NCBI GenBank assembly: GCA_025917655.1
Contig: CP084613.1
Coordinates: forward strand, 4,218,001-4,282,000
Source: Chlorella sorokiniana
Lineage: Eukaryota; Chlorophyta; Trebouxiophyceae; Chlorellales; Chlorellaceae
Direction: 5' to 3'
Length of the DNA stretch: 64,000 nucleotides
The notes under the pieces were generated by a model. That model did not search any database. It was given only the letters and a program-made list of their open reading frames with translations, and had not been told where the DNA came from. Shown here one piece after another: positions 1-64,000 of this stretch. The first letter of the stretch is position 1. Each line of letters starts with the position of its first letter. Position numbers and translations under genes: made by a program.

Positions 1-3000
1 GTTCCCTGCAACACGGGCTCACCTGGCAGTCGGCGGAGGCCTTGAACCCGGCGCTGGCCAGCAGGCGCTCCAGCAGGTCGCGCTGCCGGTTGTAGATGCT
101 GATGAGGAAGATGCGGGGCGGGCGATGCCCAGGCCGCGCAGCTGGGCGGCTGCCTGCCGCGCCGCCTTGACCGCCCTGCGGGCAGCGGGGCGCGGGATGC
201 CTGGAGCTGGGCTGGCCGCTCGCTCGTAGCTTGAGCCAGCTGGGAGGAGGAGCAGCAGCAGCGGCAGCGGCAACAGGGCGCCAGCCTCAGCTGTCAGCTC
301 TCTCCCTGCCGGCCCACCTCTCCGCCTCCTTTGCGTTTGTGTAGCCGCCGCCGACGAAGCAGCGCTCCCAGCCGTGCACGTCCACAAAGCGGCAGGGCTC
401 TGCCAGCGTGCTGCGCTTCCTCACGGCGGCGGCGGTCAGCAGGCGGCCGGCGTAGAACTCGCCGGAGACGGCGGCACAGATGGCTGGGTGCATGCGGTAC
501 TGCTCGGTCAGCATGGCGGCGGGCACACCCACCGCCACCGCTCGCTCCATGAAGCTGCGGTCGAAAGTCCGGGGGGTCCAGTAAAATGCAACGGCAGTTC
601 AGCAGGCCCCCAAACAGCTGCACGAGGCGCCCGGCAGTGCAGCAGTGCCGCCAACTGCACCGTGCCGCCCACTCCTCACATATGGCCGCAACCCGCAGGT
701 TTCCGCGGCGCACCTGCGCGTGTGGTTGGGCGGCGGGGCCACCAGGTCCGTGTATGCCGGCAGCTGCAGGTGGTCCCCCACCAGCACCAGATTGGCGGGG
801 GCCAGGCGGATGAGCGTCGGCAGGGCCATCTCCGCCACGCACCCCGCCTCGTCCACCACCACCGTGTCGATGTCCACCCTCACCTGTACCGCGGGCACCA
901 GCAGTACAAGCATGTTGCAGTACAACGTGGAGAGGCCCCCAGGCAGAGAGAGACACCAGTGAGAGGATGGCAGGTTGCTGCCGCTGTGGATCGACATGTC
1001 GTGTGCAGCGAGCGCAGAGCGTTGCGGGGCGGGGGCTCGCGGCTCGCACCTCGCACATCGAGCTTGCTCAGGGCAGCCGCCATTCCAGGCGTTGCATCGA
1101 TGGTGCACGCATACACCCTGCACAGCGCACGGGCTGGCGGCGTGGGCTGGCGTCGCGAGGGGAGGGCAGGGGCAGGGAGACCAGCGGGCACGTCAGCAAG
1201 CCCCCAACGCGGCCAGCGGGCGGCGCACCCACCGCGTCTTGGAAAGGATCTCCTTCTCCGCGCGTGCCTTCACGGCATGAAGCACCTTGACCAGCAAGCA
1301 ACTGATGGCTGGCTGCAAGATTTGTGCGTCCACTCCAGGGCGGTTCCGAGCCTGGAGCAGTGGCACACGCGAGCTGTGGCTTGTGCAACAGAGGTGCCAC
1401 AATTTTTGAAGGCAGCTGCTTCGGGGGCCAGTAGGCATCACCAGCCGCATCACGTGCTGTGCCTTCTGCTGCAACACCCCCAACGCCGCGAGGTGCACGG
1501 CGGGAGCCCCGCGCCAGCCCCCAGCGCCGTCACCGGGCGGCGGCAGCGCTGCCGCCAAGCCCGCTGCCGCCTCCGCGGCCGCCTTGCCCAGGGCCAGTTC
1601 CCCGTTCTGCAGTCGCTTCTGCAGGCCCTGCAGCCTCTCGACGCACTCCAACCAGGCTCTGACGTTTGGGTGGCGGGCCAGCCGTGCCTCCAGCGTGAAG
1701 CGCTTGGCGGTGTCCCCCAGCCGCTCCTCCCGCCCAAACACCAGCAGGCTGCCCTCCACCCGCGCCAGCTTGCCCACCACGGCGTCCACCGCCTGGTTGC
1801 GGGAGCAGGTGACCAGCACCTGCGCATGCGTGGAGCGACACAGAAGTTCAGGCAAGCGGCAGCACAGCGGCAGTCGGTGCGGCTGCGTGCAGGGGTCCGC
1901 CCAGCGTTTTTGCACCGGCAACCGCGCAGCGTCTCAGAGCTCCACGTCGGATGCGTGCGGCAGCTGGCCACGTCACCTGGGCCCTGGGCTGCACCCTCGC
2001 CTCCACCACGTGAAAGATGGTGGTGGACTTGCCGGTACCCGGGGGCCGTGGATGATGCTCAGCCCGCCGTGCAGGCCCGCCACGGCGGCGCGCTGCCCAC
2101 GGTTGACGGGCACGCTGTCTGCGCAGGCGTGGGCAGGAAGTCGAGGGACCAAGGGAGGTCGTATTGAGGCAGCAGCTTGAGCAGTCTGCTCAATCAATTG
2201 GCCCGTGCGTCATGCTCTGCTGACCTGTCCGCAGCTCCACGGGCCCTAACCGCAGGGTGCCCCTGCCGCCGCCGCCGCTCAGCTGCTTGCGTGGGTCGGC
2301 GGCCAGGTCGAGGCAGCGCCTGGCTTCGGGGCTCAGGGACTTCATGTGCAGCCCGTGGCGCAGAGCCTGGTCGGGGTGAAGGGTCGGAAAGCAAGCGGAG
2401 CGGGGATGCAAGGTTGGCGCTCAGAGTGCAGCAGCTTGCAGGCAGCTGTCTGTGTCTGCTGGACCAGCCAGCGGCTGTGCATGCGACGGCTGGGTCCCAC
2501 CTGCGCGCTGGCGTACTGCAGCAGGAAGGAGCCCATGTAGCCCAGGGACCGCATGTCAGCGCGCGCCCCCGCCCCCGCCTCCACGGTCGGCAGCAGCACC
2601 ATCACGTGGTCGCCGCTGTCCAGCTCCTCGCGGGCCAGCTTGGCCACGTGGAAGCTGTCGGTGGCCCTCACCTGTTACATCGGGGCGGAGCGGTGGGCGT
2701 GCTGCCTGGTTTGGGAGCGGGAGAGGGGTGGGTGCATGCTAGCTCCAGGTTGCGTTGGCTGTCAGTGCATGACACCGCCTGCCCTGCAGAGTGAGCTGTT
2801 GACCGGCAGGCAGCAGGCGGCCGGCGCCCCACATGCACCAGGTGCTTGGCCCAGGGGTCCCCCTCGTCGCTGAAGTCCAGGCGCTGGCCGCGCGTGGGCA
2901 GCGCCGCCCACTTGGCGTCCGCCACCCGCTCAAAACCCCACCACAGCTGGTGCGGCTCGGGGTGGGCCCCCTCGGCGGCCCGCAGCGCGGCTGCTGCGGC

Positions 3001-3388
3001 GGCCTGCAGGGGAGGTTGGAAAGACTTGGGCCTGGTCCTGGTCCTGGATGCGAGCAGCAGCTCATCGACAACAGGGCATGCCGACCTGGAACTCCAGGGC
3101 AGTGTGGGCCTGCATGGCGGTCAGGTAGGCCTCGGGCGAAGCGTGCACGTCGGGCAAGGCCCCCGCCTGCCCCGCCTTGCCGTACGGCAGGCCGCGCCAG
3201 TGGCTGCCCTCGTTGCCCTTGCTGTCGCTGGCCAGCTTGCGGGCAAAGTAGTCCAGCTCCGGCACCCGCCCCACGTTGTGCCGCTGGCTGCCGGGTGCGG
3301 CGGCGGCACGCACGCTGCTGCCGGTGCCTGCCGAACTGAGGCTCAACCCGGCCAGCGATTTGGACAAGCTGCCCAGATCGACCGCCAT
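1..3388 (-). CDS. UPF1/SMUBP2-like superfamily 1B helicase, 3' end beyond the window
   Basis: This is a multi-exon gene for an ATP-dependent RNA/DNA helicase of the UPF1/SMUBP2 group. Read on the minus strand, the motifs appear in the right order. There is a Walker A region (IIHGP...TGKS) at about 2060-2020, then VTCSRNQAVDAVV at about 1815-1780. Next come the DEAG box of motif II (VVVDEAGCVAEMALP) at about 880-830 and TEQYRMHP at about 515-490. A motif V-like stretch, ISIYNRQRDLLERLL, lies near 100-45. The ATG at 3386-3388 opens a Ser/Ala-rich leader followed by a conserved block (VPELDYFARKLASDS). The Walker A codons are broken by one missing C in a run of five, which I read as a sequencing error because the flanking motifs are intact. 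The last exon seen ends at a CAG|GTGAGC donor near base 24, so the gene continues past the left edge. The substrate is unknown, and exon borders were only partly resolved. Confidence 0.75.
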
Positions 3389-3940
3389 CGAGCGGAAAGG
3401 AATGAATTTTTATTACTTGAAAGGGTGACCTCTCTCTCGAGAGGCGGCTGGCCGCTCCTTTCCGGGCTTGAGCAGAGCGCCCAGCCTGGGGGGTGAATGG
3501 GCAAATAGTCGCTAAATTACTGAACGCGATGAATCGCATCCCGCGGCTTGGTTCACAGTTGGCCGTGTTGGCTGTGTTGGCACAGCATGCGCATCCGATT
3601 GTGCATGCCTGATGCTGTTACGTGCTTGGAGCACACAGCAGGTCATTCAGGGAAATGTTGGGCCCCTGGGAGCTCAACCATAGTGCAGCGGAGCGCCGAT
3701 CGCAGGGTAGGGCAGCGCTTACGCATGTGAGCGCCAGGCGGGTTTTGGGACTTGCTTCGGATGGGGCCACAAGAGGCAGACTGTTGAAGAATTTGGGCGC
3801 AGCGAAGCGTGCGTGGGTGAAGCGGCCATCTGTTGGGGAAAAAGAAGGGGCGCGAGTTGAAAAAATCGCCGGCGGCAGGTGGCAAAAAGTGAGTTTTGCG
3901 TTTGTAGACCGCAATAATTCCACTCTCAATAACCCAAGCT
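3389..3940. other. Intergenic spacer between helicase and tRNA-Glu
   Basis: This stretch holds the upstream region of the minus-strand helicase and the 5' flank of the tRNA gene. It is less GC-rich than the coding DNA around it. I see no convincing reading frame, RNA or repeat in it. Confidence 0.5.
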
Positions 3941-4012
3941 TCCTTCATAGTCTAGTGGCTAGGATACGCGGCTCTCACCCGCGAGGCCGGGGTTCAATTC
4001 CCCGTGGGGGAA
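3941..4012 (+). tRNA. trnE-CUC: tRNA-Glu (anticodon CTC)
   Basis: This is a complete cloverleaf without an intron. The acceptor stem tccttca (3941-3947) pairs with tggggga (4005-4011), including two G-U pairs. The anticodon stem cgcgg/ccgcg encloses the loop ctctcac, which gives anticodon CTC. The T arm cgggg/ccccg encloses ttcaatt. The internal box A (tagtctagtggctagga) and box B (ggttcaattcc) of a Pol III promoter are both present. No CCA is encoded, as expected of a eukaryotic nuclear gene. Confidence 0.96.
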
Positions 4013-4021
4013 AGGTTCAAA

Positions 4022-4025
4022 TTTT
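4022..4025 (+). terminator. Pol III T-run terminator of tRNA-Glu
   Basis: Four T residues lie ten bases after the tRNA 3' end. This is a minimal RNA polymerase III termination signal. Confidence 0.6.
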
Positions 4026-4065
4026 GTTCGACTAAAAACCAACCCTCCTGCCCCTGCCCCCCCTT

Positions 4066-4180
4066 TGTCTCCTTGACGACTCCCCCTTCCCCCCTCTGTT
4101 TGTGGCGTTTCCTTCCTGGGTCGTGCCAGGCCTGTCATCGCCTGTGTATATTGTGAATTTACGGGTGTAACAACAGCAGC
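4066..4180 (+). mobile_element. Solo LINE 3' end (heavily 5'-truncated copy)
   Basis: This short piece matches the 3' end of the longer LINE at 4800-6280. Shared blocks include gacgactcccc, tttgtgtggcgttt-like and cctgtcatcgc, then an ending of the form acgggtgtaacaacagcagc. It has no coding part. It begins about 55 bases after tRNA-Glu and ends in a short CAG-type tail, as a strongly 5'-truncated LINE insertion would. The TGTAA inside it is probably the element's own polyadenylation signal. Confidence 0.6.
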
Positions 4181-4444
4181 ATGGTGCGCCTGGGCCGCTT
4201 TGTGCAATAGCCGTTGGAGTGAGTAATTAGGACCATAGCCAATTCATGCTGGGATTGCAATGCCGGGGGAGTCATGGGAGTCCGGCGGCGGTGCTTTCCA
4301 GCATCCGGAAGCGGCGGCGGAACCATCCTTGCCTCTCAAGCTAGCCTATCAAGCTGCTTTGAGCATCATCGAGGAGCCCGTCGTCCCATCCGCCCCACTT
4401 CCGCCAGGCCGTGTGGCAGACAGAGCTGGCGGGCGTGGAGGTGA

Positions 4445-4505
4445 GCCTTGGCAGGCCTTGGCAGCTGGCCTTGGCAGGCCTTGGAAGGTTGTCCAGCCTT
4501 GGCAG
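4445..4505. repeat. Short degenerate tandem repeat (ccttggcagg units)
   Basis: About five imperfect copies of a ten-base unit, ccttggcagg, lie inside the last intron of the decayed minus-strand gene. They look like simple replication slippage. Confidence 0.6.
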
Positions 4506-4799
4506 CCGAGGGCTGAAGCCGCGGTCCAAGCTCCCCATGCTGCCCCCGCCCGCCCCGCCCCACCCGCCCACCTTCCTCCCGAGCCGCATACACAAAGTAG
4601 CGGTAGTAGCTGTCCAGCAGGTAGCGCAGCAGCTCGCGCTGCTGGTGCTCGTCCAGCTCATCGCCGCGCTGGAAGCAACACACCCCGCACTGGCAGGGGC
4701 CCGCCTCGCGCCGGATCTGCTCCCGCTGCCCCTCGGCCACGCGCACGTCCCGCCGCACCTGCGCCGCAATCTCCTGCAGGCCCGCGCATCAGCCAGTTG

Positions 4800-6280
4800 C
4801 TCCCTCCCAAGCAGCACACCGGCCAGCTGCGATCTCCTACGGCGCAGCGATCTGGGCCCCCGGCTTGGCCCTGGCGGCCGCCAGGAGGCGGGTCCGTGGC
4901 GCGAGCGGGCTGTCAGCGGGGAGGTGCAGCACCACCGCACCCTGCGGCGGCTGCTAGGCCTGCCCAGGCGCGCCCCACCGTGCTGGCAGAGGCCGGCGAG
5001 CCGCCCCTCTACATCTCCTGGCTGGTGCGTTGCGCCCGCTTTGGAGCAGTGTGGTGGCAGCGCCAGAGGGCAGCCTCATGCACCAGGTGGTGACAGCCAG
5101 CCTGGAGATGGCAGCGGACTGCAGCGACAGCCCGCCAGCCCACCTCCCTTGGGCAGCCCAGCTCCAGCGCGCGCTCCAGGCAGCCGGTTTTGCCTTTGAC
5201 CCGCAGCTGCGTGAGCCGCTGGACCCGCAGGCAGTCAGGCGCGCCACGCTGGAGCACTACCAGCGCCGCGTAGCGGCGGCTGCTGCAGAGGCGGGTGCCA
5301 GCCGCCTGCACCACTACTTTGTGGTTGTGCGGCCCGAGTGCCTGACGTCAGCCGACAGCTACAGCCAGCCAGCCTACATTAGGGAGGTGCGGGAACAGCA
5401 CCGGCGCGTAGCCCTCGCGGAGCTGCGTACAGGCGTCCACTGGGGGCGGAGGAGACCGACCGGCTGCGCGGCCGAGCTGCCCGGCCTGCAGCAGAGCGCT
5501 TCTGCCCCCACTGCGCGGCGGCAGGGGGATGGCAGCAAGTTGAGGATACCCGCCACATTCTCTTTGACTGCATCCTCTACAGCGACCTCCGCCCGCTCTT
5601 CAGTCCCCTGTTCCCTAGCCAGCACCCCTTCTCGTCCGAGCCACCCTCCCTGGCACGGTTTTTCGAGAGCCCCGCCGCCGCAGCTGCGACCTTTGCCGGC
5701 GCTTGTCGCCGGCGAGCACGCAAAGCGGCGGGGTTGCCCCCACATAGCCCCTACAACCCTTAGCGAACGTGGTGTGTCCCTCCGCTAGAACGGGGCCAGC
5801 CGGCCTAAGCCACCCAGGATCAAACACCCCACCTGCCGGCCAAAGGGGTCGGAAGGTGTTAGGTGTCCGGTGAGGCGGTAAGGACATGTAGCACCACGCG
5901 AGCTTCCGGCTGGAGACCGCCACTACCCTTGCTATCCTCTGTTGTTCTGCAGCTGCTTCTCGGCCACCGCATTCCCTTGTCGGCACTTCTCTCGCGAGCC
6001 TTTTTGACTCCCACCCCAGAGCCTGCCCTCCTTTCTCATATGCATTCCACATGCATGTATCCCCCACCGTTGCCCGAGTTCCCCTGCATGACTTCCCTCC
6101 CTGTTGTTTGACATTCTTGCTTCTCCTTTGCAGCCCATGTCGACGACTCCCCTCCCCCTTTCTCTCCCGCTCCCCTAGAGGGAGCTGTTTGTGTGGCGTT
6201 TCTTTCTGGGTCGTGTGCCAGCCCAGGCCTGTCATCGCTATTGTGATGTACACGGGTGTAACAGCAGCAGCAGCAGCAGC
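4800..6280 (+). mobile_element. 5'-truncated LINE (non-LTR retrotransposon), C-terminal coding end plus 3' UTR
   Basis: Plus-strand frames encode the C-terminal end of a LINE polyprotein downstream of the reverse transcriptase core. In order these are a thumb-like block (ISYGAAIWAPGLALAAARR, then RTLRRLLGLPR), EAGEPPLYISWLVRCARF, HYFVVVRPECLTSADSY, VREQHRRVALAELRTG and a zinc-knuckle-like C-terminus (FCPHC ... VEDTRHILFDCILY). The protein ends at a stop near 5763. The reading frame changes several times near 4970, 5040 and 5450, so the copy is dead. A 3' UTR of about 500 bases follows, with a TGTAA and a terminal CAG repeat. The reverse transcriptase core and endonuclease are absent. It sits in sense opposite to the host gene, inside the intron between exons C and D. 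The CCHC end and the layout fit green-algal LINEs; the clade is not assigned. Confidence 0.8.
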
Positions 6281-6449
6281 GCAGGGCATGCCTCCCTCCC
6301 AGGGCATGCCCGCCACACCACGCAAGCCGTCTCACCTCGTAGAGCCGGTCCCCCGCCGCAGCACCACGTCGGGCTCCGCCACCAGGATGACGGCTGCAGC
6401 ACGCCGCCCGCAAACCCGCCCGTCTGGTCGGCGCGCCCGCCGTAGCTCG

Positions 6450-6785
6450 CCTTGCGCACGTTGACATCCCTGCAGGCCAGGCACAGCAGCTGATGGCTCT
6501 TGAGCAGCATTTTCCAGCCCATTTCCAGCCCTTCAAACAAACACAAAAGCACACAGAAAGATGGCAGGCCAGCTGTTTTGCGACGCACTCAGCGCAGGGC
6601 GAGACGTGGTCCAGGCTGGTGGTCTGGTCGGTGGGGGCGCTTCCGTCCTCCAGCGCCATCGGCGGCTCGTGGTCCAGGCGGCAGTACGGGAAGGCGATGC
6701 AGAGGGCCCGCCCGATGCGCTGCAGGTACGCCAGCGCTTGGAGCCAGCTGACGCCCAGCAGCAGGTGCCGCAGCGGCGGGCTGGG
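6450..6785 (-). repeat. Left arm of inverted repeat (exon B of the decayed gene)
   Basis: Read on the minus strand, this arm encodes QPSPPLRHLLLGVSWLQALA and continues through FPYCRLDHEPPMALEDGSA and the following intron to GATGTCAACGTGCGC. It pairs with the right arm at 6870-7177. Similarity covers exon, intron and the start of the next exon, so the duplication was made at DNA level. Confidence 0.85.
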
Positions 6786-6869
6786 CTGCGCAAAATTAGC
6801 TACCTGCGGCGCCACGAGCTCAACAGCGTGGTGCGCGTCGGCGTGCTGCGCCAGCCCAGCCCGCTGCTG

Positions 6870-7177
6870 CGGCACCTGCTGCTGGGCTTCAGCTGGCCCC
6901 AGGCGCTGGCGTACCTGCAGTGCATTGGGCGGGCGCTCTACATCGTCTTCCCATACTGCCACCTGGACCACGAGCCGCCGATGGCGCTGAAGGACGGCAG
7001 CGCCCACACCGACCAGACCACCAGCCTGGACCACGTCACGCCCTGCGCTGGGTGAGTCGGCAGCTGGTCGTTTTATGTGTGTGTGTGTGTTTGTGTGTGT
7101 GCTTCATGGGCTGGAAAAATGATGTTCCAGAGCCATCATCTGCTGTGCCGTGCCCACAGGGATGACAACCTGCGCCG
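6870..7177 (+). repeat. Right arm of inverted repeat (inverted copy of exon B)
   Basis: On the plus strand this arm encodes QPSPLLRHLLLGFSWPQALA, then FPYCHLDHEPPMALKDGSA. It is followed by a gtgagt donor, an intron carrying a TG run, and a cccacag acceptor with gatgacaacctgcgc. Differences from the left arm are spread along both arms and mostly leave the protein similar. This suggests an old duplication, or one drawn from a diverged paralogue. The spacer between the arms is about 85 bases. Confidence 0.85.
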
Positions 7178-7729
7178 CCCCCCGCCGCGTACACGTGTGG
7201 AAGCGGCCATCAAACCCCTTGGCCTTTGAGCGCGCCCGCCACTCGGCGCTGCGGTTCTCCCGGGCTCGTAGCTGACGCCGCGCACGATGCTGCGCGGGCA
7301 CACGCGGCCGCCTGGCTGCACAAGGAAGTTGCGCATGCTGAGGGCGTCCCATGCGCTGATCAGGCCGCGCCGCACCGCGTCTGCCACCCATGCATCCACC
7401 TGCTACGTCGCCTCGAGCTCGGTGCTGCAGGATCTGGCGCTGAAGCTGTAGGTGGTTGGATCCCTGGCCCGCAGCGATCCAGGCACCGTCGCTGCCCAGC
7501 TCCTCTGCTGCCTCTTCTGCGTCACGCCGTTGTACTGGACGTGAGAAAGGGGCCCAGCGCCTCCTCCTCCGTCTCCTCCTCCTCCTCCTCCGTCTCCTCC
7601 ACAGACTCCATCCTACAGGGCAGGACAGCAACACCAGGCAGCGTGTTGCGGCCTGCCAGGAGGCCGCTCCAAGGTTGGCGGTCCACCAGATGCAAAACTC
7701 GTGCATCAGGCAAGGGCCAGCCTGCCTCT

Positions 7730-7846
7730 AAGGCTCACCTGCACGCCCAGCGGCTCTGCCTCCACACGTCCTGGCGGACTAGCCGTGGCGCTGGGGCGGA
7801 GGTTGAGGCGGCAGGCTCCTCGGTGCTGCTCAAAGCAGCTTGATAG
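7730..7846 (+). repeat. Inverted copy of the last exon of the decayed gene
   Basis: This block resembles 4349-4440 read in reverse. It shares the acceptor context aaggctcacctgcacgccc, then ctctgcctccacac and ggctcctcg, and the ending ctcaaagcagcttga. In both copies the same frame ends in LKAA and a stop, so the C-terminus is conserved. It adds to the exon B duplication as a sign that a second gene copy in opposite orientation once overlapped this place. Confidence 0.6.
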
Positions 7847-8388
7847 GGTCAGAGAGGCGGGATGGGGGCCGCCGCCGCTTCCAGCTCAGCGGCTGGAAAG
7901 AAGCGCCGCCCCATGAGACATGGCAATCTGGCTTCCCAGCAGCACATGAACGTGGTTCTTCCGTTGTTGTTGTGCAGATTTCACACGAGGAAGGGCGGCA
8001 GACCGAGGAGACATGGTCCCCCCCCCACACACACACACAAGCGCATTTTTGTGTCTAAGGACTCCAGCAGCGATGCTGTGAGCGGGAATGTGCGGATGCC
8101 CTGCTGCCAATATTCTGCACATGAGCAATCTGGGCCCAGAGTGTGACATGTTCCTGAGCATGAAATGTGTGATACCAATCATGACGCTCAAGCCGTGACA
8201 GCGTGCAGACACAATGCTGCAGGGCCAGGCGCAGGCGGCGTCTCGGGAGTTGGGGGGGCATTGCAGCTCACTCGCTGTCACCGCCGACCGGCGCGGGGCT
8301 CCCAACAAGGCGCACATACGAGCCGTCGGCGCCGCCCCAACCACCTTCAACACTCTTCGCTCCACCCACCCTGCGACACCATGTTGGC
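7847..8388. other. Spacer downstream of CDK5RAP3, with an (AC)n run
   Basis: This stretch probably holds the 3' UTR of the minus-strand CDK5RAP3 gene. A C run followed by an AC microsatellite lies at about 8019-8040. I see no gene in it. Confidence 0.5.
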
Positions 8389-11384
8389 TCAACCCAGCAG
8401 CGCGTTGACCTCTCCCATCACGTTGACGCGGCGGCCCAGCTTGGCGCCCAGCGCCCCCTCCACCGCCTCCTTTGCCGCCGCCGTGCGCTTGACCAGCGAC
8501 GACAGCTTGGCTGCAAGACGAGACGGGGGGCCAATGGGGCCCAGCTTTGGTCACCCCACCTGCACAGAACAAGCCACCACCAACGCAAACAATCCTTTCC
8601 GCACAACCCAAACCAGACACCCACCCGAGTCTGCCATGAGCTGCCGCTGGATCTCGGCGCGCTTCAGCTCCGCGTCCGCCGCCGCCCTGCACAGCGGATG
8701 TGAGACATGCCGTCCCATCAGGCCGTGACGATGATGCAACCGAGACGCACAGCTGAGCCGCAAGCAGCCCAGGCATACCCACCGCTGGAACTTGGCCTCC
8801 TGCGCCGCCCTGTGCTGCAGCCCGGACACCAGGCGGTCGAGGTAGCGGGGGCTGGTGCGCAGCGCAATCAGGTGCTTCAGCTTGTCGTCTGTGCGCGGGA
8901 GGCGGGCGGGCGCAAGGGGGCACGTGGGATGCAAAACAGAGCAGCCACACCGGACGGGGGCAGCTTCGATAAGAAACAAGGACAAGGAGTGCTCCCCCCC
9001 ACCCAATCCAAAGCCTCACCGCCGAGCTGCGTCAGCGCTGCCTCGACCGCCGCCAGCATGGCCCCCGCCGCGTCGGCGCCCACCAGCGCCTCCGTCGGCG
9101 CCGCGCCCGCCAGCAGCAGCTCGCCGCCGCGCCCGCCCAGCTCGCGCTGGCGCTGCCTCAGGAAGGCGCGCAGCTCCAGCAGGTCGTCCAGCAGGCGGGC
9201 GCGGTAGGCGGCATCCTCCACCAGCCGCGCCACCGCCGCCGGCTCCTCCTTACCTATGGCAGCGCGGTCCTCCGCCGCCGCCGCTTGCGGCTGCGCCCCC
9301 TCGGCGCCCGCCGCCCTGTCGTTTCGGACGTCCGCGCCCGCGCCGCTGATGTCGATGTCCCAGCTGATCTCGGCCGGCGCCGCGGCGGCGCCAGCTGGCT
9401 CCCCGCCGACATCGCCGCCCTCGTCCGCCTCGCCCGCCGCCAGCTCTGACGCGTCCAGCTCCCAGCTGATGCCGGCGGCAGGGGCGCGCCGCCGTCGCCG
9501 GCCGCAGAGTCGCTGCCTTCGACCGCCTCCAGCGCAGCACCCAGGTCCCAGTCCACCTCCAGCGCCGCCTCCCCCTCGCCTGCCCCGCCCTCCCCTCGCT
9601 GCCCCTGCTGCTGCTGGTCTGGTGGCGCCGTTTGGCGGGCGGGGGCGCCGTGCGCCCCTGCCGCAGCTCAAACAGCACCGGTAGCAGTTCCTCCTCCACG
9701 CCGCCGCCGCCGGGCCACCGCCCTGGCCCGGCATCCCCCCCTCCTCCTCCTCCTCCTCCTCCTCCCGCTGCCGCCGGCCGGCCGCCGCAGCGGCGTAGTA
9801 CGCCATGCCCTGAGTGATGCCCTCGGCTTGGAGCGCTTGGATGGCGGCACCCACCAGCGGCGGCAGCTCGGCGGTGAGCCGCCGCAGGCCGCCGCGGATG
9901 TCGCTCGGCTCGACCCCCAGCGCCGCGCACTCCTGCACCGTGCGCGATCCGGTAGGAAAGAGAAAGGGTGGGGGTGCGCCTAGGGCATGAATGGAGCCGA
10001 CGGCATTGCGGCAGCCAGCCGCACACTCAAAGCAGCAAAAGCCAGGCTGTGCGCACGTTTGCAGTGTCCACTGCCGGCTGCCGACGCCCCTCTAACCCCC
10101 CCCCACCCCACCCACCCCCACCCCCACACACACACTTCAACCCCCACTCGGCACTCGCCTGCTTGAAGTCGGCAGCCGCCGCCGCCGAAGCGCTCTTGTG
10201 CGCGTCAGCCTTGCGCCGCTCCAGGTCCGCCAGCTGCTGCTGGCACTTGGCTGCCTGCTTCTTCAAAAAAGGGATCTCGTAGTCGGCGTTGCGGCACAGC
10301 GTCTGGGCGGCCTCCGCCACAAAGAGCACTGCGGGGGGGGCAGAAGGGAGAAGGTTTTGGAGGTTTCCTTTCAGGAAGGAAAAGTTTGCTAATTGGGGTA
10401 GGAGGGAGCGCAGGCAGCACGCCAGTTGGCGCCGTGCGCATGTCGCCAACGTGTGCATCGTAGCCCAGGCTGAGGTGCACACGTGGATGTGTGGCAGCAA
10501 CATGGGCGGAGCCCGACGGCCGGCCCGCCACCCCTTCTGCCCCGCCAGCAGCGGCACCCGCTCACGGCTGTGCTTGTAAGCCTTGACCAGCTTCTCCCAC
10601 TCGCCGGCGGCGCCTTGTAGGAGCCCAGCAGCCCCTTCTCCGCAGTCTCCCCAGCCGCGCCAGGACCTGCCGCGCCAGGAAGTAATCCAGCGGCGCGTCG
10701 TCGCCGCCTGGCTTGAGGGCAAGCGGCAATGGGTGGAATGGTTGATTGAAGAGCGAGCTTATGGACCGTTGTTAAGGACAGGAGCAGCAGCAGGGGCGCC
10801 CCATGACGCAATGTGTGTTGTCGCAGCGCGGGGCCGGCACCGCAATCGACCGCCTTCCTATTGCCTGCTGGGGGCGTGGGGGCCCCAACGGGCCTGCCAG
10901 CACAGGGCAGCAGCTCACCCTCAAGCTGGCCCAGGAAGCCGGGCGGCAGCTCTCGCGCGCCGCGGCAGCCCTGGCCTGGATCGCCTGCAGCTTGCGGCTC
11001 CAGTCGGAGGGCACCTGCTTGCGATCCACCTGCACGATGGACGTCAGAAAATGCAAGAGCCGGAGTTTAAGTGCCGGTGCATAAGGTAAGGCAAGCAGCA
11101 GGGAAGCGGCAGCGGCACGGACGGGGCCCTGACCGATAAGGGAGTTGCCAAGCGCGCGTCTGCCGGCCTGATCACGCATGCATGTCGATTTTTGAACGGC
11201 TGAAGGCTGACAAGAGGTCTTCGAGCCCTCCCTGCAGCACTGATCGCGCGGCTCCTGTGCTGCACCCGACACTCACCAACCATTCGCTCAGCTTTTCGTA
11301 ACGAATGTCGATGGGTAATGTGCTGTCTCCATCGGGCCTCACATATCCCTCGCCGACGAGTTTGGCGGTCAGGTAGCTCGCCAT
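8389..11384 (-). CDS. CDK5RAP3: CDK5RAP3 (LZAP) homologue, UFM1 E3 ligase adaptor
   Basis: In animals and plants CDK5RAP3 is the substrate adaptor of the UFL1-UFBP1 ligase that attaches UFM1 to ribosomes at the ER. The family hallmarks appear in order on the minus strand. They are the N-terminal LPIDIRYEKLSEWL (about 11320), YEIPFLKKQAAKCQQQLADL (about 10280-10220) and GVEPSDIRGGLRRLTAELP (about 9920). Next are the repeated acidic ISWELDASEL and ISWDIDIS motifs (about 9470 and 9360), matching the IDWG-type UFIM repeats of the family. LRTSPRYLDRLVSGLQHRA follows (about 8850). The gene ends GRRVNVMGEVNALLG, close to the usual VNLMG ending. The ATG at 11384 is chosen because it starts the N-terminal block, and the first donor TTG|GTGAGT lies near 11282. 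A CTC repeat near 9740 encodes eight Glu. At least ten exons are suggested. It is head-to-head with NAA35. Confidence 0.88.
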
Positions 11385-11704
11385 TGTGAGCCCATGCACA
11401 TCAATGCTACTTCGTAGAGATGATAATTACCTGACGAGAGCAGTGATAACACTGTAGAATTGAGGCATGGAGAGCACAGCACGCCCAGCACAGATGGAAC
11501 TGCACTTGTCTTTCATTTGGCGTCGTGGGTATGCTTCTGAATCACAATGCATGTGGAAATAGACCTAAGAGGGCGTGAACAGGACTCGATGCCCTCCAAC
11601 TTGCTCTGAACATCATGTGCTCTTGCTAGAGCAGTCTCCTTACACACCTTGGAGCCTCCATCCCGGCACTGCCAACTCTCATCGTATCGCCCCAGGCGCG
11701 CCCA
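11385..11704. promoter_or_regulatory. Divergent promoter between CDK5RAP3 and NAA35
   Basis: The two start codons face away from each other across 320 bases, so both promoters must lie here or overlap. The stretch is AT-richer than its flanks. No clear TATA box was found. Confidence 0.5.
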
Positions 11705-14700
11705 ATGTCGCAGCCCGCCCCGGCCCAGCAGTGGCTGGACGCGCAGCCGCTGCTGCGCCGCGTGTGCGCGGGCATGGCTGTCGGCGAGCTGCTGCACGGC
11801 CCCTCCTTCTCCCTCTTCGACTCCACCACCGCCATCGAGATCGGAGACCCCAAGATGGACATCGGGCTGCACCGCAGCGAGGAGACGGGCACCGCGGAGG
11901 AGCTGATTGCGGCGGGCGGGGCCCCCGTTGCGCTGCCGCCGCGCGTCCTGCTGGCGCTGATGGACCGCCTGCTGCGCCTGGAGGCCACCTGGCACGCCGG
12001 CTCCATGCTTCCGATGACCGTCTTCACCTCGCTGCACATGCTGCAGCCCGACAGGTGCGCCCTGCTCCCTGCTGCCAGCCCACTTTCCCCCTTGCTACTG
12101 GGGTGGCACTGGGACTTGTGCCAGCCTTTGCTCCACCGCCCTAATCGGGAGGCTCGCCCCCACCACCAACGGGCTGCTGCTCCTGCCGCAGGCTGGCCCC
12201 CAACGCGCCGCTGCACGCGTACTGCCTCGCGCTGCGCTCTGCCTGCTCCGTGTGCGTGGATATGGCGCACGCGGCGGCGGTGACAGAGGTGAGGGCGGGA
12301 AGCAACAGCCCTCTGCCTCAACGACTGCCGCGGCGCACCGGCGGCAGCAGCAGCAGCAGCTGCACTGGACGGCAGCCTCGGCTGCAATGGCCGTCCCCGC
12401 CGCTGCCATGCCTGCTTCTGGCTCTGCGGTGCCGGTAGCGGTTGCTGTGGAGCGCGGGCGGGCTCGCGGCTGGGAGCGCTCCCATGTCCCAGTCCGCTTC
12501 TCTTCGCAGCCCGCCTGCTCGGCTCCCGCTCTCTTTCTCCTTCAGGTTCGCCCACTCTGACAAACTCTGTGCTTCCGCATCTTTACGCTTCACAGGACGA
12601 GGATTTGTTTGTGCACACGTTTGGCATCCGGCTGCTGGACCTGCCGGGGCCGAAGCCCGTGGCGGCCGCGCTGCGAGTGCTGGCCGCCGCTGAGGAGCAG
12701 CTGGAGCAGCAAGCGGCTGGCGGCAGCGGGGAGGGCGGCGGGCCCGCCGAGAAGCAGCAGCAGAGGCGGCAGCAGGAGAGGCAGCAGGGGGAGGGGGAGG
12801 AGGAAGGGGCGGGTCAGCCGAGCGCGGAGGAGGCGGCGGCGCTGCTGGCGCGCATCCGCTTCCGCCGCCTGCTGCTGGAGGCGCTGCAGTCGCTGCAGCA
12901 GTACAGCCAGGCGGGGGTGGAGAGCGCGCGGCGGCAGTGCCAGCTGGCGACAGCCCAGCTGGACCTGCTGGCCGGCTCGGCCGCGCTGGCGGCGCCCACA
13001 CGCCGCCGCCCGGCTTTGTGCCCGACGTCAACCGCCGCCACATGGGGCTGGTGCCGCCGCGGCCGGTGCAGGTGCGCTGCGCCGGCCGGCTTCTTATGCA
13101 TGCCGCGCGCCCACCGCCCCTTTCCCACCCCACCCACCCACATGTACATACACCCCCAAACCCCCCAGCACGCGCGCCCCCCCCCCGCTCCTCCCCCACC
13201 ACTTCTCCCTTCCAACCATCCACACTTACACACACCCGGCCACCCAGCCCCCCCCGCCGCCCCCTGGCTTGCAGGTGGTCAGCCTGGAGCAGGCGGTGGA
13301 GAGCTGGCGGGGCCTTCTGTCCAGCCTGGCCGACGCCCTGCACTCCCTCCTCTTCGTCAAGGGCAGCTGGGCCGCGCTCAAGGCGGCGCTGGCCGAGTTT
13401 GCGGCCGGCAACCGCCACGCAATCGTGCGCTCCGCGCTGCACCTGCAGCTCATCAAGCCGCTGCCGCCGCCCCCGCCGCCGCCGCCGGCTGAGCTGGCGC
13501 CGGGTGTGCCCGCCTCAGGGGCCTCGCCCGCCGTAGGCCTCCCAGCCCCGCCAGCTGTGGCAGCTGCGCCCGCCTCCAGCCCCAAGGGCGGCCGCAAGGC
13601 GGCGGCAGAGGTGCCCGCGTGGTGCCCGGGGCGGGAGATGGTGTGCCGGGAGCTGGGGCTTGTGCCGGGGCGGCGCCGGGGCCGGAGGCGGAGCTGTTCC
13701 TGGAGCAGGCCGCCATTGCGGTGAGCGGGGGAAGAGTATTGGATGCTGCTGAAGCTTGTTGCGCCCCCTGCAACAGCTGTGGCTGGGGCTGAAGCCGCTC
13801 TTCAGCTCTTAGAGGGGGCCGCATGCACCGCTGCTTCAAGGCTGGGCTGGGGCGGTCTGCGCAGTCACTCATTGGCCCACACCACCCACACTTGCACCCC
13901 CTCTTTGGAACTGAACAATCAAGTGCACCCCCCCCCCCATCCCTCCAACAACAGATCCAGGGCCAGGCGTACGCGCTGTGCCTGAACCGGTGCCGCCAGC
14001 GCCGCCGCCTGCGCCGCCAGCTGGAGGACTGGAAGAACATCTTCGACCACGCGTTCAACGCGGGTGCGCCGCTTTCTTCCCCTGCCTGTCCACAACAGCA
14101 CAACCCTGTGGGGCTCCCACCGCTTCCTCGCGACTGCCTCTGCGCCTCGCCTGCGCCGCTGCCTGCCCCCCATGCTGTGCCGTCGGGGCTGGGCTCGCAA
14201 CCCGGATGCGCAGCGTGCGCGACGGCCTGCCCCGCTGCGCCCGCCTGTTCCCCGACCCTGCTCGCCTCGCTGCTGCTGCTGCTGTCCCTCTGTGAGTCTT
14301 GCAAAGCAACTTCTCACGGGCGCACCGTCCCACACGAGCACACGCCTCACCCATCAACATCCCCCTCTCTCACCGCAGACGTCACTCCGGAGATGCAGGC
14401 GTGGCTGGCGGGGGCTGGGTGGCGCTGGGGCGCGGAGCAGCGCGAGGGCGTGCTGCAGGGGCAGGGCCCGGCGGCGGCGTGGGCGGAGCGCGAGGCTGCG
14501 GGCTGCGCTGTTGCACCTTCAGCTCGGCTTCCCGCTGGATCTCTACTCCCCCTGCGAGTACCTCCAGCTGTACTGGTACTGCGACTACCTCCTGGACTGC
14601 CAGTACCGGCTGGGAAGGATACTGCACGCCGCCGCCCGCCGCCGCCGCCGCCGCGCGCGCGTCGCCCAAGCGCGGCAGCGCCAAGCCGCGTGGGGGCCGG

Positions 14701-15804
14701 GGGAGGCGGGCAGGCGGCGGCAGCCGAGGCGGCGGGGCGGCACGAGAGGTGGAGGTGGGTCGCGGCGGCCAGCTGCCTCGCTGCTTCCCGATGTCGCTGA
14801 CCCACAATGGGGTCGCCCTGCAGTTGCGGCCCCGTTTGGGGGCCGCCGACTGTGGCTGGTGCAACCACCCAAAAGGCTCAAGCTGCTCAAGGCTGTTGCT
14901 TGTGCCTGATTTGCCCTGTACCACCTTCCCGCAGCTTCTGCTGTTGGAGATCGAGCGCCACCTGGCGCAGGGCATGTTCGCGCCGCCATCGCCCTCCGCC
15001 AGCTGGGCCTCATCCCCACACCCGCCACCCCCTTCAACGCGGGTGAGCGCCGCTGCTTGCCTGTGCGGGGCCACACTGCCAGGCTGGCGGCTGCTTTGCC
15101 AGCAACCAGCCCCCTTGCCAGCATGCCTTGGTGCTTGGGGACATGCTCGTGCGTCACTGCTGTTATCGCAGGTCGGCTATATTTTAACGCAACAGTCACC
15201 CCTGCAATGTCCTGCCTGTACCGCAGAGGAGCAGCGGTACGCACAGCGCTTTGGTTGCATGGAGCTGCTCTTCCGCCCCGAGCCGCTGCCCTACACGCAC
15301 TTCAGGGCGAGCACCGACGCGTCCGGCCTCCCCCAGCTCGCGTCCTCGCTGCCGCCATGGCCAGCTTCCAGCGAGCCGCCCCGCGCGCGGGGGCGCGCTG
15401 GCGGCGGCGCCGCTGCGCGCGCTGCTGCGGCGGGAGCAGGTGCGGCCCGGCACGGCCGGGGTGGCGAAGTGGGAGCCTTGTCGGGCGCGGAGTGCTCTTG
15501 GGCCTTGACAGTGGCACCGTCAGACTCAGCGCAGGCTTCCTGCCCAGGTCCTGCCAAGCAGCCCCCCACCCCCACCCCCCTTTCTTGCGCAATCCCTTTG
15601 CAGGTGCGCCACCTGGAGGGCGTGCAGCGCATGGCCAGCCAGAACGCGGTGGCAGCCAAGCTGCTGGCGGCAACCTCGGCGCGCGTGGCGGCGGCGGCGG
15701 ACGGCCAGCAGGCAGCGGCGGCCTTCAAGGCGCGGTTTGACTTCAAGACTGCCCTGGCCAGCAGCAATGCCTCCTTCTACCCTGCGATTGTGTTGAAGCA
15801 CTGA
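11705..15804 (+). CDS. NAA35: NAA35 (MAK10), auxiliary subunit of N-terminal acetyltransferase NatC
   Basis: NAA35 is the large scaffold subunit that anchors the catalytic NAA30 to the ribosome in NatC, which acetylates nascent proteins starting Met-hydrophobic. The N-terminal family signature is clear: VGELLHGPSFSLFDSTTAIE, then IGDPKMDIGL, matching the usual MSALEIMDPKMD pattern. ATWHAGSMLPMTVFTSLH follows. Later exons give DEDLFVHTFGIRLLDLPG, then VVSLEQAVESWRGLLSSLAD, then FPLDLYSPCEYLQLYWYCDY. The last exon ends FKTALASSNASFYPAIVLKH. The ATG at 11705 is chosen because the conserved region begins about 20 residues later. Low-complexity Ala/Gln/Pro inserts between conserved blocks and several frame changes at C/G runs make exact exon borders uncertain. 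TGTAA lies 19 bases after the stop. Confidence 0.9.
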
Positions 15805-16599
15805 TGGTCAAACGTGCAGCTCTGTAATGGCCAAAGGAGCTTGACAAGGGGGTTCGGGAGTGGGCTGCAACGTCTGTCGATCACCGTGGCACAGCAGCAG
15901 CAGCAGCAGCAACAGCCGGCCTCCAGTATGCCTGGCACCTCCAGCTGTGCATGCAGCTGGAGAGGTTGGCTTGTCTGTGAGAGGACCTGCCAGCCTGCAA
16001 GCATGGCGGCGCTCATCAGCGCAGCCAGCTGACTGCTAGGCGCGTGAGGGTGACACAGCGGCAGGGCGGTGCATTGGCAGCCAGCGATAGGCGTTTGCCT
16101 GGTGACGTGGGAATGCGGTACCATGCAAGCCAACCGGCAGGCCAGCCACAAACAAGCGCGAGTGGCATGCGCTGGGCGCGGCACTCAAGGCGGAAGCGGC
16201 TCCGGCAGCGGGAGCAGCAGTTGCCAATCTACCCGACGAGAGTGGATGTCGCGTTTGTGCTATCCTGCTCGTCTTTGTGTTGCTGCGTTCGCTGTTGGCA
16301 TCCCCTGTCACAGCATACCAGCGAGTGCTCACAGCGTGGGGCATACCTTTCAAGCACCAAGTGTTCGCTTTCAGACGGTTACATGCAATTAAGAAGTTAT
16401 TGACCGCAGGACATGCGAGAAACTGCACATAGAAAGCGCGCGTTGTTGCTATTGCCCGCTGACGTGGCCGCGCACGAAGCAGCAGGTGGCATCAGTTGGC
16501 TGCAGCGAGCTGCAAATAGTACTTTTCGCTAACGCCGTCATCGTTTCTCAGCCAATAGAATTCATTTAGGCCGCCACATTTTTGACGGTTCGGCTCGAA
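15805..16599. other. Intergenic spacer with a short (CAG)n repeat
   Basis: This is the 3' flank of NAA35 and the promoter side of the thrombospondin-repeat gene. A CAG repeat lies at about 15893-15915. No supported gene was found. Confidence 0.5.
15823..15827 (+). terminator. Putative TGTAA polyadenylation signal of NAA35
   Basis: TGTAA is the usual green-algal polyadenylation signal. This one lies 19 bases after the NAA35 stop codon, closer than usual but the only one nearby. Confidence 0.45.
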
Positions 16600-19500
16600 A
16601 TGGTTTGCGACATGGTAGTTGGCAGAACCTCCGCGCTCCTTTTGACCCTGCTGGCCGCAGGGCTGGTGTGCCCAGCGGCGGGCCGCGGCACGTGCGACTT
16701 CACCCAGCAACAGCCGCGCTTTTACCAGGGAGCCACGACAATCACCGCTCTCAATGTCGCGCCCTCGGGCTCCCTCTTCCTCAACGATGACCTGCTGCGC
16801 ACCTGACGCGCCAGCTGGGCCTGGCGGAGTGCCAGGTGCAGCTGACGCAGGGTTCGGCATGCGAGGTGGCGCTGGCCGCGGCGCCCTGCCCCGACCCCTC
16901 CTGGGTGTGCGGCGGCGACATGGTGCTCGCGAATTCCGTCTACCAGGCTGCCAAGAGCGGCCTGTGCGCGGAGGGCAGCACCCAGGAGATCTGCAGCACG
17001 CGCGGGAGTTCCCTGGCATCGGCGCCGCCGTCGCCGCCGGCGGCTGCACGCCCTGTGCTTTGCGCAGCTGGCTGCGACCGCAGCTGGCAACGACACCACG
17101 CTGGCGCCACCCCCGCCCCCGCCCTCGCCCTCCAAGGCCCCTGCCGCCTGCTTCACCTACACCCTGCAAGTGGACTCTGCCAGCGAGGCGCAGGCCCAGA
17201 AGGTGGCGGTCAACCTGCACAACGCGTCGACAGCCGGCGTGCTGCTGGACACCCTCGCCGGCTACTCAGCGCCCTCGAAGCGCATCGCGTTCCTGCTTGG
17301 CGACACGGGTGCGTTGCCGAGCGAGGGGGTTTGTCAGATTTCGTCAGTGGTGGGGCTTTATTGCGGGGTGCAGGCCGACAGCCGGCCGTGGCAGCCGGCC
17401 GTGGCGTGCAGCAGACACATGCTGCCCGCCATTATCGATAACTACCAACAGTTTTCTTCGTTCACCGCCCCCTGATCCCTACGCAGACATCAGCCCGGTG
17501 GTGGGCTTTGGCTACTTCCCGCCGCCCAGCCCCCCGCCCTCCCCGCCGCCGCCCTCCCCACCCCCCGCCGCCCTCCCCGCCGCCGCCCCTCATGCCCTTT
17601 GACCCACCCAACTCCTCCGCCGCCGGCGACGTCAACGACGGCTTCGGCATCCAGTCGGTGGAGGAGGAGGCGGAGCTGCGGTATGGCCCCTGGGGGAATG
17701 CTCGGCGGCGTGCGGCGACGGCTGGCAGACGCGGGCTGCCGCCTGCGTGGCGCCCACCGGCGCCATGCTGGCGATGGAGCAGTGCCCCGGCGCCGGCCGG
17801 GCCGTCACCTCTCGGCCGTGCAGGTGTGGTGTGCTTCGGGTGCTGCTCAAGCTGCGTGACTCGGGTTGGTGCATCGCGCTGGCGATAGCTGGCCTGCCTG
17901 GCTGCCGCTGCCTTGGACAAGCAGCGTGCCTGGTCACAGCTGTTGTCCGCCTTCCAGCCATGCTCAAGTAACCCCCTCCCTGCCCTGCCGCCACCGCAGC
18001 GCCCCCGCCTGCGAGGCTCCCCACTGGCTCTACTCGCCCTGGACCGCCTGCAACGCCAGCTGCGGCGGCGGTACCGCCACCCGTACCGCGTCCTGCGTCG
18101 CGCCGCGCGGCTTCCGCTGCGACCCCGCCCAGCAGCTGCCCACCCAGCAGGGATGCAACACCGCCCCCTGCGAGGTCTACGCCTGGACCGCCGGGAGTGG
18201 GGCGCCTGCAGCGCGACCTGCGGAGGTGGGTCCTTCTGGCTTAAGGCAGCATGGCCTCTGCTTGGGGGAGGCCTCGGCAGGCAGCCTGCAGTCAAAGGAG
18301 GCAGCTGCATGAGGCTTTGCTTCTGTAATCTCGAGCCGGGCCAAGTGCACCTCGCGCTGAAGCCTCCGCTCCTCACCCGTCCTGTTGCTTGTTTCCTGAG
18401 CAGGCGGCATCCAGCAGCGCGAAGTGGCCTGCCAAGACCCAGCCGGGCAGCCTGCCGAGCCGGCCCAGTGCGTCGCCGCCCCTCCTCCCGCCGCCGAGCA
18501 GGCCTGCGCCGCCCAGCCCTGCGACTTTTGCGCGGGCAACGCCTGCTTCGACGCGGGCGTGTGCAGCGGCGGCGTGTGCACGTGCGGGCCGGGGCTCAAC
18601 CTGACGGGCGCATACTGCCAGGTGTGTGTTTGGGTGTGTGCAAGTGTGTGGGTGTGAGTGCGTATGTGGCTCCAAGGGTGTGGTGCGTGTGTGTTTGTGT
18701 GTGTGTGTGTGGTGGGGGGGATCCACGGTTCAGGCTGTGTCGAACTTCCCACTCTCTGAGCAGCGGCCTGCCGGCTGGTTCATGCTGCGGGATGGCAGGA
18801 GTTTTGCAGGCACGCAGGCTTCGCCACCTTGACAACCTCCTCTTGCTTGCGTCCTTGTGTGCCCAGGTGCCCGCCGACTGCGACAGCGGCGTGGTGGATG
18901 CCCAGCTGGCCTGCTGCGAGTCAGGGCTGGTGGATGCCGCCGGCACCTGCTGCCCCTCCGGCGCCGCCCTGGACGGCGACGGCGCCTGCTGCGCGCCGCC
19001 CGCCCGCGTGGACGCTTGCGGCGTGTGCGGCGGCAACGCCACCTCGGTGGACGTCACCGGCGCCTGCTGCGCCGCCCAGCAGGATGCCAACGGCGTCTGC
19101 TGCGAGGTGCGGGGCGGGCCTGCAACGGAACAGCACCTGCGGTTTGCGCATGCAGCTGTCGCTCTTCGTGAGCTGTGCCTGTGCCTGGCCAGATTGACGA
19201 CATCTTGGCCACACTCTGGCTTGCCCATGCATGCGTCCACCCAGGCTCACCTCCCCCGCCTGCCACCCTCCAACCCGTCCCCCCATGCAGAGCGGCGACG
19301 TGGACGAGTGTGGCGTGTGCGGCGGCATGGGCAACAGCTGCGCGCTGAGCCTGCAGCTGCAGCTGGAAGTTGACCCCGCGCTGGTCTACGGCGACAGCAT
19401 CGAGGTGTGTGTATGTGTGTAGGGTAGGGGCTGCTGACTTGTGGCGGGGGGCTGCTGGGGGGCCTGGTCGGCTGCTGGCGGCCAGGCTGCCGTGGTCTTC

Positions 19501-22500
19501 AATGCCCAGAGCGCTCCTTGCGATGCCTGGCGCCTGCTCCCTGGAACACTTGAAACGCAACGAGAAGGAGTGTGGGCCCAGCCTCCATCCAGTGTCCATT
19601 GCATTCCGCTGCAGCCAACCACGCATCAATGTGTTTTCCGCCTGTCCCACCTCCCCGCATTGCTGCCCCTTCCTCATCCGCAGGAGGCCCCGCTGGAGGC
19701 GCTGCTGGCCGACCTCTCTGACCTGCTGCAGCTGCCCCCGGCTCTCTGTCACCCGACGCGTTGCAGGCGGCGGCGCCCACCGACGCCCCCGGCGCCCTGG
19801 CCGTCGCGTCTGCCGACGGCGGCAAGCGCCTGTTGCTGGCCGCGCCGCCTGTGGCTGGCGGCAGTGGCCCAGCCCAGGGGGCCAAGCAGGGGAGTGCCGG
19901 GAGCAGCCGCTGCTGCTGACTGCGACGGTCGTGCTGGAGCCGGATTCTGCCGAGGCCTCGGGCAGCCCTTTCTCAGCGGCCCTGGCCGAGGCAGCGCTGC
20001 TGGCGGCCGCCGCCGCCGCAAGCCCCGGCGCCTCGCCCGTTCGGCTCAGCGGGGCGGCGGCTGGGCGGCTGGGCGTGTGCGGCAACGCCATCTGCGAGGT
20101 GGGGGAGCGCTCGGTGCAGGGCTCCCTCAACGGCACCTGCCCCCAGGACTGCGCCTTTGAGAGCAAGGTGGGCGCCCGCGCCCTTCCTCCAATCCCTGCG
20201 CAGCCTGCTCCGCTGTGCCTGGTCGTCTCCTGGCATCCTCGCTCCTCCTCCGACGCATTCCAACCCAGTTCACCCCCAAGCCAAGCCGTCTTTGTTTCTT
20301 TCCCTCCTTCCAGGCCTGCCCCAGCGGCTGCAGTGGCGGCGGCGTGTGCCTGGCCGCCAGCGGCACCTGCGACTGCTTTGCGGGCGCGCAGGTGCCGCCT
20401 GCCAGGACTGCGGCGCCGGCTTTGTCCAGGTGTGGTCAGCCTCTTGGCCTTTCCCCCAGCGTGCATTGGCTTGGCCACCTTCTTTTATGCAATCAGAGAG
20501 CTGTTGTCACCTCCTGGCTCCTTTGAATAAAAAAAAAAGGGGGGGGTGCCGTCTCCCCGTCAAATCCCTCTTCTTCTGAAGACCCTGCTTCCTTGTTTTG
20601 TTGTTGCAGCAAGCCAGCGGCGCCTGCGTGGGCGACGTGGTGGCGCTTGGGCTGGTGTCGCCCACCCCCTCGCCCCCACCGACGCTCCCACCGCCCAGGC
20701 CGACTCGGAAGGCAGCACGTCGCAGGGTGAGGCTGCTGTGAGGTGCTGCGGCCCCTCCCGCTGGGCTTCTTGGCTCTCTGGCAGCTCAGTTGCTGCACCC
20801 TGCTTTTCTTAGTTTTGTTGTCTGGGAGCTGTTTCCATGCTGGGACTGAACCAGTTGACTGCCTGCCCGCAGGCAGCGGCGGGGGCCCAACGTCGGGGTG
20901 ATTGTGGGCTCTGTCTTTGGAGCGCTGGCAGCCTTGCTGCTGGGCGCTGCCGCTTTCTTCGCGGTGCGGCGCGCCGCCGCCGCCGCGACGCCTATAGCGA
21001 CTTTGACGCAAAGCGGGGAGCGCGGGCACCGCATCCGGTTCTGGCTCTGGCGCGGGCGCTGGTTCAGGCCTGAGTGGGGGGCAGACCTGGAGAGCCAGTC
21101 GTACGGTACCGCCCGGGACGGTCCCGCCAGCTCCGGCGAGGCGTGCAGCTTGAGGGAGAAGTACGGCTCGGCCTCCAGCTGCGGCGCTGCCTCCAGCGGC
21201 GGAGGCGCCGGCCCGCTGGGCAGCGGCGCTCGCTCGCTGCGGGCGTCGCAGGAAGGGCTGGTGCGGGGCAGCCAGGAGGCCTTCAAGCACTATGCCAGGG
21301 GTGAGCTGATGTGGCACGAGGTGGCGGGGTCGCAGGTGGATGTGGCAGGCGCCTGAGGATGTAGGTGCCGCCAGCGCCGACTGCTTGCTGGGGGTTGCAA
21401 GCTTGGAGTGATATGCCTGCCATGATGTCTGGCCGAGGGGCTCTTCTCCTTGCTTGCAGCCCTGGCAGCCGGCGCCTCCACCGGCTCCCTCCAGTACCAC
21501 TCCCAGGGCAGCGGCGGTACCGGCAGCGCCGCCGTCGCGCACCCGCTGCGCCGGTCGCTGACCGCCTCCACCGCCGCGGCCGCTGCGCTTGCCGCCGGCA
21601 GCATGGCGTCGGCCACACCTCCGCCAGGGGACAGCCCGCTCGCAGCTTCCGGCACAGCTTCCGGCTCAGCTTCTGGCCCCGGCACGGGCTACGCCTCTGC
21701 CGCTCAGAGCGCCTCCCAAGCCTCCGGCAGCAGCGGCGGCGGCGGCGGCAGCGGCAGCGGCGGCCGCCCCTCGGCCCTCGACTCTGCGCATCTGGCGGCG
21801 GACAGCCCCGCGCCGCCGCTCACGGGCGCCGCCTCGCTGGCGGCCGCCTCGCTGGCGGTGCATCCCATGATGTCGGCGCCGCCATCGGCCTCCCAGCGCT
21901 CGCTGCCGTCCACCGCCGGCGGCGCCGTCGAGCGCGCGCTCGCGTCGGTGAGCCGCCGCCGCGCTGCTGGAGGCTTGCTGCATGGCACCCGCTGCCGCGC
22001 TCTAGGCTTCTCTCCCTCCGTGGGATGGATGCTGTTGCTGCCCTGCCCCCGCCGACAACTTCGCAATCTTGCGGGGCTCCCCTCCTCGCGCCTGCTCCTC
22101 TCGTAGCAGCTTGCCGTCTGCGCTGCACAGCCTCCCAGCCAACCCTTTGCGCCCGCCTCTCTGCACTTCCTTCCTGCGTCTCTCCGAGCCCTCATCCTTT
22201 GCTGCCCCACCCCCTTCCATCTGCCCGCCCGCCCCTCCCACTCCCCTCCCCCCCACTTGGATGCAGCGCTACGCCGCCTCTCCGGCAGACCCCAGGCCCG
22301 CCTGTTCAACAACCCCGCCTTCTCAGTGGAGGGCGCCCCGCGGCATCGACAGCAGCAGCATGATCAGGTAGGGGCTTTTGGCCCGGAGCCAAGATGCACG
22401 ATTCTGGGGCCGACGGCGAGGCTCGTGGCCCCGGCAAAGGAGGAAGGCGCCGCTGCGAGGACCCGCCCTGCGGCTGGCTCATGCTACAGGCTTCAAGAGC

Positions 22501-25061
22501 GCCCCTGTGCCCGCCCCTCCCCTCCCTGCGCCGCTGCAGCGCCGCAAACATCCCGCGCCCGGCTACGCGCTGCGCTACGCGCCCGCGCCCGTCGGAGTGG
22601 CCCCCTTTGAGAGCGAGAGGGAGGGTGATGCGGGGGTGACCAGCTCGTTCCAGCAGCAGGCACTGGACCCCGACAGCCCTGGGCAGGACCTGGGCAGCTT
22701 GGACGGCCAGGCCCGCAGGCGAGCCCCGCCGCCCCTGCCGCCAGCTCAGGCGTGCTTTGAGAGGAGAGCTGGCTGGCATTCGCGCGATGAGCCGGGCCTG
22801 TGCCAGCTCAGCCTGCCTCCTCGCGATGCAACGCGCTGCACCGTGCACCGCACCTGCCCCTAAACTTGTCTCACATGGTTTGGCAATGGACTTCTGCTTC
22901 CCGCACGACAATGCCCTGTGCTCACTCGCTGCGTGCCGCCCTCTGATGCGCAGGGACAAGCTGCAGAAGCTGAGGGCGGCGGTGGAGGCGCTGGAGGCTG
23001 ATGCTGCCGAGGGCCGGCTGGGCTCCGCCCGCCGCAAGTGAGCGCCGCAGCGGCCGCGCAGTGCACCCGGTTTCAACAATATTTGCATGCCCCTTGCATG
23101 CGGGGCGGCTCGGGTGTTGCTGTCAGGAGGCAGGGGGATGCCCTTTGTTCCGGCTGCGGCTTGCCCGTAGCTGCGCCGCCCTTCCTGGCGGGCTCCGTTC
23201 CACATGTTTCCACCCGCCCTCCACCCACCACCCAGGGCGGCGGCCCCGGCGAACTGGAGTCCCCCTCTGGCCCCCCTCCCCCCGCCCTGCGCGCCTCTGC
23301 GGAGTCAGTGTGCTGGGTGGGCGGCGGCGGCCCAGAGGACAACGCCTCCCCCTGGCCCTCTCCGACCAACGCAGGGTGAGCGCTGCCCCGCCGCGGCCCT
23401 GCTGCTCTGCACTGGAGCTGCGTGTGTGCCAGCCTGGCGCAGCGGGGGGGGGCCCTGCAAGGCCGTGGAGGGGGGTCTGCCTCTCGCTGGGTTTGCGGCC
23501 GCCCTTGTCACTAGCCAGCCGGTTGAGGAGTCGTTTGTTTTTGGAATCTATCCCCTTTTTCTCTGCCGCAGAGCGCGCTGCTTGGGCGGCCGGGTGTGCC
23601 GAAGCTGGCCTTAGGGCGCCTGCAGTCTGAAGAGGCAGAGGGCCCGCCGCCCGCAGCGGCAGCCGTTGCCCGAGCCGCGGCGGGCAGCGCCTCTGCCCCC
23701 GCCGACGCCGACGGCGCGTCCCGCTGCGCAGCCTGCGGTCGCTGCCGCTGGCGCGCCCCCGTGCCCGCGCTGCCCCTCTCCAAGCTCAACCCCGCGGCAA
23801 GCATGCCGGCGGCGAGGGGGCGACGACGCGCATCCCTGCCGCCAACTTCTCCGCCCTCGACGCTTCCCTGCGCCGCTCGCCGACCAAGCTGTCCTCCGCC
23901 GCCCCCAGCCCCCTCCCCTCGGCGCAGTTCAGCGGTGTGTTTGAGTTGCTGGCTGCACGGCTGGAACACCGAAGCTCCTGGCCCCAACGCCGCTCCCCTT
24001 GCCTCTTGCATGCCTCTTTACCCTGCCTGCCTGCATATGATCATCCACAGAAGCCGAGCTGCCTTGGCCCTGTTCCCGGTGTCACCTTTCCGTTATTTCC
24101 CTTGCAGGCCCCTCCCTCCCCACCACCGACCCTCTGGACGAGCTGGACTCCATGCTGGTCCCCGCCCGCCCCGCCCCCACCCCCGCCTCTGCCAGGGGGC
24201 CCTCGCCGCCGGCTTCTCCCGGCTGCTGGCGCCGCTGCGCTCCGCGCGGCAGGGCAGCGGCAGCGTGGACTGGGAGGCGCAGCTGTCCGCGCGGGGCTGG
24301 GCACGCCTCGCTCCTGGGCCGAAGACAGCGGTGCGTGGTGGTTGCTTGGCAATTGCCGGCCAGCCAGGCGATCCCGCGCAGGACGGCTGCGGGTGCCCTG
24401 CCCTGCGGTTGTCCTGTGCCTGTCCAGTCTCACGCGCTATGCAGCAACCGCAACACCAGTCTATTATCAACTGCCTTGCTTGAGATACCCCCACACTCCC
24501 CACGTGCCCCGCTGTTTGCTGCATGCAGGCATGCAACGCACTCGGGCCGACAGCTCGCTGCAGCGCAGCCTGGAGACTGATGACAGGGAGGTGGCAGCGG
24601 CGACGGCGGGCACCCCCGCGACCGCGCCGCCCCCGCTGCCACCTCGCCCTCGTGCGCCGGCCGCTACTTCAACACCCCACGTGGCCGGCTGCTGCAGTCG
24701 CTCGCGGCGGAGGCGGCGGCGGCGCAGAGCCAGCGCGTCGCTGCGGGACCTGCCGAGGCGGCCCGTCCCAGCTACGGTGCAGTGATGGGGGAGGTGGATG
24801 CAGCGCTCCGTGCCACAGGCATCAGCCCCGGCAAGCCGCCAACGTCGCTGCCCTGGGGCGCCTCGTTGCGCACGGTGCAGCGCGGCCCGCTGCCTGGGCC
24901 CCTGCCCGTGCCCCCAGCCCCTTTGAGGCGAACGATGAGAACGCCTACAGCCTGCCGGCCAGCCCAGACAAGGCGCCGCCTGCGCCGGGGGCGGGTTTTG
25001 CGGCCCGCTGGGGCGTGCCCTGTCGGGCAGCCTGGAAAACATGCGCGGCCTGCGCGGCTGA
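16600..25061 (+). CDS. Large single-pass membrane protein with thrombospondin type 1 and CGVCGG repeats
   Basis: A signal peptide follows the ATG at 16600 (SALLLTLLAAGLVCPAAG). The ectodomain starts with a Cys-containing block (LAECQVQLTQGSACEVALAA). A second block (FTYTLQVDSASEAQAQ) and a [15 protein letters not shown] linker of pherophorin type follow at about 17510-17590. Thrombospondin type 1 repeats come next: YSPWTACNASCGGGTATRT at about 18030, WGACSATCGGG at about 18200, and a third split by an intron. Further on are a Cys-rich EGF-like piece and repeats of the form VDxCGVCGG at about 19010 and 19300. GNAICEVGE and CPSGCSGGGVCLA follow. A transmembrane helix (VGVIVGSVFGALAALLLGAA) lies at about 20895-20955, with basic residues after it. 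The long cytoplasmic tail is Ser/Gly/Ala-rich and probably continues to 25061, because the frame near 23037 ends at a good donor (CAA|GTGAGC). A shorter gene ending at 23039 is possible. The role is unknown; an adhesion or receptor-like surface protein is likely. Confidence 0.65.
18630..18712. repeat. TG-rich microsatellite at a splice donor
   Basis: TG repeats extend directly from an exon end (CAG|gtgtgtgttt) in the thrombospondin-repeat gene. The same donor style recurs at 7076, 19405, 29468, 53237 and 54719, so TG runs growing from GT donors are a habit of this genome. Confidence 0.7.
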
Positions 25062-25702
25062 TGAGCCGTTCTGAGCGGCTGGCGCCGCCCCAGCGAGCCT
25101 TCAAGCAGGCACACGGTTTCTGCAGCGCTCTGGCGCTTGCCCACACCCTCCCCCACTCTTCACTCACCAGTTGCAGCAGCAGACCGATTGCTGGACGGAC
25201 CACGCCACCCGTTCCCCTCCCCTACCGTTGCCCATTTCCTTTGCTACACTTTCTTGAACGTACACTACCTACCAGAACTGACGCCCTTCCTCCCGATTCT
25301 TCCCCCGCCCCGCCTCTTCCCTGCCGTTGGTCCGTGTCTGACGTGCCTGCGATGGCGCTGCGCAGACCCAGTGCAGCAACCTTGCCTTTACCCTGGCTTC
25401 CCTCAAGTTGATGGCGCCCGCCCTTCGTTGTTGGCCCCGGTCTGCAGTCAGCCCTCTCGCTGCCACCGCTGCCCTGCCAGCCCAACAGATTGACCTTTGC
25501 GGACTGATCTTGAACGCAGACTGACGCCGCGCCAGGACGGAGGAGTCATAAGTTGCAGCATGAAAGGGTGGGTGGACAGCAGAATGGACAAGCCAGCAGG
25601 CAGCGGTGACAGGGGCAGCAGGGGGTTGGGAGCAGCGGCAAAATACAGCGAGGAAGACAAATGTGTACACAGGGTGGCAGCTACGGGATGGGGGGCAAGG
25701 GG
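25062..25702. other. Convergent 3' spacer between the thrombospondin-repeat gene and DOHH
   Basis: Both neighbours end here, so this is the two 3' UTRs plus any spacer. No gene, RNA or repeat was recognised. Confidence 0.5.
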
Positions 25703-27625
25703 CTAAGCGCTGGCGGTGACTGGCGCTGGCGCGGCGGCTGCTGCGGTGACAGCGGCGCCGTCATCAGCGTACTGGAATCCTCCCGACTGCTCGAATTCGA
25801 GCATGTCCAGCGCCACTATGCACGAGTCCGCCACGATGGGCTCCGGGTCGGCAGCATACTGCACAGGGGGCGGTACAATGCAGTACATGAGGTGCGGGGA
25901 GCAGGGTGGCGCGAGCTCGGTCGCGGGAGAGGGGCCAGAGGCGACAAAGCGGTGGTGATGCGGGAGCCAGTGCGCAAGAGCTGCTCTGTGCTGCGCCGAG
26001 CGGCGCCGCCTCAACGCGGGCAGCGCTGGAGGGAGGAGCGCGAGGCACGTGGCACGACCAGCATGCCGCACCGGCCTGCACTGCTGTGTGGGGAGCGGAT
26101 GTGGTTGAGTGTGTACCGTACCGGCAGCAGCGCCAGCCCACCTGGTTGAGCAGAGCGATGCACTCGGGGGCGGCGATGGCGCCGAGCGCCTCGGCCGCTT
26201 CATGCCGTACCATGGGGTTCTCAGCGGGGTCTTCCAGCACGTTCCTGTTAGAAGGGAGACAAAAAGGATGGCAAAAAGGACCGTTAGTGGTGATGGCAGG
26301 AGGAGGGGAAGAGCAGAAGGGAAGGGCGGGGGAGGACTGCGCAGGGCCGGGAAGGCCCAGCGGGCAGGGCAGCTGCAGCGGCTGCGCCCATGGGGGCTCC
26401 TCCTCCCAAGCTGGCACTCCCCTGCAGCGACCCTCTCCTGCCGCTGCCCGCAGCGACCCTCCCCTGCTGCTGCCCATCTAACAGCTCACTTCAGTGTCTG
26501 CACCGCCGCCGCGTCCTGCATCTGGCCCAGCACGTACGCCACCTCGTGCTTCAACAGGGCCGAGGCGGCCGCCAAAACGACGCCGCCAGCGCGCCCACGG
26601 CGTCGGCGCCGCCGCGGTTGCGCAGCGCAAACATGGCGCGGTAGCGCTGGAAGATGGGCGCCGCCTCGTCCAGCAGCGTGGCGGCGAGCTGCGGCAGCGG
26701 CGTGGCTGCGGGGGCCGCAGGGGTGGGGTCCACCGACAGGTAGCGCGACTCCTCGGCGCCGCCGTCCGCGCCTGACGCACCACTCTCCGCGGCGGCGGCG
26801 GCGGCGGCGGCGGCGAAGTGCTCGATGCGCTGCAGCGCCAGCTGGCAGGTGTGCGCCACCTCGGGGCACGGGTCAGCGAGGCGCTCCCGAAGCGGGGCCA
26901 GGCACTCCTCGGTGCCGATTGCGCCCAGCGCCTCGCCTGCCTCATGCCGCACCCTGCTTGTTTTGGGGTGGGTGGAAAGGGAAGGGGGAAGGAAGCGGAA
27001 GGGTGAAATCGGGATTTAAAAGGAGGACTTCTGTGGACTTGACCTGGACAGTGTGGAGGGGCCGAGAAGCCCTCTGCTGCTCTCGGCACCGGCAGGTCTG
27101 GCAGGCGGCAGCGGCGGCGGCGAGATCGGCGGCGGCGGGGACACACATGGGGTGCTCGGCCTCGTCCCCGAGGATCCGTTTGAGGGTTTCCACTGCAGCG
27201 GGGTCCTGCCGCTGGCCCAGGCAGTACGCAACCTCATGCCGGAAGAGGGCAGAGGGGTCCTTCAGGCCTGCAGGCAGAGGGCCGGGACGAGGCGCAGCCG
27301 CCAGGAGGTGGGCGGCAGCGGCAGCAGCGCAGGATGGGAGGCTGACGCCAGTGCCGGTCGTTAAAATTGCAGTTCTCGTCCTTCTGGTGACTGTGAACAG
27401 CATGCTTGCCGCCGCTGGAGCAGGAACTAGGCAACTGGCAGGCACATGCATGGCGGCTAGCCGGCCCCGCGCACCTTCAAGCATCGCAGCATGGGCTTGA
27501 GCGCCACTTATTCCACGCAGGCTGAAGAGAACCCTGTATTTCGCCGGAAGCGAGGTGTTGGGGTCCCGCAACTTGCGGAGGAGCCCTTCGACAACCCCTG
27601 GATCCCGCTCAACAAGGCTGGCCAT
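25703..27625 (-). CDS. DOHH: Deoxyhypusine hydroxylase
   Basis: DOHH is a di-iron HEAT-repeat enzyme that hydroxylates deoxyhypusine on eIF5A to give hypusine. The four His-Glu metal-binding dyads of the family are all visible: FRHEVAYCLGQ (about 27220), VRHEAGEALGAIG (about 26940), LKHEVAYVLGQ (about 26545) and VRHEAAEALGAIA (about 26210). The ATG at 27625 begins LVERDPGVVEGLLRKLRDP, a normal N-terminus for the family. The protein ends ADSCIVALDMLEFEQSGG followed by an Ala-rich tail, at TAG 25703-25705. A non-conserved Ala/Gly-rich insert of about 40 residues lies between the second and third dyads (about 26830-26720), where the two halves of the enzyme meet. A frame change just before the third dyad is probably a base-call error. 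At least five exons are present. The start is 182 bases from the start of the GST gene on the other strand. Confidence 0.92.
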
Positions 27626-27807
27626 TGCGTCGCTATGTCAATTGGGCCTGCTGCGAGGCTAGTTGCAGTTTTGTGTGGATCCTAGCTGGCAGGTGTGTAC
27701 TTTTCCATCTGCTCGCCAGTGCAGCCTTCTCTATGTCCTGATCGCGTGGTGGTATCACTTTCAAGCTTCAGTGGGTCTGGTAGGCTCCAGCCCGCCCCTA
27801 TCCCGCA
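27626..27807. promoter_or_regulatory. Short divergent promoter between DOHH and the GST gene
   Basis: Only 182 bases separate the two ATGs, which face away from each other. A shared or overlapping promoter is therefore likely. No TATA box was seen. Confidence 0.5.
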
Positions 27808-30800
27808 ATGGCAGCAGCTCGAAGCGTGTCCTGTAGCTTGCGGAGCGCCCCAGCTGCCCTTGTCACCAGCAAGCACAGTATCAGCCGCAACGCGGCATTC
27901 GTCTCCGCGGTCGGGAGGTGCCTGAGCGCCAGGCGTCCTTTCCACAGCGGCGCCCGCGCCGACATGCTTGCCAGCCTGAAAAAGGCGCTGGGCGGTCAGG
28001 TCGGTTCGCAGGGCAACCATCCTCATGGAATAACTACCAGTCAAGGGAATCTACGCAAGCAACGCAGTTTAGCTGGCCCCTTCTCCCGACCCCTCGCTCC
28101 ATGCTCCACGCACCCTGCAGCAGGCCGGCACCGCGGTGGCGCCTGCACCCAAGTCTGCCGCCGCCTTTTTGGACACGGCGCCCTCCTGGGAGGAGCTACA
28201 GGCCCTGGTGGAGGCGCGGCAGGTGGCGCTGCACGCTGTGCCTGCTGACCTGGAGACGGTGCGCTGCTGGGCGGCGGCCGGGGGTGCCTTGCGGGTGCCT
28301 TGCTGGTGTCTCGCCGCCGACTGGCGGCACGTGCTTCGTAAGGCCTGTAAGCGGCTCTTCCAGCCACAACTGGGGTTAGAACAGCGCGTCGAGGGGCAAT
28401 CTGCATTGTTTGCCATTGTCAAATTAACCGACTAGGCATCTCGTCGTTTCCAGCGTTTACAAGCGGCGCGCCGCTGACCTTGGGCGGCAGCTGTGGCTCT
28501 TTGGGGCGGCCCCTGGCAGCCCTCATGCCTCCCACCACTGCTTGAATGGCAGCCCTGCAGATTGAACCCCACCGTGTGTTGCTGAGCCGGAATGCCGCCC
28601 CTCTGCAGGGCCCCGCCAGCTCGTATGCGCTGCGCCGCACCTTCGGCCAGCCCGGGAGCCGCGTGTGAAGCTGTACCGCGACCACGCCGCCTGGTGCCCC
28701 TGTGAGCGACCCGCCGCTGCATGCGCGGCTGCCGCCTGGTGCTTCATGCGCAGCTGCTGCTGCTTGCCGCTTGACGCAGCTTGCAACAGCCACTGCACCA
28801 GCTTCCGTCAATAGCTCGCTGCCAGCCGCGCCTCCCTGCTAGGGGAGGGCGGTGCGGCGGAGCGAGGCAGGAGCCAGCTGCGGCCTCGCGCGCAGCTGTT
28901 GCATAGAAGACTGCCCCGTCTTTCCGGCACCTCGCCGCAGACGCTAACTAAGCGCCCTTTGCCTGCTCCGCTCGCAGACTGCCACAAGATTGTACTGCAG
29001 CTGGAAGAGAAGCAGATCCCCTACGTCGTGGAGAAGATCAACATGCGCTGCTACGGCGACAAGCCCCCGAGTTCCTGCGCAAGGCGGGTTGCGCCCCCGC
29101 TCCCCCCGCCGCCGCCGCTGCAGCAGCAGGCGTTCACCCGCATCTGTCGCTGCCTTTGCCTGGCACCGCGGGGCGGTGCCCCCTGCCCTCACGGCGGCTC
29201 AGGCTCCTGTGTGCCCCATTGCCCCCACCCCCACCCCCGCCACCAACCATCCCCCTGCCCATTTTCAATTAATTAATTTATTTGTTTATTAATTAATTCA
29301 AGTTTCATGCCGCAGGTGCCCTCCGGGCTGCTGCCTGTGCTGGAGGTGGAGGGCCGGATCATCACCGAGTCGGCAGTCATCCAGCAGGTGGGCGGTGGTG
29401 GGGGGAATGGAGGGCGTGCGTGTGGGTGGGTGGGGGGGGGGGGTGGGGTGGGTGGGGTGGGTGGTGTGTGTGTGTGTGTGTGTGTGTGTGGGGGCGGGGG
29501 GGCGCGCGCGCTTCCTTGTTCATTGATGTGTTAGTTGGAGAGGAAGTAATGGAATGGGGGAGGTGTGGGTGGGTTTGATAGAGATAGAGGAAAGAGTGTG
29601 GGTGGGGGTTGGGCGTCGGAGGGTGGGAGGCAGGTTTAATGGGTTGGGTGACCTTTAACTTATGCTTTCTCAGCTGTCAATGCGCACTGCTACATGCCCG
29701 TCCGATTGACTCCCTCCAATCTGCGCGCCTCAATCCTTGGGGGTGACCCCCGGCTGTGTTCCCCCGCGCCCGCCACCCGCTTTTCTCTCAAGGCCACCCT
29801 ACGCTCAGCTCAAGCCTCCCACTCCGGGCCCCTCACAGGTGCTGGAGCAGCTGAAGCCTGACCCGCCGCTGCTGCCCCCGAGGGCTCTCCGGAGCGCCAG
29901 CGTGCCGCGCAGCTCATGCGGTTGGAGCGCCGCCTCTTCTCCGACTGGCTGCAGTGGCTGTGCAACGGCTGGTGCGCAGGGGGCTGGAGGGGCGACTGAG
30001 ATGAGGGCGGGGGTGGGGGAGCGTGCGGGCAGCTGCCTGGCAGGTGGTCGCTGTTCTTTGGGCAGGGGGCAAGGCGGGCGGGGGCGGACACTGCAGGGTT
30101 GACTGGCTGAGCGGCGGCGAGGCTGCCCTGCTGCCTTTGGCAGATTTTCATCCTCCACGCAACCCCCTCCCGCTTTTCTCCATCCCCTGTTCACCCCAAC
30201 ACTCACCCCTTGGCCCATCCCCCCTTTGTCCCCCCCCACACACACCGCCGTGCACTTTCTCCACTGCAGGGGCCACGAGTCGAACCGCGCCCAGTTCTGC
30301 CGCACCATGGACGAGGTGGCGGCTGCGCTGGAGGCGACCCCGGCCCCTACTTCCTGCCCGCCTTCAGCCTGGTGGACATCACCTTTGCGCCCTTCCTGGA
30401 GCGCATCGTCTCCTCGCTGCTCTACTACAAGGGCTTTGTGGTGCGGGGAGAGGTGAGCGGGGGTGGCGCGAGAGTGTGGTGGGGGCGGGGATGTGGGTGC
30501 GGGTGGGTGGGGTGGGTGGGGTGGAGTGGTTGGGCGGCTGGGTGGGGCTTGGGTGCTTGGCAACGAGGGAAGGTTGGCATGCAATGGGAAAGAGCAGGGC
30601 TGAGTCTGCACAAAGAGGCATCAGCTGCGCTGGGGTTGTTCAAGCGGACATGCACAGGCCGCACAGGGTGGGGATTTGGTTGGGCCCCGCAGAGAGCAGG
30701 GGCTTGCTGTGTGCGGAAGCCGAAGGCAAGCAGCTGCACAGCTGCGCGAGGTGTGAACGCCTCGCCTGCTCGCCGTCCTGCCTGTCAAGCCCTCACGCCC

Positions 30801-32206
30801 GCCTACCCCCTTCCCTCCCCCGCCCGTGCAGGGCCGCTGGCCGGCTGTCGAGCGCTGGTTTGATGCGATGGAAGGCCGTGACTCCTACCTCGGCTTCAAG
30901 TCCTGCCACTACACACACGTGCACGACCTGCCGCCGCAGCTGGGCGGTTGCGTGCAGGGTGGGCAAGCGCTGCTGTCTTGGTGTTTCTCAGTGTGTTGAA
31001 GGGAGAAGCTGGGGAGAGGAGGGGGAGATGGGGGCCAGCAGCAGCGCATTGAAATGGCGTCTGTAGGCTCTTTCTGGCCCCCGACCGCTCGAGCGCTGTC
31101 CCGGACCTGTGAGCCCCCGTTTCCTGCGACTGCCACCGCCCTGCGATTGCGACCCGCACCTTCCCGCCGGCTTCCGCGCTGCAGTGCCCGAGGCCAAGCC
31201 CTTTGCAGACGCCATCGACGGCACAGACGGGAAGAGCTGGCACCTGCCGCTGCCGCCGCTGACCGCGACCTCGCTGCCGCAGGCGCACGCGCCTGGGGAG
31301 CAGCCGGAGGTGGATCGGCTGCAGGTGGGCAGTCCCTGGAAACTTTAGACTCCGCCTTCCCCTGTATCTCGCTGCCATCAATGCTGCGGGTTGTTTTCCC
31401 AGCCACAGCCCAGCGCCCGCGGTGGCGCCACCGCCCGGGCGTGTTGCCCGCGTCACAGCTTGCGCTGGCGCACAACCGCTGGCCGTGCGCCTCATTGCCT
31501 CGCCCCATCGTTGCTTGCAGGCGGCGGCGCGGCTGGTGCAGAACCGTGAGGCGGTGACGCGCTTTGCGCTGCGGGCGGTGGGCCAACGTGGCGCGCGGCC
31601 TGTGTCAGCCCGGCTCTGCGACCCCTCCGCTGTGCCAGACCTGGAGCACACTCCCGCAGCGGACGCAGGTGCGCAACACTTGGCAGGGACTGGGGAAGGA
31701 CGGGGCGGGGGGGGGGAGGGGGGGGGGGGCGCGGCGGGGGGGGCCTTGCAGGCGACTGACCGCTTGCACGGCTGCCAGCTGGCGCTTGCTAGCACTCTGC
31801 GCCAGCGGGCGGCGGCCAAGCGCTGGTGAGCCTTTCCGAAGGGAGGGCACCTGCTGGGACCGCTTTGACGTGCTGCAGTCTCAGGCTGGCAAATTGTGCC
31901 TGCAGCGCACGGGTCACACACGCTGGTGCCTGGTTCCCTGCTTGTGTGCCCCTTTGCGCCGCCCTGCAGCGCTGCGGCACGTGGCCCACGCTTTGCTGGC
32001 GGGTGTGGAGAGCAAGCAGGCGTCCCCGCGGCGCTGCAGCCTGTGAGCGGCTCCGAGCCTGGCGCCATCGATGCCTCCCGGTGGTGCCGTCCCTGGCGTA
32101 CCTGCGAGATAGGGTGTGTGTGCCTCGCGACCTGAAGCTGCCCGCCGCGCGCCAGTTCCGCGCCCACCTCAACTGGGCGATCGACCAGCTGACGGCGGCT
32201 GCTTGA
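27808..32206 (+). CDS. GST-fold protein with a CPYC redox site, probably organellar
   Basis: Exons, with consistent phases, are 27808-27999, 28121-28258, 28609-28701, 28978-29083, 29316-29387, 29839-29971, 30270-30452, 30832-30946, 31185-31324 and 31521-31668. One or two less certain exons lead to TGA at 32206. A Ser/Arg-rich leader looks like a transit peptide. The thioredoxin-fold domain carries [20 protein letters not shown] (the CPYC spans an intron), then [10 protein letters not shown] and [19 protein letters not shown], the cis-Pro loop and GSH-binding Glu-Ser of GSTs. The helical domain includes [14 protein letters not shown] and [14 protein letters not shown]-terminal extension ends [17 protein letters not shown], as in plant proteins of this subfamily. 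Single missing bases in C/G runs break the frame in exons 3, 4 and 7. The exon 4 donor is AAG|GC, a GC-AG intron. Its biochemical substrate is unknown; a Cys-type, thiol-transferase-like GST is likely. Confidence 0.82.
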
Positions 32207-32925
32207 GGCATGCGTGGCGCTTGCTGTGGCGGTGTAAGCTCGGGTGCATCGGTGGCGGGGAGGCCAAGGGCGGGAATGTTCTTAGGGAGGCTGCGGGCAG
32301 GGGGCTGGCGCAGCTGCGGGGCGGCCGGCAGCTGACGTGGCCTGCGGAGCTGTGCGGAAACTGGCTGAACTACATGTCAGAATGTCAGAATGCATCCAAC
32401 CTGCAGCTTTACTAGGTATTCCTGGCTGGTGAATGAGCATCATGGGGTCCTGGGGGCCTGCGCGCTGGCATGGCTGCGCCGCCATATGACTCAGCCGCTG
32501 GTGGCGGCCGGCAGGGGACAGTTGTCATTGCGTGCAATACTACCCCCATCTGCGTTTGCTTGCTTCGCGCAGCCGGTGTGTGAAATTCTGCTTGCGCGTG
32601 GTGGGGCGAGCGGAAGTTGCGACCTGCAGCACCGTTTCAGCATCTTCTCCAGGCTGGCTGAGGTGGAAGGCGTCCGCTGCGCCGAAGGTCAGCCAATCCC
32701 TGCATCGCCCATTATAAACCAATCTTTACAAGGCGCTCTTCCTTACATTTACGCTTGTCTAGGGCCCATTCGCCACCCTCTGCGAGGGATTGAGGTTTGG
32801 TGAGCAGTTGATCTGAGAGGCTGGGGAGTGACAAGCTGCGAACCCGTCCCTGATGGTGGAGCACATCTAAAGGGAGCGTTGTAGAGGACTGTAGAGGAGC
32901 CTGGCCCGAGCTGTTAGCGGGCGAC
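32207..32925. other. Intergenic spacer with a possible TATA box
   Basis: This is the 3' flank of the GST gene and the promoter side of the next gene. TATAAA at 32713-32718 lies 208 bases before the ATG at 32926 and could be a TATA box. Nothing else was recognised. Confidence 0.4.
32233..32237 (+). terminator. Putative TGTAA polyadenylation signal of the GST gene
   Basis: TGTAA lies 27 bases after the TGA at 32204-32206. This fits the green-algal signal. Confidence 0.5.
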
Positions 32926-34913
32926 ATGTCTGCCAGGGCCCGCCGAGGGAGCCAGGGCGACCTGCTGGCGATGGAGTTCATGACAGCAGATGAAGGAAAC
33001 ATGGTGAAGCAGGTGCGCCTGCTGCAACAACGCGTTGCAGGCAAACGTCAGGCCCTGCGCCACATGCACCTGCAGCCGGCCACCACCCTAGCCGGCCGCC
33101 TGCTTGCGCTGCAATTCACACCAAGCATCGATCGTAGAGAGCAGCCCATCACTTTGGAGGCCGACGCAGCCTGTCCCACCATGCTCCAGTTGCCCCCTGG
33201 GCCAGCTCCCTGCACGGTCTGTCCTCTCCCACCTCCTCCCCCACGCCCCTGTCCCACACCCCGTTCCGCAGTTTTCGCCGATGAAGCAGGGTGCCAGCGG
33301 GTCCCCGCCCCAGCGCAGGCCGCGGCGGCTGTTTGAAGGCGGCTCGCCGTCCGCCGTGGCCGACCGCACGCCCTACACCGCCAGCCAGCCCAGCTCTGCC
33401 ACCTCCAGCCTGGCGGCCGCCCTAGCCGACCTGCAAGTGTCCAGCCGGCAGTCCAGCGCCAGCGACCTGGGCGACCGCTCGCGCGTGCTGGCGTTTGCGG
33501 CGGCCGCGGCCGCGGCGGCGGCGGCGCCGCGCACTCGCGCTCCCCCTCCGACGAGCAGCAGCTGGAGGACGGCGGGCTGTGCAGCCCGCAGCTCATCGGC
33601 GCGGTGAAGTGTTTCGACTCGATGGTGCTGCGGTCCCTGACTCCCATCAAGACCCGTGGCCGCGCCGGCTCCGCGGAGGAGGGCTGCGACAGCGGCCGCA
33701 TCCCCGCCGCGCCCGGCCCCCAGGCCGACACCCTCGTCTCCCCCTTCGGCTCCGGGCTGCTGAAGCCCAAGGGGCCGGTGGGCGGCCGCCCCGTCATCAT
33801 CCACACGCGCGGCAGCAGCGGCATGGGGGCGCCGGGCGCGTACAACCCTTACGACCTCACCGCCGCCGCCTTCTCTTCGGGTGAGAAGCCGCGCTGACGC
33901 TGCGCGGCGCCCTCCCGCCGCGTCTGCAGCCGCTTCCCGCGCCGTGTTCGGAGCCGCTTCCCGCGTCGCTGCTGGGCAGGCGTGCCAACAGCCGGAAATT
34001 TTGGTTTGACTTTGAACGTGTGCGCCGCGGGGCTGCCCGCCGGGTGCCTGCTGCCCGTAGCGCAGGAGCTGCCCGCATCAGCTCCCGAACGCTACGCCCA
34101 CCACATTCAAACACGCCGCTGCCGCCAACTGCCCCACGGCTGCCGCCGCTCCCCTTGCCCCTCCTCTGCGCTGCTGGGAGCCTGCTGTGCGATGATGCGC
34201 CCGCCCTCCCGCCCCCCCTCGCAGAGTTCCGCTCCCCAGCCAGGTCGCTTCAGTCTCCTTGGCCCTGCTCCTCCCGCGCCGCCTCCACCGCCACCCTCAC
34301 CCCCAGCCCCTCCCAGGCCGGCTCGGGCAGCCACCGTGGTGCCGCCTACCGAGCGACGGCGGCAGCCATGGCACTGAAGCAGGTGGGGCGGGGGCGGATG
34401 CGCGCCTGTCGGCCCTCTCTTTCCTGTGCACGGAACCCTGCCAGGCTGGGCCGCCAGGCTTGTGCGGGCGGCCGGTGGGCAGCGGGACTGCGCTTGTGTA
34501 CCGCAGCGCGTCAGCCGGCCCCGATGCGCCGTCGGTCAGCGCGTCTGACGCGCGTACCATCGGCTGTGGCTGCCGTGCTGACTTGGCACGCGATCCCCAC
34601 GGATCCCCCACCCCCCACAGACCCAGGCGGAGGAGGAACCCGATTACTACATCAGCGTGCCCGGCGTGCGCCGCCAGCAGTCCATCAGCCAAGCCTCGCT
34701 GCTGGGGGGCCCAGCCACGGCGGCCAAGCCTGCCGGCCCGGTCAGCCAGGCGCTGCCCGGCGAGCCGGCCCCGCCGCTGCAGCGCGCCCCCAGCGGCCTG
34801 CTGCGCGCCGGGGCTCTGGTGGCAGCTCCGCCACGCTGGGCAGCGGCACGGTGGTGCACGGCTTCAAGGGCCTCTTCCGAAACGTGGTGGTGGTGGCCCG
34901 TCCCAGCCCCTAG
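32926..34913 (+). CDS. Unrecognised, mostly disordered protein with many SP/TP sites
   Basis: I do not recognise a family. Exon 1 (32926-33012) gives 29 residues ending DEGNMVKQ. Exon 2 starts at 33272 with FSPMKQGASGSPPQRRPRRL and runs to a TCG|GTGAGA donor near 33880. It carries short motifs worth tracing: FDSMVLRSLTPIKTRGRAG, VSPFGSGLLKPKGP and GRPVIIHTRG. Later exons at about 34226-34380 and 34620-34913 give FRSPARSLQSPWPCSSRA, YYISVPGVRRQQSISQASLL and the ending HGFKGLFRNVVVVARPSP. Ser-Pro and Thr-Pro pairs are frequent and basic residues surround several of them, as in substrates of proline-directed kinases. An Ala run near 33500 and frame changes near 33530 and 34810 are present. There are no transmembrane helices or Cys clusters. 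Confidence 0.6.
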
Positions 34914-36000
34914 CCTCAAACTCACCCCCCCCTTCCGTTAGGCAGGCCGCCTTGAGCGCCAGGCGCCCGGGCCTCTGGCGGCCCAGTTTTGTCCCGAAAC
35001 CCCGCCGCAACACTCCCTTGTAGCACGTTTCCATCCCCCGCCCCTGGCTGGCGCTCTTTCCTTTGTCCCCGCGTTCGTTGCAGCACTTCCGCTTGGCACC
35101 GCTTCCTTCCCATTGAATTTCGAGTTTAGGTAGGATCCTCGGCAGGCAGCTCAAACTGATTCCAGCAGCCCTCGCACCACCACCCTGCCAAGTGCTTCTT
35201 GCCGAGCAGCAGGCGGCCGCTTGGGTGCCCCCTGCGTGCCGCGCTGCACAAACCTGCTGGCGCCATTGCCTGCGCACAATTGTGCGCGGACCCCGCGGCT
35301 CTCGTGGGCCCCCTGCCCCCGTGAATTGGTCCGCCCCGCCACCCGGCGGCCCCAGATCCCTCCTCGCGCTCCGCAGCCCGCTTTGTCGCGGAGTCGCCAG
35401 ATCTGTCCTTCATTCCAGATCCGTCCATTCGACACTTGAAACCCTTGCCCAGCGAAACGATCCCTGCGCCTCTTGTACCCCCATCCCCCGCACCCGCCAC
35501 CCTGCTGCCCTGTGCCCACCCCCCACCCGCGAGAAAGAATAGCCCAGGAGCTCCTAACACCGTGACTGCTTGTGTGCGCCTGCATCCACGATGCTGCCTG
35601 ACCGCTGAGCCCGATGCAACAGGGGCGCCAACCTCCAAGCCCCCCGCCTTGTTGCTGCCGCGTCCATCTGACGCCCCACCTGCCGCGGCCCTCCTTCCTC
35701 ACCCCACCCCCATCCATGCCTGCGGGGCAAAGCCGCCCCGCAAGTCTTCTCTGGTTCCAACCTGCCTTTCATTGCCCCACCTCCATCCCTCCCGCGCACG
35801 TGGGGCATGTATGTTATATAGCGCCGCCCGGCCTTCAAGCCCACATGTAACAACCCACCGGTCCGTCGCGCGCGCATGCACAGCGATGGCTGCAGCTCAG
35901 CACTCATCATCGCTGCCGGCTGAGCAGATACGGTGCACAGTGCCGCCTCGGCCGCAGCAACCCTTTCTTCTACTTTCCCTCCCTTCAGCCTTGAGCAAGC
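34914..36000. other. Long convergent 3' spacer
   Basis: This stretch lies between the ends of the disordered-protein gene and DNAAF1. It is C-rich on the plus strand. A TGTAA at 35846-35850 could end a long plus-strand 3' UTR. No coding exon with splice sites and conservation was recognised. Confidence 0.45.
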
Positions 36001-37976
36001 TCAGTCCAGGGCAACCAGGACATCTTCCTCCCCCGGCTGCTCCTGCACACTGGCAGAGCCATCGCTGTCGCTGCAGCCGCCCGCCCCCTCGTCGTCGCTG
36101 TCAGTCTCCTGCTCGACTTCCCAGCAGCGAGCGGGTGCGCTGGCAGCGGCCGGGCTGGCGGTGTGTGCGCGTGCAGCGCTGTCGGTTCCGCCCTCCACAC
36201 AACCGCTGCGGACACCCACCGTCACCTTGGCTTCTGGCACCGCTGCTGGAGCCGCCGTGGCCGTCAGGCCAGCACCAGACGCGGTGCCTGGGCTGACAGT
36301 GCGGTCCGGGGTGCTGTTGGGGCAGCTGTTTTCCAGCCTGGCGGCAGCGGGTGCGCCGGTGGCAGCCCCGCTCTGCAGTGCCGCCTGGCTGGCACGGCTG
36401 TCCTCCAGCACCGCCAGCGTGTCGGCCTCACACAGCCCTGCAGGGCGGACAGTCAAACGCGACCTTTCGCAGCGAAGCCCTGCCGCTGGAGAGGGATCCG
36501 CAAAGGTCAGTGCAGGCACAAAGCGCCTGGCGGACACACTGGCCACCGTCGCGAGCGGCTGCCCTGCAACGCGGGTGTGGGTGCGTGCCTGGCGGCGTGT
36601 CGTCGAGCGGGCCCTGGCGGGAAGCCGTGAATGCGTCCAGCCGCCGCCGCGCTTCCACCAACTCCCCAGGCTCCTCCTCAGGCCGCCAGTCCTCCCAGAG
36701 GTCTGCCAGGTAAGGGTCGCCGCTGCCGTCAACCACGCCCCGCGCCTCCCATTGCTGCAAGCAGGCAGGCAGCGGCAGGACGCACTGACGGTTGAGCTGG
36801 ACGCCCGACAGCACCCTCTGACACAGCCAATCTTGCCGCCTGCATTCTCCTGAGGCAATCGCATGATGTCTCTTCGTGAGGCCGCTCACCTTCTTCCATC
36901 CCTCCTCCCGGATTTGCCTGAGGGCCGCCACCTGCCGCCGCTCCCGCTCCTGCTGCTGCCGCTGGTAGGCAGCGCGCGCCTCTCGCTCAGCCTCCAGGCC
37001 GCCCTTTGCCCTGCGGCCAGGCGATGCGTTGCTGTCGAGCCCCTGCTGCAGCAGCGCATCTGGCAGCCCATCTGGCATCTGCCCCATCCCGCCAAGCAAA
37101 GCATGAGCTGGCGCTGCAAGGTGCGCCCCCGCCGGTCCGGATTCTTCCCATTGCATCCTTCCCGCCGCACACAGGCTTGCCCCTCACCCCACAGCACCCA
37201 CCAGGCCTCCGCAGTCAGGCGCTCCACCTCGAAGACGGGGCGGTCATCAAGGTAGGTGAGCCCGGGCAGCGCCGCAATGACCGCCTTGCGGTAGCCCCGC
37301 ATGCTGCTCACCAGCTTGTTGCCCTTCAGGTACAGGCACTTGATGCGGGGCAGGCGCGCAACGGCCGCCAGCACCGCCTCCCCATCCTCCAGTAGGTTGT
37401 TCTGCAGGTCCAGGCTCTCCAGGGAGGGGCACCAGGCCGCCAGCGGCTCCAGCGCGGCCGCCGCCTGCAGGCGGTTGTCGGCGAGCAGCAGGGTTTGCAG
37501 GGCGGAGCAGCCGCCAGCCCCGACAGCTCGTCCAGCAGGTTGCCGCTGAGGTTGAGGGAGCGGAGGCTGGGCTGGGCGGACAGGGAGCCGAGGGCCAGCT
37601 GGCGCAGCATGTTCTGTTGCAGGAAGCTGCGGGGTGCAGGGGGCCCAGCAGGCGGCGGCAAGCCAGTTAGCGGCCTCAGACTACAGCAAGACGATTGCCA
37701 TGAATGGACTTAGCCGAGTTATCCATGCCGGAGAAGCATTGGTAACAATGGCCAGGGGGCTCACAGGCACTTGAGGTGCGGCAGGGGCGGCAGCCCTGCC
37801 GTGCTCTCCAGGGCGTTGCCCTCCAAGAACAGGGCCTTCAAGCCGGTGTAAGGCTCCAAGCAGGCCAGGGTTGTGAAGCCCTTGAAGTTGCAGTAGAGGG
37901 TTTCGTTCAGCTCGGGAGTGGAGAAGTGGCGATGTTGCTTGCAGACCTCCCGGAGGGCGGCCGCCGTCATTTCCAT
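36001..37976 (-). CDS. DNAAF1: DNAAF1 (LRRC50/ODA7), axonemal dynein assembly factor
   Basis: DNAAF1 is a cytoplasmic leucine-rich-repeat protein needed to preassemble outer and inner dynein arms of cilia. The N-terminus MEMTAAALREVCKQHRHFST, then LNETLYCNFKGFTTLACLEP and YTGLKALFLEGNALES, matches the start of LRRC50 very closely. A second exon gives LRSLNLSGNLLDELSGLAAA, and the LRR cap reads RKAVIAALPGLTYLDDRPVF. A Glu/Arg/Gln-rich helix (YQRQQQERERRQVAALRQIR) follows, as in the family, then YLADLWEDWRPEEEPGELVE and a low-complexity acidic tail ending EEDVLVALD. The ATG at 37976 is chosen from the conserved start. Frame changes in the LRR exon are likely base-call errors. The gene is head-to-head with elongin C. 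Its presence suggests that motile cilia, or the genes for them, are retained. Confidence 0.87.
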
Positions 37977-38472
37977 TGTTCTGTACTGTTAGCTAGTGTT
38001 GGTGGAACGCAATTGAGGAACAGCGATACAGACGCATGCCAGTCAACATGCTTCGCCCCAGCATTTCACGCATGTCGTTTCAGCGCCTTCTGTGGCTCGA
38101 CCCATTCAATCGAAGGCACTGGAATTGTTTCGTGCAACCAACTGTATTTCAGCTCGCCAGGACAACTTGTTTGCTGCTGGCGAGCAGGCGGTCTTCTCGG
38201 GATTTAGCCTGTTGCTTGGCATCAGGCCTATTGTGTGGTCTGAAACTGCGGGTGAGAGGCCGCAGCGACCTCCAGGTTATGCGCACCTGGGCCTATGCTT
38301 CCTTGTCCTCTCCTTGTATCAACAGGTCCTCACATGCCCAAAGAGAACTGCGATAAAATGCTGCGATATACATCCCTTTCCCCTGCGCTTCCACAGGTCT
38401 GGCCGCCCACCTGCCGCCGCTGCCGCCGCGTTCCAGGCTCGCTGCCTGGCAGCGCAGCGAGTGCTGGCCGCA
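37977..38472. promoter_or_regulatory. Divergent promoter region between DNAAF1 and elongin C
   Basis: The 496 bases between two outward-facing start codons must hold both promoters and 5' UTRs. The part near 38000-38150 is AT-richer. A short open frame from 38036 has no coding support. Confidence 0.45.
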
Positions 38473-39081
38473 ATGAGCGGCCCTGGTGAGAGGAAGACCG
38501 TGAAGCTGATCGCGCCGAGGGATTTGAGTTCATCATCGGTTACGAAGCAGCCTGCGTCAGCAACTTCATCAAGAACATGCTGAACTCGCAAGGTGTGCTC
38601 CGCCGCCCGGTTTCTTCAGCTCCCTGCCAGGAACTAGCAACCCATGCGCGCTGCGCATGGCTGGCAGGGGAGTTGAGGCCCTGGCTGTGCGGCTGTGCAT
38701 CATCCTGCCTCTGCCAACCATGCACGCCCACCCCGGCGCGCAATCGCTGCAGGCGGGTTCATCGAGAACGAGCAGGGCGAGATCCGCTTCCCGACATCAC
38801 CACCCCGTGCTGGAGGTGGTCTGCAAGTATTTCTACTACAAGGTGCGCTGCGGGGTGTGCGGTGCAAGGCTGACCCGCACGCCCTGCCTGCCAGCTGTCG
38901 CCCGGCAGCCCGGCGGGCCGCTCAGCCCTCCGCTCTGCCCTCGCGCCACCCCGCTGCTGCCGCGCGCCCTGTGCTGCAGCTGCGCTACGCCAACACCGCC
39001 TCCAAGTCCATCCCGGAGTTCAAGGTGGCCCCGGAGATGGCCCTGGAGCTGCTCATGGCGGCAAACTACCTGGACACGTAG
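38473..39081 (+). CDS. ELOC: Elongin C, SKP1/BTB-fold adaptor
   Basis: Elongin C bridges elongin B and BC-box proteins in cullin-RING ubiquitin ligases, and takes part in the elongin transcription factor. The three exons are 38473-38592, 38753-38842 and 38980-39081. They give KTVKLIA, then [20 protein letters not shown], then [14 protein letters not shown], then [12 protein letters not shown] and finally [20 protein letters not shown]. The [17 protein letters not shown] end is nearly invariant in the family. The genomic bases lack one base in exon 1 (near ATCGCGCC) and two in exon 2, all next to C runs. With those counted, the lengths give 105 codons and correct phases. These are best read as sequencing undercalls. 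The usual family length is about 110 residues, so the protein is full length. Confidence 0.92.
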
Positions 39082-40005
39082 CGGGGGCTAACAAGGAGGC
39101 GGCAGGCCCGGACGGCGTGCAAGCGGCGTGGGGCTGGCCGGCGACCAGCTCACCACCTGCGGCCTGCCCCCGCCACCGGGCCCCACTCACCCCAATGTAA
39201 CTGTTGTTGCTGACTGTATTACGTGGCGCTGCTGGCTCCATATGCTATGTGCTCACCGCACAACCTTGTTCCGAATCATGTTTCACGTGATGGCTCCACC
39301 TTCCCCTCTGCTCCACCGCTCACAACCCCTCCAGCTTCAACTTGCTGCCCGCTTGAAGTCTACACTTCTGTGAACGAAGGTGGCTGTTGCATTCCATTCG
39401 TTGCAAACGAAAAGAGAGCGTACAGAGCAGATGTAGTAGGGCGCAGACGCTTGCTGCGGGGAGGTCGTTGGCGTTTGGAAAGTGCGGAGGAGCTCAGCGA
39501 GGGGAGGCTGGCTTGAATGCAGCATAAACGTCAGAGGCATTGCGCCTTAAGTCGGAGTTGCAAATGAATAGACGAAAATTGACAGAGGAGGGGTTGAAAA
39601 CACCAGTCTCAACATGAATGCAGTGGGGACAGCGCAGGCTGGGCGCTGGCGAGCGCAGCAGCCTGCAGGTGGCAACCGCGCAACGAAAACTTGGGGGCAT
39701 GTCGACAGCTGCTAATGTAGCGGCGGCGCGCATCTTGCGTTGTGACGCGTCGTGCGTTGGCACATGCGGGGTTGGGGTGGCTGGTTGGCGAGTTGGACTG
39801 AGGAAAAGCTGGCCGGGGTGGGATGTAGAAGCACCACAGATGTGGAAGTAGAGCGGCGTCGACGTGCTGGGGCAGAGGGGAAGCCAACTGGAGAAGACTT
39901 CGTGTGCAAGAGTTTGCAATGCGGCGCGCCTCAGTGAAGGCTGCCTGTAGAGCAGAAAATACGCGGGCGCTGGGGCGCTGGGCCCAAAACGCCTTGGCAG
40001 GCGAT
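39082..40005. other. Convergent 3' spacer
   Basis: The spacer lies between the ends of elongin C and the At2g30600-like gene. It is notably less GC-rich than the coding parts from about 39190. I see no gene or structured RNA in it. Confidence 0.5.
39196..39200 (+). terminator. Putative TGTAA polyadenylation signal of elongin C
   Basis: TGTAA lies 115 bases after the elongin C stop. This is a normal distance for green-algal 3' UTRs. Confidence 0.5.
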
Positions 40006-43000
40006 TCAGGCCGGGGCCGGCTCCACAGCCGAGCCGCCGTCGCCGCCGGCCTCCTGTTCCGCCGGCTTGTGGCGGTACAAGTACCCGTACAGCTCCCAGA
40101 AGGAGACGCAGACGTGGTACCTGTTGGCAGCCTCCGGGTTGGGCCCCACCAGCAGCAGGCGGAAGAAGCGGTACGGAACCGCCGCTGCGTGGCTGCTCAC
40201 GGGCCACGACGCGTACTGCCCCGGCATGCGGATCGTGCGGTCGTTCAGGTGGCGCCGCAGGTCGCTCCACGCCTGGCCGTCGTTGGAGCCCTGCGGGGGC
40301 GGGGCAAAGGGACAGAAGGCGGAAAACTTGCCCAGAATCTTACGTCGCAGGAACCCACTGTTGGGGCAGGCATGCTCCGGCAAACAACTCAGGCTCACTG
40401 CACCCCACACAGCCACTTGCACCCAGGCCCCGCCCTGGCCCTGCTCCTGCCCACGCCCCCCCGTGTGAGGGCCCCACCTGCAGCACCCAGCTGCGCAGGA
40501 AGTCAGCGGAGGCGTCGTGGCGCAGCGTGTAGTGGTTGCAGATGAGGCGGTGGTGGGGGCCCAGGTCCATCAGCCACCAGCTGCGACCAGGAAGGAAGGA
40601 AGAAAGGCCATGTGTGCGTGTGCGTTTGTGGGTGGGTGGGTGGGTGGGAAGGCGGGCGCCGAGGGAAACTGTCGTTCTTTGCAGTTCGCGTTGCAAAAGT
40701 GGGGGCTGGAATGCAACCCTAGCGAGCAACCGCAGCAACAGCATGGAGATAAGCGGGAGGCTGTGACTGGCCGGCGGCGGGTCCGCGTGTGGCACACAAC
40801 CAGCGAGTGTCGGCGACCGCTGCCCCCGCCAGCCACGCCCACCTAGACAGCTGTCCGGCCTCCAGGCGCGGCCCCGCAAAGTTGCAGCGCGCAAAGCCGC
40901 CGCCGGCCAGGGCCTTGGGGTCGGTGGAGCGGCAGGCGGGGCTGGAGGCGCGCACCTGGGGGGAGGGGGCCACAAGCACGCACCGCCACGTGAGCCACGC
41001 GAGTGCAGAAGGTGATGTGCGAACAACAAAAGGCAGAAAGATTGTCATGTGAACACTGCGTCGCAGCTGTGCGGAACCGCTCCACCCGCTGGGGCCACAT
41101 CAAGCGAGGTGCTGGCCCTCCCCAGCCCGCCAAACAACAGCCAGCGGGCCGCAGCCAACCGCCAGGGGCGGCTCCGGCTCGCTGTTTTTAATCAGGTGGC
41201 AGAAAGCAGCGGCAGGGCATGCAATGCCTGGGCAGCAGCACAGATTGCATGCGATCGTGGCTCCCCACCTGCAGGCGCCCCGCTAGCACGGGGTTCACCC
41301 AAGGCTGGCTGCCGCCCGCGGTGCCCAGGTGCCAACAGAGGCCGTTGCGGTCGCCATCAAACATATAGAGGAGCTCGGCGCAGCCAGGGCGCGCGCAGCT
41401 GCGCCGGGTCAGGAGGGGGGAGAGGGCAGCGTCAGCGGCGGAAATTGGAGAGCGGGGCATGCCGGCTGAATGCATGTGGGAGGGGGTGGCGGGAGGTTGC
41501 AGGCGCCCCTGCGTGGCCCTCTTGTGGGCCGCCCACCCGCGGTCCCTTTCCCCAAAAGCCTGTCTGGCGCCAAAGACACAAAGCACGACCATGCCGTGCC
41601 GCCGTCAGGACCCGCCCACACATTTGCCTCCACCACACCCTCCCGGCCCCCCACCTGGAAGCGCGAGGAGGCGAGGCGCTCGCTGGCGGTAAGCGCCCGC
41701 ACGTGCCGCTTGTCTTGCACCGACACCGGGCCCCGGTGCGCCTGCAGCACAAGATGCGCAAGCGCCGACAGGAGGGGGGCTGGAGCGGGGGTCTGGGGCT
41801 TGGGAAAGGTAAGGGAGCTGCAGCAATCGTAGCCGAGCGCCTCCACACCGCACAGGCCTTGGCGCCCCCCTCCTGCCTGCTGTGAAGCACGCAAGAGGGG
41901 TGCAAGCAGCGCGGCAGCAGGCGCCTTCCCAGCGCACCCGAGGGGGCGCGTGCCGCCGCCCGCCTCCTCCGCCCGGGCCTCCAGCGCCTCTCCCACCAGG
42001 TCCTGCAGCAGCGGCGAGCGCGCGCACATGGCGTGGCGCGCCACCTCGTCCAGCTGCTCGTCGGTCATCAGCGGGAAGCGGATGCAGGGCAGCAGGCGGT
42101 CGAGGTCCTGCGCGGGGCCGGGCGGTGTGTGTGTGTATGGAGGGGGATGTTGCTTGTGAGCAGAGGAGGGCGGTGTGAGCGCAAGGAGGTGCGGTGCACT
42201 GAAATGCAGGCATGAGGAGCCCGCTTCCTCCGCTTGAAATGATGACTTCACTCGATGACTTAAGGTCGTCGGTTGATGTCAAAAAGCATGAATGCTCAAG
42301 TATCCAGCCCCATGCACCCCTAGAAAACCTACTGATGCTGATGGCAGCGCAGCGCCCCAACTGTTCCCCCCCCCCCCCCACACACACACGCCCCTTGGCA
42401 AGCACCTGCATGGGGTGGCAGGGCGAGGCCGCGCCCTCCACCTCCTGCCCATACCCCGCCCACACCATCACGGCGTCAAACACCGCCTTCTCGGCGCAGT
42501 CCTGCAGTCGATGTGTGGGAGCAGCGGCGCAGCGTGCATCAGGCCACACCGGCCCAGCAGCCGGCAGCCGCTGTGCTGGCCAAGCTGGGCAGGGCCCGCA
42601 GCCCGCGGAGCCGAGAGCGCGGCAGGTGGCGGCAGCGGCGCCCCACCAGCGACTGGCTGCACAGGATCTCGGCCAGGCAGTCGGTGCTGAGGCCGCAGAA
42701 GCCCTCGGGGTCTGCCGCCGCTGCTGCGGAGAAGTGCTGCGCGGCGTACTCTATGGCTTGGCTGCAGGGCCCAGGGGAGCCGCAGGCCATGCACCTCTTG
42801 ATGAGCTTGCCAGCCCAGCACACGGATGGTGGAGGGATGCTGGTGGTGTGCAGGCTGGGCCTGCAACTGGCAGCTGCGGCCGCGCATCCCAAACACATGT
42901 CCACACCCTGATCACAGGCCCACCTGCGCAGGCTGTCTGCGACCGGGGCCAGGCAGTCGGCCACCTGGAGCACGTCGCAGACCGTCAGCGGGCTCAGCGT

Positions 43001-44168
43001 GCGCAGCAGCGCCGCCGCGCAGCAGTCGAGCAGGCTGGGAGCACCGCCGCTGGGCTGCGTGGCAGCATCCGCCCAAGACGCTTGGCCCTGCTGCACGCCA
43101 TCCCCCCGCGCGCTGCTGCCGTGGCGAGGGCTGCGCGGCGGCGGGGTCAGCGAGGGTGCATGCGCACGCTGCGGTAGCCCACATGCTTGTCCCAGGCGCT
43201 CAGCCCTGCGCGGCGGGGGCGCAGCAACGCAGCAGCCATCAAGCGGGGAAAATGCAGCGGCTCGAATACCAACTGCTGCGGCAGACACGAGGGGAGAAGA
43301 CATTGCGCGGGCTGTGGGCTGGCCAGAAGCGAGGAGTCCCCCGCACGCTGGCAGCCTGCGGACCCCCGGTGCGAGCACCCACACACCCGCAAACCGCACT
43401 CCCTCTATCGGCTCAGGGTCAGTCCAGCTGTAGATGAGGCCGTCCCCAGGCTCCCCGCGGCCCACGCTGATGCAGCCGCGGTCGTAGTTGATCCAGTACT
43501 TGGAAAAAGAGGAGCCGCTGAGCTTGGCGTCGGGCGCGGACGGAACCTGCGCTTGCGGCGCGGCGGGGCAAGGCAGCGAGTCAGACTGAGTAACAGCACG
43601 GTGACACAGCAAGTGCCACAGCGTATGCTCAGCAGAGACAAGTCAGGTTCCCTGGGTGATGGTGAGAGTGGAGCATCCGGGCTCATGACTGTGCCTGCAG
43701 ATGCTGGGCAAACAAGGGTGGGACCAGCACGCGCTCACCATGCAGCACAGCTCGCCATCCTTCTCAAACTTCAGGCAACTGTTTCGATGGCTGCCCAAAA
43801 TGATGGTATAGTTCTGCTCCACCGGAGAAACGCGACCAGCCGCTGGGGGCTGGCCACTGGCAACCGCCCCAGCGCCGCTGGCGGCGAGGTGCTGCCAGCG
43901 GCGGGAGCCCGACTGCTGCTTCAGCAATACCGTCGCGTCGTTGTCGCCTGCTCGTGAAAGGGCGGCCAGCGTCGATGAGTGCCAGTGTGCGCGCGACGGA
44001 ACGTTTTGCACGGGCGGCACACCTGCCACCGCGCTTACCTTTGACCTCAAAGCTCAGGCAACCCTTCCCATCTTGAAACTGGAGCTCGTTGCCCGCCAGC
44101 CACACCGCTTCCAGAGGGGCCACCACAAGAACGTCACCGCTGCTCCACACCCCGTTTGCAGGCATCAT
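40006..44168 (-). CDS. At2g30600-like protein (BACK and discoidin-like parts) lacking the BTB domains
   Basis: The plant family has an N-terminal farnesoic-acid-methyltransferase-like part, two BTB domains, a BACK domain and a C-terminal F5/8-type (discoidin) domain. Here the N-terminal part is clear: SSGDVLVVAPLEAVWLAGNE, YTIILGSHRNSCLKFEKDGE, FSKYWINYDRGCISVGRGEP and SAWDKHVGYRSVRMHP. The frame then goes almost directly to BACK-type sequence (LLRTLSPLTVCDVLQVADCL, AEKAVFDAVMVWAGYG, RLLPCIRFPLMTDEQLDEVA). The end is YMFDGDRNGLCWHLGTAGGS, QPWVNPVLAGRLQ, RSTDPKALAGGGFARCNFAG, HHRLICNHYTLRHDASADF and FRLLLVGPNPEAANRYHVCV. Only about 30 residues separate the N-terminal part from BACK, where the plant protein has roughly 300 with both BTBs. 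At least nine exons are present. Stop at 40006-40008. The function of the family is unknown. Confidence 0.85.
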
Positions 44169-44822
44169 TACTCCCTCATGAGCATGGATAGAAGGTCACC
44201 AAGCGACCACTCTTCGCCCCTTCACTCCGCCACCGCCGCGCGTACCGCGGAGGCGCCGCAGCGCCTGGCAATGTGCGTGGCTCACACCACTGCGCTCTCA
44301 GCTTTTGAAGGAGAAGTACGAGATCACAATTGAAAATAAAAACAACAACACTGCAGAAACACAGATTTTGAGGTGATGTCAGATCACAGTTTTGAAATGG
44401 TCTGTGGCATGCATACAATGATTGAGCGGCACTCTGAGCAGACCGACAATCGACGTCATTTGGTTGAATCCTGATGTGCAGGCGAGCAATCGAGCAGGGT
44501 CTCATCTGCTGGGCTGCCTGCAAGTCAAGCGGCCTCCCTCTGCAAATGGCTCAGGCGTCTCCTGTGACCCGCCGACTGGCAGCTGTAGGGCATCAGAGCT
44601 CATCGTGGGTGGGTGTTGTCTGAGGTCCTGGAGCGCCTGCCGGTGGGGACGTCTGTGGCTCGGGTGCAGCCGACTCAGATGGCACTGCGGGCAGCATGGT
44701 GGGGGCGGGGGTCAGCAGTTTGACTGCCAGGTAGCAGCGCACACGCCTGCCAGCCCTTGACACAGATGCCGCCGGGTGCACCATGCAAGTAATGCATCAA
44801 GGAGCTGCACAGACACATGCAA
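44169..44822. other. Spacer between two minus-strand genes
   Basis: This is probably the promoter of the At2g30600-like gene and the 3' UTR of the next gene. An A-rich patch lies near 44325-44350. No gene was recognised. Confidence 0.45.
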
Positions 44823-46379
44823 TTACTGCATGATGGCTTCACCGTGCATCCAGACGCGGTAGTTGGGGTCCGCTGGGGCCTCCACCGTGTCTGGCACAAA
44901 CTGCACTTGTTGGTAGGGGTCCCAAGTGAGGTGGCCTGGCGCAGGCACCACAGTGAGGTTCTGAGCAGCCAGGGGGCTGATGAATGTCTCGCGGTTCTGC
45001 CCGTCAGACGACTCTGGAAGGTCAATCATGAAGCCAGTCTGGCTGGCATGGTGGGACACAAAGCCCAGCGCCGTCGCGGACAGGGCCTGCGGCAACAAGG
45101 ACCGAGCAAGGGGTGGGAATGAAACCCCTTGGAGTGGCTCAAGAACCCAGTCAGCAGGCCACCTCGCAGCTGGCTGCGTGCGGCACTGGCTGGTGCATGC
45201 GACGCGAGCAGGTGCTCACGTGGTCGCCTGGGATGTCGCTCACATACCGCACCACGTCGGGGCTGGCCAGCACCCGGCTGACCTCCCCCAGCAGAGGGCG
45301 CCCCCGCTCGTCCACGCCCTCGTTGGAGGCCACATACTGCGCGGCATGCGCGGGGTCGGCGGTGGCGTACACCCCACTCCAGGGCCCCAGCGCCACCTGG
45401 TGGGCCGACTGCAGGTTGTAGGTGGGGTCCGAGCGCATGGCGTCCACGTTCTCCGGCGCGTCGCCTCGGTAGCCCACGTGCACCTGCAGGCGGGGCGAAG
45501 GCCGGCCAGCACGTGCACCGGCGCCAGACACGTTTGGTGCTAGCAGCCCGATTCCCAGTTTTCCAGGCGGTTGGCAGCGGTGGGCTCGGAGGAGCCCCGC
45601 CCATGAGCAGGGCGCCACCCTGCCAGGAGGACTGCACGCCGGCATGACCCTCCCACTTCCCTGGCTGCTGCCTGCCAAGCGGGCGGCTCACCTGAGCATG
45701 CGGGTCGTGCAGCAGAGTGTCCAGAGGCGTGCCGGTGTTGTTGGTCACCACAGCCTCGTAGAGCGTGCCGCCATCAGCGGTGCGACCCGCCGGCTCAACG
45801 ACAATCAGCGCCGAGCCGTGGTCTGGGGTGTAGATGTTGAGTGCCACGGTGCGCTCAGGGTTGTGGTGGGCGTTCTCAGCAGGGAACAGCTCCAGCTGCG
45901 GCAGGCCCAGCAGGCAGCGTCGCGGCGCCCGTCATGTTGCGGCCGGCATCTGGCGGCGGCGCTGGGGCCCCAGGCGGGGCACAAGCTTGGCGGTGTGTTC
46001 CTGACCATGCAAACATTCATGCAGTCACCATGGGGTGGGTCGCAAACGGGTTGCCATCATGGCTTGTGCCCCATTCGAGGAGGTCGTGGGAGGGGTCGTG
46101 TTGGTTGCCGCCTGCAGTGGGCGCAGAAGGCGGCTGACCTTGGCGCAAGCGCGGAACCTCCCCGCATTTTTGCAGGCCAATTCGTGTATCACTCCGCCGG
46201 TTCTAAACTGCAGCGTGCAATGCCACCAAGACCTCCGCACCAGCCTCCGCACCGTCGAGGTTGGTCACATCGTGGAAGTGATGCCGCGCCGCGGCATCAT
46301 GCAGCTGCTGATTGACATCAGAATGATGCAACGGCAGGTCATAGAAGGTTGGGTCCATAAAGGAGCCTGGGAAGTCCAT
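44823..46379 (-). CDS. Unrecognised soluble protein, at least five exons
   Basis: I do not recognise the family. The ATG at 46379 begins MDFPGSFMDPTFYDLPLHHS, then HDVTNLDGAEAGAEVLVALH. After a gap the frame reads ALNIYTPDHGSALIVVEPAG and TLYEAVVTNNTGTPLDTLLH. An exon at about 45485-45230 gives VHVGYRGDAPENVDAMRSDP, then ALGPWSGVYATADPAHAAQY and EVSRVLASPDVVRYVSDIPG. The last exon (about 45088-44823) reads LGFVSHHASQTGFMIDLPES and ends RVWMHGEAIMQ at TAA. The exon borders have good GT-AG sites (CAG|GTGAG-type). There is no signal peptide or membrane helix, and the codon style matches its neighbours. It is head-to-head with the small gene at 46622. Confidence 0.6.
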
Positions 46380-46621
46380 GCCGGACTGATCGGGTGATCG
46401 GCGGTAGTGGGCTGCAATGTAGCACACAATTTGCGTTTGTGATGGTTACGGGGATAGTATTGGCGCGACTGGGGATGTAAAGATGCGAGGACTCCAATCT
46501 GGCAAACAACGCGGCTGGAAATGTGGGCTGCCCATGTTACTCCCGTCTTTCAGTGCAATCTATCACCTTCACAAATCATTTGCCTCGCGCCTGCATATCT
46601 CCCACAGCACCAGTTCTCGAC
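46380..46621. promoter_or_regulatory. Divergent promoter, 242 bases
   Basis: The start codons at 46379 (minus) and 46622 (plus) face away from each other. The stretch is AT-richer than the flanking exons and must hold both promoters. No TATA box was identified. Confidence 0.45.
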
Positions 46622-47589
46622 ATGGCCGTGACCACCGGCATTGTTGTAGCCTGCGTAGCGGGGCTGGGTGTAGGGCTCCACCTGAGCAAGAGCGCGTACA
46701 ATGCGAGCGTGCGTAAGCTCATTGTCGAGGTGCAGGAGGGCACCTTCCAGATCGGCCTGTTGAGCAGCCGCCGCCGCTACGTCAAGTACCTGCCGGTGGC
46801 CCCGCCGCACTCCATCACCACCTCGCGGCACTGGAGCATCGTGCGGGGCACGGCGTTTGGAGTTTGGACCGTTGACCCGGCCAGCCGGCAGCGGCTGCGC
46901 CTCATTGCAGTTTTCTATGTCAGCGCGGGGCAGAGGGCGACGTGACGCTCAAGCTCAGCGAGCTGGAGAACCCGCTGAAAAACAGCGGCCAGCCTGCAGG
47001 GCCGAAGGTGGGCCAGCGCGCCACCATGCTCAACGGGCTGCACCATGCCATCCAAGGACGCCTGCCGCCATCCGACATGCCGGAGCTGGAGTTTGTGCGT
47101 GCGCAAATGAAGGATTTCTTGTGAGCGCCAAGACCGCCTGCGCTGAGCTGATCAGGCTGCCTGCTCAATCGCGCTTGCATGAACGTGCTCGACATAATGT
47201 GGGCCCCTGTGCTCAGACAGACGTTGTGCTTCACCCTGGCCCTCGCATCCCTTGCCCTGCGCAGCCCAAAAATGGATCTCGGAGGTGACAAGTACTGGCT
47301 GTGCAAAGGTGACTGGAAAGCTGCCCAGCGCGCTCAGCGGGCCGAGAGGAAGGCCGCTCGGCGTGCGGCGCCCGGCAATCCCACGGACGTCTCAGACTCC
47401 TTCAGTAATGCAGACTCAGTCTCAGGCTCTGAGGATGAATCGGGGACAAGTGAGCACTCTGCTGTTGCCTGCGGAGCCACAGCTTGGTGGTTGCCAGCAA
47501 CGCTGCGCGTTATCAATTGCACCTGTTCCCTTCTCCAAAGACCAACCCTGCATGTTCTGGGCGCGATGCTTGCTCCTGCCGCAGGCTGA
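46622..47589 (+). CDS. Small membrane-anchored protein of unknown function
   Basis: The ATG at 46622 starts a hydrophobic N-terminal helix (TTGIVVACVAGLGVGLHLS). A conserved-looking soluble part follows: VRKLIVEVQEGTFQIGLLSS, RRRYVKYLPVAPPHSITTSR and HWSIVRGTAFGVW. After a one-base frame change near 46900 come DVTLKLSELENPLKNSGQP and MPELEFVRAQMKDF. The frame ends at a TTCTT|GTGAGC donor (47121). A probable last exon from about 47265 gives LGGDKYWLCKGDWKAAQRAQ and a basic-then-acidic tail, ending shortly after a final junction at 47585. No family was recognised. The topology suggests a tail facing the cytosol or stroma with a single N-terminal anchor. Confidence 0.55.
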
Positions 47590-48064
47590 AGGGGGAGTGA
47601 AAGCCCCAGCCACCCCATCACCTGGGGTACAAATCGTGTGCCAGCCAAGGTCCCGCTGCCGGCGGCGGCTGGCTATTGCGCTGCGCTGCCGCTGCTGGCT
47701 GCGGCGCCAGCAGCCTTTGGCACCTCCTTGCCCAGTGATTTTCACTTTGCACTTGTTCCTGAGTAGACCCTACTGGTGTGTTGGATGGTGGTGGTTTTAT
47801 TGAACTTCTTTGTTGCAGAACTTCTTGTTGCAACGCGTGCCTGCATTCATGAATTTGTGACCGACCTTCCAACCTCCTCCTCTGCCGATGGATCTCGCCT
47901 TTCATATGAACGGATTTGTGACTTTAAAGGCTACAATCCAGAAGTGCTCAGTGTGAAGTCAGCATGTGTGTTTCTTCAAACAAATTGGCTGCGACACCGC
48001 ACACGATGACTACTGAAGTGATCCCTGTATTGTTGGGCTTCGTTCTGTGACAAGCAGGATTGGA
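47590..48064. other. Spacer holding the left edge of the segmental duplication
   Basis: From about 47925 the sequence begins to match 55770 onward, first in patches (gatttgtgactt) and then continuously from about 48003 (tctgaagtgatcc). No gene was recognised. Confidence 0.5.
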
Positions 48065-50193
48065 ATGGAGCCTGGGCTGGAGCCTGCCGCCCTCCAGCTC
48101 GGTGAGAGCGCGAGAGACTTTGTTGCGGGTGCGACCAACCTACGCAGAAGGGCAACCTCTTTATCTGGGCGCCTGGTCACGAGCGCTGAGGGTTGCTGCC
48201 CGGCCGGGTCCCCACCGACGTCGCCCTGCCGCCGCCTCCGTGCCGAGCCCCTCTCCTTGCAGGCGGCATCGGCGGAGCCTGTGGGGTCATTGCAGGGCAG
48301 CCTCTGGACACGATCCGCATCCGCCAGCAGCAGCCTGGCAGCCGCGGAGGAGCGCGGCAGCTTGCGCGGGCAATCCTGGCGGCGGAGGGCGTGCGCTCGC
48401 TCTTCCGCGGCATGGCCTACCCGCTCTGTTCGGCGGCGCTGCAGGTAGGGGGGCCTGCGTGTGCTTGGCGCGCTGATGCTTGCCAGAGCAGCAGGTTTAT
48501 GATGTTTGCGTCCGCCTGCGGGCCGCTGCCTGCGACTGCTTCCGTCCGCTCAGCGGCTGTCCGCCATCGGAAGACGCTGCACCGCCCTCGCTGCTCCTGC
48601 CGTTGCCTGGCTGCAGAACGCAGTGGTGTTCCAGAGTTACGGCGCAGCAGCACGGCACCTCACAGGCGGCAGGGAGGCGCAGCCGCTCTCGCTGGCACAC
48701 GTCTTCTGGGCAGGCTGCTTTGCGGGCGTCGTCCAGACGGTGAGTGCCCGCCGCCTGCCGCTCTTGGGAGCCGCTTGATCGCCACCGCTCGAGCTGCGCG
48801 CCGGGCCGGTGTCAGCACTTCCTGCGGGCCCCTTGACAGGCAGCCTCAGGGTGCCTGCACCGCACAGTCGGCCCCGCCCACGCTGCCAGCTGTCCCCTCC
48901 CAGCGTGCTTCCATGCTGTGCACGCTGAGCAGCGCATGCCTCGCTGCGCCACGCTGCACATGCTGGGTTCCTCTGCAATGCTGAGCATGCTGTGCCTGCT
49001 GTGCAGGCCGTGATCGTGCCCGTCGACCTGCTCAAGATCCGACTGCAGCTGCAGACGGCGCTGCCAGGCAGCCCAGGCTACGTCGGCCCGCTCTCGCTCC
49101 TAGGCCGGGTGCTGCGGCGAGAGGGCCTGCGAGGTGAGCAGGGCGGCGCCTTGCCGCCGACATGGGGACAGCATGCAGGATCGGGACGGGCGTGGGGCTG
49201 GATCGGCTGGTGGCACTAGAAGGGCTCCAGCCGATGCGCCAGCCGCCCTGCAGCGCCTGCCCAGCTGCCACAGCCCATCTGCAGCGTTCCTGCTGCTGCG
49301 GTGACGGCGGCGTGCTGCATGCTGCTGCAGGGCTGTACCGCGGTACCGCCATCACCTGCATACGCGACTTCCCCAGCCACGGCGTGTACTTCAGTGTGTA
49401 CGAGGCCAGCCGGTGAGCAGCGGCACTCCGCCACTGAATGGATGCAGATGCTTCGCCTGCGACAGCCCATCCCGGCTGCTCGCTGGAGGCCAGGCCTGCA
49501 GGGGCGTCGCAGCTGCGCCCTGCTGCGCGCTGCTGCGCATTCGCGGCGCACTCCTGGTCATGCCCCTGCCCCTTCCCGCCCCGCACCACTCCACCCCACT
49601 CCACCCACCCACCCCCTTCCCCACCAGAGAGCTGCTGCAGCCGGGAAGCCGTGCCAGCGGGCGGCGGCAGCGCCGCAGCGCTGTGGGCGGCTGGCGGCCT
49701 GGCAGGGTCCCTCAGCTGGCTGAGCGTCTACCCTTTCGACGTGGTGAAGACGCGGCTGCAGGCGGCAGCGGCGGGGCAGTCGCCCTACGCAGGCAGGGTG
49801 CCGCTGCCGCCGCTTCCATGCTGCATGCCCGGGCTGGCCCACAGCTGATGCTTGCCCCTGCAGCCTGCGGCACGGCCGATCCTCTTTGCTTGCCCTGTGC
49901 TGCGGATGTTGCATGTGCAGTCACAGGCCAGTCTAGCACAGGCCGAAGCTGACGCTGCCTCCCACCTTCACGCGCCCACATGCATCTTGGACCCCCCAAA
50001 AAACAAACAAACAAACACATGCGCACACTTACCCCCCTCCAGCAGGTTGGGTGGACTGCATGCGGCGCAGCTACGCGGCGGAAGGCGCCCGCGTGTTTTC
50101 CGCGGCCTGGGCGCCACCCTGTGCCGAGCTTTCCTCGTCAACGGCGCCATCTTCTCGGCTTATGAGCTCTCACACGGCCTGCTGAAGGGCTAG
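48065..50193 (+). CDS. BAC2: Mitochondrial carrier, BAC2-like basic amino acid transporter
   Basis: The seven exons are 48065-48128, 48263-48444, 48617-48739, 49007-49133, 49331-49412, 49628-49792 and 50046-50193, with matching phases. They total 891 bases (297 codons including the stop). The three carrier signatures are PLDTIRIRQQQ, PVDLLKIRLQLQ and PFDVVKTRLQ. They alternate with the even-helix blocks NAVVFQSYGAAARHL, LYRGTAITCIRDFPSHGVYF and FRGLGATLCRAFLVNGAIFS. The PLDTxRIRQQQ signature and the spacing match Arabidopsis BAC2, an inner-membrane arginine/ornithine carrier, better than other SLC25 members. Exon 6 has one surplus base in a G/C run and exon 7 lacks one T in TTTT; both are likely base-call errors. 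The intron after exon 6 has a GC donor (GCAG|GCAGGG). Substrate assignment is by similarity only. Confidence 0.88.
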
Positions 50194-51232
50194 CTGCCGC
50201 CGCGCCGTCCGTGGCCAGCCAGGCAGGGAGAGCTTGCTTGATCTGATGCCTGGCCAGCTGTGGCTGGGCTGTCGAGGTTGCTCCAGCCCGGCAAGCCAGC
50301 CAGCCTTAGCCCTGCTGGCCAGCCAGTTCTAGCAAGTCGGAGGGAGGCGGGAGCTTACACGGTCGCCCGTCTTGCTGCAGCGCGCTGGCGGCGGCGGCGG
50401 CCCCAGCGGGGGCAGATGGGGCTGGGCAGTCAGGGCAGCTGGGCAACGTTTGCCCGCTGCACCCGTTTTGGGCGGCGCAGCGAACGACGCCGCAGCTTCC
50501 AGGCAGGTTCAGTCAGCTCCTGTACTGCCAGTCAAGCCTGGGGGTCTGAAACGCGTCAGGGGCCGGCAGGGAAGCGGGCACATGGCTGGACACGCCAGCA
50601 AGCCCGCGTGCTGTCCGATCATGTCATTCATTTCGTTTCCGGATCAACGCTGCCATTGATAACCTTGTAGCTTCAAGCTGGAACGTGCCTTCGGATCTGA
50701 GGAGCCAGCCTTTGCCTGTACCACGGCTGCGGCAATGGCGGACTTGGCTGCTGCCGCTGCGGCCGGCAGCGGAGGACGGCACGCAGGTTGGTGCCGCTGC
50801 TCTGCCCCTGGTGGTTTGTTGTGGCAGTGCTGGGTCATGGGTTTGCAGATTGTGAAAGCCGATCTCTATGCTGGTTTGGAGTGGCCTGGGGCTGCAGCAC
50901 CCTCCAGCAGCCCAGTGATGGCGGCACCGGCCCCCTCCCCCCCTCCTCAGCTCCCGCGGCGCAGGCCAGCACCCGTCGGAAGCCGCGCAACCGGTAAGCA
51001 GCAGCCGCCGTTGACGTGTTTGCCGTGTCCACGGGGTACCCCAGTTTCAAGGAACAACTGCCACAGAGCTTCCCCGGCTGCTTGGGCAGCTGTTGAGGAA
51101 GTCCACGCGGCAGCACGGGGTTGAGCCTATAAAAGCCTCTTTCTAGCCATTCGATCAATCCAATCCCATCCTTCTGGCCCCTTGACACGACAAGGAAACA
51201 CAGAGAACCCCACAAACGCTATCGCGAGGGAC
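50194..51232. other. Flank between the carrier and Gly-rich genes, copy 1
   Basis: From about 50222 this matches 56733-57738 closely. It ends in the promoter of the Gly-rich gene. No separate gene is supported, although a short frame from 50735 (ADLAAAAAAGSGGRHAG) is kept in both copies and could be a 5' exon. Confidence 0.5.
51128..51134 (+). promoter_or_regulatory. TATA box of Gly-rich gene copy 1
   Basis: TATAAAA lies 105 bases before the ATG at 51233 and is conserved in position and sequence in copy 2. It is the clearest core promoter in the window. Confidence 0.75.
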
Positions 51233-54200
51233 ATGCGAGTCTCGCGCCTGACGCTGGGCCTGGCCCTCGTGGGCCTGCTCTTCGCCGCGCATGCAAGTGC
51301 TAAACCGTGGTGAGATCAATGGCCGCGCTGCAAGCCGGCCCCGAGATCGTGCTGTGCGCAACGGGCGCAAGCGCGCCGGCAGCCGGCTGTCGTCCACTGG
51401 CCGCACATTAGTGTTGCTCTGCTGTGCAGGGATGCTGCTCGTCGCCGCCGCCTGGCTAATGCTGGAGCTGGAGGAGACTGCGGATGCGGAGGCCATTCCT
51501 ATGTGTGATTCCCGTGCCGCCCCGCACCCAGCGTTCATTCCCACAAGCCGCTGCCGCTGCCGCTGCCGGTACAGGCTCGCCGCCCACAGTCCGGCTCCTC
51601 AACCGCTTCTGTCCTGCCGCCCTCCCTTTGACTCGATCCTGCAGGCTCTGGTGTCGCAGGTCAGGGAGGCAATGGGGGCAACGGCGGCGATGGCGGGAGC
51701 TCCTACGGTGAGCTGGGCTGCCCTGCACGCGAGGGTGCTGCGGAGCCAGCCCGGGCGGCGCGGCGGCCCTGTTGGGAAGGGCAGGCGTCAGTTAGCTCAA
51801 AGCTGGGCAGCTGACGGCTCGACTGCGCGCTGGCGAACCTTCTTTTTTTGGAACCCCCTCTGCAGGCTACTACCCTCCCACCTGCCACGGCCATGACTGC
51901 ATGCCAAGTGAGCGCCGCCGGCTGCCTGCACGCTGCCGCCGCCGCTGCTGCCACCGCCTGCTGCGTCCACCACCTCTGCTACTGGCGGCGCCGCCGCACT
52001 TCCTGTCTCCTTGTTCTGCCTTTCTCAGCACACGCCTCCGCCACTGGCTGCTGGTTGGATGCCTCCTGCGCCTTACCCCCCGTGCGCCCCTCCCCTCCCC
52101 CACACAACCCCTCAACAGAGTGCCACTCCTGCGACGACGCCCACCATCCGCCCCAGCAGCGCGTGGTGACCCGCAGCGGCGGCATCTACGCCTTCTCCGC
52201 GCCCTGCTGGTGGAAGCCGTACGTTGCAGGCCACCTGGACCAATGCACCGTGTTCAACACCACCGGACGCACCTCCCCCTCCCTCTGCGGCGACGGCCAC
52301 TGCTACATCCAGATCAAGCTGCCCGGCTCCCACTGCCCCGTCTGGGTGATTGACAGCAAGTGCGGCGCGGGCCAGGAGGCGCACAAGCCCTGGGGAGGCT
52401 GGGATGCCACCTGCGGCGGCGGCAAGGTGGATCATGGGGACAGCTGGCACCCGTCTGGCGGCAACGGCGGCGACGGCGGTGATGGCGGCGCCGGCGGGGA
52501 CGGAGGCAACTCGTACGGTGGGCCCAGCCGCCTGCCCGCCCGGCTGCCGCTCGCTGTTACAATCCACTGCCCCTGGGGCGCTGCCAGCAGGCAGCTGGGC
52601 GGTCCCTCTCCCTCTCAGCCCCACCCTCATCATGCCCAGCAAGCTGTGTCCCGGCTGCAGGCCCTGGCGATGCAGGCGATGGCGGCAACGGCGGCGCTGG
52701 TGGCGATGGCGGCGACTCCTCTGGCGGTGGCAATGCCGGTATGTGTTTGGGGGGCAATGATTGGCTGCCTCTGGTGCTGGCATCTGCCCTGTTAGCGTTG
52801 TTGCTTGTCAAGCCTCACTTCTCTTTCCTTTGTAACTGTGTTTCAGGCGATGGTGGCAACGGCGGTCCTGGTGGCGATGGCGGCGACTCCTCTGGCGGTG
52901 GCAATGCCGGTGGGTGATTGACTGCAGGCTCCATTTGCTGCCGCGTTGTGTTGGTGGTCCATGTGATTGACTCTTCTTACCACTTGGCTGTCTGTGTTTC
53001 AGGCGACGGTGGCGACGGCGGTGCTGGCGGCGATGGCGGCGACTCCTGGGACGGTGGCGATGCCGGTGGGTGTTTGTGAGGGCAATGACCGGCTTCCTCT
53101 GGTGCTTGCATCTGCACTGTTGGCGTTGTTGCATGCCAAGCCTCACTTCTGTCTCCTTGCAACTGTGTTTCAGGCGACGGTGGCAACGGCGGTGCTGGCG
53201 GCGATGGTGGCAATTCCACTGACGGAGGCCATGCTGGTGTGTGTGTGTGTGTGTGTGTAGGTGTGCGCGGGCCCCGGCCGCTGTCGTTTTGTGTTGCTGG
53301 TCCATTTTACTAATTCTCCCCTTACCGCTTGGCTGTCCGTGCTTCAGGCGACTGTGGCAACGGCGGTGCTGGTGGCGATGGCGGCGACTCCTGGGACAGT
53401 GGCGATGCCGGTGGGTGCTCAGGGGGCAATGACTGGCTGTCTATGCTGCTGGCATCTGCCTTGTTGGCGCTGTCGCATGTCAAGCCTCACTGCTCTTTCC
53501 TTGCCGCCACTGTGATTCAGGCGACGGTGGCAACGGCGGTGCCGGCGGCAATGGTGGCAATTCCACTGATGGCGGCCATGCCGGTGTGTGTGTGTGTGTG
53601 CGGGCCCCAGCTGCTGCTGCTTTTCGGTTGGCTGTCCACGCAACTGACTCTCCCCTTCCTTCCCACTTGTCTGTCGGTGCAGGCGACGGTGGCAACGGCG
53701 GTGCTGGTGGCGATGGTGGGGACTCCACTGATGGCGGCCATGCCGGTGTGTGTGGTTGTGTGCGGGCCCAAGGCTGCTGCTGCTTTTTGGATGGCTGTCC
53801 ACGTAACTGACTCTCCCCTTCCTTCCCACTTGTCTGTCGGTGCAGGCGACGGTGGCAACGGCGGTGCTGGTGGCGATGGTGGGGACTCCACTGATGGCGG
53901 CCATGCCGGTGGGTGTGGGTGTGTGTGGGCCCTAACCTCTGCTGCTTTTCGGCTGGCTGTCCACGTAACTGACTCTCCCCTTCCTTCCCACTTGTCTGTC
54001 GGTGCAGGCGACGGTGGCAACGGCGGTGCTGGTGGCGATGGTGGGGACTCCACTGATGGCGGCCATGCCGGTGTGTGTGGGTGTGTGCGGGCCCAAGGGG
54101 CTGCTGCTTTTTGGATGGCTGTCCACGTAACTTACTCTTCCCCTTCCTTCCCACTTGTCTGTCGCTGCAGGCGACGGTGGCAACGGCGGTGCTGGTGGCG

Positions 54201-54717
54201 ATGGTGGGGACTCCACTGATGGCGGCCATGCCGGTGTGTGTGGGTGTGTGCGGGCCCCAGCCGCCTCTGCTTTCGGTTGGCTGTCCACGGAACTGACTCT
54301 CCCCTTCCTGCCCACTTTTCTGTCGCTGCAGGCGACGGTGGCAACGGCGGTGCTGGTGGCGATGGTGGCGATTCCACTGATGGCGGCCATGCCGGTGTGT
54401 GTGGTTGTGTGCGGGCCCAAGGCTGCTGCTGCTTTTTGGATGGCTCCACGTGACTAACTCTTTCCCTTCCTGCCCACTTTTCTGTCGCTGAAGGCGACGG
54501 TGGCAACGGCGGTGCTGGTGGCGATGGTGGGGACTCCACTGATGGCGGCCATGCCGGTGTGTGTGGGTGTGTGCGGGCCCCAGCCGCTTCTGCTTTTCGG
54601 TTGGCTGTCCACGGAACTGACTCTCCCCTTCTTGCCCATCTGTCTGTCGCTGCAGGCGACGGTGGCAACGGCGGTGCTGGTGGCGATGGTGGGGACTCCA
54701 CTGACGGCGGCCATGCC

Positions 54718-54772
<55 letters not shown>

Positions 54773-55195
54773 CGACGGGGAGGGTGCAACGGGTTGCCGC
54801 TGTCGCTGCCAGAACCTGCCTTGTTCGCGTCATCGTTTTTCAAGCCTCACTTATCTTCCCTATCCTGTGTTCAGGCGATGGCGGCGATGGCGGTGCTGGT
54901 GGCGACGGTGGAGACGCCTCTGGCGGTGGCAACGCTGGGGATGGCGGGAATGGAGGCGATGGCGGGAACGGGGGCGATGGCGCGAACGGGGGCGATGGCG
55001 GGAACGGGGGCGATGGCGGTGCTGGCGGTGACTCCATCGGTGAGCGATGCGGCTGCGGGGCAGCTTCTGCGGGAAGAACCTTTATATAGGTGGCCAACCA
55101 TGTTGGTTCCTGCCTGGCCTGCTGCCATTTTGAACCTCCGTTTGCCCCGCCCTGCTGCAGGCCGCAAGATGAAGCTCCGCCGCGCGATGTTCTGA
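51233..55195 (+). CDS. Secreted Cys-rich, Gly/Asp-repeat protein, copy 1 (12 array exons)
   Basis: I find no known family. The exon model is 51233-51309, 51430-51503, 51645-51707, 51866-51907, 52119-52517 and 52661-52738. Then come twelve 63-nt exons starting at 52847, 53003, 53174, 53348, 53521, 53683, 53846, 54008, 54171, 54332, 54494 and 54656. The last two exons are 54875-55039 and 55161-55195. The total is 1689 bases, exactly 563 codons. Exon 1 is a signal peptide (LTLGLALVGLLFAAHASA). Exons 2-4 add AGAGGDCGCGGHSYG and PPTCHGHDCMP. Exon 5 is a 133-residue domain with nine Cys (IYAFSAPCWWKPYVAG, LCGDGHCYIQIKLPGSHCPV). Each array exon encodes GDGGNGGxGGDGGDS plus six residues. All joins from exon 2 on are phase 1. 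The end is basic (RKMKLRRAMF). A cell-wall or matrix role is inferred. The exon 2 donor lacks one G that copy 2 has. Confidence 0.8.
52661..55039 (+). repeat. Tandem array of phase-1 exons, copy 1
   Basis: Twelve 63-nt exons lie between a 78-nt leading and a 165-nt closing exon of the same repeat type. Introns fall into three sequence types. The last seven 63-nt exons are separated by one type of 98-100 bases, giving a unit of 161-163 bases. Several of these exons are identical or differ by one or two bases, so amplification is recent. Confidence 0.88.
54719..54771. repeat. (TG)n microsatellite at a splice donor
   Basis: About 26 TG units follow the exon end directly, so the GT donor itself is part of the repeat. 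It lies in the last array intron of copy 1 and is absent from copy 2. Confidence 0.95.
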
Positions 55196-55925
55196 GCTGT
55201 GTCAGCGCCAAGCAAGCGATTCATCGAGCTGTCAGTCCGCGACGCTGCGTCGGAGCCGCCTGCCCAGTCAGCTGGCTTTCCGGATCTGTTTTCATTGTTG
55301 TGTTAGATTTCTGCGATGCGGGTGTCATGGCTCCCCACCCATGGTGCTCATGCATCCTCCCGTTACTTTCCCTTCATCCCAGCCAGTGATCCTTTCCCGA
55401 TGTTCTATTGTATGCTCTGAGCGCTCCCCCATCAGCAGTTCATTCCTGATCCTGATTTGCTGATTCCATGGGTGCCCCTGCACTAGCGGGGCTGGCTGGG
55501 CACGCGCCTTGGCCTTGCCCCTTTTCGAATCCTCTGTGATACCGTTGACCCCTGATACCCTGCTGTGACCGTTGCTTGATTCAACCTTTTTATTACCTCC
55601 CCGTTCAATGGTTTTCATCTTCCTCTGACCATTGAATAGATCTTTCTGGTTTTTTGTTGAACTTGTAAGACAGTCCTGCTCCGCCATGCTGCTCCGCCAC
55701 AAGGCCCATGTGACTTTTCTTCCCGGCCAGTCGTCAGCCAATCTCTCCTGTCGACTTCCCTTCAATAGCAGATTTGTGACTTGAGGGGGATGCACTCTGA
55801 GAAAGCTGAGTGGGTTGTGCAAGGAGTCAGGCCACCTCTGGCCCATATGGCGGCGTTTCGCGTACAATGGTGTCTGAAGTGATCCATGCATTGCTAGGCA
55901 TCGTTGCGCAATAAAGAGCACCGAA
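55196..55925. other. 3' flank of Gly-rich gene copy 1 and junction between duplicate copies
   Basis: Up to about 55590 this matches 61153-61530. A TGTAA at 55664-55668 may end the transcript. The junction between copies lies at about 55590-55770, where I see no element or terminal repeat. Confidence 0.5.
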
Positions 55926-56606
55926 ATGGAGCCTGGGCTGGAGCCTGCCGGCCTCCAGCTACTGAGAGCGCGAGAGATTTTGTTGCAGGCGCGACCAAAG
56001 TACTCCACAGGGCTCCCAACCTGTTTGTCTGGGCGCCAGACCAACAGCGCTGCGGGTGCTGCCCGGCCGGGCCCCCACCGACGTCGCCCTGCCGCTGCCT
56101 CCTGAGCCGAGCCGCCTCTGCTTGCAGGCGGCATCGGCGGAGCCTGCGGGGTCATTGCAGGGCAGCCGCTGGACACAATCCGCATCCGTCAGCAGCAGCA
56201 TGGCAGCCGCGGAGGAGCGCGGCAGCTTGCGCGGGCAATCCTGGCGGCGGAGGGCATGCGCTCGCTCTTCCGCGGCATGGCCTACCCGCTTTGCACGGCG
56301 GCGCTGCAAGTAGGAGGGGCCTGCGTGTGCTTGCCAGCGCAGCAGGCTAATGATGTTTGAGTCCCCGCCTGCAGGCCGCTGCCTGCGCCTGCTTTCGTCC
56401 GCTCAGCGGCTGTCTGCCACCGGGAGATGCTGCACAGCCACTGCCGCACCGCCCTCGCTGCCCCACCCGCTGCCTGGCTGCAGAATGCGGTGGTCTTCCA
56501 GAGCTACGGCGCAGCAGCACGGCACCTCACAGGCGACAGGGAGGCGCAGCCGCTCTCGCTGGCACACGTCTTCTGGGCAGGTTGCTTTGCGGGCGTCGTC
56601 CAGACG
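55926..56606 (+). pseudogene. Truncated BAC2-like carrier (exons 1-3 only)
   Basis: Exon 1 (from 55926), exon 2 (56128-56309) and exon 3 (56484-56606) match exons 1-3 of the carrier at 48065. Exon 2 still reads GVIAGQPLDTIRIRQQQ and exon 3 reads NAVVFQSYGAAARHLTG, with intact splice sites. Exons 4-7, coding for the second and third carrier repeats, are gone through one deletion ending near 56735. Exon 1 has also lost a base next to its end (CAGCTACTGAG against CAGCTCGGTGAG). Without two of the three repeats no transporter can form, so this is a dead copy. Confidence 0.88.
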
Positions 56607-57738
56607 GTGAGTGCCCGCCGCCTACCGCTCTTAGCCGCTTGATGGCCACCCCTCAAGCTGCGCACCTTTCCGGTGTCGGTGTCAGCGCTTCCTGCGGGCC
56701 CTGACAGGCAGCCTCAGGGTGTGTGCACCGCACTGGGGAGAGCTTGCTTGATCTGATGCCTGGCCAGCTGTGGCTGGGCTGTCGAGGTTTCTCCAGGCTG
56801 GCAAGCCAGCCAGCCTTAGCCCTGCTGGCCAGCCAGTTCTAGCAAGTCGGAGGGAGGCGGGAGCTTACACGGTCGCCCGTCTTGCTGCAGCGCGCTGGCG
56901 GCGGCGGCGGCCCCAGCGCGGGGCAGATGGTGCCGGGCAGTCAGGGCAGCTGGAAACGTATGCCGGCTGCACCCTGCGGTGGGCAGCGCAGCGAACGACG
57001 ATGCAGCTTCCAGGCAGGTTCAGTCAACTCCTGTACTGCCGGTCAAGCCTGGGGGTCTGAGAGGCGTCGCAGGCCGGCAGGGATGCGGGCACCTGGCTGG
57101 ACACGGCAGCAAGCCCGCACATTGTCTGATCATTTCATTCATTTCGTTTTCGTGTCAACGCTGCCATTGGTACCTTGCAGCTTCAAGCTGGAATGTGCCT
57201 TTGGATCTGAGGAGCCAGCCTTTGCCTGTACCACGGCTGCGGCAATGGCGGATTTGGCTGCTGCCGCTGCGGCCGGCAGCGGAGGACGGCACGCAGGTTG
57301 GTGGCGCTGCTCTGCCCCTGGTAGTTTGTAGTGGCAGTGCTGGGTCATGGGTTTTCAGATTGTGAATGCCGATCTCTATGCTGGTTTGGAGTGGCCTGGG
57401 GCTGCAGCACCCTCCAGCAGCCCAGTGATGGCGGCACCGGCCCCCTCCCCCCTCCTCGGCTCCCGCGGCGCAGGCCAGCACCCGTCTGCAGCCGCGGAAC
57501 CGGTAAGCAGCAGCCGGCATTGACGTGTTTGCCGTGTCCACGGTCCCCAGTTTCGAGGAACAACTGCCACAGAGCTTCCCCGGCTGCTTGTGCAGCTGGC
57601 CAGGAAGTCCACGCGGCAGCACGGGGTTGAGCCTATAAAAGCCTCCTTCTAGCAATTTGATCAATCCAATCCCATCCTTCTGGCCCCTTGACACGACAAG
57701 GAAACACAGAGAACCCCACAAACGCTATCGCGAGAGAC
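56607..57738. other. Deletion junction and promoter flank of Gly-rich gene copy 2
   Basis: The deletion junction is at about 56735 (caccgcac joined to ggggagagcttgc). From there on the sequence follows copy 1 from 50222 up to the promoter. No further gene is supported. Confidence 0.55.
57634..57640 (+). promoter_or_regulatory. TATA box of Gly-rich gene copy 2
   Basis: TATAAAA lies 105 bases before the ATG at 57739, the same spacing as in copy 1. Confidence 0.75.
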
Positions 57739-58989
57739 ATGCGAGTCTCGCGCCTGACGCTGGGCCTGGCCCTCGTGGGCCTGCTCTTCGCCGCGCATGC
57801 AAGTGCTAAACCGTGGTGAGATCAATGGCCGCGCTGCAAGCCGGCCCCGAGATCGTGCTGTGCGCAAGGGGGCGCCCTGTCGCCGACAGCCGGCTGTCGT
57901 CCACTGGCCGCACATTAGTGTTGCTCTGCTGTGCAGGGATGCTGCTCGTCGCCGCCGCCTGGCTAATGCTGGAGCTGGAGGAGACTGCGGATGCGGAGGC
58001 CATTCCTATGGTGTGATTCCCGTGCCGCCCCGCACCCAGCGTTCATTCCCACAAGCCGCTGCCGCTGCCGCTGCCGGTACAGGCTCGCCACCCACAGTCC
58101 GGCTCCTCACCCACTTCTGCCCCGCCGCCCCTCCCTTTGACTCGATCCTGCAGGCTCTGGTGTCGCAGGTCAGGGAGGCAATGGGGGCAACGGTGGCGAT
58201 GGCGGGAGCTCCTACGGTGAGCTGGGCTGCCCCTGCACGCGAGGGTGCTGCGGAGCCAGCCCGGGCGGCGGCGGCCCTGTTGGGAGGGGCAGGCATCAGT
58301 TAGCTCAAAGCTGGGCAGATGACGGCCCGACTGCGCGCTGGCGAACCTTCTTTTTTGGAACCCCCTCTGCAGGCTACTACCCTCCCACCTGCCACGGCCA
58401 TGACTGCATGCCAAGTGAGCGCCGCCGGCTGCCTGCACGCTGCCGCCGCCGCTGCTGCCAGCGCTTGCTGCGCCCACCACCTCTGCTCCCGGCGGCGCAG
58501 CCGCACTTCCTGCCTGCCGCTTTCTGCCGCCTTGTTCTGCCTTTTTCAGCACCCGCTTCCGCCAGTGGCTGCTGGTTGGATGCCTCCTGCGCCTCACCCC
58601 CGCCGTGTGCCCCTCCCTCTCCCCCTCACACAACCCCTCAACAGAGTGCCACTCTTGCGACGACGCCCATCACCCGCCCCAGCAGCGTGTGGTGACCCGC
58701 AGCGGCGGCATCTACGCCTTCTCCGCGCCCTGCTGGTGGAAGCCGTACGTTGCAGGCCACCTGGACCAATGCACCGTGTTCAACACCACCGGACGCACCT
58801 CCCCCTCCCTCTGCGGCGACGGCCACTGCTACATCCAGATCAAGCTGCCCGGCTCCCACTGCCCCGTCTGGGTGATCGACAGCAAGTGCGGCGCGGGCCA
58901 GGAGGCGCACAAGCCCTGGGGAGGCTGGGATGCCACCTGCGGCGGCGGCAAGGTGGACCATGGGGACAGCTGGCACCCGTCTGGCGGCA

Positions 58990-59022
<33 letters not shown>

Positions 59023-61152
59023 GGGACGGAGGCAACTCGTACGGTGGGCCCAGCCGCCTGCCCGCCCGGCTGCCGCTCGCTGTTACAATCCACTGCCCCT
59101 GGGGCGCTGCCAGCAGGCAGCTGGGCGGTCCCTCTCCCTCTCAGCCCCACCCTCATCATGCCCAGCAAGCTGTGTCCCGGCTGCAGGCCCTGGCGATGCA
59201 GGCGATGGCGGCAACGGCGGCGCTGGTGGCGATGGCGGCGACTCCTCTGGCGGTGGCAATGCCGGTATGTGTTTGGGGGGCAATGATTGGCTGCCTCTGG
59301 TGCTGGCATCTGCCCTGTTAGCGTTGTTGCTTGTCAAGCCTCACTTTTCTTTCCTTGCAACTGTGTTTCAGGCGATGGTGGCAATGGCGGTCCTGGTGGC
59401 GATGGCGGCGACTCCTCTGGCGGTGGCAATGCCGGTGGGTGTTTGTTTGCAGGCTCCATTTGCTGCCGCGTTGTGTTGGTGGTCCATGTGACTGACTCTC
59501 CCCTTCCCAACCCTCTGTCGCTTCAGGCGATGGTGGCAACGGCGGTCCTGGTGGCGATGGCGGCGACTCCTCTGGCGGTGGCAACGCCGGTATGTGTTTA
59601 TGGGGGCATTGACTGGCTGCCTCTGCTGCTGGCATCTGTCCTGATCGCGTTGTTGCATGTCAAGCCTCACTTTTCTTTCCTTTGTAACTGTGATTCAGGC
59701 GATGGTGGCAACGGCGGTCCTGGTGGCGATGGCGGCGACTCCTCTGGCGGTGGCAACGCCGGTATGTGTTTATGGGGGCATTGACTGGCTGCCTCTGCTG
59801 CTGGCATCTGTCCTGATCGCGTTGTTGCATGTCAAGCCTCACTTTTCTTTCCTTTGCAACTGTGATTCAGGCGATGGTGGCAATGGCGGTCCTGGTGGCG
59901 ATGGCGGCGACTCCTCTGGCGGTGGCAATGCCGGTGGGTGTTTGTTTGCAGGCTCCAGCCGCTGCCGCGTTGTGTTGGTGGTCCATGTGACTGACTCTCC
60001 CCTTCCCAACCCTCTGTCGCTTCAGGCGATGGTGGCAACGGCGGTCCTGGTGGCGATGGTGGCGACTCCTGGGATGGTGGCCATGCCGGTATGTGTTTGG
60101 GGGGCAATGACTGGCTGCCTCTGCTGCTGGCATCTGCCCTGTTAGCGTTATTGCATATCAAGCCTCACTTTCCTTGCCTTGCTATTGTGATTCAGGCGAC
60201 GGTGGCAACGGCGGCCCTGGTGGCGATGGTGGCGACTCCTGGGATGGTGGCCATGCCGGTATGTGTTTTGGGGGCAATGTCTGGCTGCCTTTGCTGCTGG
60301 CATCTGCCCTGTTTACGTTGTTGCATGTCAAGCCTCACTTTTCTTTCCTTTGTAACTGTGATTCAGGCGATGGTGGCAATGGCGGTCCTGGTGGCGATGG
60401 CGGCGACTCCTGGGATGGTGGCCATGCCGGTATGTGTTTTGGGGGCAATGTCTGGCTGCCTTTGCTGCTGGCATCTGCCCTGTTTGCGTTGTTGCATGTC
60501 AAGCCTCACTTTTCTTTCCTTGCTATTGTGATTCAGGCGACGGTGGCAACGGCGGTCCTGGTGGCGATGGTGGCGACTCCACTGACGGTGGCCACGCCGG
60601 TGGGTGTGCGTGTGTGCGGGCCCCAGGCGCCTCTGCTTTTCGGTTGGCTGTCCACTTAACTGACTCTCCCCTTCCTGCCCACCTGTCTGTCGCTGCAGGC
60701 GACGGTGGCAACGGCGGTCCTGGTGGCGATGGTGGTGATTCCACTGACGGTGGTGACGCCGGTGGGTTGGTTTGTCTGTGTCCTGGGGGAGGGTGCAACG
60801 GTTTGCCGCTGTCGCTGCCAGAACCTGCCTTGTTCGCGTCATCGTTCATCAAGCCTCACTTGTCTTCCCCTATCCTGTGTTCAGGCGATGGCGGCGATGG
60901 CGGTGCTGGTGGCGACGGTGGAGACGCCTCTGGCGGGGGCACCGCTGGGGATGGCGGGAATGGAGGCGATGGCGGTGCTGGCGGTGACGCCATCGGTGAG
61001 CGATGCGGCTGCTGGGCACCTTCTGCAGGAACCACCTCAACCTCAATACAGGTGGCCAGCCATGTTGCTCTGGCCTGCTGCCATCCTTGAACCTCCGTTT
61101 GCCCCGCCCTGCTGCAGGCCGCAAGATGAAGCTTCGCCGCGCGATGTTCTGA
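57739..61152 (+). CDS. Secreted Cys-rich, Gly/Asp-repeat protein, copy 2 (9 array exons)
   Basis: The exon model is 57739-57815, 57937-58010, 58154-58216, 58373-58414, 58645-59043 and 59187-59264. Nine 63-nt exons follow, starting at 59372, 59527, 59699, 59871, 60026, 60196, 60367, 60537 and 60699. The last two exons are 60885-60995 and 61118-61152. The total is 1446 bases, exactly 482 codons. The signal peptide, exon 5 domain and basic C-terminus are the same as in copy 1. Most array exons here read GDGGNGGPGGDGGDS followed by SGGGNA or WDGGHA, with Pro where copy 1 mostly has Ala. The closing exon is 54 bases (three GNGGDG-type units) shorter than in copy 1. The exon 2 donor is normal (TATG|GTGTGA). 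All joins keep phase 1, and no frame break was found. The intact state of both genes argues that both are in use. Confidence 0.8.
59187..60995 (+). repeat. Tandem array of phase-1 exons, copy 2
   Basis: Nine 63-nt exons lie between a 78-nt and a 111-nt exon. Most introns are of the type starting gtatgtgttt, about 107-109 bases long, giving a unit of 170-172 bases. A second type of about 92 bases gives units of 155. The type that dominates copy 1 occurs only once. Confidence 0.88.
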
Positions 61153-61930
61153 GCTGTGCCAGCGCCAGGCATGCGATTCAGCGAGCTGTCAGTCCGCAAC
61201 CCTGCGACGGAGCCGCCTGCCCAATCACCTGGCCTGTTTTTGTTTAGATTTCTGTGATGCGCGTGTCGTTTCTCCCCACCCATGGGGACCTCATGCATCC
61301 TCCCGTTGTTCCCCCTCATCCCAACCAGTGATCCTTCCCGATGTGCTATTGTATGCTCTGAGCGCTCCCCCATCAGCAGTTCATTCCTGATCCTGATTTG
61401 CTGATTCCATGGGTGCCCCTGCACTAGCGGGGCTGGCTGGGCATGCGCCTTTGGCCTTGCCCCTTTTCGATTCCTCTGTGATACCGTTGGCCCCTGATAC
61501 CCTGATGTGACCGTTGATTGATCCAACCAGGCCCAACCAGGTGGTCCAAGCGTCTGACTGGTAGCTCTCTCGGGCCTCCTGCTCCACCGACAGCTGGCAG
61601 CAGCCTCGAGCCCACACTTTGCAGCCCAGGCTCCCCCGCCGGCTGCCAGGAGGAGCAGGCCGCGGCAGCCTGCTGCCCTCCCACCAACAATGTAATCAGC
61701 TGCTGTTCACATTGAGGGTCTGGATGCATGTCAGTCGTGGGGAAGGGCAGTGGCGGCTGGCTATCCGCCGATACAGCTGTCTCGCCCCGTCGGCGCTCGC
61801 TGGGTCAGCGTCAGTCGGTGAGGCAAAGCAGCACACAACGTCTGGTTGGGGTGCTGGGGTCAAGCCGAAAAAACAAGCAGTGAAGTCCACTGTGAGCTGG
61901 AAAGCAGGGGCGGGCCTGCCCCAAGGGGCC
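61153..61930. other. 3' spacer between Gly-rich gene copy 2 and the last gene
   Basis: Similarity to copy 1 stops at about 61530. TGTAA at 61691-61695 may serve the Gly-rich gene. The rest may be 3' UTR of the convergent minus-strand gene. Confidence 0.45.
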
Positions 61931-64000
61931 TCAGAAGGGCGGCGCGGCAGCGTAGCGCTGGCGAAGTGGCACCTCCTCAGGGTCCCCTGCTGGCGCAGGC
62001 CACGCCGCCTGCTGCTGCTGCTGCTGCTGCTGGAAAGGGTCCCCCTGGTCAGTCTGGTCAATGCCCCAGTGGCCAAGGTCAAAGGGCCAGGGGCCAGCCG
62101 GTCCGCCGTTCGGAGGCTCCGCCGCCGCCCGGGCGGGCCGTCGCTCAGGTCTTCGGCGGCGGCAAAGCGGCTCTTCCAGCCCGCACCCGCGCCGCCGTGC
62201 ACCGCTGCGCGTGACTGCGGCGTGAGCAGCCTGTCAAGCTTGGCAGCAATGCTGGCCGCGCGGCGACCCGCCTCCTCCATGGCCGCGCAGGCTGCGCTGC
62301 CGCCGACGCCGCTGGACGGGTCGCCAGCGCTGCAGGCGCTGGCGTCGCCGCCGCTGCGCCCGCGCCAATGGCCCAGCTGCCGGCCTGGCTCGCCCGGGCG
62401 CCCCAGCGTCGACAGCGCTGCTCTCCCCTCTCAAGCTCATGCCTCCCTGCCGCCGATCCTCGTTGCTGGGATACCCGGCGCCTGTCCAGCCGCCGTCGCT
62501 GTCCCGCAGCAGGTGTCCCGCCAGGGTGCGGTACTTGCGCAGTACACGTCGCAGACCCCGCCCCACCTCATCCACCAGCTCCACCAGCTGCTGCGGGAGG
62601 CGGCGTCAACCCTGCAAGGACCACAAAGCTTTGCAGCATAGCGGCGGCAGCACAGCCCATGACAGCCAGACACGAAACAACCGAAACAGGGGCCGTGAGG
62701 GGCACGCCCGCTGCCCACAGATCTGCCTACACGCCGTGTCGGGCTGACCAAGTTTTCCTGTGGGCGGCTCCGCTGGTGGCGGCGGGCTGGCGCAGTCAGC
62801 ATTGCGGCAGAACCCCTCGCTGCCGCGCAGACCCCCAGCAGGCCCTCCTAGCAGGCTCACCTGGCAGGCTCTCGATCGCTGTAGTCCTCCAGCGCCCACC
62901 TGACCTCGGAAACCAGGTCGGACAGTCTGCGGGGCGGTGGGGATGGGGTTGGGGTTGTGGGGTGGGGGGCAGCTGGTTGAGAGTTGAGAGAAGGAGCGGG
63001 GAAGGAAGCCAGAGAGCGGAGGCCATCGAAGCCGAGGCAAAGGAGGGGGAACCGAGTAGCCAGCAGGCAGGCCAGCCTCCGCCTGGCTGGAGAGCGGCGG
63101 CGGCGCTGCGTTCCCAGCAGCGCGGGTCTCCGCAGCCCAGCCCGCCCGATCAGCCCCACCGGAAGCGCAGCAGCACGAGCCCCTGCTCCATCTCGCCCGC
63201 CGCCGCCTGCCAGCGGGAGGCAGCGGCCTCCAGCGCCGCGATCGTGGCCTGCGGCGGCGGCGCGCAGGCAGGAGGGGCAGAGGCGGACAGGACCGCTTCA
63301 AAACAGCCGTAACTGCGCGCTGCAGCGTGCATTGTACGACGGACAATAAGGCAGACAGGAAACAGGCCGCAGAGGCAAGGGTGGACGCGGAAGGAAGCAC
63401 AGCTGAGGCAGGCGGGCGGCAAGCGCTCGCCTTCATCTGCCGGCACTTGGCCCGGTACTGGTGCACCCGCTGCTGCAGCGCCCAGGCCTCCTGGCCAGGC
63501 ACCCCCTCCTGCTGCTGCTGCTGCTCCCGCTGCTCCCGCTGCTGCTGTGCGCCGCCAGCAGCCGCCAGGCCGCGCAGGGAGGCCCAGGCCTGGTGCAGGC
63601 CCAGCTCGCGCAGCGCCGCCGCCTGGACTTCCACCGCTGGCGCCAGCTCCTCGGCAAGTGCGGCGGCGTCGCTGCGGCCTGGAAGCGCGGAAGGAGCAAT
63701 TGTGGCGTGCATGTGGTGCATGTGTGTGTGTATACCAAGGCGCAGCGTGTGGGCATGCGTCGGGAGAACGAGGGGCGCACTGCTCCCAGCCAGCAGCCAG
63801 CTTGACGAGGGCAGTGCCTTGATTTCCAAAAAGCATGCACGGCCTGCCGGCCACCTCACCCCCAACTTGGTCCATGGTGACCGCCAGCGCAAGCTTGCAG
63901 ACGGCCTTCAGCAGGCGCCGCTCCACCCGCCAGCTCCCTGGGGCCTCGCGGCTGTCAGCGGCGGCGCCCCACACGCTGCTTGCTGGGCCGTCAGCGCCCA
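61931..64000 (-). CDS. Partial coiled-coil protein with a C-terminal polyglutamine run
   Basis: I do not recognise the family, and the 5' end lies beyond the window. Minus-strand exons give WRVERRLLKAVCKLALAVTM (about 63930-63870), then ALAEELAPAVEVQAAALREL and EAWALQQRVHQYRAKCRQMK (about 63680-63440). TIAALEAAASRWQAAAGEME follows (about 63240-63170), then LSDLVSEVRWALEDYSDREP (about 62930-62870), then LVDEVGRGLRRVLRKYRTLA (about 62590-62520). The last exon has EEAGRRAASIAAKLDRLLTP, PWPFDLGHWGIDQTDQGDPF and seven Gln from a CTG/CAG repeat, and ends EVPLRQRYAAAPPF at 61931. Heptad-like Leu/Ala spacing suggests coiled coils. There is no membrane helix. A structural or scaffold role is likely but not shown. 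Confidence 0.6.

Follow-up and report, generated by a model that had tools for sequence, protein, structure and literature searches.

The window, that is, the whole 64,000-nt stretch of DNA analysed, carries on its plus strand an exon array that is a real feature of the sequence: in a twenty-exon model of gene 1 (ATG at 51233 to TGA by 55195), exons 6 and 19 enclose, at 52847-54718, precisely twelve 63-nt exons, every one of them in phase 1-1. Judging from the sequence, we think it reasonably probable that gene 1 is a genuine nuclear gene with many exons, lying in tandem with one paralogue, in a Chlorella-like green alga, and that it encodes a probably secreted, acidic Gly/Asp-rich wall or matrix protein that grew by cassette duplication. 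The Chlorella-like affinity is inferred from psaB on contig C15, whose best PDB match is chain 6zzx_B, an entry from Chlorella ohadii, 78 bits ahead of the next.

Each 63-nt exon encodes one 21-residue repeat of type GDGGNGGAGGDGGDSTDGGHA, with one Cys for Gly in exon 10, and the region from 52661 to 55039 opens with exon 6 (78 nt), whose last part is one repeat, and closes with exon 19 (165 nt). The 12 successive exons with GT-AG introns described in the earlier note were recovered, and the intron sizes given there (about 92-111 nt, with a longer one carrying a TG run) hold as well, introns 7-17 measuring 93-111 nt and intron 18, before the closing exon, 156 nt. Glycine codons are split at every array junction in both gene models.

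Table 1. Features of the two tandem genes, in positions of the window
Feature	Position	Strand	Basis or remark
TATAAA, gene 1	51128..51133	+	105 nt before ATG; equal spacing in gene 2 at 57634
Gene 1 exon 1, ATG and signal-peptide-like N-terminus	51233..51309	+	77/77 identical to gene 2; signal peptide judged by eye
Gene 1 exon 2	51430..51503	+	end 51503 only with TG donor; 51502 with GT donor
Gene 1 exon 3, short, Gly-rich	51645..51707	+	63 nt, phase 1-1 in 563-codon model; start 51665 in only GT-AG solution found
Gene 1 exon 4, phase 1-1, Cys-containing	51866..51907	+	42/42 identical to gene 2
Gene 1 exon 5, Cys-rich domain and first GGX stretch	52119..52517	+	protein identical in gene 2 across 112 aa searched
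Gene 1 exon 6 (78 nt), GPGDA and one 21-residue repeat	52661..52738	+	gene model
Gene 1 63-nt repeat exon 7	52847..52909	+	pattern and gene model
Gene 1 63-nt repeat exon 8	53003..53065	+	pattern and gene model
Gene 1 63-nt repeat exon 9	53174..53236	+	pattern and gene model
Gene 1 63-nt repeat exon 10, one Cys for Gly	53348..53410	+	gene model
Gene 1 63-nt repeat exon 11	53521..53583	+	pattern and gene model
Gene 1 63-nt repeat exon 12	53683..53745	+	pattern and gene model
Gene 1 63-nt repeat exon 13	53846..53908	+	pattern and gene model
Gene 1 63-nt repeat exon 14	54008..54070	+	pattern and gene model
Gene 1 63-nt repeat exon 15	54171..54233	+	pattern and gene model
Gene 1 63-nt repeat exon 16, then sole array intron ending AAG	54332..54394	+	pattern and gene model
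Gene 1 63-nt repeat exon 17	54494..54556	+	pattern and gene model
Gene 1 63-nt repeat exon 18	54656..54718	+	pattern and gene model
Gene 1 intron 18, 156 nt, opens with TG run (54719-54770)	54719..54874	+	Tandem Repeats Finder and gene model
Gene 1 closing array exon 19 (165 nt), internal 18-nt tandem repeat	54875..55039	+	gene model
Gene 1 exon 20, the last, encoding the basic tail GRKMKLRRAMF, then TGA	55161..55195	+	gene model
Gene 2, tandem paralogue, 17 exons	57739..61152	+	gene model and comparison with gene 1
Gene 2 exon 5, Cys-rich domain	58645..59043	+	gene model and own-genome search
Gene 2 exon 6 (78 nt), sequence as in exon 6 of gene 1	59187..59264	+	alignment
Gene 2 array, nine 63-nt exons	59372..60761	+	starts 59372, 59527, 59699, 59871, 60026, 60196, 60367, 60537, 60699
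Gene 2 closing array exon (111 nt; gene 1 counterpart longer by 54 nt)	60885..60995	+	gene model and alignment

The paralogue, which was overlooked in the earlier note, has nine 63-nt exons of phase 1-1. The genome holds two genes of this kind: 24 of 25 repeat-search matches fall in gene 1 or gene 2 (counts that are lower bounds, only the best candidates having been scored), the remaining one, on another contig with an E of 9.25, is taken as chance, and a strict repeat pattern finds 24 places, all inside the two genes.

On comparison, the two copies lend support to both coding and splicing. Over exons 1-6, all nine codon differences between the genes are synonymous, an outcome with a chance of about 3e-6 if the sequence were unselected, and 31 of 627 aligned bases differ in introns 1-4. 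Between the closing exons there are 12 mismatches among aligned bases and a gap of 54 nt, and two amino-acid changes lie outside the gap. Among the 23 repeat units, the third codon position is variable in 15 of 21 columns, the first in 8 and the second in 2 (third versus second position, Fisher P 9e-5, for units that are copies and hence not independent), and identity over 253 pairs is 0.88 for array exons versus 0.65 for introns without gaps (0.57 with gaps). Constraint on the repeat itself is moderate, since 6 of 22 codon differences are non-synonymous in nine unit pairs hand-picked as near kin. The 23 array introns of both genes share a small set of donors (GTGGGT in 8, GTGTGT in 8, GTATGT in 7) and acceptors (CAG in 22, AAG in 1). 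Furthermore, a branch-point-like CTNAY stands 22-41 nt before the acceptor in all 23, versus 99 of 1949 other CAG sites and 8.1% of random places used as a second control, although this range was chosen after the positions were seen and the introns are copies of one another.

The proposal that units can be gained or lost without breaking the frame is supported by the nine exons of the paralogue against 12 in gene 1, and by the lengths of the array exons in both genes (63, 78, 111 and 165 nt), all multiples of three. In gene 1, Tandem Repeats Finder detects periods of 162, 325 and 327 nt, and in gene 2 periods of 170-172 nt. The array introns group into classes, one of which occupies seven introns in a row in gene 1; such classes and periods are as expected under cassette duplication. 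In a unit tree, clustering by gene is not significant (70 and 76 of 500 shuffles as low), so that separate growth in each gene copy is suggested but unproven. The rod would have grown by tandem duplication of one cassette, namely a 63-nt phase 1-1 exon with an intron of about 100 nt, and its length probably still varies by gain or loss of such exon-intron units, for which unequal crossing-over between cassettes would be the source.

It is very improbable that the array is a minisatellite-like repeat, non-coding or unspliced, in which the 63-nt exons are an illusion of GC-rich open-frame DNA. Such DNA is indeed open here: counting both strands, gene 1 and gene 2 are each overlain by 13 ORFs of at least 150 aa, and 8 of the 23 array introns have a length divisible by three and also lack stops. 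However, 11 of the 23 break the frame by their length, no listed ORF spans the gene 1 array (the longest, of 315 aa, covers 51848-52795), and the longest stop-to-stop stretch among the scored places of this array is 376 codons versus 793 for the whole array; the codon-position bias, the nine synonymous changes and the common donors, acceptors and branch-like motifs also argue against it. An unspliced or antisense reading was likewise rejected, both for want of a listed ORF across the gene 1 array and because the six-frame test favours the predicted frame, in which the changes are synonymous in 1/1 cases for exon 3 and 8/8 for exon 5 with no stops, the next best, minus frame 2, giving 1/1 and 6/8 with stops in both exons. 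A recent pseudogene, with gene 2 alone at work, the shifted frame of gene 1 stopping in exon 5 and its array expanding freely, is unlikely but weightier, and it turns on the exon 2-3 junction. Gene 1 reads CCTATG|TGTGAT at 51503/51504, where gene 2 reads CCTATG|GTGTGAT with its GT present, so the closure at exactly 563 codons given in the earlier note, a count that includes the stop, requires a TG at the start of gene 1's intron 2. If the GT one base upstream were joined to the usual acceptor of exon 3, translation would end at codon 102, in exon 5; the seven consecutive same-class introns suggest recent expansion. Yet every codon difference from gene 2 in exons 1-6 is synonymous, none of the 12 repeat exons is disrupted, and a scan that keeps exon 1, the start of exon 2 and the end of exon 3 as they are yields 16 junctions that keep the frame, 15 with GC donors and one GT-AG (donor at 51503, exon 3 from 51665), which gives 556 codons, stop included, at a cost of seven residues. 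An assembly base error is also possible because the two genes differ there by one G in a two-G run; the site may thus reflect a one-base mis-assembly, a different intron 2 (the 556-codon form) or new damage.

Granted a real, spliced gene, its repeat could quite possibly be a disordered, acidic, hydrated chain, as in a gel-forming mucilage or stress protein, rather than an ordered polyglycine-II rod, although we lean against it. The composition of the gene 1 repeat region (Gly 53%, Asp 18%) would suit such a chain, as would the outcome of AlphaFold2 for the closing array exon (pLDDT 49, no structure assigned), but this failure says little because one 53-residue piece was run without relatives. 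Against disorder stand the strict 21-residue period and the strict register: in gene 1, X, mostly Asp and Asn, is followed by two glycines in 77 of 110 triplets of one register and in 0 and 3 of those in the other two, and each 63-nt exon holds seven triplets, some of them, for example DST and HAG, irregular. This register fits polyglycine II; cation binding may be proposed from the Asp content and a computed pI of 4.09. In the preferred reading, a predicted N-terminal signal, recognised by eye, would direct secretion, the Cys-rich domain would form a disulphide-bonded head, and the XGG repeat an extended polyglycine-II-like rod with Asp pointing outward and binding cations or wall polymers.

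The claim that no described family combines these parts agrees with our searches, which covered Pfam, NCBIfam, PDB sequences, prokaryote and viral collections and the alga's own genome. The Cys-rich domain of exon 5 has no match in Pfam up to E 10, NCBIfam or PDB sequences; the Pfam result led us to drop a double-psi barrel (expansin-like) likeness considered for this exon, and an AlphaFold2 model of it made without relatives (pLDDT 40) gives a best Foldseek E of 1.1 that carries no weight. The closing array exon matches no PDB sequence. In IMG/VR, 1 stretch fitted a pattern of the Cys domain and 181 fitted the repeat, none being confirmed, and in GTDB genomes 14 stretches fitted with none confirmed, the domain and GTDB patterns reaching close relatives only. 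In the open-licence literature searched, no description of this gene or of algal one-repeat-per-exon Gly/Asp arrays was found, 63 bp exons leading there to collagen.

More tentatively, and rather against the odds as a whole, a collagen-like way of making a structural protein may have evolved independently in a green alga. The protein would be secreted and specific to the lineage; its Cys-rich head would be of an undescribed kind and its polyglycine-II rod would consist of XGG triplets that carry Asp. The number of one-repeat cassettes would set its length, which recombination, and perhaps exon skipping too, would alter from one paralogue or strain to another. If the model holds, this is a convergent, non-animal case of a repetitive glycine-triplet protein built from equal symmetric exons, and the process of growth can be read directly from the tandem pair with its 12 and 9 units; the genes would also provide natural acidic GGX polymers of differing lengths and allow one to test whether exon-intron cassettes keep repeat proteins safe from loss of frame.

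Among known systems, collagen genes come closest in architecture: their 54-bp and related exons encode Gly-X-Y triplets, their growth is attributed to exon addition such as unequal recombination, and 63-bp exons are present in collagens VI, VII and XIX (PMC4450265); split glycine codons are discussed for collagen IV (PMC5395295). Both the collagens and, by gene model, the algal proteins are glycine-triplet proteins made from many small frame-neutral exons with a whole number of triplets each, here 12 and 9 exons of seven triplets; the split glycine codons stand here at every array junction. Unlike the continuous animal G-X-Y, the algal triplet is X-G-G within a 21-residue unit; the 77 of 110 XGG triplets, the irregular ones in each unit and the lack of any Pfam match to the complete gene 2 protein at E values up to 1 speak against membership of the collagen family. 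The PGRS domains of mycobacterial PE_PGRS proteins have GGX repeats that are modelled as polyglycine-II sandwiches and tolerate gain or loss of whole segments (PMC10216338). The algal proteins share with them the GGX repeats and a length that varies by whole segments, but their X is mostly Asp/Asn and each exon holds one repeat, whereas bacterial genes are not known to have such introns. The same Pfam result leaves gene 2 with no Pfam family and thus no PE domain.

Spider dragline silk is an extracellular protein with poly(Gly-Gly-X) structural repeats (PMC5187823). The likeness lies in the GGX repeats of a protein that is probably extracellular in the alga too, but silk is an animal product. 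Plant and algal glycine-rich wall proteins have a signal-peptide-like start, a Cys-containing part and a Gly-rich part, as do the products of the two genes. None among them is known to have one repeat per symmetric exon, and no family model in Pfam or NCBIfam matched the algal gene products. In all, the gene architecture resembles that of collagen, and the repeat resembles polyglycine-II proteins.

The earlier note had claimed twelve successive 63-nt exons in phase 1-1 in gene 1, each encoding one 21-residue Gly/Asp repeat, and these are indeed found as exons 7-18 of the gene model. In its 563-codon version, phase 1-1 is kept throughout exons 3-19 and a glycine codon is split G/GC at all array junctions. 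Gene 2, a tandem paralogue absent from that note's finding, is built on the same plan. A pure TG run of 52 nt occupies 54719-54770, its first base being the exact donor position, and GTGTGT serves as donor in 8 of the 23 array introns of both genes, giving scope for shifted donors.

Layout of gene 1, with its paralogue gene 2 (window positions)
Feature	Position	Strand	Size	Content
Gene 1	51233-55195	+		gene model, 20 exons
Gene 1 exon 5			399 nt	carries the Cys-rich domain
Gene 1 exon 6			78 nt	first repeat at its end
Gene 1 exons 7-18			twelve exons, each 63 nt	array
Gene 1 exon 19			165 nt	array-closing exon
Gene 1 exon 20				basic tail and TGA
Gene 2	57739-61152	+		17 exons, nine of them of 63 nt

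Four lines of evidence, all read from the genomic sequence, favour an array that is coding and spliced; they draw on the same copies and are therefore not fully independent. The nine codon differences between exons 1-6 of the two genes are all synonymous (chance of about 3e-6 at a synonymous fraction of 0.25), and of the 627 bases aligned across introns 1-4, 31 are mismatched. The 63-nt exons (21 in all) and the ends of both exon 6 copies make up 23 repeat units, in which 15 of the 21 third-position columns vary, versus 8 first and 2 second positions. Furthermore, mean identity over 253 pairs, gaps excluded, reaches 88% for array exons versus 65% for their introns. The GT-AG introns described in the earlier note hold, with a GT donor and an AG acceptor in 23/23 array introns, and the branch-point-like motif CTNAY lies 22-41 nt upstream of every one of these acceptors, a range chosen after the array positions were known; of 1949 other plus-strand CAGs lying outside the arrays, 99 have it. 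On the other side, nine unit pairs selected for their closeness show 16 synonymous and 6 non-synonymous codon differences, where 27% synonymous would be expected under no selection; given these six, the repeat tolerates some change. The differences between the two closing exons, given below, also count on this side.

The announced closure at exactly 563 codons fails on the sequence as it stands, since it needs intron 2 of gene 1 to start with TG at 51504. The GT donor following exon 2 in gene 2 (at 58011) is missing at 51503-51504 in gene 1, where the frame needs another junction. If the GT at 51503 serves as donor and the acceptor is the usual one, the frame ends within exon 5, with a stop codon at position 102. 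With exon 1, the exon-2 start and the exon-3 end held fixed, enumeration of in-frame junctions yielded 15 with GC donors and a single GT-AG solution (donor 51503, exon 3 from 51665, 556 codons including the stop). Gene 1 thus either uses another junction, or carries a recent lesion, or is misassembled by one base. Exons 1-6 show no amino-acid change relative to gene 2, which argues that gene 1 was functional until recently.

Searches of the own genome (38.8 Mb, 15 contigs) returned gene 1 and gene 2 only, so at least these two, and the Cys-rich domain is identical in both proteins across the 112 residues searched. This genome includes a plastid-type contig; among PDB chains its psaB comes closest to 6zzx_B, from Chlorella ohadii, which points to a Chlorella-like green alga as the probable host. 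The duplication extends upstream, where 48013-48865 matches 55874-56733, part of what we take, from reading the sequence, to be a mitochondrial-carrier-like gene; the alignment picks up again at 50226 versus 56736, and the second copy is without about 1.36 kb, including the remainder of the carrier-like gene. Intron 5 (143/143) and exon 6 (78/78) are identical between the genes (52518-52738 versus 59044-59264) amid about 5% divergence of introns 1-4, a pattern suggestive of gene conversion.

By our own grouping of the aligned introns, A-class introns measure 107-110 nt (CTCAC in 9/9) and B-class introns 92-111 nt (CTGAC in 8/12). Their order is A B A B A, seven B, then the closing class in gene 1, and A B A A B A A A B, then the closing class in gene 2. 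For gene 1, the periods reported by Tandem Repeats Finder are 162, 325 and 327, and those for gene 2 are 170-172. On the unit tree, the first two and the last units pair between genes (support 99/97, 100/92 and a weaker 94/56), and units did not cluster by gene label more than under shuffling, 70 and 76 of 500 randomisations giving values as low; the suggested independent growth of the arrays after duplication therefore draws only on unit counts and intron order. The closing exons show 12 aligned-base differences and a 54-nt gap, that of gene 1 being the longer and containing an 18-nt tandem repeat (4.4 copies, 54940-55019), so that length also changes inside an exon.

The gene 1 model encodes 562 residues, with a signal-peptide-like N-terminus followed by DAARRRR, and 13 Cys ahead of the repeats. 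The repeat region holds 53% Gly and 18% Asp, with acidic minus basic residues amounting to 61. XGG triplets fill 77 of 110 positions in one register, versus 0 and 3 in the other two. In these 77, X is Asp in 42, Asn in 17, Ala in 14, Gly in 3 and Pro in 1. For PGRS domains, PMC10216338 describes models in which the GGX repeats form polyglycine-II helices and tolerate the insertion or deletion of whole segments; by analogy, we infer that the protein may be an extracellular, extended acidic rod. On this reading AlphaFold2 is neutral because relatives were missing from the alignment.

The Cys-rich domain matched no family in Pfam, NCBIfam or PDB sequences. Collagen membership was ruled out, the triplets here being XGG and no Pfam family matching the gene 2 protein. 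However, small frame-neutral exons with whole glycine triplets per exon, and growth by exon addition, are common to this gene and collagen genes. The portions of PMC4450265 on collagen genes describe exon addition and, in some collagens, 63-bp exons, and the architecture of small exons with exon addition also appears in those of PMC5395295. This algal gene operates as collagen genes do, although its product is not a collagen.
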